DNA of 64,000 bases. Origin: Natrinema gari JCM 14663 (lineage in GTDB: Archaea > Halobacteriota > Halobacteria > Halobacteriales > Natrialbaceae). The stretch is from NCBI RefSeq assembly GCF_000337175.1, contig NZ_AOIJ01000049.1, positions 62,001-126,000 on the forward strand. The letters run 5' to 3'. Position numbers and translations under genes: made by a program. Below, piece after piece: positions 1 to 64,000 of this stretch. How positions within the stretch are numbered: position 1 is the stretch's first letter; the number at the start of each line of letters is the position of its first letter. The notes beneath the pieces are model-generated. The model was not told where the DNA came from, ran no database searches, and saw only the letters and a list, made by a program, of their open reading frames with translations.

Positions 1-824
1 ACATCGAAGCGTCGCGGGGCGACAGCGGCGAGGACGGCTCCGGGTTCGGTGCCGTCGCCACGCAGGTCAAGGAGTTAGCCGCGGACACGAAATCGACAGC
101 TGAGGACATCGAAAAGCGGTTAGAGCGGATCGACGAACAGACGAGCGAAACGGCGACCGAGGTCCAGCGCACCGCAGAGCGGATCTCGGAGCACGTCGGC
201 TCCGTCGAAAACGCCGCGGAGGCGCTCGACGAGATCGCCCACTACGCCGATCGGACCAACGACGGCGTACAGGAGATTTCCGCGGCGACCGAGGAACAGG
301 CGGCCTCGACGCAGGAGGTCGTCGCCATGGTCTCGTCGGCGACGAATATCTCCGAATCGACCGCGGCCGAATCCCAGCGCGTTGCGGCGGCTGCCGAAGA
401 GCAGACTTCCGCCCTCTCGGAAGTGTCGGAGAGCGCGAGTTCGCTCGCCGATCAGGCGGCACACCTGAGCGAGACGCTCGATCACTTCGAAACCGACCGA
501 GCGGAAGACGTCTCGATCGACGAGTACGAATCCGACCACGAGATGTCCTTCGAGTTCGAGGAGTCGGACATCGACGGCGACGACATGGTCGAGCACAGTG
601 ACGGGACTCCCGACACGGTAGCCGAGACTGCAACCGAGTCCGAGCCCGACACCCAAGCATCGACGGAGGCCACGCGGGGCGTGACCGACGCGGGAGACGG
701 AAGCGATGGCGGCGACGACGGAGCGGACGAGACGGAGACCGGGTCCGAGTCGGACGCCGACGACACGGACGCTGACGGATCGTCGGACGACGAGTTCACC
801 TTCACTCGATTCGACGACGAGTAA
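1..824 (+). CDS. Methyl-accepting chemotaxis transducer, C-terminal part
   Basis: Cytoplasmic signalling end of a halobacterial transducer (MCP) that would control CheA/CheW. The gene runs in from the left edge, so sensor, membrane and HAMP parts are not seen. Frame 3 is open from the first bases: IEASRGDSGEDGSGFGAV lies where MCPs have the conserved hairpin tip, followed by a long heptad-rich coiled coil with methylation-type EEQ segments near bases 290-320 and 398-425. The last 110 or so residues are an Asp/Glu/Ser/Thr-rich tail ending FTFTRFDDE, which is unusual for an MCP. The family is secure; the stimulus is unknown. The short distance between hairpin tip and tail is normal for the class. 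Confidence 0.9.
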   Translation, partial: IEASRGDSGEDGSGFGAVATQVKELAADTKSTAEDIEKRLERIDEQTSETATEVQRTAERISEHVGSVENAAEALDEIAHYADRTNDGVQEISAATEEQAASTQEVVAMVSSATNISESTAAESQRVAAAAEEQTSALSEVSESASSLADQAAHLSETLDHFETDRAEDVSIDEYESDHEMSFEFEESDIDGDDMVEHSDGTPDTVAETATESEPDTQASTEATRGVTDAGDGSDGGDDGADETETGSESDADDTDADGSSDDEFTFTRFDDE

Positions 825-881
825 GTCCGAATCGACGGTCGAACCGTCACGTACTTTTCACCGCCGTCCTAAGCGCGGGTG

Positions 882-1724
882 ATGGAACTGCTGGAGCGCC
901 GACGGGCGCTGATCGAGGAGCGTCTCGTCGAGGTCGTCGAGGGGGTCGAACCCGAGACGCTCAGCGACGAACTGCGCCACGTTGCGCTCTCGGGCGGCAA
1001 GCGCGTCCGACCGATGGTAACGCTACTGGCCTGTGAGACGGTCGGCGGGCGAGCCGAGGACGCCGTCGAGTTCGGCGTCGGTATCGAACTCGTCCACAGC
1101 GCCTCGCTCGTCGTCGACGACATTATCGATCGCTCGGAACTGCGACGCGGAACGACCAGCGCCTGGGCCGAGTTCGGCCACGGGCCGGCGATCATTACAA
1201 GCGACGGGCTGTTAGGCGAAGCGTTCGCCCTCTTTTCTGCGAATCCGGACGCGACGCGTGTCGTCGCCGAAGCGATGGTCGAACTCGGTGTCGGCGAGGC
1301 AACCGAACTGTCGGCCGAGCCCACCAACGAAGACGAGTACATGACGTTAGCCCGTCGAAAAACCGGTGCGCTGTTCCGGGCTGCGGCCGAACTCGGGGCG
1401 ATCGCCGCCGACTCCGATCCCGTCACCGTCGAGGCGCTCGGCGAGTACGCCGAGCGGGTCGGGGTCGCTTTCCAGATCAGGGATGACGTCTTGGATGCCG
1501 TCGCCGATCCCGACGAACTCGGCAAGCCGACCGGCCACGACGCCGCCTTGGAGCGCCCGTCGGTCGTTCAGGTGACGGATCTCACGCCCGACGAAGCGAA
1601 CGCCCACGCCCGACAGGAAGCCGACCGGGCGATCGACGCCCTTGATCGGGTCGAGGTCGCCGACCCCGACGCACGACAATACCTCCTCGAGCTCGCCGAA
1701 TTCGTCGTCGAGCGGGAACGATAG
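882..1724 (+). CDS. Short polyprenyl diphosphate synthase family protein
   Basis: Trans-isoprenyl diphosphate synthase family, 280 residues; characterised members condense isopentenyl diphosphate with allylic diphosphates to make C15-C25 chains for archaeal lipids, quinones and carotenoids. Visible motifs are GGKRVRP (38-44), the first Asp-rich motif DDIID (79-83) and the second DDVLD (201-205) followed by GKPTGHD. The usual length is about 320-350 residues, and the spacing between Asp motifs is roughly 20 residues shorter than usual, so the chain-length pocket may differ or activity may be reduced. The ATG at 882 is preferred over a GTG one codon earlier. It stands alone between the transducer and a convergent gene. 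Confidence 0.85.
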   Translation: MELLERRRALIEERLVEVVEGVEPETLSDELRHVALSGGKRVRPMVTLLACETVGGRAEDAVEFGVGIELVHSASLVVDDIIDRSELRRGTTSAWAEFGHGPAIITSDGLLGEAFALFSANPDATRVVAEAMVELGVGEATELSAEPTNEDEYMTLARRKTGALFRAAAELGAIAADSDPVTVEALGEYAERVGVAFQIRDDVLDAVADPDELGKPTGHDAALERPSVVQVTDLTPDEANAHARQEADRAIDALDRVEVADPDARQYLLELAEFVVERER

Positions 1725-1769
1725 CCGGTGTGACGACGCCGAGCGGCAGCGTCTCGAGCCACCAACGGG

Positions 1770-2882
1770 TCAGACGCGTTCGGCCCCGCGCCGTCCGTCG
1801 TCCCGACCGTCCGAGAACCGCGACTCCGCGACGGCGAACGTGAGCGTACTCACGATCCCGAGCAGTGTCCCCGCGGTCAGGGCCGCCGCGAGATACGTGA
1901 TCCCGACTCGCTCGAGGAAGAACGCGCTCACCGCGTGGAGGACGACCGCGATAGAGAGCACGTAAAACGGCGCGTTCAGATAGCGCCACTCGAGCGAGTC
2001 GGCGATGTACTCGTCGGTGATCTGGCCGAGACTGGTGGTCAGCCCCGCGGCGGCGAACCAGAGGATCGCGCCGTTGACCAGTGCCGCGAGCATGACTGGC
2101 ACGTCGAGACTCCCCGTCGTCGAGGCGCGCACCGACTCGAGGGTCTCCATCCCGCTGACGCCCCCGAGGACGAACAGCGCCGCGGCGACGACGTACGCCA
2201 GCAACGTCGTGCGACCGGCATACAGCGAGCGGCGGGCGCGTTCGACGGTGGCGTCCAGTCGATCGCCGAGACACAGACCGCGAGAGATGAGGTACAAGCC
2301 GAGTAACGCCGACGTCGTTCCCAATACGAACCCGGGCATCTCCAGGACGGAGCCGACCAGTGCGAGCGGGTAGATCAACAGGAGAATCCCGAGGGGAATG
2401 AGTACCGTCCCGCGCGTTTCGGGGTCGTTTAACACCTGCTTGATCGTGTAGTACATCGACTCCAAGTTCTGTGCCTGTCGGACGACGACTCGCCGGACGC
2501 CGTCAATGGGGACGCGCGAACGGATGATCGGGATGACGGATTCGTCCTGTGCGCCGTCCGTGATCACGAGGGCGGTGACGTCTTCCGCGGTCGAGAGGCT
2601 CGCGAGGACGGTATCGACCTCGTCGCCGACTTCGCGGTTGGCGCTCACGTCGCCCTGATCGTTCCCGGTGACGACGGCGACCTCGACGCTTTCCTCGCGG
2701 TCGGCGAGATCGTCGTAGACGTGCAAGCCCTGAAAGATGACGTTGACATCCGAGTCCTCCGGATCGGCGGTCGCGAGGGCGACGGCCGCCTCTTCGACGG
2801 GCTCACGGCCGATGACCGGCGTCGAAAAGCCGGTCTTGCGACCGAGATCGTCGTCGAGATCGACACAGAGGACCAACAGCAT
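1770..2882 (-). CDS. DUF373 family membrane protein
   Basis: 370-residue conserved archaeal membrane protein of unknown function. The N-terminal 160 or so residues form a soluble alpha/beta domain beginning MLLVLCVDLDDDLG, with a second conserved-looking block at VTALVITDGAQDESVIP. The rest carries about six hydrophobic segments, starting with TVLIPLGILLLIYPLAL. This soluble-then-membrane layout matches DUF373 proteins. The acidic DLDDD near the N-terminus resembles a metal- or phosphate-binding loop, but no reaction is known. It converges with the prenyl synthase gene (45 bases between the stops). The start is the first in-frame ATG. Confidence 0.8.
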   Translation of the reverse strand: MLLVLCVDLDDDLGRKTGFSTPVIGREPVEEAAVALATADPEDSDVNVIFQGLHVYDDLADREESVEVAVVTGNDQGDVSANREVGDEVDTVLASLSTAEDVTALVITDGAQDESVIPIIRSRVPIDGVRRVVVRQAQNLESMYYTIKQVLNDPETRGTVLIPLGILLLIYPLALVGSVLEMPGFVLGTTSALLGLYLISRGLCLGDRLDATVERARRSLYAGRTTLLAYVVAAALFVLGGVSGMETLESVRASTTGSLDVPVMLAALVNGAILWFAAAGLTTSLGQITDEYIADSLEWRYLNAPFYVLSIAVVLHAVSAFFLERVGITYLAAALTAGTLLGIVSTLTFAVAESRFSDGRDDGRRGAERV

Positions 2883-2969
2883 CGCCTCGTGGTTGCACGC
2901 CGCGGTATTTCTCTCTTCTGGACGACGGAATCGAAGCCGCCGCGAGCGCGCTTGCGGTCTCGCGAGGAC

Positions 2970-3214
2970 TCAGCCCGACCCGCTCGTCTCGAGGGAGCAC
3001 TCGGTCGTCGAGGAGAGCACGTCACCGACCGCGTCAGCGTCCGTGGTCGTCACCCGCTCGTCGTAGTCGTCGCGGTCGATGTGGGCCGGAAACGCCGTCC
3101 GGACAGTTCCGTTTCGGGCTCCGCGAACGCGGCTGCGACCGCCGCGGTAGACCGGCTGATCGTCCCCTCGGCATCGAGGACGAACAGTGCCGTCGGCGCG
3201 AGGCCGCGGGCCGT
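2970..3214 (-). pseudogene. Frameshifted PAS-domain remnant behind the response regulator
   Basis: Directly after the stop codon of the response regulator, and in the same frame, the minus strand reads TARGLAPTALFVLDAEGTI, a typical PAS domain opening. The frame then needs one shift near 3080, after which it reads PAHIDRDDYDERVTTTDADA, matching the PAS pattern of an Asp-Asp/Arg turn, and ends at a TGA at 2970-2972. A stop plus a frameshift in one PAS-like stretch indicates decay of a longer receiver-PAS protein, a common haloarchaeal layout. Nothing recognisable remains between 2883 and 2969. Confidence 0.6.
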
Positions 3215-3637
3215 CTACCGCTTGTCTTCGCGGTCGCTCTCGACGGCGGTTTCGATTCGGGCCGCCAACTCGGCGTACTGGTCGGCTCCCGTCCCTTTCC
3301 GGACGTAGTCGGTGACGCCGGCCGAGATCGCCTCGTCTGCGATCTCCGCGGATCCGGCCCCGGTAAACAGGATAAACGGAACGTCGAGGTCCCGGCTCCG
3401 TATCGCCCCGAACAACTCGAGGCCGTCCATGCCGGGCATGTCGTAATCGCTGACGACGCAGTCGATTCCGCGATCGGGGTCAGGGTCGGGCTCGCCGTCG
3501 ACGATCGCCAGCCCTTCGCGGCCGGTTTCGGCGGTCGTCACGACGAGATCGTCGTCGCGCCGCTCGAGGACGGTCGCCGTCAACTCGCGGTAGTGGGGGT
3601 CGTCGTCGATACAGAGAACGTAAATCCCCGGTGACAT
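3215..3637 (-). CDS. Stand-alone response regulator receiver protein
   Basis: 140-residue receiver domain of a two-component system. Acidic pocket IDDDP (10-14), phospho-acceptor Asp64 in VVSDYDMPGMDG, switch Thr92 in LFTGAG and Lys114 in YVRKG are all present, so it should be phosphorylatable. No output domain follows the stop, but the next bases in the same frame encode a PAS-like stretch (see the pseudogene), so this may be the surviving front half of a larger regulator. No histidine kinase lies next to it. The target is unknown. Confidence 0.88.
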   Translation of the reverse strand: MSPGIYVLCIDDDPHYRELTATVLERRDDDLVVTTAETGREGLAIVDGEPDPDPDRGIDCVVSDYDMPGMDGLELFGAIRSRDLDVPFILFTGAGSAEIADEAISAGVTDYVRKGTGADQYAELAARIETAVESDREDKR

Positions 3638-3762
3638 CGGATACGCTACATTCCGTCGCCGTGATATAATAGTATGGGGCCGCGACTCGGCCGTCGGAGC
3701 CCGTCGATCGGCTCTCCTGATTTCGCACGGCTTTTGAGGCTCGGGCGGATACGTTCCCTCGA

Positions 3763-4758
3763 ATGATCTCGAAGGGCTGTGAGCAGTGCGCGAAAGGTGG
3801 GAAAATGGTGCTGTTCGTCTACGGTTACTGCGACCAGCGCGACTGCTTTTACTGCCCGCTCGGCGAGAACCGCAAGAACGTCACCGATGTCTACGCCAAC
3901 GAACGACTCGTCGAGAGCGACGACGACGTCCTCACCGAAGCCCACCGGATGGACGCACTGGGGACATCGATCACCGGTGGCGAACCCCAGGAGGCCCTCG
4001 GCCGGACCTGTCACTACCTCGAACTCCTCAAAGACGAGTTCGGCGAGGACCACCACACCCACCTCTACACCGGCATCACCGGCGGCCGCGAGAACATGCG
4101 TCGGCTCTCGGAGGCCGGCCTGGACGAGATCCGGTTCCACCCGCCCTACGAACAGTGGGGCGACCTCCACGGCACCGAATGGGAGGAGATTCTCCACATC
4201 GCCCGTGAAGAGGGGCTGACCCCCGCGTTCGAAATCCCCGGTATCCGCGCCGAGTCGGAGTTCCTCGAGTTCTTGGACGAAGGCGCGGCCGAGTTCTGTA
4301 ACATCAACGAGTTCGAGATGAGCGACGGGAACTACCGCCGGATGCAGGAACAGGGGTACGAACTCAAGGAAGACCACATGAGCGCCGTCGACGGCTCCCG
4401 CGAGGAGATCCTCGACGTGATGGGCGACCACGAGAAGGTTTATTTCTGTACTTCCGTCTTCAAGGACGCGGCCCAGCACCGCCGCCGTCTCAAGCGCATG
4501 GCCCGCAACATCCGCCGCGAGTTCGACGACGTCACCGACGACGGCACGCTCGTCTACGGCAAGACCCACGCCGACCCCGCGGCGTTCGAAGCCCTAGGCG
4601 TCCCCGAGGAGTTTTACACCGTTAAAACCGACCACGTCGAGGTCGCCTGGTGGCTCTTAGAGGAGATGATCGAGGACGGCGATCTCGAGGACGGCGAGAT
4701 CGTCGAACAGTATCCGACTTACGACGGCCAAGTGGTCGAGCGGACGCCCCTCGCCTAA
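3763..4758 (+). CDS. Radical SAM protein, COG2108-like
   Basis: 331-residue radical SAM enzyme resembling the archaeal COG2108 group related to pyruvate formate-lyase activating enzymes; its reaction is not known. The cluster motif is Cys23-x4-Cys28-x2-Cys31 (YCDQRDCFYCP), one residue longer than the classical CX3CX2C. A further pair, Cys6 and Cys9 (CEQCAKGGK), precedes it. TSITGGEPQ supplies the SAM-binding GGE motif. The C-terminal third (HADPAAFEALGVPEEFY onward) is a small extra domain. The gene is monocistronic, with the ATG 45 bases after a T-rich promoter stretch. Confidence 0.85.
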   Translation: MISKGCEQCAKGGKMVLFVYGYCDQRDCFYCPLGENRKNVTDVYANERLVESDDDVLTEAHRMDALGTSITGGEPQEALGRTCHYLELLKDEFGEDHHTHLYTGITGGRENMRRLSEAGLDEIRFHPPYEQWGDLHGTEWEEILHIAREEGLTPAFEIPGIRAESEFLEFLDEGAAEFCNINEFEMSDGNYRRMQEQGYELKEDHMSAVDGSREEILDVMGDHEKVYFCTSVFKDAAQHRRRLKRMARNIRREFDDVTDDGTLVYGKTHADPAAFEALGVPEEFYTVKTDHVEVAWWLLEEMIEDGDLEDGEIVEQYPTYDGQVVERTPLA

Positions 4759-4998
4759 GTACGGCGAGCGAACGCCGCTGTCGACTCCTCGACGACGGAG
4801 TAGCGGGCGGCCCGGGATTGCATCCGATCACGGACCGACCGACGGGAACGCTTTTGCACAGTATAAGCACCGTCCCACAACGGCCAATGCAAGAACACGG
4901 CCGTTTCAAAGCCGTTCCGTCCGTTTCCGGAGTGAACGGGGACGCTGTCGCTTAGCGAGGCTGTAATAATCTGCCCCGGGCCGGTACGCCGGAGTACG

Positions 4999-5727
4999 AT
5001 GCACTTCCGAACCATTGCTGTCATCGCCGTCGCACTGCTCGTGGCACTCTCCGGGTGCAGCGCCCTCGGGGGGTCGCAAGCGGACGGACCAACCGACTCC
5101 GATGCCGAGACGGAACCGCTGAACGGGACTGAGACGAACGCGGACGGGCCCGACGACATCGAACCCGGCTCCGGCGACGCCGAACCGAACGGAACCGACG
5201 GCGACACGGACACGGACGGGGGAGAGGCCACCGCAGACGCGGCGTGGCAGCCGCCCGAGGAACCGAACCGCCCACTGGAAGACAAACGCGAGGATCGGAT
5301 CCAGTCCGTCACGTTCGTCGACAAGGAACCCGCAGCGAACGGCGACGGCTATTCGAACTTCAGCCTCGAGATCGTCGCCAACACCAGCATGGAAGCCGTC
5401 GACCCACCGGCACACGGTGACGTGATCGGAGAACCGTACTTCTTCGTTAAGATCAACGAAGACGAGCAGAAACTCGTCGAACGGACGGACCAGGTTCGAA
5501 TGGACGAGAACGGAACGTATCACATCGACGTTCGGCCGGCCGGTCTCGAGGAGTTCGGTGCTGGCCCGCTGACCGTCGAGGTCTTCCTGATGGACGAGGA
5601 CAAGGACTGGGATGACATCTACGACGCCGTGGGCAGAGAGATCCAGTACGCTCCGGACGGGGGCACCGACGGCTCGAGTGCGACCGCCGACGAGTCGGAA
5701 CCGATCGAAAGCGCCACGTCCGACTGA
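4999..5727 (+). CDS. Secreted lipoprotein, function unknown
   Basis: 242-residue exported protein. The N-terminus has a short basic start, a hydrophobic run AVIAVALLVALSGC and a lipobox (LSGC, Cys about residue 20), so it should be lipid-anchored outside the cell. Residues 25-85 are an Asp/Thr/Gly-rich linker of the type seen in haloarchaeal surface proteins; residues 90-225 form a probable beta-rich domain (NFSLEIVANTSMEAVDP, TYHIDVRPAGLEEFG). I do not recognise the family. The 240 bases upstream hold no gene and only a weak TATA-like GTATAAGC near 4861. Confidence 0.75.
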   Translation: MHFRTIAVIAVALLVALSGCSALGGSQADGPTDSDAETEPLNGTETNADGPDDIEPGSGDAEPNGTDGDTDTDGGEATADAAWQPPEEPNRPLEDKREDRIQSVTFVDKEPAANGDGYSNFSLEIVANTSMEAVDPPAHGDVIGEPYFFVKINEDEQKLVERTDQVRMDENGTYHIDVRPAGLEEFGAGPLTVEVFLMDEDKDWDDIYDAVGREIQYAPDGGTDGSSATADESEPIESATSD

Positions 5728-5827
5728 ACTGTCACGACAGACCGCAAGCGGTCGTCGGAGCGGGTGTGTAGTTCGTTTCGGGACGGGACGATCGGTGACG
5801 GCCACGGATCGACCGCTCTCCGCGAGG

Positions 5828-7123
5828 TCAGTCGATCTCGGTCGGGTCGACATCCGGTAACGTAATGAGGTTCTCCCGGCCGATCCTGAGCTTCTCGATC
5901 TCGTCATCGTCGGCCATCTTCGAGAGCAGTTGGGAGACCTTAGCGTTCGACCAGCCGGTCTCGGTGACGATCGTCCCCTGTTTCATCCGCCCGCCGTTCC
6001 GTTTGAGCAAGCGGAGGACGCGCTCCTCGTCGCTCAACAGTTCGGGGTCGATCTCGTCTTCGACGGGCTCCTCGAACTCGAGATGGGTACCCGGTTCGGG
6101 ACCGTCGGTGGCCGGGTCAGCCGCCGCGGGCGCGACCGCTTCGGAACCGCCGGCTCGGTCGGCTGTCGGGGTGTCGCGGTCGTCCCCGGTATCCGCGCCG
6201 AGTCTCGCAAGGATGCCGAGCGACGAGAGGCGTTCGGCCGAAATCGGGACATCGAGCGTTCGTTGGGTGAGCAGATACACCGCCCCACCGACGACGATCA
6301 CGAGGCCGAGAACGGCGGCGAGCAGCCAGCCGCCGCCCGAAAAGAGGGGCGAGCCCTGACCGGCACCCGCGAGGATCGTGATCTGGAGACCGTCCGGACC
6401 GAACTCGTGGGGGCCGTCCCAGACGAGCGCACCGTCTTCCGTCCCCGTCGGCGCGTCGACGAAACCGTAGTTCGGCGGCGGCTCGACGACGAGGCGCTGA
6501 CCGGCTCCCAGCGTCTGGATTACGTTCCGATCGGCCGCCTGGAACGAATCGCCGACGTGAATTCGATCCCCGTCGACGGGTGCGAAGTTCGTCCACGTAA
6601 ACGAGTAGGCGATGACGCCGATCCGATCGGCCGTCCCGTCCGACGGCTGATCCGACTCTGGGTCGCGCTCTTCGATTCGGGGGTCGTCCCACTCTTCGTC
6701 CTCGATCGACATCTCGCGCCCGGTCGCTTCGGATACGAGGCCCGCATATCGCGTGAACAATCGGGGGTCGTACGGAGCGTCTCGGCGTCCCGAGACGACC
6801 GCGTCGGCGTACTCGTCGAACGTTTGCGCATCGGTATCGTTCGACAGCCGAAATCGACTCTCGATCGTCCATTCCGCGTTCCCGGACTCAGTGATTCGAA
6901 CGGTGATGATCTGCCGGGTGTCGGGTCGCTCGAGCGAAGGCGGTGTGACTGCGGCCGAGGAAGCAGTCTGTGACTCGAGGACGTCGTCGGGAGGGGAGGG
7001 CGCTGGCGGGGACCGCTCGTCCGTCTGGTAGGACTGACCCGACGGCGTTGCGGCCACTGCCCCCAGCGTAGTTGTAGCGAGGAGGACTGCGAGGGCGAGT
7101 GTGGCGGCAGTGGACATCCGCAT
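5828..7123 (-). CDS. Membrane-anchored wHTH regulator with exported domain
   Basis: 431-residue protein with a signal sequence (STAATLALAVLLATTTLGA), an exported domain (about 60-270, ITVRITESGNAEWTIESRF), one membrane helix (WLLAAVLGLVIVVGGAVYLL) and an intracellular C-terminal winged helix (DEERVLRLLKRNGGRMKQG ... GWSNAKVSQLLSKM). This matches the haloarchaeal DUF7345 plus DUF7343 architecture (family names from memory). It suggests a one-component system passing an envelope signal to DNA. A TTG (7132) and two ATGs (7123, 7117) are possible starts; 7123 keeps a normal signal peptide. It diverges from the exported protein at 7293, a possible target. Confidence 0.8.
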   Translation of the reverse strand: MRMSTAATLALAVLLATTTLGAVAATPSGQSYQTDERSPPAPSPPDDVLESQTASSAAVTPPSLERPDTRQIITVRITESGNAEWTIESRFRLSNDTDAQTFDEYADAVVSGRRDAPYDPRLFTRYAGLVSEATGREMSIEDEEWDDPRIEERDPESDQPSDGTADRIGVIAYSFTWTNFAPVDGDRIHVGDSFQAADRNVIQTLGAGQRLVVEPPPNYGFVDAPTGTEDGALVWDGPHEFGPDGLQITILAGAGQGSPLFSGGGWLLAAVLGLVIVVGGAVYLLTQRTLDVPISAERLSSLGILARLGADTGDDRDTPTADRAGGSEAVAPAAADPATDGPEPGTHLEFEEPVEDEIDPELLSDEERVLRLLKRNGGRMKQGTIVTETGWSNAKVSQLLSKMADDDEIEKLRIGRENLITLPDVDPTEID

Positions 7124-7292
7124 GCGTATCAACGGGTGGTTTCCCGGGGGAAAAAACCCTTTCCATCGGAAAATAAAACGTTACTGACGGCGCTAACGGG
7201 TTTCCCGGACGGTAAGCAGATCATTAAACTCGGCCCCGGCTGTTCGTTTGGAGACGACCTGTTTTTGTATCAAGAGCCCGTACGGAGTGGCG

Positions 7293-8516
7293 ATGACCAA
7301 CGCGACCCCCGCCCTCCTCGCGTTGCTGCTCGTCCTCTCCGTGCCCGCGATAACGATCGTTGCGGCTGGGCCTGCCGACGGGGGTAACAGCGCTGTGGAG
7401 ACGGTGCGACTGCAAACGTCGTCCTCCCAGACACCAACGACGGTTAACAATACGACCAATCGACTCCCGCTCAGCGGTGAGGTCCGAAGCGAGTACACCG
7501 AGTACGGGCCGGACCTGGGAACGGCGCTTGCGAGCGCGGACGACCAGCTCCGGGTCGACCACGACCAGTATACCATCGTCGACAGCGAGTTCGACGATGC
7601 GACGGACGAGGAACGAAAAGCGATACTCCAGGCAGCCTACGACCGACTCACGGAACGAGCGGCCGAACTCGAGCAACGCGAACGCAACGCAACGAGGGAA
7701 CACGCCGCCGGCGAGCGGTCATCGGCGGAACTCCTCCGGACGCTGTTACGCAATCACAACGAGGCGGCGATGCTGTCGCGTGATCTCGAGGAGCTTGGCA
7801 ACCGAGCGGATCAGGTGCCGGGCTATTCGCTATCGGGGAGTCGAACCCGCGCGACCCACACGACGCTGGATGCACACCGAACGCCGCTCCGATCGACACT
7901 CGGACGCCTGTCCGAACGGCCGACCGACAACGTTCATTACGATGTCGTCGTCTCGACCTCGTCGACCGGCTACAGCGTCGCGATGATGGACGGCAGTCAG
8001 TACGTCGTCGAAACGAGCCGGTTCGATAACCGCGACGAATCGGCACCGGACCGGTTCGAAAGCGGTGAGGCGTACGATCACATCGGCGACCTCTACCCGT
8101 GGGCAAGCGAATTCGGCCCGTCCTTCCAGGATAACAGCCCCGGCTACTACTGGGCTGACGTGGGACACGATCACGGCCACCTCGAGTTCTACTTCGACAG
8201 CGGAACGGGCGAGGTCTACCGCGAAATACAGGAGCTATCCGTCTCATCGCTTCCAACCGACGACGGCCGGACCTGGATCAGCAACGGGCTCAAGCTGACG
8301 GCGACCGAGACGGCTGCGGGCGGACCGGTGAAGGTGACGGTGGTCGACGCGGAGACCGGTGATCCCGTCCGGGCAACCGTCTCGGTCGATGGCATCGAAG
8401 TCGGCGAGACCGACGATGACGGGACCCACTGGATCGTGCGGCCACTCGGTCCCAGCGAGATCACAGCGGAAACGGACGCCGGGAGCGTCAGCGCGACGGT
8501 CGAGGCGGCCTCCTGA
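7293..8516 (+). CDS. Exported protein with C-terminal Ig-like domain, function unknown
   Basis: 407 residues. The signal peptide (TPALLALLLVLSVPAITIVAA) is followed by a helical region with a charged coiled coil (AYDRLTERAAELEQRERNAT), a central mixed domain with SGYYWADVGHDHGHLEFY-like aromatic and His residues around 290-310, and a C-terminal CarboxypepD/Ig-like module (VKVTVVDAETGDPVRATVSV). The layout resembles haloarchaeal proteins labelled DUF7094/DUF7096, but I am not certain. ATG 7293 is chosen over an upstream TTG (7248) because it begins a clean signal peptide. It diverges from the membrane regulator at 7123. Confidence 0.72.
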   Translation: MTNATPALLALLLVLSVPAITIVAAGPADGGNSAVETVRLQTSSSQTPTTVNNTTNRLPLSGEVRSEYTEYGPDLGTALASADDQLRVDHDQYTIVDSEFDDATDEERKAILQAAYDRLTERAAELEQRERNATREHAAGERSSAELLRTLLRNHNEAAMLSRDLEELGNRADQVPGYSLSGSRTRATHTTLDAHRTPLRSTLGRLSERPTDNVHYDVVVSTSSTGYSVAMMDGSQYVVETSRFDNRDESAPDRFESGEAYDHIGDLYPWASEFGPSFQDNSPGYYWADVGHDHGHLEFYFDSGTGEVYREIQELSVSSLPTDDGRTWISNGLKLTATETAAGGPVKVTVVDAETGDPVRATVSVDGIEVGETDDDGTHWIVRPLGPSEITAETDAGSVSATVEAAS

Positions 8517-8629
8517 CCCTGACCCAGGCTTCTGGGAGCGGACGAATGGAGCGAGCGCCAACCGGTGCCGGGCAGCCAGCCCCTCTGGGGACCTGAGATT
8601 TTTACGGGAACGAGCGGCCAGAGCGGACC

Positions 8630-9139
8630 GTGACCCGAACGCGGGATCGTCGCGGCACACGGCCAGCGGTATCGGCGGGTAAACGCGCCGTCAGTCCGGT
8701 CGTCGGCGTCGTTGTGTTACTCGCGCTCACCGTTGTGCTCGGGGCCGTCGTTGCCGTCGGTGTCAACGCGTGGGTGCTCGCGTCGCCCGGGCCGACGGCG
8801 AGCTTTGACCTCTCCGTCGACGGGGACCGGTCGGTGATCGAGATCGAACACGTCGCCGGGGAGCGCATCGACGTCGAGTCGCTGTCGGTGATGATCACGG
8901 TAAACGGGCGAGCACTGCGCGCACAGCCGCCGGTTCCGTTCGTCGGCGCGAGCGGGTTCAACGGGACGCCGGACGGCCCATTCAACTCGAGAGCCGATTC
9001 GGACTGGACGGCCGGAGAGCGGGCCGCGGTCTCGGTCGCGGCTACCAACACTCCGGCGCTCGAGACGGGGGACTCGGTCTCCGTGACCCTCACGGTCGAC
9101 GGGCGGCGGATCGCCGCCCTCGAGACGACGGCGACCTGA
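8630..9139 (+). CDS. Type IV pilin-like protein
   Basis: 169-residue archaeal pilin-like protein. The class III signal KRAVSPVVGVVVLLALTVVL has the prepilin peptidase (PibD) site before AVSPVVG, then the hydrophobic assembly helix; the rest is a small beta domain (SFDLSVDGDRSVIEIEHVAG). It would be assembled as, or associate with, a surface pilus. Translation starts at GTG 8630; a TATA-like ATTTTTACGG at about 8597-8606 puts the transcript start almost on that codon, consistent with a leaderless message. No pilus ATPase or platform gene is adjacent, so assembly would depend on machinery encoded elsewhere. Confidence 0.85.
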   Translation: MTRTRDRRGTRPAVSAGKRAVSPVVGVVVLLALTVVLGAVVAVGVNAWVLASPGPTASFDLSVDGDRSVIEIEHVAGERIDVESLSVMITVNGRALRAQPPVPFVGASGFNGTPDGPFNSRADSDWTAGERAAVSVAATNTPALETGDSVSVTLTVDGRRIAALETTAT

Positions 9140-9155
9140 GACGGGGGCTCGTCGC

Positions 9156-9779
9156 TTATTCCGGCGCGCGTCCGATCGTCGTGATCGCGACCTCGGGATC
9201 GTAGGACGGTCCCATGAACGCGTGTTTCACGTCCTCGAAGCCGGCGGCTTTGAACATCCGATCGGCCTCGTACTCGTCGTAGAAGAGCATGATCGAGTCG
9301 GCGAGCAGTTGGCTGACGACGTTGTCGGGATAGTTCGGGCCGACGACGAGCACCTGGCCGCCGGGTTTGAGAACGCGGCGGAACTCGCGGAGCGCGAGGA
9401 TCGGGTTGGGCCAGTACTCTATCGACCCGGACGACCAGACGATATCAAACGTGTCCGTCGCGAACGGGAGTCGTTCGGCGTCGCCGCGGTGGAACTGGAC
9501 CGGCGGGGCGCGTTTCCCGAACTTCTCGTAGGCCTGTTCGAGCTGATGCTCGCTCTGATCGAGGGCGTACACCTCGTCGACGTGCTCGAGTAACCCCTCG
9601 GTCGCGAACCCGGTCCCGGAGCCGACATCGAGGACCGTCATGTCGTCCTCGATCTCGAGCAGGGAGAGGGCCTCGGTACGCATTTCTTCGGTCCAGATGA
9701 AAGGATTCACCTGGTCGTAGACCCGTGAGAGGTACTTGTAGAACAGTCGAGCACGGGCCTTGTTCTCGAGAAGTCCCAT
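9156..9779 (-). CDS. SAM methyltransferase resembling plant VTE3 quinone methylases
   Basis: 207-residue class I methyltransferase. Motif I is LDVGSGTGF (about 50-58), the acidic residue of motif II is in YALDQSEHQL, and motif III region reads WSSGSIEYWPNPILAL, followed by RRVLKPGGQVLVVGP. The IEYWP and VLKPGG wording and overall length are like the plant MPBQ/MSBQ methyltransferase (VTE3), an enzyme proposed to have an archaeal origin. In a haloarchaeon a menaquinone-ring substrate is plausible, but the true substrate is inferred. It converges with the pilin-like gene (16 bases between ends). Confidence 0.78.
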   Translation of the reverse strand: MGLLENKARARLFYKYLSRVYDQVNPFIWTEEMRTEALSLLEIEDDMTVLDVGSGTGFATEGLLEHVDEVYALDQSEHQLEQAYEKFGKRAPPVQFHRGDAERLPFATDTFDIVWSSGSIEYWPNPILALREFRRVLKPGGQVLVVGPNYPDNVVSQLLADSIMLFYDEYEADRMFKAAGFEDVKHAFMGPSYDPEVAITTIGRAPE

Positions 9780-9937
9780 TACTGAAGCGTTTCGATCCGA
9801 TCGGCATATGTCTGCTGTTCTCGGCGGGCCGAACGGGGGAGTAAGGACGAATTACCGACCGACCGAGGGCGAATCGCGCTGAGGCACTTTCGCAACTACC
9901 ATATACGCGCTCTGGCAAACGTCCGACTGCTTAGAGT

Positions 9938-10270
9938 ATGCCGAGGCCAGAGGTTCTCGAACGAATTAAGTCGGCGGAAGAGGAGGCCGACGAGATCGTC
10001 GCATTGGCAGAAAACGACCGCGACGAGCGAATAGCCGAGGCCCGGGAACGCGCCGAGGAGATTCGCACGGAAGCGGAACAGGAGGCCCAGGAGTTGCGGG
10101 AGCGCCGCCTGGAGGAAGCTCGCGAGGAGATCGACGCGGACTGCGAGCAGGTCCTCGAAGAAGGCGAACAGGAGCGTGAGGAGCTCGCCGAGCGCGCCCG
10201 GCAACGGGCCGACGACGTCACCGACTACGTCGTCGAACTGTTCCAGGAGGACGTTCATGCTCAGACCTGA
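9938..10270 (+). CDS. atpH: A-type ATP synthase subunit H (peripheral stalk)
   Basis: 110-residue, almost entirely helical and charged protein (heptads of Glu/Arg/Ala throughout), as expected for the AhaH/AtpH peripheral-stalk subunit that pairs with subunit E to hold the catalytic head still against the rotor. It is the first gene of the ATP synthase cluster. A TATA-like CATATACG at about 9900-9907 would start transcription close to the ATG. The last codons overlap the start of atpI by 14 bases, indicating coupled expression. Confidence 0.92.
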   Translation: MPRPEVLERIKSAEEEADEIVALAENDRDERIAEARERAEEIRTEAEQEAQELRERRLEEAREEIDADCEQVLEEGEQEREELAERARQRADDVTDYVVELFQEDVHAQT

Positions 10271-12521
10271 GCGAATGAGCAAGGTCTCGGTGACCGGCTC
10301 CAGGGGCGTTATGCCCACGGTCATCGAGACGGTTCACGAGCTGAGCCTGGTGCATCTGTCGGACTACGACGGCTCTTGGGAGGCGTTCGACAACGGCGAC
10401 CCGATGGCGGGTGCCGACGACGCCTCCGAGAAGCTGATCACCGTCCGCGCCCTCGAGAGCACCCTCGATCTCTCGGCCGACGAGGCCGAACCGGGGACCC
10501 TCGAGGAGGGCTGGGAGGCGCGACTCGAGGAGATCCGCACGCGGATCAACGAACTCGATGACCGGCGCGCGGAGATCAACGACGAACTGCGGCAGGTCGA
10601 CGATCGGATCGATCGCGTGGCTCCGTTCGCGGAGCTCGGCATCGACATCGACCTGCTGTCGGGCTACGAGTCGGTCGACGTCCTCGTCGGCGAGGGCTCG
10701 CTCGAGGCCGTCGAGGCGGCCGTTAGCGCGTCCGACGACGTTCGGGCGTTCGAGACGTTTACCGGCGGCAACGTCGTGGCGATCGTCGCCGCGCCCGCCG
10801 AAAGCGCCGGCGAGACTCCGATCGACGACGCCCTGGTCGGCGTCGAGTTCACCCGCTACGAGGTGCCCGATACTGACCAAAGTCCCGACGATTACGTCGC
10901 CGACCTCGAGCGTCGAAAGCGCGACCTCGAGTCCCAACTCGACGATATCGATGCGGACCTCGAGGAGATCAAGCAGGAGGAGGCCGGCTTCCTCCTGCGT
11001 GCCGAAGAAGAGCTGACGATCGAGGTTCAGCAGGCGGAAGCGCCGCTGCAGTTCGCGACGACCGACCACGCGTTCGTCGCGGAGGGCTGGCTCCCGACCG
11101 AGGAGTACGACCGGCTCGTCGCGACACTGAACGATGCGGTCGGCGACAGTGTCGAGGTCGAAGAACTCGTCCGCGCCGACTACAACGACGAGGGGTATCC
11201 GACGCGGACGGAAGACGTCGACCACGGCGGCTCCGGCGGTGCCGAGGAGACGACCGAGGAGGAAGAACGCGAGGCCGCAACGCAGGAGGCGATCGCCGAC
11301 GGCGGGACGACCGCGGCCAGCGGCGACGTCGTGACGATGGTCGACGAACCGCCGGTCATTCAGGACAACACCGGTCCGGCGAAACCGTTCGAGTTCCTGC
11401 TCCGGCTGATCGATCGGCCGAAGTACAGCGAACTCGATCCGACCGTCGTCTTGCTGTTGACGTTCCCGGCGTTCTACGGCTTCATGCTGGGTGATCTCGG
11501 ATACGGGATGCTCTACACGGCCGCCGGCTTCTTCCTGTACAGCCGGTTCGACGAGGACATCATCCGAAGTCTGGGTGCGATCGGCATGTGGGCCGGCGGG
11601 TTCACGATGCTGTTCGGCGTCCTCTACGGGGAAATATTCGGACTACACGTTCTCGGCGAGCTCCTGTTTAGCCACGGCCCGCCGCTGCGTAAGGGGATCC
11701 AGCCCGCGTTCTCGCAGTTCAGCCAGACGTGGCTGCTGGTGAGCGTCTTCCTCGGACTGGCCCATCTCACCCTCGGGTACGTCTTCGGCTTCGTTAACGA
11801 TCTCGACCACGGCGTCGGAGACGCCTACTTCGAGAACGGCTCGTGGGCACTGCTCATGATCGGGCTCTGGACGTGGATCTTCAGTCGCCACCTTGGAGCT
11901 GCGAAGCCGAACTTCCTGTTCGAAGTGTTCGGGTCCGGTTCCGAGGCGGCGCTCGAGCTCGGGTTCACCGGCTTCCCCGCGGAAATCGGGCAGTTCGTCG
12001 CACTGCCGCTCATGCTGATCGGGTTCACGACGATGGTCTACGGCGAGGTCAGACACTACGGCGCGCTCGGCATCATCATCGGCGGCCTCGAGAGCTTCAA
12101 CGTCTTCGGTGACGTACTCTCGTACCTGCGGATCGCCGCGGTCATCCTCGCGAAGGCAGGCATGGCGTTCGTCGTCAACATGCTGTTCTTCGGGGTGTAC
12201 GTCGTCGAGACCGATCACGGCGCGGAGTGGCACTTCGGTACCAGCCACGCGCCCCAGCACATGCTCGAGCAGGGGACCTACCACGGTCACGAAGTGACCG
12301 AGGTCATGTTCAGCGGCCTGCTTCACGGCGGCATCCTGATGGCAGTCATCGGCGTGGTCGTTCTCGTGATCGGCCACGTTGTCGTCTTGCTGCTCGGCAT
12401 CACGAGCGCCGGGCTCCAGGGAATCCGCCTCGAGTACGTCGAGTTCTTCAACCGGTTCTACGAGGGTGGTGGCCGGAAGTTCGAACCCTTCGGCGGGATT
12501 CGATCCGACGACGAGGAGTAA
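10257..12521 (+). CDS. atpI: A-type ATP synthase subunit I (membrane stator)
   Basis: 754 residues, the a-type subunit that forms the half-channels for the driving ion and anchors the stator. The N-terminal half (1-370) is soluble with coiled coils (EARLEEIRTRINELDDRRAEI); the C-terminal half has about seven to eight membrane helices beginning near VVLLLTFPAFYGFMLGDLGY. The functional arginine is expected in the segment around GDVLSYLRIAAVILAKAG. Start ATG 10257 (MLRPERMSKV) is chosen because related haloarchaeal AtpI proteins begin this way; ATG 10275 is the alternative. The region 360-390 is an acidic, Glu-rich linker. Confidence 0.93.
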   Translation: MLRPERMSKVSVTGSRGVMPTVIETVHELSLVHLSDYDGSWEAFDNGDPMAGADDASEKLITVRALESTLDLSADEAEPGTLEEGWEARLEEIRTRINELDDRRAEINDELRQVDDRIDRVAPFAELGIDIDLLSGYESVDVLVGEGSLEAVEAAVSASDDVRAFETFTGGNVVAIVAAPAESAGETPIDDALVGVEFTRYEVPDTDQSPDDYVADLERRKRDLESQLDDIDADLEEIKQEEAGFLLRAEEELTIEVQQAEAPLQFATTDHAFVAEGWLPTEEYDRLVATLNDAVGDSVEVEELVRADYNDEGYPTRTEDVDHGGSGGAEETTEEEEREAATQEAIADGGTTAASGDVVTMVDEPPVIQDNTGPAKPFEFLLRLIDRPKYSELDPTVVLLLTFPAFYGFMLGDLGYGMLYTAAGFFLYSRFDEDIIRSLGAIGMWAGGFTMLFGVLYGEIFGLHVLGELLFSHGPPLRKGIQPAFSQFSQTWLLVSVFLGLAHLTLGYVFGFVNDLDHGVGDAYFENGSWALLMIGLWTWIFSRHLGAAKPNFLFEVFGSGSEAALELGFTGFPAEIGQFVALPLMLIGFTTMVYGEVRHYGALGIIIGGLESFNVFGDVLSYLRIAAVILAKAGMAFVVNMLFFGVYVVETDHGAEWHFGTSHAPQHMLEQGTYHGHEVTEVMFSGLLHGGILMAVIGVVVLVIGHVVVLLLGITSAGLQGIRLEYVEFFNRFYEGGGRKFEPFGGIRSDDEE

Positions 12522-12660
12522 CCCTCGTCGGCTCCCGTCTCGGCGACCGAATTTCGTGCTAGTTCGACTCGTATTTTCCCGCCCGTATCGAAAGGATAAT
12601 ACCCCTGGATGGCAAGTATCGAGGGTTATAACGGGGAAATCGGCAGTTTGGTTTGGGAAG

Positions 12661-12668
12661 TTTTAAGA
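12661..12668 (+). promoter_or_regulatory. TATA box of an internal ATP synthase promoter
   Basis: TTTTAAGA lies in the 203-base gap between atpI and atpK. Its centre would place a transcript start near 12691, about 34 bases before the atpK ATG at 12725. The gap has no gene and is visibly more AT-rich than its surroundings. A separate promoter here would let the rotor-ring subunit and downstream genes be made in excess over H and I. Confidence 0.5.
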
Positions 12669-12724
12669 ACACGCTGGGGAGTAGTACCACCTGTCCGGTT
12701 GCAAAACCACGAGGAAAACTCAAC

Positions 12725-13030
12725 ATGACAATCGAAGCTCTACCCGAAATGGCACTCGCGCTGAACAGTTTCGCAGAAAACGCGGTTGCGCTACAGGAGA
12801 CCGCCGCTCCGGCCGGTAACGGCGGTCCCATGATCGAGCGAGGTGCGGCGGCGGCGCTGGGTATCGGTCTGGCGGCCATCGGTGCGGGGTATGCGGAGCG
12901 AGCGATCGGTGCATCGGTCGTCGGCGCGCTCGCCGAGGACTCCATCTCGCCGGGTATCGGGATCCTGTTGACGGTCCTTCCTGAGACGCTCGTGATCTTC
13001 GCACTGGTCGCGCTCTTCGTCGGACCTTAA
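12725..13030 (+). CDS. atpK: A-type ATP synthase subunit K (rotor-ring proteolipid)
   Basis: 101 residues with two membrane helices: one Gly/Ala-rich (RGAAAALGIGLAAIGAGYAE) and one ending PETLVIFALVALFVGP. The Glu in LPETLVIF is the expected ion-binding carboxylate of the rotating c-type ring. The N-terminal 35 residues form an extra short helix typical of haloarchaeal members. ATG 12725 follows the separate promoter; an in-frame ATG at 12749 is an alternative start. Confidence 0.92.
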   Translation: MTIEALPEMALALNSFAENAVALQETAAPAGNGGPMIERGAAAALGIGLAAIGAGYAERAIGASVVGALAEDSISPGIGILLTVLPETLVIFALVALFVGP

Positions 13031-13056
13031 AGCGTCCCCCTTCGAACTTTCTTACA

Positions 13057-13638
13057 ATGAGTTTGGATACAGTCGTTGAGGACATTCGAGAAGAGGCTCA
13101 CGCGCGTGCGGAGGACATCCGCGCTGAGGGCGAAACGCGCGCCGAAGAGATCGAATCGGCCGCCCAGGAAGACGCAGACGAGATCGTCGCCGACGCCGAA
13201 GCCGACGTCGACCGCGAGATCGAGCAGTTGCGCGAACAGCGACTCTCCAGTGCGAAACTGGAGGCGAAACAGCAGCGCCTGGAGGCACGCCGCGACGTCC
13301 TCACGGAAGTCCGAGAAGCGGTCGAGGACGAACTCGCCGCCCTCGAGGGTGACACCCGCGAGGAGCTTACCCACGACCTGCTCGAGGCGGCGACGGTCGA
13401 GTTCGATGAGAGCGACGACGTCGCCGTCTACGGCCGGTCCGACGACGCGGAGTTGCTCGAATCGATCCTCGCCGACTACGACGGCTACGAATACGCCGGT
13501 GACTACGACTGTCTCGGCGGCGTCGTCGTCGAGAGCGAGGCCTCTCGCGTCCGCGTCAACAACACCTTCGATTCGGTGCTCGAGGACGTCTGGGAAGACA
13601 ACCTTCAGGAGATCAGTAACCGACTCTTCGAGCAATGA
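13057..13638 (+). CDS. atpE: A-type ATP synthase subunit E (peripheral stalk)
   Basis: 193 residues. The N-terminal 110 residues are a continuous charged helix (EEAHARAEDIRAEGETRAEE), the C-terminal part a small mixed domain, matching subunit E, which pairs with H in the peripheral stalk and binds the A3B3 head. Its stop codon overlaps the atpC start in an ATGA, so translation is probably coupled. Confidence 0.93.
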   Translation: MSLDTVVEDIREEAHARAEDIRAEGETRAEEIESAAQEDADEIVADAEADVDREIEQLREQRLSSAKLEAKQQRLEARRDVLTEVREAVEDELAALEGDTREELTHDLLEAATVEFDESDDVAVYGRSDDAELLESILADYDGYEYAGDYDCLGGVVVESEASRVRVNNTFDSVLEDVWEDNLQEISNRLFEQ

Positions 13639-14687
13639 GTACGGGAGCCTCGAATCCGGAGTACGTGAACGCTCGCGTTCGCTCGCGTCGAGCGGCGATG
13701 TTGTCCGACGAGGACTACCGCAAGCTGATCCGGATGGGGCCGAGCGAGATCGCGCGGTTCATGGAGGAAACGGAGTACGAACAGGAGATCAACGCGCTCG
13801 GAACGCGGTTTTCCGGCGTCGACCTGATCGAGTACGCGCTGAACCGCAACCTCGCGAAGCACTTCGATGACCTCCTCGAGTGGTCCGAAGGGCAACTCTA
13901 CGACCGCATCGTTCGGTACCTCCGGAAATTTGACGTCTGGAACCTGAAGACGATCGTCCGCGGAATCTATACGGATTCCGACCCCGAGGAGATCAGTACG
14001 GATCTCATTCGGGCCGGCGAACTCGACGACGGGACGATCGACCGGCTGATCGAAGTCGATTCGATCGAGGACGTCATCGAGATCCTCGACGGGACGATCT
14101 TCGCCGAGCAGCTCGAAGACGCCTACGAGGCGTTCGAAGAGAGCGGCGCGCTCGTTCCCCTCGAGAACGCGCTCGATCGTGCGTTCTACGAGAACTTGCT
14201 CGAGGACCTCGGCCGACCCCGAGAGGGGCCGGAAGCGAAGTACGTCGAGTTCCTCGAGGCCGAGATCGACTTCCTGAACGCGCGGAACGCGTTGCGCCTC
14301 GCACGGAGCGGGGCCGATCTCGACCCCGCCGCCTACTACATCGACGGCGGCGTCTTGTTCGACGAGTCGGACCTGAACCGCTTGGTCGGCGATTACGACG
14401 CGCTCGTCGACCATATCGCCGAGAACAAACGCTACGGCGACCGCCTCTCGGAAGCGCTGGATCGGCTGCGCGATGCTGACAGCCTTATCCAGTTCGAGCA
14501 CGCACTAGACGCTGCGTTGCTCGAGTACGCCGACACGCTCTCGAGCGTGTATCCGACCTCGATCTCGCCCGTTCTGTCGTTCGTCCTCGCCAAAGAGCGC
14601 GAGGTCGAGAACATCCGCGCGATCGCGCGGGGTCGCGAGGTCGGACTCGACGAAAACGAGATCGAAGAAGAGCTGGTGATCCTATGA
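13635..14687 (+). CDS. atpC: A-type ATP synthase subunit C (rotor adaptor)
   Basis: 350-residue all-helical protein of the V/A-ATPase subunit C (d-type) family, which sits on the proteolipid ring and joins it to the central axle. It contains three repeated helical modules with motifs such as YRKLIRMGPSEIARFMEETE and DVWNLKTIVRGIY, the latter being a recognisable family signature. It starts inside the stop of atpE and ends inside the ATG of atpF (both ATGA overlaps). Confidence 0.93.
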   Translation: MSTGASNPEYVNARVRSRRAAMLSDEDYRKLIRMGPSEIARFMEETEYEQEINALGTRFSGVDLIEYALNRNLAKHFDDLLEWSEGQLYDRIVRYLRKFDVWNLKTIVRGIYTDSDPEEISTDLIRAGELDDGTIDRLIEVDSIEDVIEILDGTIFAEQLEDAYEAFEESGALVPLENALDRAFYENLLEDLGRPREGPEAKYVEFLEAEIDFLNARNALRLARSGADLDPAAYYIDGGVLFDESDLNRLVGDYDALVDHIAENKRYGDRLSEALDRLRDADSLIQFEHALDAALLEYADTLSSVYPTSISPVLSFVLAKEREVENIRAIARGREVGLDENEIEEELVIL

Positions 14688-15016
14688 GCCAGGAAATCGC
14701 AGTCGTCGGCAGTCCGGAGTTCACCACCGGCTTCCGCCTCGCGGGAGTGCGACGGTTCGAGAACGTCCCGGACGACGAGAAAGACGAGCGGCTGGACGAG
14801 GCAGCGACGACGGCCCTCGAGGACGAGGGCGTCGGCATCGTCGTCATGCACGACGACGACCTCGAGTACCTGTCGCGGTCGGTCCGCCAGGAGGTCGAGA
14901 CGAGCGTCGAGCCGGTCGTCGTCACGATCGGGAGCGGCACCGGTGGCGGCGGACTGCGCGACCAGATCAAACGCGCGATCGGTATCGACCTGATGGACGA
15001 GGACGAAGAGAGCTAA
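14684..15016 (+). CDS. atpF: A-type ATP synthase subunit F (central stalk)
   Basis: 110 residues with the Rossmann-like fold start EIAVVGSPEFTTGFRLAGV that is diagnostic of subunit F, and GIVVMHDDDLEYL in the middle. Subunit F joins subunit D in the central rotor and modulates ATP hydrolysis. It overlaps atpC by four bases and lies three bases before atpA. Confidence 0.94.
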   Translation: MSQEIAVVGSPEFTTGFRLAGVRRFENVPDDEKDERLDEAATTALEDEGVGIVVMHDDDLEYLSRSVRQEVETSVEPVVVTIGSGTGGGGLRDQIKRAIGIDLMDEDEES

Positions 15017-15019
15017 ACT

Positions 15020-16783
15020 ATGAGCCAGGCAGAAGACATCGAATCCGTCGACGAAGACGGTGTAATCGAAAGCGTGAGCGGTCCGGTCGTGACCGCCACG
15101 GACCTCGACGCCCGGATGAACGACGTCGTCTACGTCGGCGACGAAGGACTGATGGGCGAGGTCATCGAGATCGAAGGGAACCTGACCACGATTCAGGTCT
15201 ACGAGGAAACCTCCGGCGTCGGCCCGGGCGAACCCGTCCAGAACACGGGCGAGCCCCTGAGCGTCGACCTCGGACCGGGCATGATGGACTCCATCTACGA
15301 CGGCGTCCAGCGCCCGCTCGACGTCCTCGAGGACAAGATGGGGACGGCGTTCCTCGACCGCGGGGTCGACGCCCCCGGGATCGACCTCGAGAAGGAGTGG
15401 GAGTTCGAACCTACCGTCGAGGAAGGTGACGCGGTCGAACCCGGCGATGCCGTCGGTGTCGTCGAAGAGACCGTCACCATCGACCACAAGGTCATGGTGC
15501 CGCCGGACTACGAGGGCGGTGAAGTCACGTCGATCGAGAGCGGCGAGTTCACCGTCGAGGAGACGGTCGCCGAACTCTCGAGCGGCGAGGAGATCCAGAT
15601 GCACCAGGAGTGGCCGGTCCGAGAGGCCCGCCCCGCCGGTGACAAGGAGACGCCGACCGAGCCGCTGGTGACGGGCCAGCGCGTTCAGGACGGTCTCTTC
15701 CCGCTCGCGAAGGGCGGGACGGCGGCGATTCCCGGCCCCTTCGGTTCCGGGAAGACCGTCACTCAGCAGCAACTCGCCAAGTGGTCCGACGCGGACATCG
15801 TCGTCTACATCGGCTGTGGCGAGCGTGGTAACGAGATGACGGAGGTCATCGAGGACTTCCCGGAACTGCCGGACCCACAGACCGGGAATCCGCTGATGGC
15901 CCGGACCTGCCTCATCGCCAACACGTCGAACATGCCCGTCGCGGCCCGCGAGTCCTGTATCTACACGGGCATCACGATCGCGGAGTACTACCGCGACATG
16001 GGCTACGACGTCGCGCTGATGGCCGACTCCACCTCCCGGTGGGCAGAGGCCATGCGGGAGATCTCGAGCCGACTCGAGGAGATGCCCGGCGAAGAGGGGT
16101 ACCCCGCGTACCTGGCCGCTGCGCTCTCGGAGTTCTACGAGCGCGCCGGCAAGTTCCAGCTGATCAACGGTGGCGAAGGCTCGATTTCGGTCGTCGGAGC
16201 GGTCTCGCCACCGGGCGGTGACTTCTCCGAGCCGGTCACCCAGAACACGCTGCGTATCGTCAAGACGTTCTGGGCGCTGGACGCCGACCTCGCGGAGCGT
16301 CGACACTTCCCATCGATCAATTGGAACGAGTCCTACTCGCTGTACAAGGACCAGCTCGACCCGTGGTGGGAGAGCAACGTCGCCGGCGACTGGGCGGAGA
16401 CCCGCCAGTGGGCGGTCGACGTATTAGACGAAGAGGACGAGCTTCAGGAGATTGTCCAGCTCGTCGGGAAGGACGCGCTGCCGGAAGACCAGCAACTCAC
16501 GCTCGAGGTCGCTCGTTACCTGCGTGAGGCGTGGCTCCAGCAGAACGCGCTCCACGACGTCGACACCTACTGCGAACCCGAGAAGACATACCGGATGCTC
16601 GGCGCGATCAAGACGTTCAACGACGAGGCCTTCGAGGCGCTTGAGGCCGGTGTACCACCCGAAGAGATCACGGACGTCGACGCTGCGCCACAGCTCAACC
16701 GGATGGGCACGGCCGAGGAGTGGGACGAGTTCATCGACGAGATCGAGAACGACCTCAAAGAACAACTACGAGCACTGTACTAA
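15020..16783 (+). CDS. atpA: A-type ATP synthase catalytic subunit A
   Basis: 587 residues, the catalytic nucleotide-binding subunit. The P-loop is [11 protein letters not shown] (about 236-246) and the non-homologous region characteristic of A-type subunits precedes it (about 110-210). [18 protein letters not shown] supplies the Walker B/Arg region. ATP synthesis is driven by the ion gradient; three copies alternate with subunit B. It lies three bases after atpF and three bases before atpB. Confidence 0.96.
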
Positions 16784-16785
16784 CG

Positions 16786-18198
16786 ATGAAAGAGTACCAG
16801 ACTATCACGGAAATCAGCGGTCCGCTGGTGTTCGCCGAGGTCGACGAGCCGGTCGGTTACGACGAAATCGTCGAGATCGAGACCGAGGACGGGCGAACGC
16901 TCCGCGGCCAGGTGCTGGAATCGAGCGAAGGGATCGTCTCGATTCAGGTGTTCGAAGGCACGGGCGGAATCGACCGCAACGCCTCCGTTCGCTTCCTGGG
17001 CGAGACGATGAAGATGCCCGTCACCGAGGATCTGCTCGGGCGGGTGCTCGACGGCTCCGGGAACCCGATCGACGGCGGTCCGGAGATCGTCCCCGAAGAA
17101 CGGCACAACATCGTCGGCGAGGCGATCAACCCCTACTCCCGGGAGTACCCCGAGGAGTTCATCCAGACCGGCGTCTCCGCCATCGACGGCATGAACACGC
17201 TGGTCCGGGGCCAGAAGCTGCCGATCTTCTCCGGCTCGGGGCTGCCCCACAACGAACTCGCGCTCCAGATCGCCCGGCAGGCGACCGTGCCGGAAGAAGA
17301 GGAAGGCGACGACGACGAGGGCTCGGAGTTCGCCGTCATCTTCGGTGCGATGGGGATCACCGCAGAAGAGGCAAACGAGTTCATGGACGACTTCGAGCGC
17401 ACCGGCGCGCTCGAGCGCTCGGTCGTCTTCATGAACCTCGCGGACGACCCGGCAGTCGAGCGGCAGGTCACGCCGCGACTCGCGCTTACGACCGCGGAGT
17501 ACCTGGCCTTCGAGAAGGACTACCACGTGTTGGTCATCCTGACGGACATGACCAACTACTGTGAGGCGCTGCGCGAGATCGGTGCCGCACGCGAGGAGGT
17601 CCCGGGCCGTCGTGGCTACCCCGGGTACATGTACACCGACCTGGCCCAACTCTACGAGCGGGCCGGTCGAATCGAGGGCAAGGAGGGGTCGGTCACGCAG
17701 ATCCCGATCCTGACGATGCCCGGCGACGACGACACGCACCCGATTCCGGACCTGACCGGCTACATTACCGAGGGCCAGATCATGATGGATCGGGACCTCA
17801 ACAGTCAGGGAATCGAGCCGCCGGTTAACGTCCTGCCCAGCCTCTCGCGGCTGATGGACGACGGGATCGGCGAAGGCCTGACCCGCGAAGACCACGGCGA
17901 CGTCTCCGACCAGATGTACGCCGCCTACGCGGAGGGTGAGGACCTGCGCGACCTCGTGAACATCGTCGGTCGCGAGGCCCTCTCCGAGCGAGACAACAAG
18001 TTCCTCGACTTCGCCGACCGCTTCGAGGCGGAGTTCGTCCAACAGGGATACGACACCAACCGCTCGATCGAGGACACGCTCGAGCTCGGCTGGGATCTCC
18101 TCTCGGACCTGCCGAAGACGGAACTCAATCGGATCGACGAGGAACTCATCGCGGAGCACTACCGCGAAGAGGACGCCGAAGCCGTGCAGGCGGACTGA
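16786..18198 (+). CDS. atpB: A-type ATP synthase regulatory subunit B
   Basis: 470 residues, the non-catalytic nucleotide-binding partner of subunit A. Where catalytic subunits have a P-loop it reads [18 protein letters not shown], the expected degenerate form. [16 protein letters not shown] and [20 protein letters not shown] are family hallmarks. ATG 16786 follows the atpA stop at once. In many haloarchaea atpD comes next; here it lies about 6.4 kb away at 24644, so the cluster is interrupted after this gene. Confidence 0.96.
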
Positions 18199-18440
18199 TC
18201 GGCTCAGGTTTACTGGGATCGATCTTCCATCGGGGATCGTTGATACTGTTGTCGTACAACGGTGACAGACCACCCGTGTTCATTCTCGCTGATCGCGGAA
18301 CTGGAAAGCGATGCCTGCGTCCGGCGAAAACCACAGACGAGTCGCTGATCGTCTAGACCAACGGCTTTCGGGCGTCCGAACCGCTCGAGGAAGACGACGC
18401 ATTCGACCGTGAATACGTTGTTGACCCGTCTCGGCAGAAA

Positions 18441-18449
18441 GCTTATGTA
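18441..18449 (+). promoter_or_regulatory. TATA box of the lipoprotein gene
   Basis: GCTTATGTA, followed by an AT-rich run ending just before the ATG at 18473. The centre-to-start distance of about 27 bases predicts a leaderless transcript. The rest of the 18199-18440 gap shows no gene. Confidence 0.5.
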
Positions 18450-18472
18450 TTCTTGCAGGAATTAATTTTTTG

Positions 18473-19234
18473 ATGGAACGACGTGATTTACTCACGACAG
18501 TTACAGGCTCGGCCCTCCTGCTTTCTGCTGGCTGTCTCTCGAACTCGTCACAAACTCGAGCTAGCGATGCTGACTCGTCACAATCTCGAGTTTGCGATGC
18601 TGTTGAGATTACCCGAGCGTCCGTCTCCGTGGACTTCGGGTGTGGTGCCGGTCCACTTCGGTCAGGGAGTGTCGAGGGACAAGCAGGGGACTGCAACGAA
18701 GAACTGATCCTCGAAATGGTCGACGAGGACGAGACCATCGAGGAAGTTCCCTTCGAGACCAATCACGGTCGGTGGTCGGTCGGTTTCGGCGAGGGGACAG
18801 GACAAGTCCGGACGATTCCCAGTCCCGGCGACAAACGTGTACGGATTCGTGGCCCAGAGAGGGAGATCCTTGCGTCGGCGCAACTCACCGTGTCTCACTA
18901 TCTGGATGCACCAAGTGTCAAGGTTTGGCGGCCCGAGTTCGAGCCGAAGACAGTGTCGGTCGGCGAGGATGTCACGGTGAGATTCAGCATTGCAACGTTC
19001 GGTGCTGGGACGGCATTCACTGCCACACTCCTGGTCGACGGCGAAGCGGTAGAAACTCGCGACGGGAGAGTCGACAGTGAGACAGACTGTCAACATGCCA
19101 GCGGCCCGGAGTACGAGTTCAGTTACACCTTCGAGGAACCGGGTGAGCACGAACTGGCGGGCAGAATCGCCGTCGACGGTTCCTCAAAGGGAGGTGGGAC
19201 TACGTCGATTGGCACGGTGACCGTGACCCAGTGA
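18473..19234 (+). CDS. Secreted lipoprotein, function unknown
   Basis: 253 residues. MERRDLLTTVTGSALLLSAGC has an Arg pair, a hydrophobic stretch and a lipobox (LSAGC), so it is probably a Tat- or Sec-exported lipoprotein. After the Cys the coding sequence carries two tandem 30-base units (see repeat). The rest is beta-rich, with an Ig-like C-terminal half (VSVGEDVTVRFSIATFGAGT). I do not recognise a family. The DNA is clearly more AT-rich than the ATP synthase genes before it. It is the first of the genes that separate atpB from atpD. The ATG at 18473 is preferred to a TTG one codon upstream. Confidence 0.7.
   Translation: MERRDLLTTVTGSALLLSAGCLSNSSQTRASDADSSQSRVCDAVEITRASVSVDFGCGAGPLRSGSVEGQAGDCNEELILEMVDEDETIEEVPFETNHGRWSVGFGEGTGQVRTIPSPGDKRVRIRGPEREILASAQLTVSHYLDAPSVKVWRPEFEPKTVSVGEDVTVRFSIATFGAGTAFTATLLVDGEAVETRDGRVDSETDCQHASGPEYEFSYTFEEPGEHELAGRIAVDGSSKGGGTTSIGTVTVTQ
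18543..18602 (+). repeat. Two tandem 30-base units inside the lipoprotein gene
   Basis: Bases 18543-18572 and 18573-18602 match at 27 of 30 positions. Being a multiple of three, the duplication keeps the frame and gives two near-identical ten-residue units (S-Q-T/S-R-A/V-S/C-D-A pattern) in the linker just after the lipid-anchored Cys. Confidence 0.85.
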
Positions 19235-19247
19235 GCCAGGACACGAT

Positions 19248-19430
19248 ATGCTGCTCGTGTCGTGGATCGCGTACCAGGTCGTGTGGTTCGTCGGGACCGA
19301 AGGACTCGATATCCTTCCCAGAACTGGGAGACCGGGCATTCGTGCTGCTCGAACTCTCCGCAAAGGTCGGATCGGGTTCGTGGTACTCCAGACCCACCCG
19401 GTGCTCGACGCTGCGAACATCGTGCGAGCG
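19248..19430 (+). pseudogene. Frameshifted microbial rhodopsin fragment (helices F-G)
   Basis: Three frames must be joined to read it. First comes LLVSWIAYQVVWFVGTEGLD, then AFVLLELSAKVG, then IGFVVLQTHPVLD. These line up with the last two helices of the intact rhodopsin at 46453-47205 (FLYPVVWILGTEGTFGILP, AFMVLDLSAKVGFGVILLQ), including the retinal-binding Lys in LSAKVG. About three frameshifts and no 5' part show that it is a dead remnant. It is not a close copy of the intact bop gene, so it derives from another rhodopsin. Confidence 0.75.
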
Positions 19431-19480
19431 GGCGACAGTTCGGTAAATCCCATCACCGCTTTTCCGCTCGGTACTTACAC

Positions 19481-19671
19481 GGCGGAACCACCACTGCGAC
19501 CATCTGGACCGTCAAGGACGAGTTCGGCTGGTACCTCAAACACGTCTACGGGGCGACCGAGACCGGGCCACTGATCACGACCTGCCGACGATCGCGACCG
19601 ATAAGGTCCAGAAGTACAAACTTCGCCAGGGCGAGTGGGATGATAAAGAGCGGATGGTCGGACAGGGATGA
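19481..19671 (+). pseudogene. Internally deleted acyl-CoA synthetase fragment
   Basis: The first part reads ATIWTVKDEFGWYLKHVYGA and then TETGPLIT, agreeing at 23 of 28 residues with the intact acyl-CoA synthetase at 50190-51839. After a junction near 19585 another frame reads LPTIATDKVQKYKLRQGEW and runs to a natural stop, agreeing at about 17 of 29 residues with the C-terminal end of that enzyme. The roughly 170 residues between the two parts, and everything upstream, are missing. Confidence 0.8.
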
Positions 19672-19791
19672 CGCTCGCGGCCGGCGGGGGGTAGGGACCG
19701 AACCCAACTGCTTCGTGTCGCTACGGCCACCTATATAGGTCAGCATTCCAAACATAGCAACGGATTAGTACGTTTTGGCGGATGCTCGGGT

Positions 19792-20937
19792 ATGTCCGAG
19801 TCGACAGGGACGACACGACGCGCAGTGCTTTCGAGTGGGGCCGCCGCCGGGACCGCCACGATGGCGGGCTGTCTGAGCGATTTCACCGGCGGGAGCGGTG
19901 GGCAGACGTTCACCGTCGGTCACGGCGACTACGAAACCGAGGTCGACTCCTCAGCGTTCCCCGACGAACTACAGATCTACTGCGTTCAGACCGGCTGGTC
20001 GAACTGGGGAGCCGTCATGGAAGCGTTCGAGGACGAATACGACCTCCCGCTGTACGACGCGCAGGGCTCCTCCGGCGAAGCCCTCGAGGACATGCGCGCG
20101 AACGCCCGAAACCCGACCCATTCGGCGTACAACGGCGGCTACTCGTTCGGCCTCGAGGCGATGAACGACGGGCTGACGAGCGACTACAAGCCGGCCAACT
20201 GGGACGTCGTTCCCGACGATCTGAAGACCGACAACGGCCACGTGACCGCGACCCGACAGATGACGACTGCGGTGACCTACCGGGCCGATGTCTACGAGGA
20301 GCGGGGACTGGACGCCCCCGAAACGTGGGAGGACCTGAAACACCCCGACATCGCACAGGACCTCGCGTTCACCCCGCCCCACACCGCCAACGGACAGGCC
20401 TCCGCGCTATCGGTTAACCGGGCCTACGGCGGCGACCTAGACGACCTCGATCCGGTCATCGAGTACCACGAGGTGATCGCCGAGCATGGCGCGGACTTCC
20501 GGCGCAACGTCGAGGGGCCGATGACCGCCGGCGAGATTTCGACCGTCGTCGAGTACGACTACACCGGCCTCAATCTCAAGTACAACAACGACGAGTTCGA
20601 CGAGGACCAGATCGAGGTCGCGATCCTCGAGGGGCCCGAGGGCGAACCGGGCGCGATGAACGTCCCCTACGGCTACGCCCTCCTGCGGAACGCGCCCAAC
20701 CCCGAGGCGGCGAAGCTGTTCATGGACTACGTTCTGACCGAGGAGTGCCAGTCGTTGTTCTTCGACGCCTACGTCCGTCCGATTCGGGCGAGCGAACTCG
20801 ACCAGCCCGACGCGTTCCCGGACCAATCGTCCTACGAAGCTGCCGGATTCACTGTCGACCAGCAGACCCTCGTCGAGAACCAGACTGACATTCAGGAGGA
20901 ACTCGTCGACCGAACGCCGCTGCAGGGAGCCCAGTGA
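19792..20937 (+). CDS. ABC importer substrate-binding lipoprotein
   Basis: 381 residues. The N-terminus has a twin-arginine signal (TTRRAVLSSGAAAGTATMAGC) with a lipobox, followed by a type-1/2 periplasmic binding fold: AVMEAFEDEYDLPLYDAQG, the hinge region FTPPHTANGQASAL and a C-terminal GYALLRNAPNPEAAKLFMDY. It resembles iron(III), spermidine/putrescine or aminoethylphosphonate binding proteins; the ligand cannot be told from sequence alone. It heads an ABC transporter set (SBP, two permeases, ATPase) in consistent order and orientation. The ATG follows 120 bases of non-coding DNA after the acyl-CoA synthetase remnant. Confidence 0.85.
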   Translation: MSESTGTTRRAVLSSGAAAGTATMAGCLSDFTGGSGGQTFTVGHGDYETEVDSSAFPDELQIYCVQTGWSNWGAVMEAFEDEYDLPLYDAQGSSGEALEDMRANARNPTHSAYNGGYSFGLEAMNDGLTSDYKPANWDVVPDDLKTDNGHVTATRQMTTAVTYRADVYEERGLDAPETWEDLKHPDIAQDLAFTPPHTANGQASALSVNRAYGGDLDDLDPVIEYHEVIAEHGADFRRNVEGPMTAGEISTVVEYDYTGLNLKYNNDEFDEDQIEVAILEGPEGEPGAMNVPYGYALLRNAPNPEAAKLFMDYVLTEECQSLFFDAYVRPIRASELDQPDAFPDQSSYEAAGFTVDQQTLVENQTDIQEELVDRTPLQGAQ

Positions 20938-20943
20938 TCGCGG

Positions 20944-21867
20944 ATGTCGGTCCGGAAATCAGCGACGGCGTCGGTCCGTCACCTCGCGGCGCTCGCGTCG
21001 ACGACCGCCCGTCCGACGACCGAACGCGAGCGCGAACGCCGACGGATCGCGGTCCTCTGTCTCCCCTTCTTCGCGCTCGCGATCGTGGCTGGATTCGTCC
21101 CGCTGGCGATGCTCGTCCGGATCAGCCTCGCGGAGGATACGATCTGGATGGCAGGCTGGTCGCTCGAGGCCTGGGAGACGCTCGCGACGACCCCGACGTA
21201 CCGGCGGGTCGCCTGGAACACGCTGTGGTTCGTCGGGCTGGCGACGGCAGTCAGCGTCGCGCTCGGCGTCGCCGTCGCACACGTCCTCGAGAAGTACGAC
21301 CTGCCGGCGAAGCGAGTCGTCGTCGCGGCGGTGTCGTTCCCGATCGCACTGCCGGGGATCATTGTCGCGTACCTGATCGTCGTCTTGCTGGGGCGGCAGG
21401 GGCTGGTGACGAACGCGGTCGCCGTCGCGACGGGTGGGGCACCGCTCGACCTCGCGAGCGCGACCGCGATCACCGGTCTCTTTCTCGGGTACGTCTACTC
21501 GTTGCTCCCGCGGGCGACCATGGTGTTGCGCGGGACCTACGCGGAGATCAACACGCAGGCCGAAGAGGCAGCGCACACGCTCGGTGCGAGCCGGTGGCAG
21601 ACGTTCTATCACGTTACGCTTCCCGAGATCCGTCCGGGAATCGTCGCCGCCGTGATTCTCACGTTCCGCTCCGGGCTCGCGATCTTCGGGACCGTGTTGA
21701 TCCTGCAAAGTCATCGAGTAGTCACGCTCCAGATACACGAGGAGACGAGCGTCGGCTCGTACAGCCCGGACGTCGCGGCCGCGATCGGGCTGGTCTACGT
21801 GGCCTTCATCGTCGCGTTCACGTTCGTCGGGCTGCGGTTCGTCGACAATGACGCGGTGGAGATCTGA
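20944..21867 (+). CDS. ABC importer permease 1
   Basis: 307 residues, about six membrane helices after a basic cytoplasmic leader rich in Arg/Thr. The EAA loop that docks the ATPase is EEAAHTLGASRWQTFYHVTL. It belongs to the BPD_transp_1 family (PotB/FbpB-like). It starts six bases after the binding-protein stop. Confidence 0.88.
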   Translation: MSVRKSATASVRHLAALASTTARPTTERERERRRIAVLCLPFFALAIVAGFVPLAMLVRISLAEDTIWMAGWSLEAWETLATTPTYRRVAWNTLWFVGLATAVSVALGVAVAHVLEKYDLPAKRVVVAAVSFPIALPGIIVAYLIVVLLGRQGLVTNAVAVATGGAPLDLASATAITGLFLGYVYSLLPRATMVLRGTYAEINTQAEEAAHTLGASRWQTFYHVTLPEIRPGIVAAVILTFRSGLAIFGTVLILQSHRVVTLQIHEETSVGSYSPDVAAAIGLVYVAFIVAFTFVGLRFVDNDAVEI

Positions 21868-21868
21868 G

Positions 21869-22816
21869 ATGACCGGACCCACGGAATCGGACGAGACCGA
21901 CAGCGGCCCGGCGTCGGCTGCCGAATCGGAACGGGCCGATCCGCGCCCGGACGGCGGCACTACCGAATCGGCTACCGCCGAGAAGTGGTCGCGATCCGGG
22001 ACGGCGCTGTCGACGGCGGTCGGTCGCCCGCTTCTGGTCGGCGTCGTCACGGTCGTCGTCGCGTTCCTGACCGTCCCGGTCATCGTCACGTTCGTTTCGT
22101 CGTTCGCGGGGTCGGCGGCCGGCGTCGTCCCCCGAGGGTTTGTTACGTTCGAACACTGGCAACAGGTACTCGGCTTCGGCACTCACGGCGTGCAAGCGAA
22201 CGCGATCCCCGGGCTGGCCTTCAGTCTCGCGATCGCGACCGGCGGCATGCTCCTGAACGTGGTCATCGGCGTTCCGGTCGCGTACGCGCTCGCGCGATAC
22301 GACTTCTACGCCCGGGACTGGGTCAACACGCTCGCGATCCTGCCGCTCGTACCGGGGCTGATCCTCGGGATCGCCTTCGTCCAGACCTATCCGAACCACG
22401 GTCGGTCGGCGCTGGGATTGCTCGCCGGCTACTGTCTGCTCAAATCGCCCTACATGGTGTTAACCGTCCAGAGTTCCTTCCAGTCGATGGAGCTGGTCCG
22501 CCTCGAGGAGAGTGCCCGATCGCTGGGTGCCTCGTGGCCCCGAACCGTCCTGACGATCATCATCCCCCACGCCAAACGCGGGATCGTCGCCGGCTGTATC
22601 ATCACCTGGACGCTCGCGGCCGCGGAGTTCAACTTCACGTACATGGTCGCAAGCGGGAGTCCGGATCCGTTCGCCATCTTCCTCTACCGGAACATCTCGA
22701 ACGCGACGCATCTGCAGTCGGCGGCGGCCGTGTCGGTCTACTTCACGATCGTCGTAGCCGCGATACTCGTCCTCCAACTGCTCGGCAACAGGGGGTTCTC
22801 GACCGCACAACGATGA
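21869..22816 (+). CDS. ABC importer permease 2
   Basis: 315 residues, partner of permease 1. A 45-residue acidic leader (ESDETDSGPASAAESERADP) precedes six helices; the EAA-type loop is LEESARSLGASWPRTVLTII. ATG 21869 overlaps the end of permease 1 almost directly (one base after its stop), so the two are likely translationally coupled. An upstream in-frame ATG at 21848 is inside the previous gene and less likely. Confidence 0.88.
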   Translation: MTGPTESDETDSGPASAAESERADPRPDGGTTESATAEKWSRSGTALSTAVGRPLLVGVVTVVVAFLTVPVIVTFVSSFAGSAAGVVPRGFVTFEHWQQVLGFGTHGVQANAIPGLAFSLAIATGGMLLNVVIGVPVAYALARYDFYARDWVNTLAILPLVPGLILGIAFVQTYPNHGRSALGLLAGYCLLKSPYMVLTVQSSFQSMELVRLEESARSLGASWPRTVLTIIIPHAKRGIVAGCIITWTLAAAEFNFTYMVASGSPDPFAIFLYRNISNATHLQSAAAVSVYFTIVVAAILVLQLLGNRGFSTAQR

Positions 22817-22898
22817 CATGGAGACACACTGTCGATCGGCAACCGAATCGAATCGCACACCGACCTCGGCTCGCGACGGCAACCGGCGGTGACCGACG

Positions 22899-23918
22899 AT
22901 GAGCGATGTCACCCTCGAGTCGCTCACCAAGACATACGGCGACGAGACGGCCGTCGACGGGATCGATCTGACGATCCGGGACGGCGAAATCCTCGGAGTC
23001 GTCGGTCCCTCGGGCTGTGGGAAGACGACGACGCTGCGGACCATCGCGGGATTCGAGACGCCCACGCAGGGCCGGGTGCTGTTCGACGAGGTCGATGTTA
23101 CTCACGTCCCACCCGAAGAGCGCAATGTCGGGCTGGTCTTCCAGTCCTACGCCCTGTTCGACACCATGACTGTCCGCGAGAACGTCGCGTTCGGACTGAA
23201 GATGCAGGGCGTCCCAAAAGCCGAGCGCCGCGAGCGGGCCGACGACCTGCTCGCCATGCTCGACATCGCCGAGCTGGCCGACCGGCGGCCGACGACGCTG
23301 TCGGGCGGCCAGCAACAGCGGGTCGGCCTCGCGCGGGCGCTCGCGATCGAACCGCACGTCCTCCTGCTCGACGAGCCGATGACGGGGTTAGACGCCGAAC
23401 TCAAGCGCCGACTGCGCGACGAGATCGGCGACCTGCTGGCCGATCTCGAGGTGACCACGCTCTATGTCACTCACGATCAGGAGGAGGCGATGGCGATGTG
23501 TGATCGGATCGCGGTGCTGTCCGACGGCACGCTCGAGCAGGTGGGTCCGCCCGCGGAGATCTATCGCCGCCCCGCTACCCCCTTCGTCGCGAACTTCATC
23601 GGGAGTTCGACCCTCCTCGAGGGCGTCGCCGAGAACGGCCACGTCGATCTGGGCTTTACCGAACTGCCCGTGGACGCCGAGACGGACGGGGCAGTGCGGG
23701 TCGCAGCCCGGCCCGCCGCCTTCGAACTCGACGAGGGACAGATCGCGGCCGACGTGACGGACGTGACCTACCTCGGGGACCGGACCCAACTCGCGGCGAC
23801 GCTGCCCGACGACACGACGGTGACGCTGCATGCCGACGGGATCGACGGCTACCGGGTCGGCGACTCGATCCCGCTCTCGATCGACGAACAGCGGGTCCAC
23901 GTCCTCGAAGCGGGGTGA
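22899..23918 (+). CDS. ABC importer ATPase (PotA/FbpC-like)
   Basis: 339 residues. Walker A GPSGCGKTT, Q-loop VFQSYALFDTMTVRENV, signature LSGGQQQRVGLARAL, Walker B HVLLLDEPMTGLDAE and switch His (YVTHDQEEAMAM) are all intact. A C-terminal TOBE-like beta domain (240-339) is present, as in sugar, polyamine and iron importers. It follows permease 2 by 82 bases and completes the transporter. Confidence 0.92.
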   Translation: MSDVTLESLTKTYGDETAVDGIDLTIRDGEILGVVGPSGCGKTTTLRTIAGFETPTQGRVLFDEVDVTHVPPEERNVGLVFQSYALFDTMTVRENVAFGLKMQGVPKAERRERADDLLAMLDIAELADRRPTTLSGGQQQRVGLARALAIEPHVLLLDEPMTGLDAELKRRLRDEIGDLLADLEVTTLYVTHDQEEAMAMCDRIAVLSDGTLEQVGPPAEIYRRPATPFVANFIGSSTLLEGVAENGHVDLGFTELPVDAETDGAVRVAARPAAFELDEGQIAADVTDVTYLGDRTQLAATLPDDTTVTLHADGIDGYRVGDSIPLSIDEQRVHVLEAG

Positions 23919-23956
23919 CAACCGAGCGACGGCACCGGCCGCAGCGAGACTGGATG

Positions 23957-24265
23957 CTACGTGCGTCGATCGCCCCACTCGTCGCGGTCGTCCCGGTCGA
24001 CCCCTGCTGGCCGGCCGTCCCGCGCGTCGGGCTCGCGGTGAGCGCCCCATTCCGCGGCCGTGTCATCGTCGGCGTCCGAACGGGTTGCTCCGACCGATCC
24101 GTCGGCCGTACGAGTCGGCTCGCGGCCGCCACGCTCTTTTGCGATCCGTTCCGCCTCCGCACGATCGACCACGGTCGGGGCCGACGTTTCCCGACTGATC
24201 GCCAGCCAGAGGACGAACGGAACCACCAGGAGCGCGAGGACGATGAGTCCGAAAACGACGGACAT
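23957..24265 (-). CDS. Small single-pass membrane protein, function unknown
   Basis: 102 residues: one hydrophobic N-terminal helix (MSVVFGLIVLALLVVPFVLWL) followed by a charged, probably disordered cytoplasmic tail rich in Arg, Asp and Glu. No family recognised. It is opposite in direction to its neighbours. ATG 24265 is chosen because it begins the helix; 24295 is possible. Coding status rests on the convincing membrane segment only. Confidence 0.5.
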   Translation of the reverse strand: MSVVFGLIVLALLVVPFVLWLAISRETSAPTVVDRAEAERIAKERGGREPTRTADGSVGATRSDADDDTAAEWGAHREPDARDGRPAGVDRDDRDEWGDRRT

Positions 24266-24329
24266 GGTGTGGTGACGACTCGAGATGCCAGTCACAAAGA
24301 TTTTATGAACTGACAGGTGATGGGGAACT

Positions 24330-24533
24330 ATGAGAGACGACGAGCACGGCTGTCCGAAGTGCGGTCACACGGAGACGGAGATCGACGAAATCTCGACGAC
24401 GGGGAGCGGTCTCTCCAAGATGTTCGACATCCAGAACAGGCGGTTCCACGTCGTGAGCTGTACGAACTGTGGCTACTCGGAACTCTACAAGGGGCAGTCG
24501 TCGGGCGACATGGTCGACCTGTTCCTCGGGTAA
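24330..24533 (+). CDS. Small zinc-ribbon protein
   Basis: 67 residues with CPKCG (8-12) and CTNCG (44-48), two Cys pairs spaced for one zinc ribbon, followed by a hydrophobic end YSELYKGQSSGDMVDLFLG. It matches the conserved small nucleic-acid-binding zinc-ribbon proteins of COG3478 type. It lies 110 bases before atpD. Confidence 0.82.
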   Translation: MRDDEHGCPKCGHTETEIDEISTTGSGLSKMFDIQNRRFHVVSCTNCGYSELYKGQSSGDMVDLFLG

Positions 24534-24606
24534 GTACCCTCCTCGAGAGCGACCCGCTGCCGTCGATTTCCCGCGTCTCGAGCGCGAGCGGTGCGCGGAA
24601 ACTGTA

Positions 24607-24616
24607 AACAGTTATC
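24607..24616 (+). promoter_or_regulatory. Probable promoter of the displaced atpD
   Basis: AACAGTTATC centred near 24612 predicts a transcript start at about 24640, a few bases before the atpD ATG at 24644. atpD therefore seems to have its own promoter now that it is cut off from the main cluster. Confidence 0.4.
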
Positions 24617-24643
24617 CGACTGGGCCCGCTATCCCCCCACAAG

Positions 24644-25372
24644 ATGGCCAACGACGTCAAGCCCACCCGCAAGAACTTGATGGCGATCGAGGATCGCATC
24701 GAGCTCTCCGAGCGGGGTCACGGCACGCTCGAGAAGAAACGCGACGGGCTGATCATGGAATTCATGGACATTCTGGACAAGGCCCAGGACGTCCGCGGCG
24801 ACCTCGCGCAGGACTACGAGGACGCCCAGAAGAAGATCAACATGGCCCGTGCGATGGAGGGTGACGTCGCCGTCCGCGGTGCTGCCTCGGCGCTGCAGGA
24901 ACACCCCGAGATCACCACCGAGTCCAAGAACATCATGGGCGTCGTCGTCCCGCAGATCGAATCCTCGCGGGTCTCCAAGAGCCTCGACCAGCGCGGCTAC
25001 GGGATCATGGGCACCTCCGCCCGCATCGACGAGGCCGCCGAGGCCTACGAGGACCTCCTCGAGAGCATCATCCTCGCCGCCGAGGTCGAGACGGCGATGA
25101 AGAAGATGCTCCGGGAGATCGAGACCACGAAGCGCCGCGTCAACGCCCTCGAGTTCAAGCTCCTGCCCGAACTCTACGAGAACCAGGAATACATCGAGCA
25201 GAAACTCGAAGAACAGGAACGCGAGGAGACGTTCCGCCTGAAGAAGATCAAGGAAAAGAAGGAAGCCGAGGAGAAGGCGGAGCGAGAGGCCGAGCGGGCA
25301 GCCGCCGAAGAGGCAGCGCTCGAGGACGCACAGTCGGAGACCGCCGCGCAGTCGCCCGCGGCCAACCAGTAA
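24644..25372 (+). CDS. atpD: A-type ATP synthase subunit D (central axle)
   Basis: 242 residues. N-terminal helix [20 protein letters not shown] and C-terminal helix ([25 protein letters not shown]) are the two long antiparallel helices that form the rotor axle inside the A3B3 head. The last 35 residues are an Ala/Glu-rich extension ([20 protein letters not shown]). It is the only ATP synthase gene not in the 9.9-18.2 kb cluster, being 6.4 kb downstream of atpB on the same strand. Confidence 0.93.
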
Positions 25373-25426
25373 AACGGACCGTCCCACCGCCGAACGACCG
25401 ACCAGTCACCTGCACATCCGATCCCG

Positions 25427-25852
25427 ATGACTTGTTCCGAGTGCGGTGCCCCCACGATCCAGTTGTCCGTGCCGGCAGCGTACCGCACGGACGCACCGTC
25501 GGCGGCCGCCGTCGTCTCGTTTTGTACCCGCTGTCTGTCACTCGAGCCGGCTCCGCAAGCGGACCGCGACGGAACCGGAACGGATGATGGAGAACCCGCT
25601 CCCGCCGATTTCCAACGCGTCAGCGACGCGTTCCCGACACGGCCCGAGCGTGCAGTGCCACTCGCGCTGGCACTCGGTCTCTGCTCGTCGCTGGCGACGA
25701 ACCGAACCGATATCGAACTGCTGCTCAGGGAAGTCGAAGGAGCCGGCGGGGACCCGCTGTTGGTACTCGAGCGTCTCAGCGACGATCCGTCGGTCGAGCC
25801 GGCGTTCGATCTCGAGCGGCGACGCCACCAACTCGAGCAGTTGCTCTACTGA
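25427..25852 (+). CDS. DUF6276-like small Zn-binding protein
   Basis: 141 residues. Two Cys pairs, CSECG (3-7) and CTRC (33-36), suggest a zinc site at the N-terminus; the remainder is a helical domain (PLALALGLCSSLATNRTDIE ... LERRRHQLEQLLY). It resembles haloarchaeal DUF6276 proteins (name from memory), whose function is unknown. It lies 54 bases behind atpD on the same strand. Confidence 0.7.
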   Translation: MTCSECGAPTIQLSVPAAYRTDAPSAAAVVSFCTRCLSLEPAPQADRDGTGTDDGEPAPADFQRVSDAFPTRPERAVPLALALGLCSSLATNRTDIELLLREVEGAGGDPLLVLERLSDDPSVEPAFDLERRRHQLEQLLY

Positions 25853-25908
25853 AGCGAGCCGACGCGTCGAAAAGCGGGTCGGCGAGTTCGATGACCCGAA
25901 GCGGTTGC

Positions 25909-26307
25909 CTACTTCCCGGTCGGCCGCACGTTGTTACTGATCGCCTGTTTCACCTGCAGGGCCGCACTCGCCGCGAGCCCGCGGGCGACTTCGTCGCGTT
26001 CGGCGGCGGTAATGACTTCCTCGGCGGCCACCGCTTCCTCGAGATCGGGCGTGAAGCCGGCGGAGACGGCGTGACCGACCGGCGGGCGGACGGCAACGGT
26101 GACCTCCGGACCGGTCATGCCACTCGAGACGTCGGCGTCAACGACGTACTCGTTGGGAAGGAACTCGCGCGTGCGGGCCGCGATCCGCGAGACGTCGCGG
26201 TGAAGCAACCGCTTTTGCGCGCTCGAGAGGTCAGGAATGTCCGCCGCTGCACGCTGCCCAGCACCAGTCTCGCCCGGTAGCCCTGCGTACGGCGTGTTTC
26301 CGTTCAT
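25909..26307 (-). CDS. DUF5811-like conserved haloarchaeal protein
   Basis: 132 residues beginning MNGNTPYAGLPGETG, with a helical segment and a compact alpha/beta core (FLPNEYVVDADVSSGMTGPE). The opening sequence is like that of haloarchaeal DUF5811 proteins (from memory). No catalytic motif is visible. It lies 54 bases downstream of pdaD on the same strand and could be co-transcribed. Confidence 0.65.
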   Translation of the reverse strand: MNGNTPYAGLPGETGAGQRAAADIPDLSSAQKRLLHRDVSRIAARTREFLPNEYVVDADVSSGMTGPEVTVAVRPPVGHAVSAGFTPDLEEAVAAEEVITAAERDEVARGLAASAALQVKQAISNNVRPTGK

Positions 26308-26361
26308 GAGAAGTGTGTACCCGTATCAATGAGTCGCCGGTTCAAAAGGGTTCGCTTTGGG

Positions 26362-26847
26362 TCAATCCACGAGGATCGGTTCGCTCTCGCCGTAGACTGC
26401 GAGGACGACCGCCGTCGTGTAATCACCCGACTCGGCCTGCCGGCTCTCGACGGCCACTCGCGGAGCGGCGAACGTCCAGTCGCGAAGCTCCTGTCCCGCG
26501 GTCAGCCCCTCTCGGACCCGGCGTTCGACGGTCTCGCGGTCCATCTCGCCCGCTGTCTCGTAGAACAGTCCCGGGCCGTCATCGGCGGACTGGGCCCACG
26601 CGAGCGCCGCGCTCACGCGGCCGGGGCCGGCAGCGGTGGCTCGAGCCTCAACGACGGTCAGGCGCTCGCCGGCGGGACCGAGATCGGGTGCGGTGCCGAC
26701 GGCCTCGACGTCGACACCGGCCGGGATGACGGAGGAAACGGAGACGAGGTTGTAGTTCTCGACGCCGGCCTCGGCGAGGGCCGCGTCGTAGGAGGCCATC
26801 GTCGTGGGAGCCGACGCGGCCCCCCAGACGACTCGAATCGTGCTCAT
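26362..26847 (-). CDS. pdaD: Pyruvoyl-dependent arginine decarboxylase
   Basis: 161 residues. The self-processing site is Ser38-Ser39 in NYNLVSVSSVIPAG; cleavage between the serines is expected to leave the pyruvoyl cofactor on the new chain, as in the archaeal family. The enzyme decarboxylates arginine to agmatine, used in archaea for polyamines and for the agmatidine base of tRNA-Ile2. Catalytic Glu is expected in the AGPGRVSAALAWA-to-YETAGEMDRE region. ATG 26847 (MSTIRVVWGA) fits the family; an upstream ATG at 26901 would add 18 basic residues. Confidence 0.88.
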   Translation of the reverse strand: MSTIRVVWGAASAPTTMASYDAALAEAGVENYNLVSVSSVIPAGVDVEAVGTAPDLGPAGERLTVVEARATAAGPGRVSAALAWAQSADDGPGLFYETAGEMDRETVERRVREGLTAGQELRDWTFAAPRVAVESRQAESGDYTTAVVLAVYGESEPILVD

Positions 26848-26953
26848 ACTCAATCTCGGGGGCCGGCGGCGTAAGGGCTTGCGATTCCGAACTGAACGCA
26901 CGGTAGTACGAGGAGACCGTTACCAATCGGAGTCGTCGAAATCGGGCCGCCGA

Positions 26954-28186
26954 TTACTGATAGAAGTAGCCTGCAGAGGAGACGACATCGCTCGAGTCGT
27001 CCTCCTCGATCTTCTCTAAGGCGTCGGCGAAGTCCTGGTGGGCGACTTCGTTGCGCTCGTTGCGGATGGCGAACATGCCGGCTTCGGTTGCGAGGCTCTC
27101 GATTTCGGCACCGGAGTAGCCTTCGGTGTCGTCGGCGAGTGCGCCGAAGTCGACGCCGTTGGCGATGTTCATGCCGCGGGTATGGATCGAGAGGATCTGT
27201 TCGCGGCCGTCGCGGTCGGGTTCGGGGACTTCGATCAGGCGGTCGAACCGGCCGGGACGCAGAATGGCGCGATCGAGCATGTCGAAGCGGTTGGTGGCGG
27301 CGATGATGCGAATCTCGCCGCGGGCCTCGAAGCCGTCCATTTCGGAGAGCAGTTGCATCATCGTCCGCTGGACCTCGGCGTCGCCGGAGGTCTTGGACTC
27401 GGTGCGCCGCGTCGCGATGGCGTCGATCTCGTCGATGAAGATGATGGCGGGCTGGCGCTCGCGGGCCATCTCGAAGAGGTCGCGGACGAGCCGCGAGCCC
27501 TCGCCGATGAACTTGCGGACCAGCTCCGAGCCGGCCATCTTGATGAAGGTGGCGTCGGTCTCGTTGGCGACGGCCTTGGCGAGCATCGTCTTCCCCGTTC
27601 CCGGCGGTCCGTAGAGCAAGACGCCGCTTGGCGGATCGATACCGACCTCGTTGAAGATTTCGGGCTCAGTCAAGGGCTGTTCGACGGCTTCCCGGACCTC
27701 GCGAACCTGCTCGTCGATCCCGCCGATGTCGGCGTAGGTGACTGCCGGCTTCTCCGTGATTTCCATCGACTGGGCGCGCGCGTCGGTCTCGGTGTCCAGC
27801 ACCGTCTGGATCGCGAAGGAGTCGTTGACCGCGACGCGGTCGCCGGGTTCGATGCGATCGACGATCCGGGAGGACACGTCGGTCAGCACCTCCTGATTGT
27901 TGCCGTGCTGTTTGACGATGACCTGCTCGTCCGGGAGGACATCCTCGACGGTGGCGATGTACAGCGACGAGCTCTTGAGCGTCTCGTTTTCCCGTTCGAC
28001 GCGGTCGACCTTCTCCCGGAGGCGTTCGCGACGGTCCTCAGCGTCGTCGAGTTGCTCGGAGAGCTGGTCGTTGACATCGACCAGATCCTCGTAGTGCCCG
28101 CGGAGCGCCTCGAGCCGTTCGTCGTCGGGGAGATCTGAGTCGATATCGCGATGAGGTCGGTCGGGGATAGACGGGCTTCGAGACAT
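26954..28186 (-). CDS. pan: Proteasome-activating nucleotidase (PAN)
   Basis: 410-residue AAA+ ATPase that unfolds substrates and feeds them to the 20S proteasome. N-terminal coiled coil (LVDVNDQLSEQLDDAEDRRE) is followed by an OB domain (VIVKQHGNNQEVLTDVSS), the Walker A GPPGTGKTM and Walker B IIFIDEIDAI motifs, and an arginine finger region RFDRLIEVPEPDR. It ends in FYQ, an HbYX-type tail that opens the proteasome gate. ATG 28186 is chosen (MSRSPSIPDRPHRD), about 28 bases after a TATA-like ATTTACC. Confidence 0.93.
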   Translation of the reverse strand: MSRSPSIPDRPHRDIDSDLPDDERLEALRGHYEDLVDVNDQLSEQLDDAEDRRERLREKVDRVERENETLKSSSLYIATVEDVLPDEQVIVKQHGNNQEVLTDVSSRIVDRIEPGDRVAVNDSFAIQTVLDTETDARAQSMEITEKPAVTYADIGGIDEQVREVREAVEQPLTEPEIFNEVGIDPPSGVLLYGPPGTGKTMLAKAVANETDATFIKMAGSELVRKFIGEGSRLVRDLFEMARERQPAIIFIDEIDAIATRRTESKTSGDAEVQRTMMQLLSEMDGFEARGEIRIIAATNRFDMLDRAILRPGRFDRLIEVPEPDRDGREQILSIHTRGMNIANGVDFGALADDTEGYSGAEIESLATEAGMFAIRNERNEVAHQDFADALEKIEEDDSSDVVSSAGYFYQ

Positions 28187-28340
28187 CCTGATGTACGCCG
28201 ATAGGATTTCGATGGTAAATGTGCCTTTGGGTCGCGGATGGTCTTCGACCCCACATCGAACCGCGACTGCCGGGAGAGGCGACCGTTGACGCCGCGTCAT
28301 ACGGCACAACGGCGTCGCCCGACGGCTCGAGCGGCACGTA

Positions 28341-30143
28341 TTATGACATGAGCGCTTCCATCTCTTCGAGGCGCTGGCCGTAGGTCTCGAGCGCGCGGTC
28401 GATCGGGTCCGAGGAACTCATATCGACGCCGGCGATCCGCAGGAGTTCGAGCGGGTACTCCCGGGAGCCGTGGCGGAGGAACTCGAGGTAGTCCTCGGCG
28501 GCGGACTGGCCGTTCTCGAGAATGTCGTCGACGATAGCGAGGGCGGCCGAGATGCCGGTCGCGTACTGGTAGACGTAGAACGCCCGGTAGAAGTGGGGGA
28601 TACGCATCCATTCACGGGCGATCCGGTCGTCGATCGCGGCGGGGTCGTAGTAGTCGGCCTTGAGTCCGCGGTAGAGGTCGTCCAATCGGTCGGCGGTGAG
28701 GGGCTCGCCGTCTTCTTCGAGGCGGTGTGTCTCGTGTTCAAACTCCGCGAAGAGGGTCTGCCGGTACAGCGTCGAGCGCACGCGCTCTAAGAACTCGTTT
28801 AATACGTGCTTGCGGAACTCGGGATCGTCGACGGTCTCGAGCAGGTGGTTGGTCAGCAGGGCCTCGTTGACCGTGCTGGCGACCTCGGCGACGAAGATTT
28901 CATAACTCGAGTAGATGAACGGCTGTTCCTCCTTCGTGAGTTCGGAGTGCATCGAGTGGCCGAGCTCGTGGGCTAGTGTGTACATCGAGGAGATGTCCTG
29001 CTGGTAGTTCAGGAGGATGAAAGGCTGGGTGTCGTAGGTGCCGCCGGAGTACGCCCCGGATTGTTTCCCTTCGTTCTCATAGACATCGATCCACCGGGAG
29101 TCCAGTCCCTCGGCGACCCGGGTCTGGTATGTCTCACCCAGCGGCGCGAGCGCGTCGACGACGTACTCGGTCGCCTGGTCGTACTCGAGATCGGGACCTT
29201 CGTCGCCGGTCAGTGGCATGTAGAGGTCCCACATCCGGAGTTCGTCGACGCCCAGCGCCCGTTCCTTGAGTTCGGCATGGCGGTGGAGTTTGTCGATGTT
29301 GTCGTGGACGGTGTCGACGAGGGTGTCATAGACCTCGACGGGAACGTTCGGGCCGTCGAGCGCGGCCTCGCGTGCGGTATCGTAGTTGCGCGCTCGAGCG
29401 GTTTTGACGTCGGCTTTGACGCTGTTCTTGTAGCTGGCCGCGACCGTGTTCCGAACCGACTCCCACTCGTCGAAGTACTCCTCGTAGACCCGCTTTCGGA
29501 ACTCGCGGTCGGGGCGTTTGAGGAGGTTCGTGAAGTTACTCTGGGTGATTTCGATCGCGTCCGTTTCGTCGTCCGCGGGCGCATCGACCGTCGGGAACGT
29601 CATGTCCGCGTTCGAGAGCATGTTGTACACGTCCCCGGTCGCACCCGTGACCTCGCTCAGGTCGGCGAGCAACTCCTCGACCTCGGCCGATCGCGTGTGC
29701 GGTTTCATCCGGAGCACGTCGTCGACGTAGTGGTCGTAGGTCTCGAGGGCGGGTTCGTCCGCGATCATCGCGTCGAACTGCTCGCGGGTCAGCGTCTGGA
29801 GTTCGGGATCGATGAACGAGGCCGCGGACTGGGCGTCAGCCGCGAGCGACTGCGATCGTGCCGTCAGCGCCTGATACTGCTGGTTCGTCGTGTCCTCGTC
29901 GCGGCGCATGCGGGCGTAGGCCGCGACCGTCGAGACCTCGCGCATGATCTCGTCGCGGAGTTCGAGTACCTCGAGGAGGGTCTGGGCGTCCTCGGTGACC
30001 CGTCCCTCGTAGGCTTCGAGGTCGTCGACGCGGTCAGCGATCGTCTCGTAGGCGTTCTCCCAGTCGTCGTCGGTCGCGTAGATGCTCTCGAGGTCCCAGG
30101 TATAGTCCTCGTCGACCTCCGAGCGTTCGGGAACGGAACTCAT
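28341..30143 (-). CDS. pepF: Oligoendopeptidase F (peptidase family M3)
   Basis: 600-residue cytosolic zinc peptidase that degrades short peptides, typically those released by the proteasome. The zinc motif is HELGH near residue 390 ([17 protein letters not shown]) with a third ligand Glu in the following helix ([13 protein letters not shown]). The N-terminus ([19 protein letters not shown]) is typical of PepF. It lies 154 bases upstream of PAN on the same strand. Confidence 0.93.
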
Positions 30144-30299
30144 GGAGACGGCTTCGAAGCGGCGGCGCTAAAGCGTGTCGGACCGTGTCAGGAACGGACG
30201 AAGTCAACGCGGGGCTCCGTGGACCGTGGGCATCGTCCCGGGGTGATCGGGAACCGGAAGAACGAACCGCTTTTCACTCCGATTTCCCGAATCGTCAGC

Positions 30300-30857
30300 A
30301 TGGACCGACTCCTCGAGTCGTTAGACGATGCACCGATCATCGACAAGGACGGATACGAGTACCTCGTCCACCCGATCAGCAACGGCGTTCCGCGCCTCGA
30401 TCCCGCCCTGCTGCGGGAGGTCGTCACCGAAGTCATGCAGACCGCGGACTTAGACGTCGACAAGATCGTCGCCCCCGAGGCGATGGGCATTCACCTCGCG
30501 ACCGCGCTCTCGCTCCAGACGGACATCCCGCTCGTCGTCATCCGGAAACGACCCTATGGGCTCGAGGGTGAGGTGTCGCTCCACCAGGAGACGGGGTACT
30601 CCGAGTCGGAGATGTACATCAACGACATCGAAGCGGGGGATCGCGTCGTGATCGTCGACGACATGCTCTCGACCGGCGGCACGCTGGCGGCGATCTGCGA
30701 CGCGATCGACGGCATCGGGGCCGAGATCGTCGATATCGTCGTGGTGATGCGGAAAGTCGGCGGCTCGGCGCTCGACGACACGGAGTACGACGCGACGAGT
30801 CTCATCGATATCACGGTCGAGGACGGCGAGGTGACGGTCCACTCCGTGCACCAATAG
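30300..30857 (+). CDS. hpt: Hypoxanthine/guanine phosphoribosyltransferase
   Basis: 185 residues, archaeal HGPRTase subfamily, which joins hypoxanthine or guanine to PRPP in purine salvage. The PRPP loop is [13 protein letters not shown] (about 115-127) and the N-terminus [20 protein letters not shown] plus [13 protein letters not shown] are family signatures. It is followed 195 bases later by a nucleobase permease, a natural uptake-salvage pair. The frame is open far upstream of ATG 30300, but that part is antisense to pepF. Confidence 0.92.
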
Positions 30858-30937
30858 GTACCGGTCGAGAACCGACGGCCGACGACGCTTCGCCTCGCAT
30901 CAGTACAGCGGCACAACGGTGGAATACACAGCCCCAT

Positions 30938-30961
30938 GTATATCCGGAATCGGAAATATAC
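30938..30961. promoter_or_regulatory. Inverted repeat before the purine permease gene
   Basis: GTATAT-CCG ... CGG-AA-ATATAC forms an imperfect palindrome; the outer part extends as CATGTATAT (30935-30943) and ACATACATG (30962-30970). It lies about 80 bases before the permease promoter (TTTTTATG at 31016-31023). It could be a regulator site. The motif TTATGCACCC occurs twice just after it. Confidence 0.4.
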
Positions 30962-31015
30962 ACATACATGCCTATTTGGGATAGATTATGCACCCTGTTG
31001 AGCGCGTTTACGAAT

Positions 31016-31023
31016 CTTTTTAT
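31016..31023 (+). promoter_or_regulatory. TATA box of the NCS2 permease gene
   Basis: TTTTTATG centred near 31020 would start transcription about six bases before the ATG at 31053. Confidence 0.5.
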
Positions 31024-31052
31024 GCACCCCTCTGCAACCTGGCGGCCATAGA

Positions 31053-32438
31053 ATGTCGACCGAACCGGACGGAGGCATTACGCTCGAGTACGGGGTAGAC
31101 GACAAACCACCGTTGCCGAAATCGATTCTGCTCGGTCTCCAACACGTCGCAGTGATGATCGTGCCGGCGACGGCGGTGGCGTACGTCGTCGCGGGCGGAG
31201 TCGGGCTCGACCCGACGGACACGGCCTACATCGTCCAGATGGTCCTCCTGTTCTCCGGGCTGGCGACGATCGTCCAGGCGTACACCGTCGGTCCGGTCGG
31301 CGCGCGCCTGCCGATCGTCATGGGCTCGAGTTTCACGTTCGTGGGCGCGTCGATCTCGATCGGTGCGGACTTCGGGATGGCCGCCGTCTTCGGCGCGATC
31401 CTCGTGACGGGATTCGTCGTCGAGGGACTGATCGGCTGGCAGTTCAAACGAATCAAACCCTTCTTCCCGCCGCTGGTGACCGGACTCGTCGTCGTCATCA
31501 TCGGCCTCTATCTCGTGCCGGTCGCGATGGAGTACGCCGCGGGCGGGGTCGGCGCGTCCGACTTCGGCGCGGTACACAACATCGGGCTGGCCGCGCTCGT
31601 CCTCGCGGTCGCCGTCGGTCTCAACATGTTCACGCGCGGCGTCGTGCGACTGCTGTCGATCCTCGTCGCGATCGTCGTCGGCTACGTCACCGCGATCGCC
31701 GTCGGACTCGTCGACTTCTCGGCCATCGGCGACGCCGCGTGGATCGCACTCCCGGCTCCCACCCGATTCGGCTTCGAGTTCGAACCGATCGCGATCGTCA
31801 CCTTCGCCTTCCTCTTTCTCGTCTCCGCGATGGAAACGGTCGGCGACATGTCCGGCGTCACGGCCGCTGAGGGGCGAAACCCAACGAACGAGGAGTTCCG
31901 CGGCGGGCTGTTCACCGACGGCCTGCTGAGCTCGATCGGTGCCGTCTTCGCCGCGTTCCCGATCACGTCGTTCTCCCAGAACGTCGGCATCGTCAATTTC
32001 ACCGGCGTGATGAGCCGTCACGTCGTCGGGATCGGTGGCGTCTTCCTCGCCGTCCTCGGGCTGAGTCCGAAAGTCGGAGCCGCCGTCACGACGATCCCCA
32101 GCGCGGTCTTCGGCGGTGCGGTCCTGCTCATGGCTGGCATGGTCGCTGCCAGCGGCTTCCGTCTGATCGTCACGAACGCCGAGCTCGATCGCCGAAACAC
32201 GGTCATCGTCGCCGTCTCGCTCGGCCTCGGCCTCGGCATCGCGACCACGCCGGAAGCGCTCGCGGGCCTCCCGACCGCCGCTGAAACGTTCTTCAGCCAG
32301 CCGGTCATCGTGACGGCGCTGTCCGCACTGCTACTCAACACGTTCGTTCCCGGCGAGCAGAGCCCGCTGTTCGACGCCCACCCTGCCGACTCCGAGTCGG
32401 CCGGGGACGCCGCGATCGTTGAGCCAAGCGACGACTGA
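31053..32438 (+). CDS. NCS2-family xanthine/uracil permease
   Basis: 461 residues with about 13-14 membrane helices; the NCS2 fold is supported by the substrate-site motif region VSAMETVGDMSGVTAAEGR and the second signature FGGAVLLMAGMVAASGFRL. It would import xanthine, guanine, hypoxanthine or uracil by ion symport. It follows hpt, so a purine substrate is the better guess. Probably controlled through its own promoter and the inverted repeat upstream. Confidence 0.88.
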   Translation: MSTEPDGGITLEYGVDDKPPLPKSILLGLQHVAVMIVPATAVAYVVAGGVGLDPTDTAYIVQMVLLFSGLATIVQAYTVGPVGARLPIVMGSSFTFVGASISIGADFGMAAVFGAILVTGFVVEGLIGWQFKRIKPFFPPLVTGLVVVIIGLYLVPVAMEYAAGGVGASDFGAVHNIGLAALVLAVAVGLNMFTRGVVRLLSILVAIVVGYVTAIAVGLVDFSAIGDAAWIALPAPTRFGFEFEPIAIVTFAFLFLVSAMETVGDMSGVTAAEGRNPTNEEFRGGLFTDGLLSSIGAVFAAFPITSFSQNVGIVNFTGVMSRHVVGIGGVFLAVLGLSPKVGAAVTTIPSAVFGGAVLLMAGMVAASGFRLIVTNAELDRRNTVIVAVSLGLGLGIATTPEALAGLPTAAETFFSQPVIVTALSALLLNTFVPGEQSPLFDAHPADSESAGDAAIVEPSDD

Positions 32439-32622
32439 GACCGGCTGCTGTACCGATTTCTCGACGAGCCTACGGACTGGTCGCTGGTTCGCCGGCACTG
32501 ACTGATAGCGGGCCGTCTGAATCGGAGCCCCCGCACTCGGCTCTTCCGACCCGCTCGGTGTCGAGACGCGCCGACGACCCCTTTTCTTCGAGTTCGTTCG
32601 CGGACGGATACCGTCGGCGGGG

Positions 32623-32859
32623 TCAGGTTTCGGCGTCGACCGCCGTCCGGACGACGCGAGCGAGACCGAGCGTCGCGACGAACGTGCCGGCGACCACGAG
32701 CACGGCGAGCAGGACGATACCGAAGGCAGACGCCCCGACCGCGGGATGAGTCCGAAGCGGCGACGTGAGGCGCAGTCCGAAGAAGGCCACGAGCAGCCCC
32801 GCGGCGATGCGGATCGACGCACGCCAGTACGCATCGTACTCTTCCGGCGACAGTTCCAT
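32623..32859 (-). CDS. Small two-helix membrane protein, function unknown
   Basis: 78 residues: MELSPEEYDAYWRASIRIAAG leads into two hydrophobic helices (IAAGLLVAFFGLRL and GIVLLAVLVVAGTFVATLGL). Unrecognised. It shares direction with truA, with 86 bases from the truA stop to its ATG. ATG 32859 is used; an upstream ATG at 32949 would add 30 residues that overlap the end of truA. Confidence 0.6.
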   Translation of the reverse strand: MELSPEEYDAYWRASIRIAAGLLVAFFGLRLTSPLRTHPAVGASAFGIVLLAVLVVAGTFVATLGLARVVRTAVDAET

Positions 32860-32945
32860 ACGCCGACGTGTGTGCCCGGCGCTGAAAAACGCTCGTCCGT
32901 GGCTCGGGTGCGATGGCTGCGGCTCGAGTCGCCCCGGTCTCCCGC

Positions 32946-33809
32946 TCAACGCATCCCGTCGGCCACCTGTCCGGCGACCCGCGCCCCCGTCCGCCGGTCG
33001 ATGCGGCGGCGGTCGAAGACGGCACGAGCGCTCTCGGCCGCGTCCGCGTCGATCTCGAACGCGAGATTGGGGTAGTCGACCGCCGTCAGGACGAGCGGCT
33101 CGGGCGGTGCGGGGGCGATCCCCTCGTGGCCGGGCAGCGGCTCCGACTCGAGGACGCGATCGATCTTCGCGAGCGGGGAGTCGCCGGCACCGACCGCCCG
33201 GACGAGCGAGACGAGTCGACGGACGAGTTCCCGAGCGAAGCCGCCCGCGCTGACGGTGATGACGAGGTAGTCGCCGTCGCGCTCGACCGCGATCGTCAGC
33301 GAGCGCTCCGTGTTTCGGTCGTCAGGCGTCAGGTTGTGGATGTCGTGGGTGCCGGACAGCGCGTCGCAGGCAGCGCGGAACCGCTCGTCGTCGACGGCGG
33401 GGGCGGTCACATCGACCGCCGAATCGGGCACCGCAGCGTCGGCGGGCGGCGCGTACAGGTGATAAGTGTACGCCCGGCGGCTCGCGTGATGGGTCGCGTG
33501 GAACCCGTCGGGCGCGTCGGCGGCTGCCCACGCCCGCACGTCCGCGGGGAGTTCGGCGTTCAATGCCCGAGGTGTGAGCCAGTCGGGGACCTCGAGCGCG
33601 ATCGTCTGTGCCAGTGCGGAGACGCCGGCGTCAGTGCGGCCAGCGGCCGCGTAGCCCGCGGGTTTGTCGGCCTCGGGGTCGAGAACTGAGAGCGCACGGA
33701 GGGCGTCGAAAACGGCGTCCTCGACTGTGGGGATGTCGGGTTGGGGCTGGCGCTGGAAGCCGTAGTAGTCGGTCCCGTCGTAGGCGATCCGGAACGCGCG
33801 ACGTGGCAT
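32946..33809 (-). CDS. truA: tRNA pseudouridine synthase A
   Basis: 287 residues. The catalytic Asp is in AGRTDAGVSALAQ and the substrate-binding N-terminus FRIAYDGTDYYGFQRQPQP is diagnostic of TruA, which makes pseudouridine at positions 38-40 of the tRNA anticodon arm. A C-terminal block ARELVRRLVSLVRAVGAG matches the family. The frame stays open upstream of ATG 33809 but those residues are antisense to the next gene. Confidence 0.93.
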   Translation of the reverse strand: MPRRAFRIAYDGTDYYGFQRQPQPDIPTVEDAVFDALRALSVLDPEADKPAGYAAAGRTDAGVSALAQTIALEVPDWLTPRALNAELPADVRAWAAADAPDGFHATHHASRRAYTYHLYAPPADAAVPDSAVDVTAPAVDDERFRAACDALSGTHDIHNLTPDDRNTERSLTIAVERDGDYLVITVSAGGFARELVRRLVSLVRAVGAGDSPLAKIDRVLESEPLPGHEGIAPAPPEPLVLTAVDYPNLAFEIDADAAESARAVFDRRRIDRRTGARVAGQVADGMR

Positions 33810-33879
33810 CGAGTCGACCCAGCGGGGCCAGGGTGTTATACCTGTCTCGACCGCCGCGCCGGACGGCCCGTCACTGTCG

Positions 33880-34845
33880 TCACTCGCGGTCCGCGAGCGC
33901 GTCGATCCGCTCCTCGGTCGGCGGATGGGTCGCGAAGAGGAACCGCTCGAGACGGTGGAGTCGTGCGCGCAGCCACCAGTACGACGGCTCGGTCGCTCCG
34001 TCGGGCCCGAGCATGACCTTCTCCGGTTCCGCCGGCTCGAGCGACAGGATCGACAGCGAGGAAACGCCCGCGGCCTCCCGAAGGTCTCGATTCGGGGTGT
34101 CGGCGATCTCCCGGTCGAGGCGTCGCAGCGCGCTCGCAAGGGCGGCGGGTGAGCCGGTCGCCTCGGCAGCAGCCCGGTCGGCCGCCAATTCTCTGGCCCT
34201 GGAGAACCGCGCCGTGATCGTTCGCCCGACGATCCAGACGCCACCCGACAGCGCCCGCAGTGGGACGGTAACGAGAGCCATCATGCCGGGGTTTTCAATC
34301 CGGTCGATCCGCGACCCCAGCCCGTCGGCAAGCACCACGGGAAGCGATACGAGGGTCATGACGATCGCGTCCCTGTTGCCGACGTGGGCGAGTTCGTGTG
34401 CGATCACCGCCTCGAGTTCGTCGTCGTCGAGTGCCTCGATCGTTCCCAGCGAGAGGACCAGATGGACCGCGTTCGGGCGGAGGCCCACGGCCATCGCCTC
34501 GGGTGCGTCGCGCTCCGAGACGGCGATCGTCGGCTCGGGAACGTCGAGTTGGGCGGCGACCCGAGTCGCCGTCTCGGAGAGCGCCGGTGCGGTCTCACGG
34601 TCCACCCGATGTGCATCCGCGAGGTGCTCGATCGTCTCGATCTGTCTGTACTCGAGGGCGCCGATCGTCACGAGCGTCACGGCCGTCGCGCCGAACGCGA
34701 CCTGGGCGGCGATTCCGACGTCGAATAGCACGCAGACGCCGTAAAAGACGGCCCATACGCCCGCGAGAAACGCGACTGTCACGACGCCGAGGCCGACGAG
34801 CGCGGCGACCATCCGTATCCGGAGGGCGGTCAATCCGGCGGGCAT
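33880..34845 (-). CDS. htpX: HtpX-like M48 membrane metalloprotease
   Basis: 321 residues. Two N-terminal membrane helices (MVAALVGLGVVTVAFLAGVW, GIAAQVAFGATAVTLVTIG) precede the zinc motif HELAH near residue 150 (EAVIAHELAHVGNRDA), with the third ligand Glu expected in RELAADRAAAEATG. HtpX-type enzymes degrade damaged membrane proteins. It sits 70 bases upstream of truA on the same strand. Confidence 0.9.
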   Translation of the reverse strand: MPAGLTALRIRMVAALVGLGVVTVAFLAGVWAVFYGVCVLFDVGIAAQVAFGATAVTLVTIGALEYRQIETIEHLADAHRVDRETAPALSETATRVAAQLDVPEPTIAVSERDAPEAMAVGLRPNAVHLVLSLGTIEALDDDELEAVIAHELAHVGNRDAIVMTLVSLPVVLADGLGSRIDRIENPGMMALVTVPLRALSGGVWIVGRTITARFSRARELAADRAAAEATGSPAALASALRRLDREIADTPNRDLREAAGVSSLSILSLEPAEPEKVMLGPDGATEPSYWWLRARLHRLERFLFATHPPTEERIDALADRE

Positions 34846-34930
34846 GGAACCCGCTTCGAATCGCCCGGCAAAATGAGTATCGAACCGACCAGTCGGCGGT
34901 CAGCCACGGATTGCCGACCGGCCTGCAGCA

Positions 34931-35404
34931 TCAGTCCTCGCCGCCGGAATCGTCAGTGGTGGCCTCGTCGATATCGAACGTGTCGGTCTCGAGGGGCGAG
35001 CCGTCGATGTCGATGCGCCCATCCCGGACCTCGATGGTAACGCCGTCGGCCGTCGCGTCGTCCGCGCCGAGGAGTCGCGTCGTCGCCGTCTCGACCTCCT
35101 CGTTGACCGACCAGACGAACCGCAGTACCGACTCGAGTTCGGTGCCGGCCTCGCGAACGCCGCGGTGGGAGGCGCGGTCCCCGAGGCTCCGTGCGCCCTC
35201 TGGATGGAGGTACTGGAGCGGATGGTCGGTCGGGACCTCCTGCAGGTCGACGTCGAACGACCAGAGGTAGGGGAGGACCTGGATGGCGTAGCCCTGCGGT
35301 TTCGGTGCCCGCCGACCGGCGGCGGTCAGCGCGACGTTGATCGCCGTCGACCCCGCGTCGGTGTCGAAGTAGACGCCTTGCACGCCCGGAATCGAGAATC
35401 GCAT
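34931..35404 (-). CDS. Conserved-looking haloarchaeal protein, function unknown
   Basis: 157 residues, soluble. MRFSIPGVQGVYFDTDAGST is followed by an alpha/beta region with aromatic YLWSFDVDLQEVP and an acidic C-terminal tail. No motif I recognise and no signal peptide. It is 85 bases upstream of htpX. Good coding periodicity and a compact start suggest a real gene. Confidence 0.65.
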   Translation of the reverse strand: MRFSIPGVQGVYFDTDAGSTAINVALTAAGRRAPKPQGYAIQVLPYLWSFDVDLQEVPTDHPLQYLHPEGARSLGDRASHRGVREAGTELESVLRFVWSVNEEVETATTRLLGADDATADGVTIEVRDGRIDIDGSPLETDTFDIDEATTDDSGGED

Positions 35405-35571
35405 ACTCGAGGGAGAGCGGCGGGAACGGGTGAGTCTGTACCCGGCAATGCCAGCCCCGTTTTATTTTGGACCGAGCGCGGCCACGGTACCCGCTCGAAC
35501 ACGGGCCCGAGCGGGAGCCGTCGGCGGGCTCGCGCCCGCACCGATCGCCGACGGCCGCGCGAATCGCGTGG

Positions 35572-37104
35572 TCAGTAGTCGTCCAGCTCGTAGAGCTCGC
35601 CGTACTTCGACTCGACGTACTCGAGGAAGTAGTCCGCGGTCAACCCCTCGCCGGTGGCCTGCTCGATGAGGTCGGGCGTGACGTAGCGCTTGCCGTGTCG
35701 ATGGATGTTCTCGCGGAGCCAGCCGTTGAGTTCGTCGAACTCGCCCGCGCGGATGTCGTCGTCGAACTCGCCGCAGTCGTCCTCGGCGGCGGCGTACAGC
35801 TGCGACGCGAGCACCGAGCCAAGCGAGTACGTCGGGAAGTAGCCGAAGTCGCCGTGCGACCAGTGGATGTCCTGCAGGCAGCCCTCCGCATCCGTGTCCG
35901 GGCGCACGCCGAGGTACTCCTCGTACTTGTCGTTCCAGACCTCGGGCACCTCCGAGACCTCGAGGTCGCCCCGGATCAGATCGCGTTCGATCTCGAACCG
36001 AATGACGATGTGGAGGTGGTAGGTGAGTTCGTCCGCCTCGGTCCGGATGAGGTTGTCGTCGGAGACCTGATTCGCGGCCTCATAGGCCGCCTCGGGCGTG
36101 ACATCTGCGAGTTCGGGGAAGCGGTCGCGAGCGATCGGCAGGAAGTGCTCCCAGAACGGACGGGACCGCCCGACGTGGTTCTCCCAGAGCCGTGACTGGG
36201 ATTCGTGGACCGAGAGGTCCCGTGGCTCGCCCAGCGGCGTGGCGTACCCCTCGTCGGGGAGACCCAGGGTGTAGTTCGCGTGGCCGAACTCGTGGATCGT
36301 CGAGGTGAGCGAGCCAAGGAGATCCGTGGGCTCGAACCGGGTCGTCACGCGGGCGTCGAACTGCGTGCCCGACGAGAACGGATGCGGCGCGGTATCGATC
36401 CGGCCACGGTTCCAGTCGTAGCCCAGCGAATCCAGCACGTCCCGTGCGAGCGCTTCCTGATCGTCGTCGTCGAACTCGCCCGCGAACGCGTCGGTCTCGA
36501 GCGTCGCGTCGCTGTCCTGAACCGCATCGATCAGCGGGACGAGCGTCTCGCGAAGCCGCTCGAGGACCCGTTCCGCGGTCTCGAGGTCGATGTAGGGCTC
36601 GTAGTCCGCGAACAACACGGCGTACGGGTCGGCGTCGGGATCGATGTGGGCCGCGTACTCCCGCTTGAGGTCGACTAATTTCTCGAGCGTGGGCGCGAAG
36701 TGGTCGAAGTCGTCGGCCTCTTTGGCCTGCTTCCACGTCGGATGTGCGTTCGATGCCGTTGCCGAGAGTTCCTCGACGAGGTCCTGTGGGACGCTCGTCT
36801 CGCGGTCGTACCGGCGGCGGATCTCGCGGACGACCGCGGTCGCGTCTTCGTCGAGGTCATCGGACTCGAGGGCCGAAAGCAACTCGCCGGTCTCGTCGGC
36901 GGTCAGGAGTTCGTGACTGAGCGACGACAGCGTCGAGAGTTGCTGTGCGCGGGCCGGCGTCCCCTCATCGGGCATCACGACCTCCTGGTCCCACCGCAGA
37001 ACACCGGTGGCGTTCTCGACGTTGGAGATGCGCCGTACTCGCGCTTCGAACTGTTCGTAGGTGTCCGTCTCGCTCGCATCGCTCCGTGCTTGATCGGTCG
37101 CCAT
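35572..37104 (-). CDS. Carboxypeptidase Taq (peptidase family M32)
   Basis: 510-residue zinc carboxypeptidase. Metal motif HEFGH near residue 270 (IHEFGHANYTLGL), with the third ligand Glu expected about 25-30 residues later in the VHESQSRLWEN segment; that segment is the M32 hallmark. It trims C-terminal residues of peptides inside the cell. ATG 37104 (MATDQARSDASETD) is preferred, with ATG 37152 possible. No gene shares its promoter region. Confidence 0.9.
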   Translation of the reverse strand: MATDQARSDASETDTYEQFEARVRRISNVENATGVLRWDQEVVMPDEGTPARAQQLSTLSSLSHELLTADETGELLSALESDDLDEDATAVVREIRRRYDRETSVPQDLVEELSATASNAHPTWKQAKEADDFDHFAPTLEKLVDLKREYAAHIDPDADPYAVLFADYEPYIDLETAERVLERLRETLVPLIDAVQDSDATLETDAFAGEFDDDDQEALARDVLDSLGYDWNRGRIDTAPHPFSSGTQFDARVTTRFEPTDLLGSLTSTIHEFGHANYTLGLPDEGYATPLGEPRDLSVHESQSRLWENHVGRSRPFWEHFLPIARDRFPELADVTPEAAYEAANQVSDDNLIRTEADELTYHLHIVIRFEIERDLIRGDLEVSEVPEVWNDKYEEYLGVRPDTDAEGCLQDIHWSHGDFGYFPTYSLGSVLASQLYAAAEDDCGEFDDDIRAGEFDELNGWLRENIHRHGKRYVTPDLIEQATGEGLTADYFLEYVESKYGELYELDDY

Positions 37105-37367
37105 AGCGGTCCGTTCACTCGGAAGTGCTATCAACGTCTTGGTACCGGACATTTCGAGGCCTATTGACTGTCGGCTATCAGGACGGTCAGTTTGCCGTGA
37201 CACAACGTCACTGAGTGTCCGTCTCGCTGAAACGGACGCTCCTCGCATCTCCGAGCCGTCAACCGCCGTGTTCGCCGTGAGTCTGCTGCTCGATGATCGC
37301 GGCAGCTACGCGAGTGCGCGGGTTACGATCGGCATCTCGGGCGGTACCCACCGGCCGCGCGACGCAC

Positions 37368-38471
37368 TCACCGCGCCGACGGCCACCGTTCGGCGACCCG
37401 CCGATAGGTCTCGTGACAGCGCTCGAGAACGGGGATCGAGACGCTCTCGTCGTCGGTGTGGGCCTCGCCGGGCTCGGACGGGCCGTAGATCACGCAGTCG
37501 GTCCCGGCCTGTGAGAGCCACCCCGCGTCTGTCGCGTGGGGTTTCGTCACCAGTTCGGGCTCGGCCGCTTGCACGCCGTCAGCGGCCTCGAGAACCGTCT
37601 CGGCGAACGTCTCGTCGTCACAGCGCATCGGCGGCAGGTCCTGGTCGACCGTCCACTCGACGCCGTCGAGGTCGGCGACTCGCTCGAGGGCCGCGCGTTC
37701 GCCCGGCACCGTCCGCTCGTCGACTGTGACCACACAGCGGGCGGGGACGACGTTCATCGCCGACCCGCCCTCGATCTCCGTGACGGTGAGTCGGCCTGCG
37801 ATCGAGTCGCCCGCCACGTCGACCGACGGGACCTCGAGTTCGCGAACGCGATCGACGGCCGCGGTGGCGCGATAGATGGCGTTCTCGCCGGCGTCGGCTT
37901 CGCTGGCGTGTGCGGCAGTGCCGCGAGCGGTGATCGTACTCCCGCGACGGCCCTTGTGGGCGACGGCCACGTCGGTGACGTTCGGGCTCGAGTAGTTCGT
38001 CGACCCTTCGCCGACGATGGCGTACTCGGGGGCAAACCCGTCGTCGATCGCGTATCGTGCGCCGACGCCGCCGACCTCCTCGCCGACGAAGCTCGCGACG
38101 ACGAGTTCGCCGGCGGGGTCGGCATCGCGGAAGGCCAGCAGCGCGGCCGCGAGCGCTCCTTTCATGTCCGCCGCCCCGCGGCCGTACAGGCGGCCGTCTC
38201 GCTCCTCGACGACGTACTCGCTCGCTTCGTCGACGTTCCCGTCCGCGGTCGCGACCTGCGACTCGGCCGGCGCGACGACATCGTGATGTCCGACCAGTGC
38301 AAGCGTCTCGGGTCCCGTCCCTTTTCGGGCGATCACGTTCCCGACGGCGTCCCGAGTCACGTCGGCGTCGGTCTCGCGGCGCAGCCACGACTCGAGGACA
38401 TCACCGGCGGCGGCCGCGTCTTCATGGCTCGGGATCGACACGAGCTCGCGGGTCAACTCGACGAGAGTCAT
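37368..38471 (-). CDS. M20-family amidohydrolase (ArgE/DapE-like)
   Basis: 367-residue di-metal hydrolase. Metal-binding blocks are LVGHHDVV (about 60-67), YGRGAADMKGA with the bridging Asp, and FVGEEVGGVGA with catalytic Glu; a dimerisation domain sits between about 175 and 280. Members deacylate amino acids (ArgE, LysK) or succinyl-diaminopimelate; the substrate is not determined here. No amino-acid biosynthesis genes are adjacent. Confidence 0.85.
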   Translation of the reverse strand: MTLVELTRELVSIPSHEDAAAAGDVLESWLRRETDADVTRDAVGNVIARKGTGPETLALVGHHDVVAPAESQVATADGNVDEASEYVVEERDGRLYGRGAADMKGALAAALLAFRDADPAGELVVASFVGEEVGGVGARYAIDDGFAPEYAIVGEGSTNYSSPNVTDVAVAHKGRRGSTITARGTAAHASEADAGENAIYRATAAVDRVRELEVPSVDVAGDSIAGRLTVTEIEGGSAMNVVPARCVVTVDERTVPGERAALERVADLDGVEWTVDQDLPPMRCDDETFAETVLEAADGVQAAEPELVTKPHATDAGWLSQAGTDCVIYGPSEPGEAHTDDESVSIPVLERCHETYRRVAERWPSAR

Positions 38472-38552
38472 ACGCGATGTCTCGGCGGCTGTGCTGTTCA
38501 GTGCACCGGCTCCCGAAATCAGGAGTGCGATCGTCCTGCCGGGGCGGGCGGC

Positions 38553-40196
38553 TCAATCGTACCGTTCGTAAACCGGCGGCTCATCGTCGGCGTCGGCCTC
38601 CGTCAGCCGCGCAACCGACTCGCGGACCTCTCGCAGGCTGGCCGTTTGCTGTTGGCTCGCCGCCGCGACCGACTCCGCGGCGCTTGCGACGGTGTCGGCC
38701 GACTCCGAGAGGTCCTCGAGCGTCTCCGCCGTCACCTCGACGCCCCGGGCCTGCTGATCGGTCGCCGTCGCGACGTCTTCCATGCCGGCCGCCGTCGTCC
38801 GTGCCGACTCGTGGATCTCCTCGAGCGAGTCGACCGTCTCCCGAACGCGGTCGGTCCCGGCATCGACGCGGGTAACGGTCTCCTCAGTTGTTTCAACGGT
38901 CGCCGCGGCGTCCTGACGGACGGCTTCGACGGCGTCCTCGATCTCGGCGAGATCGGACTTCGTCTGTTCGGCGAACGAGCGCACTTCGCTCGCGATGATC
39001 CCCATCGTCTCGCTGCCGTCCGCGTCGTCCCGCGAGGACTCGATCTTCGCGTTCGCCGCCAGCACCGTCGTCCGTTCGGCCAATTCGTCGAGTCGGTCGA
39101 CGATCTCGTCGATCTCCTCGGTTCGGTCCGCGAGCGTATCGACCGCGTCGGCGACGCGGTCGGTCGCGTCTTCGATCGCCGCGAGCTCGTCCAGCGCGTC
39201 GTCGGCCGCCTCCACGCCCTGTGCGGCGAGCGTTTCGGTTCGATCGCTCTCCTCGCTGACCTCGTCGGCGACGCTTGCGACCTCCTCGATGGCCGCGCTC
39301 ATCTCGTTGAGCTCCCCCGCCGCCCGCGTGATGCCGGTCGCCTGCGAGTCGGTCTGCTCGCTGATCGCCTCGGCGCGCTGAGCGACGACCTCGCTCGAGT
39401 CGTGGAGTTCGGCGATCGGTGCCTCGACGTCGGTTTCGACCTCTCGCGCGAGTCGTTCGCGCCGTTCGATCGAGTCCTCGAGTCGCTGTGCGTAGGAGTC
39501 GACGTACGTGTCGACCGCGACCTGCATATCGAGGTTGATGATCCGCAACAGCGAGAGGACGTCCATCATCCCGTCATCGATGGCGTCTCTGACCGTTTCC
39601 TCGAGCGACTCCTCGAGACCGTCACTCTGGTCTTCGCCACTGCCACCGAGGCCGAGCGCGCCGACGAACCGGTCGAGACCGCCGTCGTCCTCGGTGTCGC
39701 GCTCCGCGGCCCACTCCTCGATGGCATCGACGACCTGTTGCTGGACCCGCTCGTTGAGCCGAGACATGATCAGGTCGTAGTAGACGCCGTACTGTCCCAC
39801 GTACTGTTTCAGGGGCATGTCGAGCAGTTCGTGGAGTTTGCCGATTCGGGCCCGGTTCTTGAAGAACTCCTGATCGTAGTCCCCAGTCGCAAGCGAGACG
39901 AGGTACGCCTGCTGTGTTTGCTTGAGCGCGTCGACGTTTTTCGGGGAGCGGTCGACGATCGCCCGCGTCTGCTCGTAGTGGAAGACGTTCTCATAGAAGT
40001 CGTCCGCGATCGCCTCCGCGTTGGCCTGCAAGAGCGGCTCGAGAGCGGCCAGGCGCTGCTCGTCGGCCTCATCGAACCCGATGAATGCCTTTCGCCACGC
40101 GATTTCGTCGTCGTCGAGCTCGATCCGGTCGACGAGATCGTCGACATCGAGAAAATCATTGAGTCCGTCGCGCCCGAACGTCTCCTGGGGTTGCAT
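38553..40196 (-). CDS. HemAT-like globin-coupled aerotaxis transducer
   Basis: 547-residue soluble transducer. Residues 1-190 form a protoglobin haem domain with proximal His122 (RIGKLHELLDMPLKQYVGQY), as in archaeal HemAT oxygen sensors. From about 210 there is a long MCP coiled coil, with the tip near LAERTTVLAANAKIESSRDD. That tip differs from the bacterial consensus (LALNAAIEAARAGE) and carries SRDDADGSETMGIIASEVRS, like the partial transducer at the left edge. It would signal oxygen to CheA. It diverges from the gene at 40356. Confidence 0.88.
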   Translation of the reverse strand: MQPQETFGRDGLNDFLDVDDLVDRIELDDDEIAWRKAFIGFDEADEQRLAALEPLLQANAEAIADDFYENVFHYEQTRAIVDRSPKNVDALKQTQQAYLVSLATGDYDQEFFKNRARIGKLHELLDMPLKQYVGQYGVYYDLIMSRLNERVQQQVVDAIEEWAAERDTEDDGGLDRFVGALGLGGSGEDQSDGLEESLEETVRDAIDDGMMDVLSLLRIINLDMQVAVDTYVDSYAQRLEDSIERRERLAREVETDVEAPIAELHDSSEVVAQRAEAISEQTDSQATGITRAAGELNEMSAAIEEVASVADEVSEESDRTETLAAQGVEAADDALDELAAIEDATDRVADAVDTLADRTEEIDEIVDRLDELAERTTVLAANAKIESSRDDADGSETMGIIASEVRSFAEQTKSDLAEIEDAVEAVRQDAAATVETTEETVTRVDAGTDRVRETVDSLEEIHESARTTAAGMEDVATATDQQARGVEVTAETLEDLSESADTVASAAESVAAASQQQTASLREVRESVARLTEADADDEPPVYERYD

Positions 40197-40325
40197 GCGG
40201 GAAACGTGTTCGGTCGGTCCGTTAAGCTTTTATGAGTGTTCCCGCCGAATAGGAATACTCGGAGAGCTTTCACATCTCCACTGGTCGAAAAATACGTCCG
40301 CGGGACGGGGCAGTGTTGTGGACAC

Positions 40326-40334
40326 CCTTATAGG
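40326..40334 (+). promoter_or_regulatory. TATA box of the PIN-PilT-KH gene
   Basis: CCTTATAGG centred near 40330 places the transcript start almost exactly on ATG 40356, predicting a leaderless message and supporting that start over the longer open frame upstream. Confidence 0.55.
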
Positions 40335-40355
40335 GGTACGTCGATCAGTTTACGT

Positions 40356-42230
40356 ATGAACGTCGTGCCGGATACGAGCGTGGTCATCGACGGCCGCGTC
40401 TCGGCGACAATCGAAGACGGGCAGTTCGAGGGAGCGACGATCTGCGTCCCCGAGGCGGTCGTCGCGGAACTCGAGGCGCAGGCCAACGACGGGATCGACA
40501 GCGGCTGGGACGGCCTCGAGGAACTCCAGCGGCTGGCCGAGCTGGCCGACGACGGGGTCATCGACCTCCGCTACGTCGGGGAGCGGCCCAACGCGATCGA
40601 GCGGGGCCACGCCTCCGAGGGCGAGATCGACGCGCTGATCCGCGATCTCGCGGAGGAGTTCGACGCGACCTTCGTCACCAGCGATATCGTTCAGGCCGAG
40701 GTCGCCCAGGCGAAAGGACTCGATGTCGAGCGCGTATCCCCCGAGGTACGTGAGGTCGGGACCCTGGCCGTCGAGGAGTTCTTCGACGAGCGGACGATGA
40801 GCGTCCACCTCAAGACCGATGCCGTCCCGAAGGCCAAACGCGGCGACCTCGGTGAGATGCGCTACGAAGCCATCGCCGACGAGCCCCTCGACGAGGCGAC
40901 CATGGACGAATACGCCCGCGAAGTCGTCGACGGCGCGAAGGAGGCCCCCGACGGCTTCATCGAACTCTCGGAGTCGGGCATGAAGATCGTCCAGTTCCGG
41001 GACTACCGGATCGCGATCGGCCGACCACCCTTTGCCGACGGGATCGAGATCACCGCCGTCCGGCCGATCGCCCAGACGGACATCGAGGACTACGAGCACG
41101 CCGACGAGTTGAAAGAGCGCCTGCTCGAGCGCCAGCGCGGCGTCCTCATCTCGGGGTCGCCCGGGGCGGGGAAATCGACGTTCGCGCAGGCGGTCGCCCG
41201 CTACATCTCGGATCACGACTACTCGGTCAAGACGATGGAGAAGCCGCGGGACCTGCAGGTCGGCCCTGACATCACCCAGTATACGGAACTGGGCGGCGAG
41301 ATGGCCAAAACGGCCGACGCCCTGTTGATGGTCCGGCCGGACTACACCATCTACGACGAGGTCCGCAAGACCGACGACTTCGAGGTCTTCGCGGACATGC
41401 GCCTGGCCGGCGTCGGCATGATCGGCGTCGTCCACGCGACGCGGCCGATCGACGCCCTCCAGCGACTGGTCGGCCGGGTCGAACTCGGGATGATTCCGCA
41501 GGTCGTCGACACCGTCGTCTACATCGAGGCCGGCGAGGTGTCGACGGTCTACGACGTCAGGACCGAGGTCAAAGTCCCTGCCGGCCTCACGGAAGAGGAC
41601 CTCGCTCGCCCGGTCATTCAGGTCATGAATTTCCAGACCGGCGACCCCGAGTACGAGATCTACACCTTCAACCGGCAGGTCGTTACCGTTCCGCTCAACG
41701 ACGAGGACGGCGGCCCCGGAACCGAGTCCGGCGTCGACCGGATCGCCAAACAGGAAATCGAGCGGGAGATCCGCTCGATCGCCCACGGCTACGTCGACGT
41801 CGAACTCAAAAGCCAGGACACGGCCGTCGTCTACGTCGAGGAGGACGACATCTCGAGCGTCATCGGCAAGGGTGGTGGCCGAATCACTGACATCGAGAAC
41901 CGGTTGGGGATTGACATCGACGTCCGGACCCATGACGAGAACCCCAACTACGGCGCGGGAAGCGCTGGCGGCGGTGCGAGTGCGAACGGCGGAGGCGGCG
42001 GTTCGCAGGCCGGCCAGATGGTCCAGCCCGAAATCACCTCACGACACATCGTTATCCCCGTCGACGGCAACCACGGTGAGACCGTCGAGGTGCAAGCCGG
42101 CGGCGAGTACCTCTTCACTGCGACGGTGAGCCGCGGCGGCGAGATTCAGGTGTCCCGGGGGAGTGCGATCGCGGAGGAACTCGAGCGGGCGATCGACCGG
42201 AAGGACCCGGTGACGGTCGTTCCATCGTAA
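40356..42230 (+). CDS. PIN-PilT-KH domain ATPase (COG1855)
   Basis: 624 residues in three parts. An N-terminal PIN nuclease-like domain (VPDTSVVIDGRV, with acidic residues in EGEIDALI and FVTSDIV) is followed by a PilT/VirB11-type ATPase with Walker A ISGSPGAGKST (about 265-275) and a C-terminal KH-type RNA-binding motif (VIGKGGGRITDIENRLGIDI). A Gly/Ala-rich linker (about 535-555) precedes a C-terminal beta domain. The family is widespread in archaea and thought to act on RNA or ribosomes; the exact job is unknown. Its final 23 codons are repeated at 43995-44063. Confidence 0.9.
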   Translation: MNVVPDTSVVIDGRVSATIEDGQFEGATICVPEAVVAELEAQANDGIDSGWDGLEELQRLAELADDGVIDLRYVGERPNAIERGHASEGEIDALIRDLAEEFDATFVTSDIVQAEVAQAKGLDVERVSPEVREVGTLAVEEFFDERTMSVHLKTDAVPKAKRGDLGEMRYEAIADEPLDEATMDEYAREVVDGAKEAPDGFIELSESGMKIVQFRDYRIAIGRPPFADGIEITAVRPIAQTDIEDYEHADELKERLLERQRGVLISGSPGAGKSTFAQAVARYISDHDYSVKTMEKPRDLQVGPDITQYTELGGEMAKTADALLMVRPDYTIYDEVRKTDDFEVFADMRLAGVGMIGVVHATRPIDALQRLVGRVELGMIPQVVDTVVYIEAGEVSTVYDVRTEVKVPAGLTEEDLARPVIQVMNFQTGDPEYEIYTFNRQVVTVPLNDEDGGPGTESGVDRIAKQEIEREIRSIAHGYVDVELKSQDTAVVYVEEDDISSVIGKGGGRITDIENRLGIDIDVRTHDENPNYGAGSAGGGASANGGGGGSQAGQMVQPEITSRHIVIPVDGNHGETVEVQAGGEYLFTATVSRGGEIQVSRGSAIAEELERAIDRKDPVTVVPS

Positions 42231-42320
42231 CCGACCGAACCGTGAGAGCACGAACGGAGTGAGTGAGCGGCGTTTTGCGGGTCGTCACGAGTAGTACGAG
42301 AGTAGCGGTCTCGGGACCGG

Positions 42321-42341
42321 GCGCACGGAATCCGCGTGCGC
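42321..42341. repeat. Short perfect inverted repeat
   Basis: GCGCACG (42321-42327), a seven-base loop, then CGTGCGC (42335-42341). It sits in the 214-base gap after the PIN-PilT-KH gene and could be a transcription-end hairpin or a remnant. No T-run follows directly. Confidence 0.4.
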
Positions 42342-42444
42342 AGACGAAACGAGTGATGACCCAGCAAGCAAAGCGTTCTCGTAGCGTATTTCGACGAGCA
42401 TTTGCACAACTCTTTTACATTTGATGTTATATGTTTATATCATT

Positions 42445-43938
42445 ATGAATTGGCGCCGTCGACGGTTCCTGACAGCAACCAGTTCCCTCTTTTCGCTCGG
42501 AATCGCGGGCTGTCTGACGAACGAGACGGACGAATCGGGCCCCGACAAGAAGCCGGACAGTGATGAGGAGTCGTTGTCCTCGGCCCTCGCCGATCCCCTG
42601 ACACTGCTTCCGGGAAGCATCGGCGACATAGATAGCGTTCACGCGGTGACACCGGGTGTGTTCGACGGCACCACAGTGGTACCGACGGGCGTGGACTATC
42701 GGTACTTCGCTCCGGTCGACGATCTCTCGGCCATTGAGTGGGTCCTCGAGGTCACGCCGTCCGATGGTCTCCCGATCCGGGTAGTGACTGGCGATATCAC
42801 CACGGACTCGTACACGGACGACCAGCATCTTAGCGACCGAAACGGCCTCTCACTGTACGAACTCGACACCGCCGGACCCGGTGTCCGGACCGCTGCGTTC
42901 ACTGACGGGATCGTGATACAGAGCGGCGACGAACAAGCCATTGAAACGGTTGTCGACGCTGCCGGCAGTGAGAGCTCGGACACTCTACTCACGACACAGC
43001 CCGAACTCGAGCAAGGGCTGGCAGGGCTCGGCGGATACGACAGTCGGCAAGTAGAACCCGCCACGCAAGAAGTAGCCGAATCGCTTGGCATCGACACCGA
43101 GACTGCCGTTAGCACCGGCAGGGGGCAGCGACTACCGGACCCCGACCACCTCGAACGACGTTATTTCGTGCAGGTGACCGACGAGTCCGTCATCACAACT
43201 GACGTCAAAGAACGGTTTGAATCGATGATCCGACAGAACGATGCGGACGAGAGCCGTCCGACCATCGGCACCGATGGGGCAGTGCTCTCCGCTGACACCA
43301 CCATTGATCTCGCTGACCGCCGACGCGCTCGTGCACACGACAATCCGGTCCTGGGTTCGGAGAGCGGATATGATCCCAGTGCGAACTGGCTCGTCATTCC
43401 GATCGTTCGCGGCGATGAAACGCCCGTCGACGCACTTACGCTCGAGGTCGACGGCGAGGTGTACGATCCCGAGATTTGGGCCGACGGCGAAGAAACGATC
43501 GAAGAGGGCGACGAAATCCTCGTTCGACAGGCTGACTCCGAGCCGTTGACGGAGCTCAGACTCGTCCACGACGAGGAAACGAACGGTGGTCCTGAACGGA
43601 CCGTCCTGAACGATCTCACCTTCGAGTACGACTACGGCGGGAAGTCACGATCGCTGCAGATAACGTACGCCGACGAGTTCCCATTGGACGGGACACACGT
43701 GTACGGTGGAATCTACGTCGATCCGGAATGGAGACAACGAGAACGGATCGTCGATGCGGTGGGCTCGAAGCGAGAATCCGGGCCGAAACCGGACCGGACG
43801 ATACAGCCGTGGAGCGGGACGGAGATCACTGATGGTGCCACAGCGACGATCGAGAACATCAACCCGGGAGACACGGTCGCAATCGGGTGGCGCAGTGTCC
43901 AAGAGACGAGTCTCGATGCGTTCACCGTACCGGAATAA
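42445..43938 (+). CDS. Secreted lipoprotein, function unknown
   Basis: 497 residues. MNWRRRRFLTATSSLFSLGI then AGC is a twin-arginine-like signal with lipobox. The mature protein starts with an acidic linker (DESGPDKKPDSDEESLSSAL) and continues with mixed alpha/beta and beta-rich parts; the central third reads like a surface-exposed repeat-free domain. Unrecognised. ATG 42445 is chosen over 42424 because of the signal; the promoter region is very AT-rich. The gene lies between two copies of the same gene end (see findings), suggesting acquisition. Confidence 0.7.
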   Translation: MNWRRRRFLTATSSLFSLGIAGCLTNETDESGPDKKPDSDEESLSSALADPLTLLPGSIGDIDSVHAVTPGVFDGTTVVPTGVDYRYFAPVDDLSAIEWVLEVTPSDGLPIRVVTGDITTDSYTDDQHLSDRNGLSLYELDTAGPGVRTAAFTDGIVIQSGDEQAIETVVDAAGSESSDTLLTTQPELEQGLAGLGGYDSRQVEPATQEVAESLGIDTETAVSTGRGQRLPDPDHLERRYFVQVTDESVITTDVKERFESMIRQNDADESRPTIGTDGAVLSADTTIDLADRRRARAHDNPVLGSESGYDPSANWLVIPIVRGDETPVDALTLEVDGEVYDPEIWADGEETIEEGDEILVRQADSEPLTELRLVHDEETNGGPERTVLNDLTFEYDYGGKSRSLQITYADEFPLDGTHVYGGIYVDPEWRQRERIVDAVGSKRESGPKPDRTIQPWSGTEITDGATATIENINPGDTVAIGWRSVQETSLDAFTVPE

Positions 43939-43994
43939 AGCGACGCGACGCCGAATTCGGCTACTTATGGGAGCCAGATCAGGTATCGCCTAAG

Positions 43995-44063
43995 AGCACG
44001 ATCGCCGAGGAACTCGAGCGGGCGATCGACCGAAAGGACCCGATCACGGTCGTGCCCTCATAA
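43995..44063 (+). pseudogene. Second copy of the PIN-PilT-KH gene 3' end
   Basis: Reads STIAEELERAIDRKDPITVV then PS and a stop. It differs from the end of the intact gene (42162-42230) at 9 of 69 bases, with only two conservative residue changes (A/T, V/I), so the copies diverged under protein-level constraint before separation. The upstream part of this copy is missing. Confidence 0.85.
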
Positions 44064-44208
44064 GCGGGCGAACCGCGAACGGGCGTCAACGCGTGAGCGA
44101 CCGACGTGAGAGGTGCGTTTTCGGCGTCGGCGCGAGTGGATCGAGGAAGAGCCACGACAGCGTCGCTCTCGCAGGGACTCGTTGTGTGTGAGTGGCCGGC
44201 ATCCCGAC

Positions 44209-45270
44209 TCAGGGCGACCAGATCCCGTCTTCCCGATCGAGCAGCGTGACCACGACGACGTGTGGGAGAGTCAACACGGCGATCCCGACCAGATAGACCG
44301 CGATCGTGTCGGCGACGGTCGCGGGCGTTCGCGGGACGGCGAGCCAGATCCCGACGAGGACGGCCAACGCGGCGAGAGTCAACGGCGCTGCGTCACGGGC
44401 GAACCGGGACACAGCGGTCCGAATTGCCCCGTGCTCGAGGGCGGCGCTCGCGACGGGGTCCACGAGCATCGTTCTGAGGACGTGCCGGAGCGAGTGCCAG
44501 AAACAGAAGTAGAGACCGATCGCGAGGATCGGCGGCACGGTGGCGAAGTAGCCGACGAGACCCAGCGTCTCGGCGACGTCGACGAACCACGGCCACCGCT
44601 CGTCGGGGCTCGTTCGACGGAGCCCGAGGAAGAGCGAGAGCGCGATCAGCGACCCGAACCCGATCAGCACGGCCGCTCGAGCCGTCGGTTCGAAAAGCGG
44701 GTCGAGCGCGGTCGCCGCGCCGGGATCGAACACCCCGACGAGCCTCTCGGCGACGAACGCGTACTGCGCGGGAAAGGCGACCAGCGGGACGAGCATCGGG
44801 AGGCCGCCCCTGACGAGGAGGGCGAGGAGCCGACTGGCCCGCGTCTCGAGATGGTCGGCACCGACGAACTCGAGGAGCGCGTAGACATCGCCCTGTCCCC
44901 AGTGGACGAGCGTGACGAGGACGAATAGGACGAACGCGGCGACTGGTGCGAGGAACCAGACGAGAGCGTAGGCGGAGCCGAGCAGGAGGTAGAGGCCGCC
45001 GACGAACGCGAGCGATCGCGGCGTAACCGGGTCGCCTCGGACCCGCGGTAACACGAGGTGGTCGACAGCGCCGTGGGGGAGTCCAAGAATGAGGACGCTG
45101 AGCGCCAGCGGCACGTACTGGTAGACGAGCGGCGGCGCTCCGAACGCGATCGTCGCCGCGGCAGCGACGGCGAGCAGCGAGCCGAAGCCAAGGGCCACCC
45201 GAGCGGCGCGCGATCGACTCTCGGCGCTCGCTCGCATGTCGGCGCGCCGGCCGATCGCGTCACCGGTCAT
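44209..45270 (-). CDS. blh: Brp/Blh-type beta-carotene 15,15'-dioxygenase
   Basis: 353-residue polytopic membrane protein of the Brp/Blh family, which cleaves beta-carotene into retinal. Iron-ligand histidines are expected in LGLPHGAVDHLVL, TLVHWGQGDVY, FCFWHSLRHVLRTM and LPHVVVVTLL; all four are present. It supplies the chromophore for the rhodopsin in the same set. Its ATG overlaps the end of the lycopene cyclase gene by 11 bases; a second ATG at 45237 is possible. Confidence 0.92.
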   Translation of the reverse strand: MTGDAIGRRADMRASAESRSRAARVALGFGSLLAVAAAATIAFGAPPLVYQYVPLALSVLILGLPHGAVDHLVLPRVRGDPVTPRSLAFVGGLYLLLGSAYALVWFLAPVAAFVLFVLVTLVHWGQGDVYALLEFVGADHLETRASRLLALLVRGGLPMLVPLVAFPAQYAFVAERLVGVFDPGAATALDPLFEPTARAAVLIGFGSLIALSLFLGLRRTSPDERWPWFVDVAETLGLVGYFATVPPILAIGLYFCFWHSLRHVLRTMLVDPVASAALEHGAIRTAVSRFARDAAPLTLAALAVLVGIWLAVPRTPATVADTIAVYLVGIAVLTLPHVVVVTLLDREDGIWSP

Positions 45271-46042
45271 CGGAACTCGTCGGCACCCGCGGAGCTGTGC
45301 TCGTCCACGCCGAAACGCCGCCGATTCGATCGAGTACCCAGACGTACATGGTGATCCCTTGGACGACGAAGAGGGTGGTCACGAGGAAGAACAGCGCCTC
45401 TTCGATCGGGAGACCGAGGAGCGCGTGACCGGTGGTGTACGTGTCGGAGATGACCCAGACGCCGAGTTCGATCGCGATCCGGTCGACCAACCAGAGGTAC
45501 AGCGTCGGGACGGCGATCGCGACCAGCAGCGACCGGCGGATGGCCCACAGGTACGTCGACCCGAACCCCCACTGGAGGGCGAGGACCGGTCCGGCCCAGA
45601 GGAACAGCCAGCCCAGATAGTACGTCGCGGTGTCGCCGCGGAGCGCCCAGCCGACGACGGCGATCGCCAGCCCGCCGGCGACGCCGAGCAGTCGATGTGT
45701 GTGAGGAATCGCCAGCGACCGCTCGGCGGACGGCCGCACCTGACACAGCCAGAGCGCAGTCAGTATCGGCTGGAGGACGAAAAAGAGGTATTCCTCGAGC
45801 GGCGTGTGCCAGACGGTCGCGAGGACGGTCCCCTCCCCGTACCACCAGACGCCGACGGGAATGAGACGGTTCGTAAACGGCGTCGTGTAGACGATGGCGA
45901 GGACGATCATGATGCCGAGTCCCGAAAGGGGGCGACTCCCCCACCAAGCGCGGTCGCGCCGGCTGGCGAGCCACCCCAGAATCAGGATTGGCGGCAGCAG
46001 GAAGGCGAGGTGGATGCCGAAGTACGTGAACTGGACGGTCAT
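45260..46042 (-). CDS. crtY: Lycopene beta-cyclase (CrtYcd type)
   Basis: 260 residues with about seven membrane helices: two lycopene cyclase domains in tandem, each marked by an acidic motif (VWHTPLEEYLFFVLQP and LLGLPIEEALFFLVTT). The enzyme closes the ends of lycopene to give beta-carotene. It sits between bop (upstream) and blh (downstream) on the minus strand, the order of the pathway reaction being lycopene to carotene to retinal to rhodopsin. ATG 46042 starts at the first membrane helix. Confidence 0.92.
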   Translation of the reverse strand: MTVQFTYFGIHLAFLLPPILILGWLASRRDRAWWGSRPLSGLGIMIVLAIVYTTPFTNRLIPVGVWWYGEGTVLATVWHTPLEEYLFFVLQPILTALWLCQVRPSAERSLAIPHTHRLLGVAGGLAIAVVGWALRGDTATYYLGWLFLWAGPVLALQWGFGSTYLWAIRRSLLVAIAVPTLYLWLVDRIAIELGVWVISDTYTTGHALLGLPIEEALFFLVTTLFVVQGITMYVWVLDRIGGVSAWTSTAPRVPTSSDDR

Positions 46043-46452
46043 GGGCGGGTCGACGTGCGCCGTCGGTGTGCGGGCGGCAACCGGAACCGCTGTGAACGGC
46101 AGTACGGACGGGAGCCGAATAGCGCCGTGTCCATACTGGTTAGGGACGATCGGGACACTCGAGCGAGGTCGATTCGATCGGTCGCCGGCCGGGACGGGAC
46201 CGGGCATGCTGGTGGCGCAGTCCGCCCCGTCGGTGTGGGGTGGACGACGAACGACGGCGCGAGCGAGGTGGTGGCACCGCCGAAGACGGACTCGAATCGG
46301 TCTCGGTCCGTCGCGTCGTTCTGTAGGACGGCGTTCCGGGCACGGAAACCGCGGTCGTGGGCTGGCTGCATGAACGGGAGATCTCTTCACTAGGGCAACA
46401 CATAAACGAGTGGCCGTCGCGAAGCCGCACGTCGGGAGTCCATGCAGCGCCT
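46043..46452. other. 410-base gap between bop and crtY
   Basis: No convincing gene. On the minus strand an open frame of 110 codons (46371-46039) overlaps the crtY start by an ATGA, preceded at about 46401-46407 by a TATA-like TTTATG. The translation has no hydrophobic or motif support and looks like shadow coding, but the TATA-like box suggests that crtY-blh may have a promoter of their own rather than reading through from bop. Confidence 0.4.
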
Positions 46453-47205
46453 TCAGGTTGGGGCAGCCGTCGGCGTCGAGACCCGTTCCAGGACGGAGCG
46501 ACTCTGGAGCAGGATCACGCCGAATCCGACCTTCGCCGAGAGGTCGAGCACCATGAACGCCGCGGTTTCCCAGTACAGCGGGAGGATGCCGAACGTCCCT
46601 TCGGTGCCGAGGATCCAGACCACCGGGTAGAGGAACCACAGCGCGATAACCAGGTTGCGGAGTCTCCCGAACAGCGACGCGACCTCGGGGGCCCGACTGC
46701 GCGCGTTCTCGGAGAGCGTCCCGACGAGGACGTACAGCAGGGCGAGCAGAGCACCGGTACTGATCGCCCACCAGGCGATCCGGGCCCCCGCAGTGGACGA
46801 GAGCGCTGCGATCGCACCGGTCCCGATCATGAAGATGTCGAGGCCGATCAGCGTCGCGATCGTGTTTCGGTTCGCCCCGGCTAGCAGCGAGAGGTCGAGC
46901 AACAACAGCGGCGTCGTGAACAGCCAGTCCGCGTAGCGCGCCCAGTAGATCGTGAGCGCCTCGTCGCCGACCATGACTTCGGTGACGCCGAAGCCGGTCG
47001 CCATCGCGAAGTACATGGCAGCGGCGATGGTTGTGATGAAGATCGTGATGATGTAGAACTCCTGCATCTTCCGATCACGAACGCCACGTCCGCGACCGAC
47101 GAAGTACAGGGTTCCGATGGTCATGCCGATTGTGCCGATCCATAGCCAAATGGATTCTGGGCCAACTGTTGCGGCCATGGGTGGTGCTAGAGCAGCGCAA
47201 CACAT
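46453..47205 (-). CDS. bop: Bacteriorhodopsin-type light-driven proton pump
   Basis: 250 residues, seven helices. Schiff-base Lys225 (DLSAKVGFG), proton acceptor Asp93 and Thr97, and proton donor Asp104 (YADWLFTTPLLLLDL) form the DTD set of a proton pump; Arg90 and the release glutamates (TEG, WET) are also present. Close to deltarhodopsin of Haloterrigena/Natrinema, from memory. The longer start 47205 (MCCAALAPPMAATVG) gives a leader comparable with the processed H. salinarum precursor; ATG 47178 is the alternative. Candidate TATA elements at 47223-47231 and about 47203-47209 do not settle the choice. Heads the retinal set. Confidence 0.95.
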   Translation of the reverse strand: MCCAALAPPMAATVGPESIWLWIGTIGMTIGTLYFVGRGRGVRDRKMQEFYIITIFITTIAAAMYFAMATGFGVTEVMVGDEALTIYWARYADWLFTTPLLLLDLSLLAGANRNTIATLIGLDIFMIGTGAIAALSSTAGARIAWWAISTGALLALLYVLVGTLSENARSRAPEVASLFGRLRNLVIALWFLYPVVWILGTEGTFGILPLYWETAAFMVLDLSAKVGFGVILLQSRSVLERVSTPTAAPT

Positions 47206-47344
47206 ATTGCTTGACCCTAACGGAAATAACCCTCATCGTAGCGTGTATGTCCAGAATTTTGACGTGGAGGATGATATCGCAGCGTATTTTGGGGTGTTCT
47301 GTGTTCGATCGGATAGCCCGATCAGAACGCTCCCTTCACAACTG

Positions 47345-47947
47345 ATGACCTCGACTGATCCGAACGATCCGATTGCGGACGCACTCCTCGGCGAATCGAC
47401 GTACGAACGACTCAGAGTGGAGCGGTACGCGGTGATCAAGCGCCGCATTCCGCAAAAACTCGTCTACCAGAGCGGCCTGCTGCTCGTGCTCGCGCTCGTC
47501 GTTCCGATCGTCGCCACCTATCCGTCGTCAGTGCAAGCGACGTTCCCGGGCGGCGCTCCGCTGTGGTCGTCGCCGCTCGTCCTCTGGGTCGGGGTCTACG
47601 CCGGCAGCATTGAAGTGGGGACTGCAACCTGTCTCGTTGCAGTAGCGATCGCGCGTCGGCGGTACGAGCCCTCCCTCTCGGAGTCACAGGTCCACACGCT
47701 ACTGAACCTCGAGGACGTCGCGTCGATGTTCGGACTGGCGACCGGCGGCTTCGCGATCCTGATCACGGTTGGCTTCTTCCTGCTCGGCCACGCCGGCGTC
47801 GAGACCGTCACCGCCATCGTCGAATCCGCGCCGCGAGATCCCTACGGACGGACCGGCGTACCGGTACCCGTGATCGCCGTCGGTGTCGCGGCAGCGATCA
47901 GTTCTTGCGTCGTCTACGCCGCCGGCCGATACCTCTCCGCGGCGTAA
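47345..47947 (+). CDS. Membrane protein divergent from bop, function unknown
   Basis: 200 residues with about four hydrophobic segments (GLLLVLALVVPIVATY, LVLWVGVYAGSIEVG, FAILITVGFFLLG, VIAVGVAAAISSCVVYAAG). The N-terminal 40 residues are soluble and charged. I recognise no family. ATG 47345 is preferred to earlier in-frame starts because they lie in the bop promoter and coding region. It shares an intergenic region of about 140 bases with bop, so joint light or oxygen control is possible. Confidence 0.6.
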   Translation: MTSTDPNDPIADALLGESTYERLRVERYAVIKRRIPQKLVYQSGLLLVLALVVPIVATYPSSVQATFPGGAPLWSSPLVLWVGVYAGSIEVGTATCLVAVAIARRRYEPSLSESQVHTLLNLEDVASMFGLATGGFAILITVGFFLLGHAGVETVTAIVESAPRDPYGRTGVPVPVIAVGVAAAISSCVVYAAGRYLSAA

Positions 47948-48213
47948 GCGACGATCGGGACCTCACGTCTCCTCGCGGCGGCACTCGAGCGACCGGAAGA
48001 ACCCGGTGACGACCGACCCCACCGATGGAAAGACTGCAAACGTACGGAAGAAAGAGTTCGGTGGCTGAGTAGTGAACATATGGTCAGTAAATCACCCAAA
48101 CACCGAACCACGTACATGCCTGACACGGGTAGAGAAACTAGGTGTTTAAGGATTAGCTTCATATGTGGGTCGATCGTCCAGATACTACGTGAACAACGGA
48201 GTGATTCCAGCGT

Positions 48214-49131
48214 ATGAGCGTAGATAGGACGACGTTCGTCTTCTCTGACGGGGAGCGGACGAACGAGGCGTTCGTCACGGATCGCCGCTCGCTCGAGGCG
48301 ATACGCGAGCGGATCGTCGCCGACGTTCGAACCCGGGTCGCCGACGCGGGGGCGGCCGGCGTCGTCGTGGCGATGAGCGGTGGCCTCGATTCGACGCTGA
48401 CGACAGCGCTCGCGGTCGACGCCGTGGGCAGCGAGAACGTGCTCGGACTGGGGCTGCCCTGTCACAAGACGGACGGGGCTCACGCCAGCGACGCCCGGAC
48501 GCTCGCCGAGGGACTGGGAATCGAGTACGAGGAGATTCAGTTGCGGCCGCTCCTCGAGGCCTTCGAGGGAACGGTCGCGGACGAACTCGAGCCGGAATCG
48601 AACGACCGCGGGCGACCCGACGAACGCACCCACGAGATCGGCAACGCCGTCGCGCGGCTGCGGATGATCACCGCCTACTACGCGGCGAACCGCCAGTCAC
48701 GGCTCGTCCTCGGCACTGCGAACCGTTCCGAGCGGTTGCTGGGCTACTTCACGAAGTATGGAGACGGCGGGGCCGACGCCTATCCGATCGGCGACTGCTA
48801 CAAGACGGAAGTCCGCGCACTCGCGAAACACATCGGGCTCCCGCGACGGATCATTTCCAAGGAGCCGACGGCTGGGTTCTGGGCCACGCAGACCGACGCC
48901 GGCGAACTCGGCGCGCGCTACGACGTCATCGATCCGCTACTGTACCGGCTCGTCGACGCGGAGCAGTCGCTCGAGGAGGCCGTCGCCGATCTGCGAATCG
49001 ACCGCGAGACGGCCGCCGAGATCGCATCCCTGCACGCCGCCACCGCCCACAAACGGACGCCCCCGCCGACGCCGGGGCTCTGCGGGCGCGACGACGGCCG
49101 CGCTGGCGACCGAACGGACGCACTCGAGTAG
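48214..49131 (+). CDS. nadE: NAD+ synthetase
   Basis: 305 residues. The ATP PP-loop SGGLDS (about 57-62), the binding segment GTANRSERLLGYFTKYGDGG and the C-terminal block SKEPTAGFWATQTDAGELG are characteristic. It amidates nicotinic acid adenine dinucleotide to NAD+ with ammonia (no glutaminase domain). A TATA-like TGTTTAAGG near 48144 stands 60-70 bases upstream. Confidence 0.92.
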   Translation: MSVDRTTFVFSDGERTNEAFVTDRRSLEAIRERIVADVRTRVADAGAAGVVVAMSGGLDSTLTTALAVDAVGSENVLGLGLPCHKTDGAHASDARTLAEGLGIEYEEIQLRPLLEAFEGTVADELEPESNDRGRPDERTHEIGNAVARLRMITAYYAANRQSRLVLGTANRSERLLGYFTKYGDGGADAYPIGDCYKTEVRALAKHIGLPRRIISKEPTAGFWATQTDAGELGARYDVIDPLLYRLVDAEQSLEEAVADLRIDRETAAEIASLHAATAHKRTPPPTPGLCGRDDGRAGDRTDALE

Positions 49132-49195
49132 CGACGGCGATTTGCGGACGACACCGCGCCCGCTCGTGGCGGAAGGCGACTCCGATGGGACGGCC

Positions 49196-49609
49196 TCACC
49201 GGTCCGTTTCGACGGCGTACATGTCCGGATTACGCCACCAGAACAGTCCCCACGCCAGCAGGAATCCGGCGGCCATCGCGAGGACATCCTGCAGGAACGA
49301 AGACAGCCCCAGATCGATGATGGCCGCGAGCGCGACCGCCGAGCCCAGCGCCGCGCCGGCCACGACGAAGAGGACGTCGCCGACGACCCGCGCACGCGAA
49401 TGGTCCCAGTAGGACTGGCGCTCCTCGTCGTACCAGACGCCGACGTAGATCAGTACCGGCGACATGATCGCGATGACCGTGACCGACCGGTACGCCTCGG
49501 GGAGCACCGTCGGTACCAGAACGAGCAGGTTGAGCAGATTCGCGCCGAGTGCTGCCAGAAACAGGCCGATCAGCAGCCATCCCCACCGCGGGAGTCGCTC
49601 TTTGTCCAT
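49196..49609 (-). CDS. Four-helix membrane protein, function unknown
   Basis: 137 residues. Segments WGWLLIGLFLAALGANLLNL, VTVIAIMSPVLIYVGVWY, VVGDVLFVVAGAALGSAVAL and DVLAMAAGFLLAWGLFWW are membrane helices. Unrecognised. ATG 49609 is 45 bases from the stop of the wHTH gene above it, so the two may form an operon. Confidence 0.65.
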   Translation of the reverse strand: MDKERLPRWGWLLIGLFLAALGANLLNLLVLVPTVLPEAYRSVTVIAIMSPVLIYVGVWYDEERQSYWDHSRARVVGDVLFVVAGAALGSAVALAAIIDLGLSSFLQDVLAMAAGFLLAWGLFWWRNPDMYAVETDR

Positions 49610-49654
49610 ATCGGAACCGCACACCCTGAGAAAATAACCCTGGCGTTCTCGCCG

Positions 49655-49951
49655 TTATTCGGCACAGCAGGCGTCTTTCTTCGGGGACTCCTCGACGCCC
49701 CCGTTTCCGTCGGCCGCGACCGGGTCCTCGAGCCGATAGAGGCTCTGACGGGCGTCCGCAAAGTAGATGTCCTCGTCGACGATTCCGATCTCTTCGAGGC
49801 GCTCGAGGGCGTATCGTACCGTCCGAGCCGAGAGCATCGATTCCTCGACGATCTGTTTCTGCGTCAACGGCCCGTCGTACTCGAGGACCTTGAAGACGAG
49901 TTTCGCGCTCGGTGGCAAGTCTTCGATCTCCTCCCCGTCGGTCTCTGCCAT
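49655..49951 (-). CDS. Small winged-helix regulator with Cys-Cys tail
   Basis: 98 residues. PPSAKLVFKVLEYDGPLTQK and SARTVRYALERLEEIGIVDE make a MarR/ArsR-like winged helix, and it ends KKDACCAE. The adjacent cysteines near the C-terminus could sense metal or redox state, which is inference. A TATA box TATAAAA (plus-strand 49977-49983) stands about 28 bases before the ATG, predicting a leaderless message. The membrane protein at 49196 follows it. Confidence 0.78.
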   Translation of the reverse strand: MAETDGEEIEDLPPSAKLVFKVLEYDGPLTQKQIVEESMLSARTVRYALERLEEIGIVDEDIYFADARQSLYRLEDPVAADGNGGVEESPKKDACCAE

Positions 49952-49976
49952 ATTACGATTCGAAAGGCCCCAGCAG

Positions 49977-49983
49977 TATAAAA
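49977..49983 (-). promoter_or_regulatory. TATA box of the small wHTH gene
   Basis: TTTTATA on the minus strand; its centre is about 27 bases before the predicted transcript start beside the ATG at 49951. Confidence 0.55.
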
Positions 49984-50189
49984 GTTGAGCCTTACCGAGA
50001 GGGAACGGTGATCGATTGCAACAGGTCTTTTCGAGTAAAGTATCGAATACGCTGCTAAAACCAGTATATTCGCCTCACCGGCCCCCGGAACGAAGATGTC
50101 GGGTCCGACGAAAGTCGGCGAGCGTGATCCGTTCGACGCCGGGGTTTTCGAGCGATTTCGAGTCCGCACCCGGGTCGGCCGCTCCTCGC

Positions 50190-51839
50190 TTACCCCTCGC
50201 CGATCATCCGGTCCTCATCGGCCCACTCCCGCTTGCGGAGCTCGTACTTCTGTATCTTCCCGGTCGCGGTCTTGGGTAATTCCGACACGTATTCGATCCG
50301 GCGAACGACCTTGTAGCTCGCGAGCTGTTCGCGAGTAAACGCCGTCAGCTCGTCGGCCGACACGGGCGGATCGGTCGGATCGCCGTTCGACGGCACGACG
50401 AAGGCCTTCGGCGTCTCGCCCCACTCGTCGCTCGGTGCCGGGATCACCGCCGCGTCCCCGACCGCCTCGTGATCGAACAGCGTGTCCTCGAGTTCGATGC
50501 TCGAGATGTTCTCGCCGCCGGAGATGATGATGTCCTTCTTGCGATCGCGGATCGCGATCATGCCGTTCTCGTCGATGGTTGCAAGGTCGCCGGTGTGATA
50601 GTACCCTTCGACGCGGTCGTTGAACGCCGCCTCGGTCGCGTCGGGCTTGTTCCAGTACCGGTCCATGATCTGGTTGCCCCGGACGACGATCTCGCCGAGC
50701 GTCTGATCGTCGCGGGGGACGTCGGCCCCGTCCTCGTCGACGACCCGAACGTCGGTCCCGAGGACGCCCATCCCCTGGCGCTTCTTGATCTCGAAGCGGT
50801 TGTCGTCGGTCATGAGCCGCTTCGCGTCGGAGATCGTGATCAGCGGCCCCGTCTCGGTCGCGCCGTAGAGGTGTTTCAGGTACCAGCCAAAGCGGTCCTC
50901 GACGGCCCGAATCGTCGCCTCCGGCGGTGCGCTGCCGGCGGTCGTGACCCGGACCCGGTTCTCGCCGGTCATCGCCGGCTCGCCCTCGCTCTCGTAGTAG
51001 TCGATCAACTGGTTGAGCACCGCGGGAGCGGCACAGAGGAAGGACACGTCTTCCTCCCGAATCGACGAGACGACCTCGTCGGGGTTGACCCCGCGCGTAC
51101 AGACGTGGGTCGCGCCCAGTCCCGTCACCGCATAGATGTGCCCCCAGCCGTTGACGTGGAACATCGGCAGCGTCCACAGGTAAGTGTCGTCGTCGGTGAT
51201 CTCGTGGTAGATCGACATCAGATAGGCGTGGATCGTCTCGGTCCGATGCGTGCGACAGACCCCCTTCGGATCGCCCGTCGTTCCCGAAGTGTAGTTGATC
51301 GTGATGATCTCGTCCTCGGCCATCTCGGGGCGGTCGAACTCCGTCCCGGCCGCCGAGACGACGGCGTCGAAGTCCTCCCATGCTCCGTCGGACTCGTCCG
51401 ACGCGGCGTGCTCGGCGTCGCCGTCCCCAACGGCGTCGGTATCGTTCGTGATGAACGTTTCAGTCGGCACCTCGTCGCGAATCGCCTCGATCTTGTGGGC
51501 GTACTCGTAGTCGGCGAAGATGGCGTCGACGCCCGCGTCCGACAGAATGTACTCGTAATCGTCCGGCTCGAGCCGGTAGTTCAGCGGGGTATGCACGGCC
51601 CCGATCTGCATCGCGCCGAAGGCCGCCTCGAGGTGGTAGTGCGTGTTCGGATCGAGGACGGCCACGCGGTCGCCTTTCTCGATACCGCGTTCCTGGAGTG
51701 CCGCGGCAAAACGGTCCGCGCGCTCGCCGAACTCCGCGTACGTGAAGCGGTCGCCGTCGGCTCCCACGACCGCCTCCTGCTCCCCGTAGTGCTCCCGTGC
51801 CTGCTCAAGGAAGTCCGTGACAATGAGTGGCGTTTCCAT
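50190..51839 (-). CDS. Medium/long-chain acyl-CoA synthetase
   Basis: 549-residue adenylate-forming enzyme that activates fatty or other carboxylic acids to CoA thioesters. The AMP-binding motif is NYTSGTTGDPKGV (about 185-197), a second motif is GWYLKHLYGATETGPLIT, and the C-terminal catalytic Lys lies in LPKTATGKIQKYEL. It resembles AlkK/FadD-like enzymes. Its promoter (CTATACGAGC at about 51863-51872 on the minus strand) suggests a leaderless start at 51839. A decayed relative lies at 19481-19671. Confidence 0.88.
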   Translation of the reverse strand: METPLIVTDFLEQAREHYGEQEAVVGADGDRFTYAEFGERADRFAAALQERGIEKGDRVAVLDPNTHYHLEAAFGAMQIGAVHTPLNYRLEPDDYEYILSDAGVDAIFADYEYAHKIEAIRDEVPTETFITNDTDAVGDGDAEHAASDESDGAWEDFDAVVSAAGTEFDRPEMAEDEIITINYTSGTTGDPKGVCRTHRTETIHAYLMSIYHEITDDDTYLWTLPMFHVNGWGHIYAVTGLGATHVCTRGVNPDEVVSSIREEDVSFLCAAPAVLNQLIDYYESEGEPAMTGENRVRVTTAGSAPPEATIRAVEDRFGWYLKHLYGATETGPLITISDAKRLMTDDNRFEIKKRQGMGVLGTDVRVVDEDGADVPRDDQTLGEIVVRGNQIMDRYWNKPDATEAAFNDRVEGYYHTGDLATIDENGMIAIRDRKKDIIISGGENISSIELEDTLFDHEAVGDAAVIPAPSDEWGETPKAFVVPSNGDPTDPPVSADELTAFTREQLASYKVVRRIEYVSELPKTATGKIQKYELRKREWADEDRMIGEG

Positions 51840-51996
51840 ACGGCAAAGCATTCGGATATGGCTCGTATAGTGATTTCGTTTATTATCGATCAGGAGGAAT
51901 ACCGACGCGGACCGTCGGCGCTGCGTTTCGTCCCTGCGGAGACGCCGGGCTGTCGATGGCTCGAGTTGCCGGCGGACGCCGCGGTGAGTACAGGGA

Positions 51997-53259
51997 CTAC
52001 AGCTGTTTCCAGACGTCTTCATCGTCCTCGAACCCGTCCGGATCGTCGGGCGCGGCGAACTCGTCGCTCGGGTCGAGTTCCAGGATCTCCTCGGTGGAGA
52101 GGTCCCGGTCCCCGTCGATCACGTCCGGCTGCTTCTCGAGGTCCATCTCCGGCCAGGCGGTCTCCTCCCAGAGACCGCGGTCGCTGTAGTAGTAGACGAC
52201 CCCGTCGTTGACGACCGCGAACAGCCCCCGCTGGGTGTCGTGGACGACCCGCTCGTTGGTGTCGATCGCGACATCGACGACATCCTCGAGCGTGTCCAGC
52301 GAGACATGGTAATCCCCGATCCACATCGGGATCGAGCCCCGGGAGATCCACTCGGCGTAGCGCTGTTCGTGGACCGCGCGGCGAGCGCTCTCGACATCGG
52401 TCGGCGAGCGCCGGGCGACGATCGCCGCCCCGGCCAGCGAGAGCGTTCCGAGCACCGACAACCCGCCGATGAGCGCCGGGCTACGGGACTCCGTCGTGCG
52501 GACCGTCCCGCTCCGATGGCTGTTCGATGCGGAGTCGGAGAGGTCCCCCTTGAGCCAGTAGGCGCCTTCCGTGATCGTCACCGGCGTCGTGGTCGTGAGG
52601 GTGCCCTGATGACGCTCCGTCTCGTACTCGACGCGGAGCACCAGCTTGAGGTCGACCGAGCCGACGCCGCTGATCTCGCGCTCGAGTTGGCGCTGGCGCT
52701 GTCGGTAGGACTCGAGGTCGATCGTCGCCTGCGACGTCGCGACACCGTTGTCGACCGCGGGCGACTCGCGGAGCACCTGATGGGTTTCGTTCCAGAACGG
52801 CTTGTCGTCGCGCTTCGCTTCGAACCGAAGGAGTAGTTCGTGGGTGACTGCCCCGTCCGCGATCGGCGACCCGCTGGTTTCGTTTCGGAGCGTCGTCCTC
52901 GGTTCGACGGTGAGCTCCGGTGTGGCGTTCAGAAAGTACACCGAGCTATTGGTGAGTTCCTCACCTTCGGTCCAGAGCGTCCCGCTCTCGGTGACGACGG
53001 CGCTCGTGTCGGCGTCAACCGTGACCTGTTCCTCGCCGAACTGGGGTGCGGTCGTCGTCTCCGGGTTCGCGACGGCCCAGCCGGTCGCGCCGATCGCGAG
53101 GAGCCCCACCACGAGCAGCACGATCATGATCGTCCGACCCTCTTTGGCCAGCAGCAACTCGAGACGCGGGTTATCGATCATTCGTTGCCCCCCGGGATCG
53201 GACGCCACGTCCGAGCGCATTCGGTGGCCGAACCGTCCACTTTCGAACTGGTCGGTCAC
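51997..53259 (-). CDS. DUF5305-like membrane protein
   Basis: 420 residues. A membrane helix (IMIVLLVVGLLAIGATGWAV, about 44-63) precedes an extracytoplasmic beta domain (70-250, VTVDADTSAVVTESGTLWTE), a second helix (PALIGGLSVLGTLSLAGAAI) and a cytoplasmic domain with YAEWISRGSIPMW and FAVVNDGVVYYYSDRGLWEE. This matches haloarchaeal DUF5305 proteins, often found beside signal peptidase and DUF1102 genes. GTG 53259 is supported by a TATA-like CTTATAG at about 53298-53304; ATG 53181 is the alternative. It is the last gene of the envelope set on this strand. Confidence 0.75.
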   Translation of the reverse strand: MTDQFESGRFGHRMRSDVASDPGGQRMIDNPRLELLLAKEGRTIMIVLLVVGLLAIGATGWAVANPETTTAPQFGEEQVTVDADTSAVVTESGTLWTEGEELTNSSVYFLNATPELTVEPRTTLRNETSGSPIADGAVTHELLLRFEAKRDDKPFWNETHQVLRESPAVDNGVATSQATIDLESYRQRQRQLEREISGVGSVDLKLVLRVEYETERHQGTLTTTTPVTITEGAYWLKGDLSDSASNSHRSGTVRTTESRSPALIGGLSVLGTLSLAGAAIVARRSPTDVESARRAVHEQRYAEWISRGSIPMWIGDYHVSLDTLEDVVDVAIDTNERVVHDTQRGLFAVVNDGVVYYYSDRGLWEETAWPEMDLEKQPDVIDGDRDLSTEEILELDPSDEFAAPDDPDGFEDDEDVWKQL

Positions 53260-53320
53260 CGGGACAATTCATACGCTAATGATGGAAATGAACCACTATA
53301 AGGGTAGCGGCCTTGCGGTG

Positions 53321-54499
53321 CTAATCCCGGTTTCTGCGCCACTTGCGAAGCTTTCGGTGGAGCCGTGTCGACAACGGGATGTGATCGCCAGTGGATCGAA
53401 ACCGGATGTCGTTACTGCCGAAGAGTACGAGCACGACTCCGACGGCGAGCCCGACGACGACGGCGTTGACCGCCGCGATCGCGACGAGCGGGTGGAGATC
53501 GTGGAGCCAGAACAGGACGGACGGGGGCAACACGGCGAGATAGCGATACTCGCCGAGATGGCGCGTATACTCGCCCGTCTCCTCGGGGGCTGATAGTGAG
53601 ACCGTCGTCTCGCCGCTATCACGGATACCGACGGTCTGCCGTGCCGGGTCCGCACTGATACTGCGGCTTTCGGCCTCGTGAACGACAGCGATCGGCAGAT
53701 ACCCCGAGTTGTCGACGGTACGAGTGAGCGTCGCCGTCTCGCCGGGGGCGACGATCTGTGGATTGTCGTCCGGCGATTCCGAACTGATGAGTTCGTACTC
53801 GGTCGTTCCCGAGGGGACGACCATCGCCGCGGTCGCAAACGTGACGAATACGAGCAAGACGAGTCCAAGCGCGGTCCAGAAGGCGATCACGTTCTCGCGC
53901 GATCGCGAGCGCCTCGTTTCGCGCTGGGATGGACCGAGCCGCTCGAAAAGCGTTCCGAAGCCGAGCAACGCGACGCCGATCGCGACCATGAGCGCACCGA
54001 GGCCGTTCGCGGACATCGTCGCCAGTCCGAACACCGACGCGACGACGCCGGCGACCGATGCTGCGACCCCCTGAATCGCCAACACCGCGGTCCCGAGCTG
54101 TGGGATCGTGACCACGGACCCCCCTGGCTGCCAGACTTCGGCGACGATCTGGCCCTCCGTGACATGGGGTTCGCCGCCGTCCTGATCGGTAAACGGGTTC
54201 GCGTCGCCTTTCGTAACGTACCCCTCCTCGGTTTCGCCGACGACGCGGTGGGTCGTCAGCCCGCCGTCGTGGAGGGTTCGGGCCTGATAGACGACGACGT
54301 CACCCTCCTCGATGTCACCGGCAACGAGGCTTGGAATCGCCACGAATCCGTCGCCGGTGTCGATCGTCGGCTCCATGCTCCCGGTAGCGACGTACCCGAG
54401 CAGGATCGGCTGACCGAGCAGTTGGCCGACGATCAACAGGAGCACGGCCAGCACGAGGACGAGGCCGAGCCCTCGTTTTGCGAGTCCGACGGCGGTCAT
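53321..54499 (-). CDS. Signal peptidase I (archaeal S26B type) with C-terminal membrane extension
   Basis: 392 residues. The catalytic part is at the N-terminus: Ser41 in ATGSMEPTI, His84 in LTTHRVVG and Asp99 in KGDANPF, the Ser/His/Asp set of archaeal and SipW-like enzymes rather than Ser/Lys. A signal-anchor helix precedes it. About 250 further residues add membrane helices (about 140-175, 205-232, 335-360) around an exported beta domain (235-330, EYELISSESPDDNPQIV). Normal archaeal enzymes are roughly 150-250 residues. Placed between exported DUF1102-type genes and DUF5305, it is probably dedicated to their processing. Confidence 0.85.
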   Translation of the reverse strand: MTAVGLAKRGLGLVLVLAVLLLIVGQLLGQPILLGYVATGSMEPTIDTGDGFVAIPSLVAGDIEEGDVVVYQARTLHDGGLTTHRVVGETEEGYVTKGDANPFTDQDGGEPHVTEGQIVAEVWQPGGSVVTIPQLGTAVLAIQGVAASVAGVVASVFGLATMSANGLGALMVAIGVALLGFGTLFERLGPSQRETRRSRSRENVIAFWTALGLVLLVFVTFATAAMVVPSGTTEYELISSESPDDNPQIVAPGETATLTRTVDNSGYLPIAVVHEAESRSISADPARQTVGIRDSGETTVSLSAPEETGEYTRHLGEYRYLAVLPPSVLFWLHDLHPLVAIAAVNAVVVGLAVGVVLVLFGSNDIRFRSTGDHIPLSTRLHRKLRKWRRNRD

Positions 54500-54663
54500 G
54501 AATCAGTTGGTGACACGGTCATGGTCGGCTGACTGTTCGAGTACTGTTTCTTTCGGATCCAGCAGCATAAAGGTCGCGAGAGCACGAGCCGAGCCGCGAC
54601 GACTCGCGAGCGAGACGCGGCGATCGACCACCACCACGGCCGTGCGAGTTGGCCGACCGCGTG

Positions 54664-55821
54664 CTAGCGGAAGAACGCCCACCGGCGGTTCGCAGCGAGC
54701 ACCAGGACCAACAGCCCCGCCGTCGCCGGCGGAGCGAGCGCCGCCGTCGTCGCCGGTGAGAGTTCCCGATCCCGGATCGAAAACGCCGCCCGCTCGACGG
54801 ACACCGTGCCCGCGGACACGCCGTTGACGGCGGTCTCGTACGTGCCGGGCTCGTCGAACCGGCGCTCGAAGGTCACCGTCCGCTCGCCGTTCGCCGGAAT
54901 CGAAACGGCCCGGCTATCGACGACGATCCCGTCGACCGCCACCTCGAGCGTGCGCGTCACTCGCTCGTCGGTTGGGTTTTCGACCGTCGCTTCGATCGTC
55001 GTCGACTCGCCGACGGTGATGTCGGGATCGACGACGGTCGCGGTGACGATGTCGGCCGCCGGCCCGTTGACGGTCACCGACGCGCTCCCCACCCCTTTGA
55101 TGCCGACATCGTACGTCCCGGGCCACTCCATCGGCCGCTCGAACGTGACGGGCTGCGATTCGCCCGGCCCGAGGGTAATCATCCGCCGATCGACCACGGT
55201 CCCGTCGACCGTCAGGACTGCGGTCGCCGAGGTCGTCGTGTCGCCGGTGTTTCGATACGTCGCCGTCGCCGTCACCGTCTCGCCAGCCTCCACCGTCGTG
55301 GATGACAGCTCGAACGCCGAGCCGTCGATGGCCGTCGATTCGGCCGGCGACGATCCGCTCGAGCCCCCTGGCATGGGTTCGCCGTCCGCGTATTGGACCG
55401 TGATCGTAAACGTCTCCGTCCCGGACCGTGCGATGTGCGTATCGACCGCGACGCCGATACGCGCGACGGTCCCGGCCGACGGCTCGAGCGGGCTTGCCTC
55501 GCTGATCGTCGCCGTCGGCTGGTCGTTCCGATAGAACGTGAGTCCAGGGACGTCGTGGTCGATCCAGATCCGCTCGACCGCGTCGTCGGTGACGGTAATC
55601 CTGAATACGTCGTCCGCACGCGTGACCGAGCGGTCGTTAAGAGCCTCGAGATCGAGTCCGAGTTCACCGTTCTCGACGGCCGCGTACTGTCCGTTGGCAG
55701 CATCCTCGGACTCGAGGATGACGTCCTCAGTGACGTCGTCCGCACTCATCGTCAGTGCTGCCGTTGGCACGATGAGCGAGACCAACAACGCGGCCACGAG
55801 TAGATAACGGGATGCTTTCAT
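54664..55821 (-). CDS. Exported protein with CARDB-like beta domains
   Basis: 385 residues. Signal peptide (MKASRYLLVAALLVSLIVPTA), a DUF1102/TasA-like N-terminal region (about 25-170, ELGLDLEALNDRSVTRADD, IWIDHDVPGLTFYRN) and two Ig-like CARDB modules (about 180-260 and 265-345), ending in a hydrophobic helix (TTAALAPPATAGLLVLVLAA) and a basic tail that would anchor it in the membrane. It lies 66 bases downstream of the DUF1102 protein gene on the same strand, and the signal peptidase gene follows. Confidence 0.75.
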   Translation of the reverse strand: MKASRYLLVAALLVSLIVPTAALTMSADDVTEDVILESEDAANGQYAAVENGELGLDLEALNDRSVTRADDVFRITVTDDAVERIWIDHDVPGLTFYRNDQPTATISEASPLEPSAGTVARIGVAVDTHIARSGTETFTITVQYADGEPMPGGSSGSSPAESTAIDGSAFELSSTTVEAGETVTATATYRNTGDTTTSATAVLTVDGTVVDRRMITLGPGESQPVTFERPMEWPGTYDVGIKGVGSASVTVNGPAADIVTATVVDPDITVGESTTIEATVENPTDERVTRTLEVAVDGIVVDSRAVSIPANGERTVTFERRFDEPGTYETAVNGVSAGTVSVERAAFSIRDRELSPATTAALAPPATAGLLVLVLAANRRWAFFR

Positions 55822-55887
55822 GTAATAAAACTGGACTCGATCGGGCACCGATACGCGGCTCGCGACTGTCAGCCCATCACGATCACG

Positions 55888-56535
55888 TTATACGGAACTG
55901 GCCACGATGGTCACTTCCGAGAGGTACCCGCTGATAGTCGTGCTCGGATCGAAGCTCGATCCGGGATCCGCGACACCGATCACTAACGATACTTCCTCGT
56001 TCGGGTCCGACCCGCCCGTTGCATCCAGGGAGACCGAAGAGCCGTTCGTTCCGTCGCCGACGATCGAGTTATCGTTCTCGTCAGTGAACGCGTACTCGAT
56101 CGTGAGCGAGTTCCCGTTGCCGTCGTTGATCGTGTTTTCGATCACGGCGTTGTAGCTATCCAGAATCGTCGGCGACGTCTGGATGGTACCCTCGCTCGAA
56201 TAGATACTCAGGTTGACGTTGTTCGAGCCGTTGTTGATCGTCCGGAACAGCGGGCTGAACGTCGTCTTTGCGCCGAGGTTGATGCCGGAACTGTTCCCCA
56301 ACGAGTCGAACGCCAACTCGAGTGTCCCGTTCGTGATCGATGACGCGTCCGAATATTGGTTTCCGTTGCTGTCACTGGTATCGAACGCGAGCGCACTCGA
56401 TGCGTCACCGGCGACGGCGACGGAGACGGTTCGGTCCGCCTCGACACTACTAAACGCGCCTGTTCCGAGCGCAGCCCCGCCACCCGCAACGATCGTTCCC
56501 AGTCCGACTAACACATTACGTCGATTCATTTTCAT
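55888..56535 (-). CDS. DUF1102/TasA-like exported protein
   Basis: 215 residues. MKMNRRNVLVGLGTIVAGGG is a short signal/anchor, followed by the typical small-residue cleavage zone AALGTGAFSSVEADRTVSV and a Gly/Ser/Asn-rich beta domain (SSALAFDTSDSNGNQYSDAS, SSEGTIQTSPTILDS). This pattern is DUF1102, a family grouped by structure with the bacterial fibre protein TasA/CalY; related archaeal proteins form bundling pili. It heads the minus-strand set (CARDB protein, signal peptidase, DUF5305). Start 56535 or 56529. Confidence 0.75.
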   Translation of the reverse strand: MKMNRRNVLVGLGTIVAGGGAALGTGAFSSVEADRTVSVAVAGDASSALAFDTSDSNGNQYSDASSITNGTLELAFDSLGNSSGINLGAKTTFSPLFRTINNGSNNVNLSIYSSEGTIQTSPTILDSYNAVIENTINDGNGNSLTIEYAFTDENDNSIVGDGTNGSSVSLDATGGSDPNEEVSLVIGVADPGSSFDPSTTISGYLSEVTIVASSV

Positions 56536-56976
56536 GGTTGGTATCTCCGTGCTACGTCCAAGCACCGACCGCCGAGGGTGCTGGAACGCAGTTCCTACTT
56601 GCGACCACGACCCCTACCCACTTTGTATTGAGTAGCCGGAACCGGCGAAAGACCGGCCATACTGCCGTTCAAGGCGGTCTTGAACGCGTGCGCCTGGGTC
56701 TCGAGAGGAACAAGTGCGGCCTGAAACACCGCCGAGAGAAAGCAGGGCAACGAGGTGGCAGCCGAAATGTTGGGAATTTGATGTATTTCACCAACCGAAT
56801 CAAACGGGGGAGAGCCTCGAGTTAGCCCCTCAGCGCTCGGTGCACCGCGTTCGGCGGCCGGCATTCCCGAGTTGGGGTTCGATCAAGTGGTACTTGAGAC
56901 GGCTGTTCTCAATTATGATAATAGAACTATCTCGCGTATTTTTATATGTTTCTTTCGGGTAGTATGAATAGAGCTA
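56536..56976. promoter_or_regulatory. Divergent intergenic region between the two halves of the envelope set
   Basis: 440 bases without a supported gene. It contains a perfect inverted repeat CGTTCAAG-(5)-CTTGAACG at 56666-56686, an AT-rich plus-strand TATA box TTTTTATATG at 56939-56948 (predicted transcript start about seven bases before ATG 56977), and the leader of the minus-strand DUF1102 gene. The inverted repeat could bind a regulator shared by both directions. Confidence 0.5.
56666..56686. repeat. Perfect 8-base inverted repeat
   Basis: CGTTCAAG (56666-56673), loop GCGGT, CTTGAACG (56679-56686). It is about 130 bases before the DUF1102 start and 290 bases before the pilin-like start; possible operator or RNA hairpin. 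Confidence 0.5.
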
Positions 56977-59685
56977 ATGGTGGGTACACGACGTCCGTCC
57001 CGGAGTCGAGAACACGACGCTGGGGAGCGAGGGGCAAGTTCGATAATCGGGATCCTGTTGCTATTTACACTCGTTATACTGGGTGCAGCAGTGGTGTTCG
57101 TCGCCGGGTCAGTGATGTTCGACTCGGTTCAGACACAAGTGAACAACGAACAGACACAGAAGTTCGTCGAAGAGACGGACCAGGGCATCATGACGGCCGC
57201 GACGACGGGCAAAAACCAGCCGCTGCCGATCGACGAGATGCAGGCGGAAAAACCGATGATCACGGACGATGGGTCGATCAGCGTCACGTGGTACAACGAA
57301 ACGGGGCCGAGTTGCTCGACCGGCGAGAAGAGTCTCCGCACGCTCGAGTTCGAACTCGACGACCGGACGATCGCCCATCAGGGCGGCGGCGTCTGGAAGA
57401 AGGCCAACGGGCAGACCACCGTCGTTTCGGAACCCCAGATCGGGTACGACGGTGAGACGTTACGGCTCCAGATCCTCCAACTCGAGGAGGGCGATTTCGG
57501 GGCCTCCGAAGCGGTGGCGAAAGCCGACCACAGCAAAGCGACGGACCTTACCGAGGAGATCAATACCGTCGCCCAGAACTGTCCGAACGGGACGAGCGTG
57601 AAATTCACGATCGAAAGTTCCTATCACGAGGGCTGGTACCAGTACCTCGACTCGGAGTTCGGGACGGAAGCGAACGTGACCCAACACGGGAATGCAGTGA
57701 CAGTGAAACTCGCCGACATCAGAGAGCCGTTCGACCCTGCGAAGTTCATCGTCAAAGAAGACCACGGGCTGCGTGGTCCCGGTGGCAAGGCGCTGGCGAA
57801 GGACCAGCGACTCGCACGCTCTCTGGCCGGAAAGGGGAACGGCGGCGGAAAAGGCGGCAATGACGTCTTCAGTATTAAAACGACGATCAAGAACGTCGGA
57901 CAGCGAGACGAAAGCCAAGACATCACTGCAACGATCTTGGATGACGACAGCAACAAGACGCTGCTGACGACTACGCATTCCAATCTCTCAGTTCCGAAAA
58001 ACGGCGGTGAACGGACCATCGACCATCCGGGACTCAAGTTCGAACTCGATGCGGCCGCGAAAAAGAAACTCGACCACGGTGAGACGTACAAGTACATCAT
58101 CGAAACCGAAGACGACCGGACTGATACGCCCGGTACGTTCTACGTCGGCATGTCGGGCTCGTACTTTAACGTCTCGAACGCCAGCCACGACATCGACGAG
58201 AACGTGACGATTACCGCGGACGTACAGAACATCGGCGTCGAGAACACGAGCGATGGTCGCGCGGATCTCGAGCTCGAGTATCTCGACGACGAGACCCCGG
58301 ACGCGTATAAACGGATCAGTCCGAACACCGTCAACGGCTCGTACGGTGCGACGACGACCGTCGAATGGACCATAAACACGAGTCGGATGATCCGAGGGGA
58401 CTACGAGTACACCGTCACCACCGCCGACGACAAGTCGGTGACGAAGACGTTTACCCTCAATACGGGCGTCGATCCGAGCGATACGGAACTCGTTTTGGAC
58501 GCCGGGAACGAGGTCAACGTCTCGGTTCTGGGGACCGAAGTATCGGCCGAAGGGCCAACTGATGAGCGACGGACACGGCTCGTTGACGGCGATAAAGCAA
58601 ACGGAAAGTGGAAAAAGAGCGGTAGCGGTGAATGGAACTTCTACAATGAGGGTTGGAATCGGAGTGGTGGATGGAGAACCAATAGCTGCAGATATTGCGA
58701 TGAGCCGACGGAAATCTGGTGGGACGACGATGGTGGCTGGGAACTCGAGTGGACCAAACGCGGAGACGGCGACTGGTCTTGGAACGGACCAGGAACGTGG
58801 CAACAGCACCCCGTCTACTACAAGCAATGGGCACCGGTGACGACGGAGATCATCACGCAACCGGTCGACGAAAACGGAAAGCCGATCGGCAAGTCGAACA
58901 CGATCCAGCCGGAGAGTTGGGGCAGCGAAACCTACGAGTCGTACCGATCGCCGGAAGACCAGAACCTCAACACCCACGATACGCGAGACAAAATCTGGAA
59001 GTACAACTTCACGACGGAGGATCGAATCAGTCTCACGTTGAGTTCGACGTTGTACAGCTGTAGCAATTACCAGAAGAAGAACACCGATCTGTATACTGAC
59101 GGTGAGTATTACCCGTATCACGACACGTGGTCGAGATACAACGGGAACGGCTACTGGGACCACTACGACTGTGGGAACATCTACGGGAAGTCACTCGAGG
59201 TGGACGCGACGACCGACTCGAACAAGGCGAACGTCCGTGTCAGGAGCAGTGGAAACAACACGGTGCCGGAGCTACGGGCGGGACATCAGCGCCAGCAGAG
59301 CGCTGACGAAGTGCTCGAGCGCGGCGACAAGGACCTCTTCGGTGGCAAATACGAGAACGGAACGGGATATCTCGACCTCGAAAAAGGAAAGGAGTTCGTC
59401 TTCATGTACGAACTGACCGAGGAAGCGCCAGCTAACACGGACCCCGAGGAGTTCTGGAAGGAAGCCAAAGAGACCGACACACCGGGGGACCCGAACTTCA
59501 ACGACGTGATCGTCCTCGTCGAAGTCGACGACGTGCCGACTGAAGACATCGTCTCCCCGATACCCGTCGGGGAAGACGGGGTACCCGTCGATGTCGGTCG
59601 CGGGGAGTCTGACAACGACTCCAGCGATCAATCCGACCCCGACTCCGGCGTCGAGGTCGATACGGACAAGATCATAATCGGCTAA
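56977..59685 (+). CDS. Large pilin-like surface protein (DUF7289-like) with Trp-rich insert
   Basis: 902 residues. The N-terminus has a class III-type signal (RGASSIIGILLLFTLVILGA) as in archaeal pilins, then a DUF7289-like region (about 60-230), a Lys/Gly linker (LAGKGNGGGKGGND), CARDB-like modules (300-520), a Trp/Tyr-rich segment (529-620, 12 Trp in about 80 residues, with CRYC), Cys-containing blocks near 695 and 732, and an acidic end. Family name is from memory. It is far longer than ordinary pilins, so it is more probably a pilus-associated adhesin or surface filament than a major subunit. Strong TATA just upstream. Confidence 0.75.
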   Translation: MVGTRRPSRSREHDAGERGASSIIGILLLFTLVILGAAVVFVAGSVMFDSVQTQVNNEQTQKFVEETDQGIMTAATTGKNQPLPIDEMQAEKPMITDDGSISVTWYNETGPSCSTGEKSLRTLEFELDDRTIAHQGGGVWKKANGQTTVVSEPQIGYDGETLRLQILQLEEGDFGASEAVAKADHSKATDLTEEINTVAQNCPNGTSVKFTIESSYHEGWYQYLDSEFGTEANVTQHGNAVTVKLADIREPFDPAKFIVKEDHGLRGPGGKALAKDQRLARSLAGKGNGGGKGGNDVFSIKTTIKNVGQRDESQDITATILDDDSNKTLLTTTHSNLSVPKNGGERTIDHPGLKFELDAAAKKKLDHGETYKYIIETEDDRTDTPGTFYVGMSGSYFNVSNASHDIDENVTITADVQNIGVENTSDGRADLELEYLDDETPDAYKRISPNTVNGSYGATTTVEWTINTSRMIRGDYEYTVTTADDKSVTKTFTLNTGVDPSDTELVLDAGNEVNVSVLGTEVSAEGPTDERRTRLVDGDKANGKWKKSGSGEWNFYNEGWNRSGGWRTNSCRYCDEPTEIWWDDDGGWELEWTKRGDGDWSWNGPGTWQQHPVYYKQWAPVTTEIITQPVDENGKPIGKSNTIQPESWGSETYESYRSPEDQNLNTHDTRDKIWKYNFTTEDRISLTLSSTLYSCSNYQKKNTDLYTDGEYYPYHDTWSRYNGNGYWDHYDCGNIYGKSLEVDATTDSNKANVRVRSSGNNTVPELRAGHQRQQSADEVLERGDKDLFGGKYENGTGYLDLEKGKEFVFMYELTEEAPANTDPEEFWKEAKETDTPGDPNFNDVIVLVEVDDVPTEDIVSPIPVGEDGVPVDVGRGESDNDSSDQSDPDSGVEVDTDKIIIG

Positions 59686-59945
59686 CGACCGCCGGCGCTG
59701 GGGCGGCCGGGACGGACACCGATATTAATCTTCGTTGCCGTTATTGTTTCCAACGGTATATCTCAACGGTTCGATATCGGAATTCAGGTAGACGTTCGTT
59801 CCAACGGGAGAGGGTTGCTATCCCTACTCTCGGATGGGGACATCCCGATAGGAAATGTATCATCACAAGACACTAGTGACATTCAGAACAGGTGTAGCAA
59901 CAAGCGTTATGTATCAACAGCACCGATATTCGTATTGAGAAGGGG

Positions 59946-60518
59946 ATGGCAACAACCAGCGAGAGCGACCCGAGCGCGACGGATGCAACAGGTCAGGACG
60001 ACCAGCTACCGGCCGGTGAAATCTTCGACCTGCTGAGCAACCAGCGTCGCCGGTACGTCATCCACTACTGCAAGGGCGAGGACGAACCCGTTCCGATCGG
60101 TGACCTCGCCGAACACGTTGCGGCCTGGGAACTCGAGAAGGACGTCGCGGAGGTCACGTCCGCCGAACGAAAGCGGGTCTATACGTCGTTACAACAGTCG
60201 CACTTGCCCACCCTCGAGCGCGCCGACGTGATCGCATTCGACGATCGGACGATCGAACTCACGGACGAGGCGGCCGAGTTGGACGTTTACCTCGACATCG
60301 TGCCGGGCGACTCGGTCCCCTGGGGAACCTACTATCTGGGGCTGGCTGCGGTCGGGTCGGTCGTGATGGTAGGGTTGTGGCTCGAGGTAGTCCCGACCGA
60401 GACGATTCCGGAACTCGGCTGGGCCACGCTGGTGGTCGGGCTTTTCGCCGCCTCCGCAGTCGTCCACGTGGTCCAAAACCGACGGATGCGGCTCGGCGAG
60501 ATGGAGCGGCCACCGTAA
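59946..60518 (+). CDS. Membrane wHTH regulator (DUF7344-like)
   Basis: 190 residues. An N-terminal winged helix (EIFDLLSNQRRRYVIHYCKG, then DLAEHVAAWELEKDVAEVTS) belongs to the haloarchaeal DUF7344 type; two C-terminal membrane helices (GTYYLGLAAVGSVVMVGLW, WATLVVGLFAASAVVHVV) tie it to the membrane. The bactofilin-like gene starts three bases after its stop, so it probably controls or accompanies that gene. A TATA-like CGTTATGTATC near 59904-59913 lies about 35 bases before the ATG. Confidence 0.78.
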   Translation: MATTSESDPSATDATGQDDQLPAGEIFDLLSNQRRRYVIHYCKGEDEPVPIGDLAEHVAAWELEKDVAEVTSAERKRVYTSLQQSHLPTLERADVIAFDDRTIELTDEAAELDVYLDIVPGDSVPWGTYYLGLAAVGSVVMVGLWLEVVPTETIPELGWATLVVGLFAASAVVHVVQNRRMRLGEMERPP

Positions 60519-60521
60519 GTC

Positions 60522-61568
60522 ATGAACGCGTTCACCAAACTCGCGGTCGTCTTCCTCTTCGTTGGAGCGGTGCTACTGGCCGGTCCGGTGTTCGGATTTA
60601 GCTCACTCGCGGCGAATCGAGGAGCCGACGTGTCAGTCGGCGGGAGCGATGCGTTGATCGGTGTCGATGCGACGCACCTCACGCTCGACGGGCCACGTGA
60701 CGAAGCGACGGTCTCGATCGAGAACAACGCGGGACGGCGACTCTCCCTCGAGGCCGAGGATACGACGGGCCCGGACGTGCAGGTCGACGGGCAGTTGTCG
60801 GGCACGCTCGCGGCAGGGGAGAGTCTCCAGGTGACGGTTTCGTGCAACGGCGGGGGGACGAGCGGCACCGATTCGGGAATCGTCACCGTAACCGAAGCGA
60901 TCAGCGACGACGGTTCGATCACCGTTCGGGATGCGACCCTTCCGGTCACGGTCGACTACGAGTGCACCGGCGGCAAACCCGGAACGCCGCCAGGACAGCC
61001 GAGTGACGACGACGTCGTCATCGAACCTGGCGGCAAATCCAACGACGAGATCGACAGCGACGGGACCGTCTGGATCGGCGACGGCGGCAAGGCAAACGAC
61101 GAGGTCAAGGCAGGCGGCGATGTCTCGATCGGAACCGGTGGGAAGACGAACGACGAAGTCGAGGCGGGTGGCAACATCGTTACCGCCGACGACTACACCG
61201 CAAACGGTGAACTCTCCGCTGGAGGCGATGTCTCGATCGGCGACGGCGGCAAGACCAACAACGAGGTCACTGCTGGTGGCAGCATCACCACCGGGGACGA
61301 CTACACCGCAAACGGCGAACTCACCGCGACCGAGGATATCACCGTCGGGTCGGGTTCGAAGATTCAAAACGGCATCAGTGCCGGCGGGGACATCTCCATC
61401 GGTAGCGGGTCCAAAGTCAACGGCGAACTGGATGCGGGCGGCGACGTATACGTCGGCGACTCCGTGACGTTCAACAACGAAGTCACGGCCGGAGGGACGA
61501 TCTACGTCGGGTGCGACGTCAGGTTCAACGGCGATCTCTCCGCTGGCTCCGTCGTCGACGAGTGCTGA
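60522..61568 (+). CDS. Exported protein with bactofilin-like beta repeats
   Basis: 348 residues. A signal/anchor (AVVFLFVGAVLLAGPVFGF) is followed by a DUF1102-like beta domain (about 30-150, ANRGADVSVGGSDALIGVDA). The last 180 residues are imperfect repeats of about 15-22 residues built on AGGDVSIGxGGKxNxEV and DDYTANGELxAxxD, ending VDEC. Such Gly/Asp/Asn-rich ladders form a beta helix, as in bactofilin/polymer-forming proteins, here on the outside of the cell. It lies three bases behind the membrane regulator and close to the fibre-type genes. Confidence 0.75.
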   Translation: MNAFTKLAVVFLFVGAVLLAGPVFGFSSLAANRGADVSVGGSDALIGVDATHLTLDGPRDEATVSIENNAGRRLSLEAEDTTGPDVQVDGQLSGTLAAGESLQVTVSCNGGGTSGTDSGIVTVTEAISDDGSITVRDATLPVTVDYECTGGKPGTPPGQPSDDDVVIEPGGKSNDEIDSDGTVWIGDGGKANDEVKAGGDVSIGTGGKTNDEVEAGGNIVTADDYTANGELSAGGDVSIGDGGKTNNEVTAGGSITTGDDYTANGELTATEDITVGSGSKIQNGISAGGDISIGSGSKVNGELDAGGDVYVGDSVTFNNEVTAGGTIYVGCDVRFNGDLSAGSVVDEC

Positions 61569-61685
61569 GGTCGTGCTGCGGGACGGACCAGACCGAGCGC
61601 GGACCGCTCGATCGAACAGTGCCCGGGTGCGGTTCGTGTCCGACGATGCGAACCCCTTTTCACCACTGACAACAGAGTTCGGACT

Positions 61686-62003
61686 ATGTCGACCGAATCG
61701 ATCAGCGATCGGCGCGAGCACATCCGCTCGGTCAGCGTGACGGCGTTGTCCGCGCTGCTGGGCGTCGGTGCAGCGCTGGCCTCCGCAACCTGGGTCGGCC
61801 TGTCAAAGGCGGCGGCACAGGACACGCAGGCGCTCGCGTTCGTTCTCGGGGCGATCCTCGTCCAGTACGTCCTCATCAACCTCTCGGGGATCTACGGCGA
61901 GGACGAGTTCGGGGCGAAACACTACCTGTTCATCGCGTTCATGACCTTTTCGCTGTGGTTCGTGACGTGGGGTATCCTGCTGACCGCGGAGGTCTCGGGC
62001 TAG
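61686..62003 (+). CDS. EMC6-like membrane protein
   Basis: 105 residues, three membrane helices (SVTALSALLGVGAALASATW, ALAFVLGAILVQYVLINL, YLFIAFMTFSLWFVTWGIL). The topology and the GIYGEDEFGAKHYLFIAFMT signature fit the archaeal EMC6-like group, related to a core subunit of the ER membrane complex that inserts membrane proteins. It ends two bases before the ABCE1 start, so both are likely one transcript. Confidence 0.78.
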   Translation: MSTESISDRREHIRSVSVTALSALLGVGAALASATWVGLSKAAAQDTQALAFVLGAILVQYVLINLSGIYGEDEFGAKHYLFIAFMTFSLWFVTWGILLTAEVSG

Positions 62004-62004
62004 C

Positions 62005-63819
62005 ATGGCCGACGACAGCATCGCCGTCGTAGACTTAGACCGGTGCCAGCCGGACCGGTGTGGCTACGAGTGTAAGAACTACTGTCCGCCGAATCGCACC
62101 GGCAAGGAGTGTATTACCCTCCGTGGCGAGGAGGCCGACGAAGGCCAGCCCGAACAGATCCACATCTCCGAAGAGATCTGTCTGGGCGAGAGCTGTGGCA
62201 TCTGCGTCGAGAAGTGCCCCTTCGATGCCATCGAAATCATCAACCTCCCACAGGAGCTTCAGGACGAGCCGGTCCACCGCTACGGCGAGAACGCCTTCTC
62301 GCTGTACGGGCTCCCGGCACCACAGGAGGGGCAGGTCACCGGCATTTTAGGGCCAAACGGGATCGGGAAGACGACCGCCGTCCGCATTCTGGCCGGCGAA
62401 CTCGAGCCCAACCTCGGTCGCCACGACGAGGAACCGGGCTGGGACGAGGTCCTCGAAGCCTATCGTGGGACCGAACTGCAGGATTACATCGCCGACGTCC
62501 GCGACGGCGACATTACGATCGCACGAAAGCCACAGTACGTCGATCAGATCCCGAACAGTTTCGACGGCAACACCCGCCAACTGCTCGAGCGGACCGACGA
62601 GCGCGGCGTGCTCGACGACCTCGTCGAGCGGCTCTCGCTCGGCCCCGTTATGGGGCAATCGATCGACGACCTCTCGGGGGGAGAACTCCAGCGGGTCGCC
62701 ATCGCGGCCACGCTGGCCCGCGACACGGACTTCTACTTCCTCGACGAGGTGACGCCGTATCTCGACATCGGACAGCGCGTGACCGCGGCGCGGTTGATCC
62801 GCGAACTCGCCGAGGAGGCGGACAAGTCGGTGCTGGTCGTCGAACACGACCTCGCGATCCTCGACTTGCTCGCCGACACGCTCCACGTCGCCTACGGTGA
62901 GCCGGGGGCCTACGGTGTGATCACTTCGCCCAAGTCCGTCCGCAACGGGATCAACGAGTACCTTTCTGGCTATCTCGAGAACGAGAACATGCGGATCCGG
63001 CCGGACCCGATCGAGTTCGAGGAGCACGCGCCCCGCAGCGCGACCGGTGCCGACGCGCTCGTGGAGTACCCGGACCTCACGAAGAGCTACGGCGACGGCG
63101 AGTTCAGCCTCGAGATCGAGAGCGGGACGATCCGGGAAAACGAGGTGCTGGGCATCGTCGGTCCCAACGGGATCGGGAAATCGACGTTCGCGAAACTGCT
63201 GACCGGCAACCTCGAGTCGGACGCGGGCGACACCGATCTCGACCTCGATATCTCGTACAAACCCCAGTACGTCACCATCGACCAGCACATGCGTGTCGAT
63301 GCGTTCCTGTCGTCGATTACCGACCAGTTCGGCTCCTCCTACTGGAACACCGAAATCGCACAGCCCTTGCAGTTAGAGCGGATCATGGAGCAGACCCTCT
63401 CCGACCTCTCCGGTGGGGAGCGCCAGCGGGTCGCCATCGCGGCCTGTCTCTCCGATTCGGCCGACCTCTACCTGCTCGACGAGCCCTCCGCCCACCTCGA
63501 CGTCGAACAACGGGTGCAGGCCACGAAGGCGATCCGACGCTACGCCGAACAGCAGGACGCCACCGTATTGGTCATCGACCACGACATCTACATGATGGAC
63601 CTGCTCGCCGACCGGCTGATGGTCTTCGACGGCGAACCGGCCGTCCACGGTCGCGCCGGCCAGCCCCAGCCCATGCGCGACGGCATGAACGAGTTCCTCG
63701 CGAACCTCGAGGTCACGTTCCGCCGCGACGAGCGGACCTCCCGGCCGCGGATCAACAAGCCCGAATCACAACTGGACCGCCAGCAGAAAAGCGACGGCGA
63801 GTACTACTACGCGCCGTAG
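62005..63819 (+). CDS. ABCE1/Rli1 ribosome-recycling ATPase
   Basis: 604 residues. Two 4Fe-4S clusters are supplied by eight cysteines in the first 75 residues (CQPDRCGYECKNYCP and CLGESCGICVEKCP). Twin ABC domains follow: Walker A GPNGIGKTT and GPNGIGKST, signatures LSGGELQR and LSGGERQR, Walker B YFLDEVTPYLD and YLLDEPSAHLD. It splits ribosomes after termination with Pelota/aRF1. The EMC6-like gene precedes it directly. Confidence 0.96.
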   Translation: MADDSIAVVDLDRCQPDRCGYECKNYCPPNRTGKECITLRGEEADEGQPEQIHISEEICLGESCGICVEKCPFDAIEIINLPQELQDEPVHRYGENAFSLYGLPAPQEGQVTGILGPNGIGKTTAVRILAGELEPNLGRHDEEPGWDEVLEAYRGTELQDYIADVRDGDITIARKPQYVDQIPNSFDGNTRQLLERTDERGVLDDLVERLSLGPVMGQSIDDLSGGELQRVAIAATLARDTDFYFLDEVTPYLDIGQRVTAARLIRELAEEADKSVLVVEHDLAILDLLADTLHVAYGEPGAYGVITSPKSVRNGINEYLSGYLENENMRIRPDPIEFEEHAPRSATGADALVEYPDLTKSYGDGEFSLEIESGTIRENEVLGIVGPNGIGKSTFAKLLTGNLESDAGDTDLDLDISYKPQYVTIDQHMRVDAFLSSITDQFGSSYWNTEIAQPLQLERIMEQTLSDLSGGERQRVAIAACLSDSADLYLLDEPSAHLDVEQRVQATKAIRRYAEQQDATVLVIDHDIYMMDLLADRLMVFDGEPAVHGRAGQPQPMRDGMNEFLANLEVTFRRDERTSRPRINKPESQLDRQQKSDGEYYYAP

Positions 63820-63878
63820 GCCGTAAGTCGTCGACTCGAGTCGTCCGGGTCGAATCGCGGCGGGCGGAACGCAGAGAA

Positions 63879-64000
63879 TTAGCTAATCAGGCGTTGACAG
63901 CTCCCACAGAGGTGTTCTTCCTTGATGTCGACCTCGCGAACGGTCGGCGAGAAGTTCATGACACAGCGGTTGTTATCACAGTGCTCGAGGCCATAGGTGT
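63879..64000 (-). CDS. amzA: Archaemetzincin C-terminus (partial)
   Basis: The gene runs off the right edge; about 40 C-terminal residues are visible: YGLEHCDNNRCVMNFSPTVR, then EVDIKEEHLCGSCQRLIS and a TAA stop. GLxHCx4CVM with a following CxxC is the signature of archaemetzincins, zinc proteases with a second Cys-bound zinc. The HExxH part lies outside the window. The 59 bases between it and ABCE1 hold nothing else. Confidence 0.85.
   Translation of the reverse strand, partial: TYGLEHCDNNRCVMNFSPTVREVDIKEEHLCGSCQRLIS

Follow-up and report, generated by a model that had tools for sequence, protein, structure and literature searches.

What does a haloarchaeal cell build with the products of seven genes that lie side by side and all seem destined for the membrane or the cell surface? 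The genes occupy positions 51997-61568 of the window (the whole stretch of Natrinema gari DNA analysed here, 64,000 nucleotides), and a sequence-only reading had proposed that they encode seven exported or membrane proteins serving a surface fibre. All seven open reading frames were found, each with a signal peptide or membrane segment, so that this part of the proposal stands. Transcription of the minus-strand genes runs from the pilin through the CARDB protein and the signal peptidase to the DUF5305 protein, and the other three genes are on the plus strand:

55888-56535, minus strand: Tafi pilus pilin, 215 aa (215/215 residues identical to PDB 9p0a chain C; 9p0a is the top Foldseek match)
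54664-55821, minus strand: CARDB protein with Sec-type signal, pilin-like N-domain, two CARDB domains (4e-10) and C-terminal membrane anchor (membrane segment 359-377)
53321-54499, minus strand: dedicated ER/SipW-type signal peptidase, 392 aa, with C-terminal membrane/beta extension (TIGR02228 60.6 bits; SipW model 37.7 bits)
51997-53259, minus strand: DUF5305 membrane protein (PF17231, 6.3e-52)
56977-59685, plus strand: 902-aa DUF7289 type-IV-pilin-like protein, a divergent neighbour of uncertain membership (DUF7289 1.9e-14; Pilin_N 0.01)
59946-60518, plus strand: putative membrane wHTH regulator (DUF7344) with two membrane segments (PF24035, 1.7e-29)
60522-61568, plus strand: predicted exported beta-solenoid protein whose signal and N-terminal strand are of pilin type (hhalign to the pilin; FapA and Bactofilin below threshold)

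Identity and fold of the pilin

A phmmer search of the PDB sequences with the pilin returned a single match, chain C ("Pilin") of 9p0a, at 100% over the full length. Foldseek gives the title of this entry as "Structure of Natrinema sp. J7-2 Tafi pilus" (release 2025-07-23), and the chain has 188 modelled residues, 100% identical to the window pilin. The idea of a surface fibre was therefore right, and had already been established by others: the structure of the fibre subunit is solved, and the locus in itself is known and not a discovery. Among the papers searched for 9P0A, Tafi, TafA/C/E and SipW in haloarchaea, none describing the 9p0a pilus was found. It appears that no anchor, end piece or control site had been assigned at the Tafi locus before, and what is new here is the assignment of a likely base, cap and operator, all of which we infer.

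The best NCBIfam models for the pilin were TafE (77.3 bits, cut-off 155) and TafA (52.8 bits, cut-off 190). Because both scores fall below the cut-offs, the window pilin seems to form a distinct branch of the Taf fimbriae. The label DUF1102, given to it earlier, had to be dropped following the profile search, since the pilin has no match to the Pfam family; only a paralogous pilin on another contig of the same genome (C46) matched it (29.2 versus 22.2 bits). The same label had been coupled with a likeness to TasA, and here the outcome was mixed. The AlphaFold2 model of the pilin is of low confidence (pLDDT 58) and the fold searches rest on it. After 9p0a its neighbours were strand-complemented pilins, namely the Sulfolobus thread, PapE, Fim proteins and the Pyrobaculum bundling pilus, with match probabilities of 0.98 for the bundling pilus (7ueg) and 0.90 for the thread (7pnb), far ahead of TasA itself (8aur, 0.06, E 1.1). 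A kinship with donor-strand pilins in general is thus supported, TasA itself is a weak match on this model, and "TasA-like" is a fair description of this predicted fold in the broad sense only. A profile search of the PDB with the pilin found neither another solved pilin nor TasA.

A conserved unit with a dedicated signal peptidase

The peptidase scores above the cut-off of the archaeal signal peptidase model TIGR02228 (51.85 bits). Its catalytic motifs are S41 in GSMEP, H84 in TTHR and an aspartate in GDANPFTDQD (D99, D105 or D107), and they are kept in 26/26 haloarchaeal homologues checked, confirming the earlier reading of a Ser/His/Asp enzyme. The peptidases of the closely related N. altunense and N. 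pallidum are 96% identical to that of the window. For the DUF5305 frame the true start may be internal, at the methionine of MIDNPRLE.

A peptidase identity of at least 66% was taken to define orthologous loci; of the 14 found, one was cut by a contig end and 13 were intact. Pilin, CARDB protein, peptidase and DUF5305 were present together in all 13 intact loci; the other genes were variable, with the wHTH gene in 12, the solenoid protein in 10 (some matches behind this count being weak) and the 902-aa protein in nine. Across 116 Halobacteriales genomes, and among the matches listed, 93 of 100 DUF5305 genes lay no more than 12 kb from a signal peptidase gene, where chance would give about 1%. 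Among the same matches, DUF5305 and the pilin profile occurred together in 70 genomes, were both missing from 40, and stood one without the other in six (Fisher p = 5e-24, a value that overstates independence, the genomes being related), and about one third of the pilin genes were away from any peptidase. A lack of conserved co-occurrence, which would have counted against the proposal, is not what is seen: pilin, long Ser/His peptidase and DUF5305 make up a unit conserved across the Halobacteriales, and this supports the idea of a dedicated peptidase. DUF5305, a family of unknown function, thereby gains a clear genomic context.

The paralogous loci (L022-L033; contig C46 of the window's own genome) contain pilins and a peptidase, often the wHTH gene and DUF5305, mostly no CARDB protein and never the 902-aa protein. 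The C46 locus (L044, 40.9-46.5 kb) encodes two pilins, one of them the DUF1102 member, together with a 382-aa peptidase, DUF5305, a wHTH gene and a TafC-related protein. On the same contig, at L044:10216-10300, an aconitase-like gene is broken by open reading frames containing SYTHL and MCIRDR, which we take to be translated remnants of sequencing adapters, so that the interruption looks like an assembly artefact. Two lone pilin-like genes of this genome (C30:110360, L005; C57:36614, L002) carry the same signal motif and have no nearby peptidase among the matches listed; a small divergent exported protein adjoins the one on C30. The orthologous locus of N. salsiterrestre (L010:6165-8579) has three pilin-like genes, one of them a true TafA (212 versus 190 bits), hinting at mixed fibres.

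Two things are established: a solved pilus structure has the pilin of the window as its subunit, and the pilin gene regularly occurs with those for a dedicated signal peptidase and DUF5305. From this we consider it probable that the core of pilin, CARDB protein, peptidase and DUF5305 is a Tafi pilus biogenesis locus of the donor-strand kind.

Candidate base, end piece and operator

Profile-profile comparison with hhalign aligned the N-domain of the CARDB protein to the pilin with a probability of 95-96% (E 2e-8 to 1.5e-9). The match begins past the N-terminal strand of the pilin, for which the CARDB protein seems to have no counterpart. The link rests on this comparison, since a PDB profile search with the N-domain did not recover 9p0a. 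With a pilin-like domain that could only accept a strand, and with its membrane anchor, the CARDB protein would suit the base of the fibre and may be that base.

The solenoid protein offers the opposite arrangement. Residues 1-51 matched the pilin with a probability of 96-97% (E 2.5e-9 to 1.8e-10); part of this match is signal peptide, and the mature part by itself gave 95.9% over 26 columns. As a strand is present and no pilin body is recognised, the protein would be donor-only and suited to the free end, and it may be a terminal subunit that caps an end. Its previous description as a bactofilin-like scaffold did not hold: the signal peptide and pilin-type N-terminus mark it as exported, which led us to reject an internal bactofilin scaffold, and its Pfam scores are just under the cut-offs for FapA (30.0 versus 31 bits) and for Bactofilin (23.5 versus 27.9 bits).

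Perhaps the CARDB and solenoid proteins are not fibre ends at all: they could be surface or sensor proteins of independent function, with nothing in common with the pilin beyond an export signal or a generic beta-sandwich. CARDB domains are common, a fold search with the whole CARDB protein gave generic Ig-like matches only, and the likeness of the solenoid protein to the pilin goes no further than residue 51. However, within the CARDB protein it is the N-domain alone that matches the pilin profile, the CARDB repeats, DUF5305 and the peptidase extension all scoring below 1% (at most 0.5%), and the CARDB gene is never missing from an intact locus. We regard such independence as a serious possibility, though on balance not the expected one. 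The same low scores led us to reject DUF5305 and the peptidase extension as hidden pilin domains.

Alignment of 15 upstream regions of the pilin operon pointed to two elements:

56667-56685, minus strand: palindrome GTTCAAG-N5-CTTGAAC ahead of the pilin operon, a candidate operator (no variation in the TCA and CTTGAA columns of the 15 aligned regions)
56615-56632, minus strand: promoter-proximal element CTCAATACAAAGTGGGTA = CTCAATACAAAGTGGG (56632 down to 56615), 80-97 bases before the pilin start (AATAC.AAG..GG columns invariant in the 15 aligned regions)

The palindrome has a single exact match in its own genome, and the exact promoter-proximal element is likewise unique in window and genome. 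One arm of the palindrome is degraded in a few of the aligned regions, for example that of L010, and a scripted scan of the paralogous C46 locus for the same upstream elements did not show the palindrome. The neighbouring wHTH gene is a natural candidate for the regulator of the pilin operon. It is one of 14 matches in its genome and such a gene stands beside 12/13 orthologous and 8/12 paralogous loci; the solenoid gene starts 3 bases after its stop, making a likely operon of the two.

Signal processing, assembly and known systems

How the pilin is exported and processed can be approached from its N-terminal region:

56455-56535, minus strand: 27-aa signal peptide of the pilin, MKMNRRNVLVGLGTIVAGGGAALGTGA, with a twin-arginine (Tat-like) motif and a predicted cut before F28 (9p0a chain length, conservation, low hydropathy)

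Subtracting these 27 residues from 215 leaves the 188 residues modelled in 9p0a, and this agreement in length fits a cut following GTGA, with F28 as the first mature residue. Among 14 pilins of the orthologous loci, identity is 96% over residues 3-35 and 30% over residues 36-215. Gene conversion was rejected as the cause: at third codon positions the signal part is only 57% identical, similar to the 59% of the peptidase gene, and this indicates selection on the protein and not conservation through shared DNA. The conserved region extends past the predicted cut site to R35 and so takes in the stretch that the peptidase would read as well as the first part of the likely donor strand. The sequence that the peptidase would target is nearly unchanging while the surface of the fibre diverges.

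The twin arginines are found in 26/27 pilins and the signal is weakly hydrophobic, as Tat signals are, which suggests export of the pilin by Tat, on the evidence of sequence. The signals of the CARDB and solenoid proteins are of Sec type in appearance. If the pilin is folded before export, then its groove would have to be filled by something until assembly.

We propose that export of the pilin precursor probably takes the Tat route, and that the adjacent ER/SipW-type peptidase would cut after A27 and free the N-terminal strand from F28 onward, which would fill the groove of a neighbouring subunit. The membrane-anchored CARDB protein would take up the strand of a pilin and hold the fibre to the cell, and the exported solenoid protein would donate its strand to the outer fibre end and cap it. 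DUF5305 might act as an assembly factor, and the membrane wHTH protein would regulate the pilin operon, possibly via the palindrome. A bolder version has the pilin fold in the cytoplasm with its groove self-complemented, the cut by its own peptidase then releasing the strand and triggering assembly between the CARDB acceptor and the solenoid protein as donor cap, and neither an usher nor a separate chaperone taking part; in this full form we think the scheme rather unlikely. The wider proposal adds a testable parts list for the usher-free building of such pili by archaea, with candidates for the base, the end cap and the operator, and with a dedicated peptidase.

The locus might instead be a strict homologue of the Bacillus subtilis TasA-SipW-TapA system, making biofilm-matrix fibres of the Bacillus type by the same assembly with a TapA-like accessory protein. 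The likeness is that in both a fibre protein gene stands alongside an ER/SipW-type peptidase that processes, or here would process, the fibre protein, and the relation of the window peptidase to SipW and the cleavage context G-T-G-A-F are in keeping with it. However, TasA lies well behind bundling pili, threads and Fim/Pap pilins in the fold search and is not matched by sequence profile in the PDB, the pilin signal is Tat-like, the CARDB and DUF5305 genes are extra, and no TapA was noticed at the locus. Strict homology therefore seems improbable to us.

A type IV pilus system built around the 902-aa protein, with the pilin and peptidase genes as mere neighbours, is a very improbable reading of the locus. 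That protein has an archaeal type-IV-pilin-like N-terminus and its gene adjoins the pilin in 9/13 intact orthologous loci, but DUF7289 is missing from the other four and from all paralogous loci, the seven genes include no pilus ATPase or platform gene, and the pilin next to it is known as a pilus subunit from a solved structure. The earlier inclusion of the 902-aa protein among the components of the system was accordingly not upheld, and we treat it as a variable neighbour. Its centre is rich in Trp, Tyr and Gly, and its length and sequence differ greatly between species.

The donor-strand pilus reading places the locus closest to the Tafi pilus of Natrinema sp. J7-2, from the same genus, with a pilin identical over all its residues; the 9p0a entry holds the pilin only, as far as seen. 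Relation to the Taf fimbriae of NCBIfam (TafA, TafC, TafE) is through TafE and TafA, below both cut-offs. The bundling pili of Pyrobaculum calidifontis (7ueg) and the thread of Sulfolobus acidocaldarius (7pnb) are likewise made of archaeal donor-strand pilins, at about 14-16% identity and not from haloarchaea. Chaperone-usher pili (Fim/Pap) resemble the window locus in having strand-complemented pilins, which are among its best fold matches, and differ in that no usher or PapD-type chaperone was seen among the genes of the locus. The logic of their end subunits, acceptor-only at one end and donor-only at the other, is analogous to that proposed here for the CARDB and solenoid proteins.
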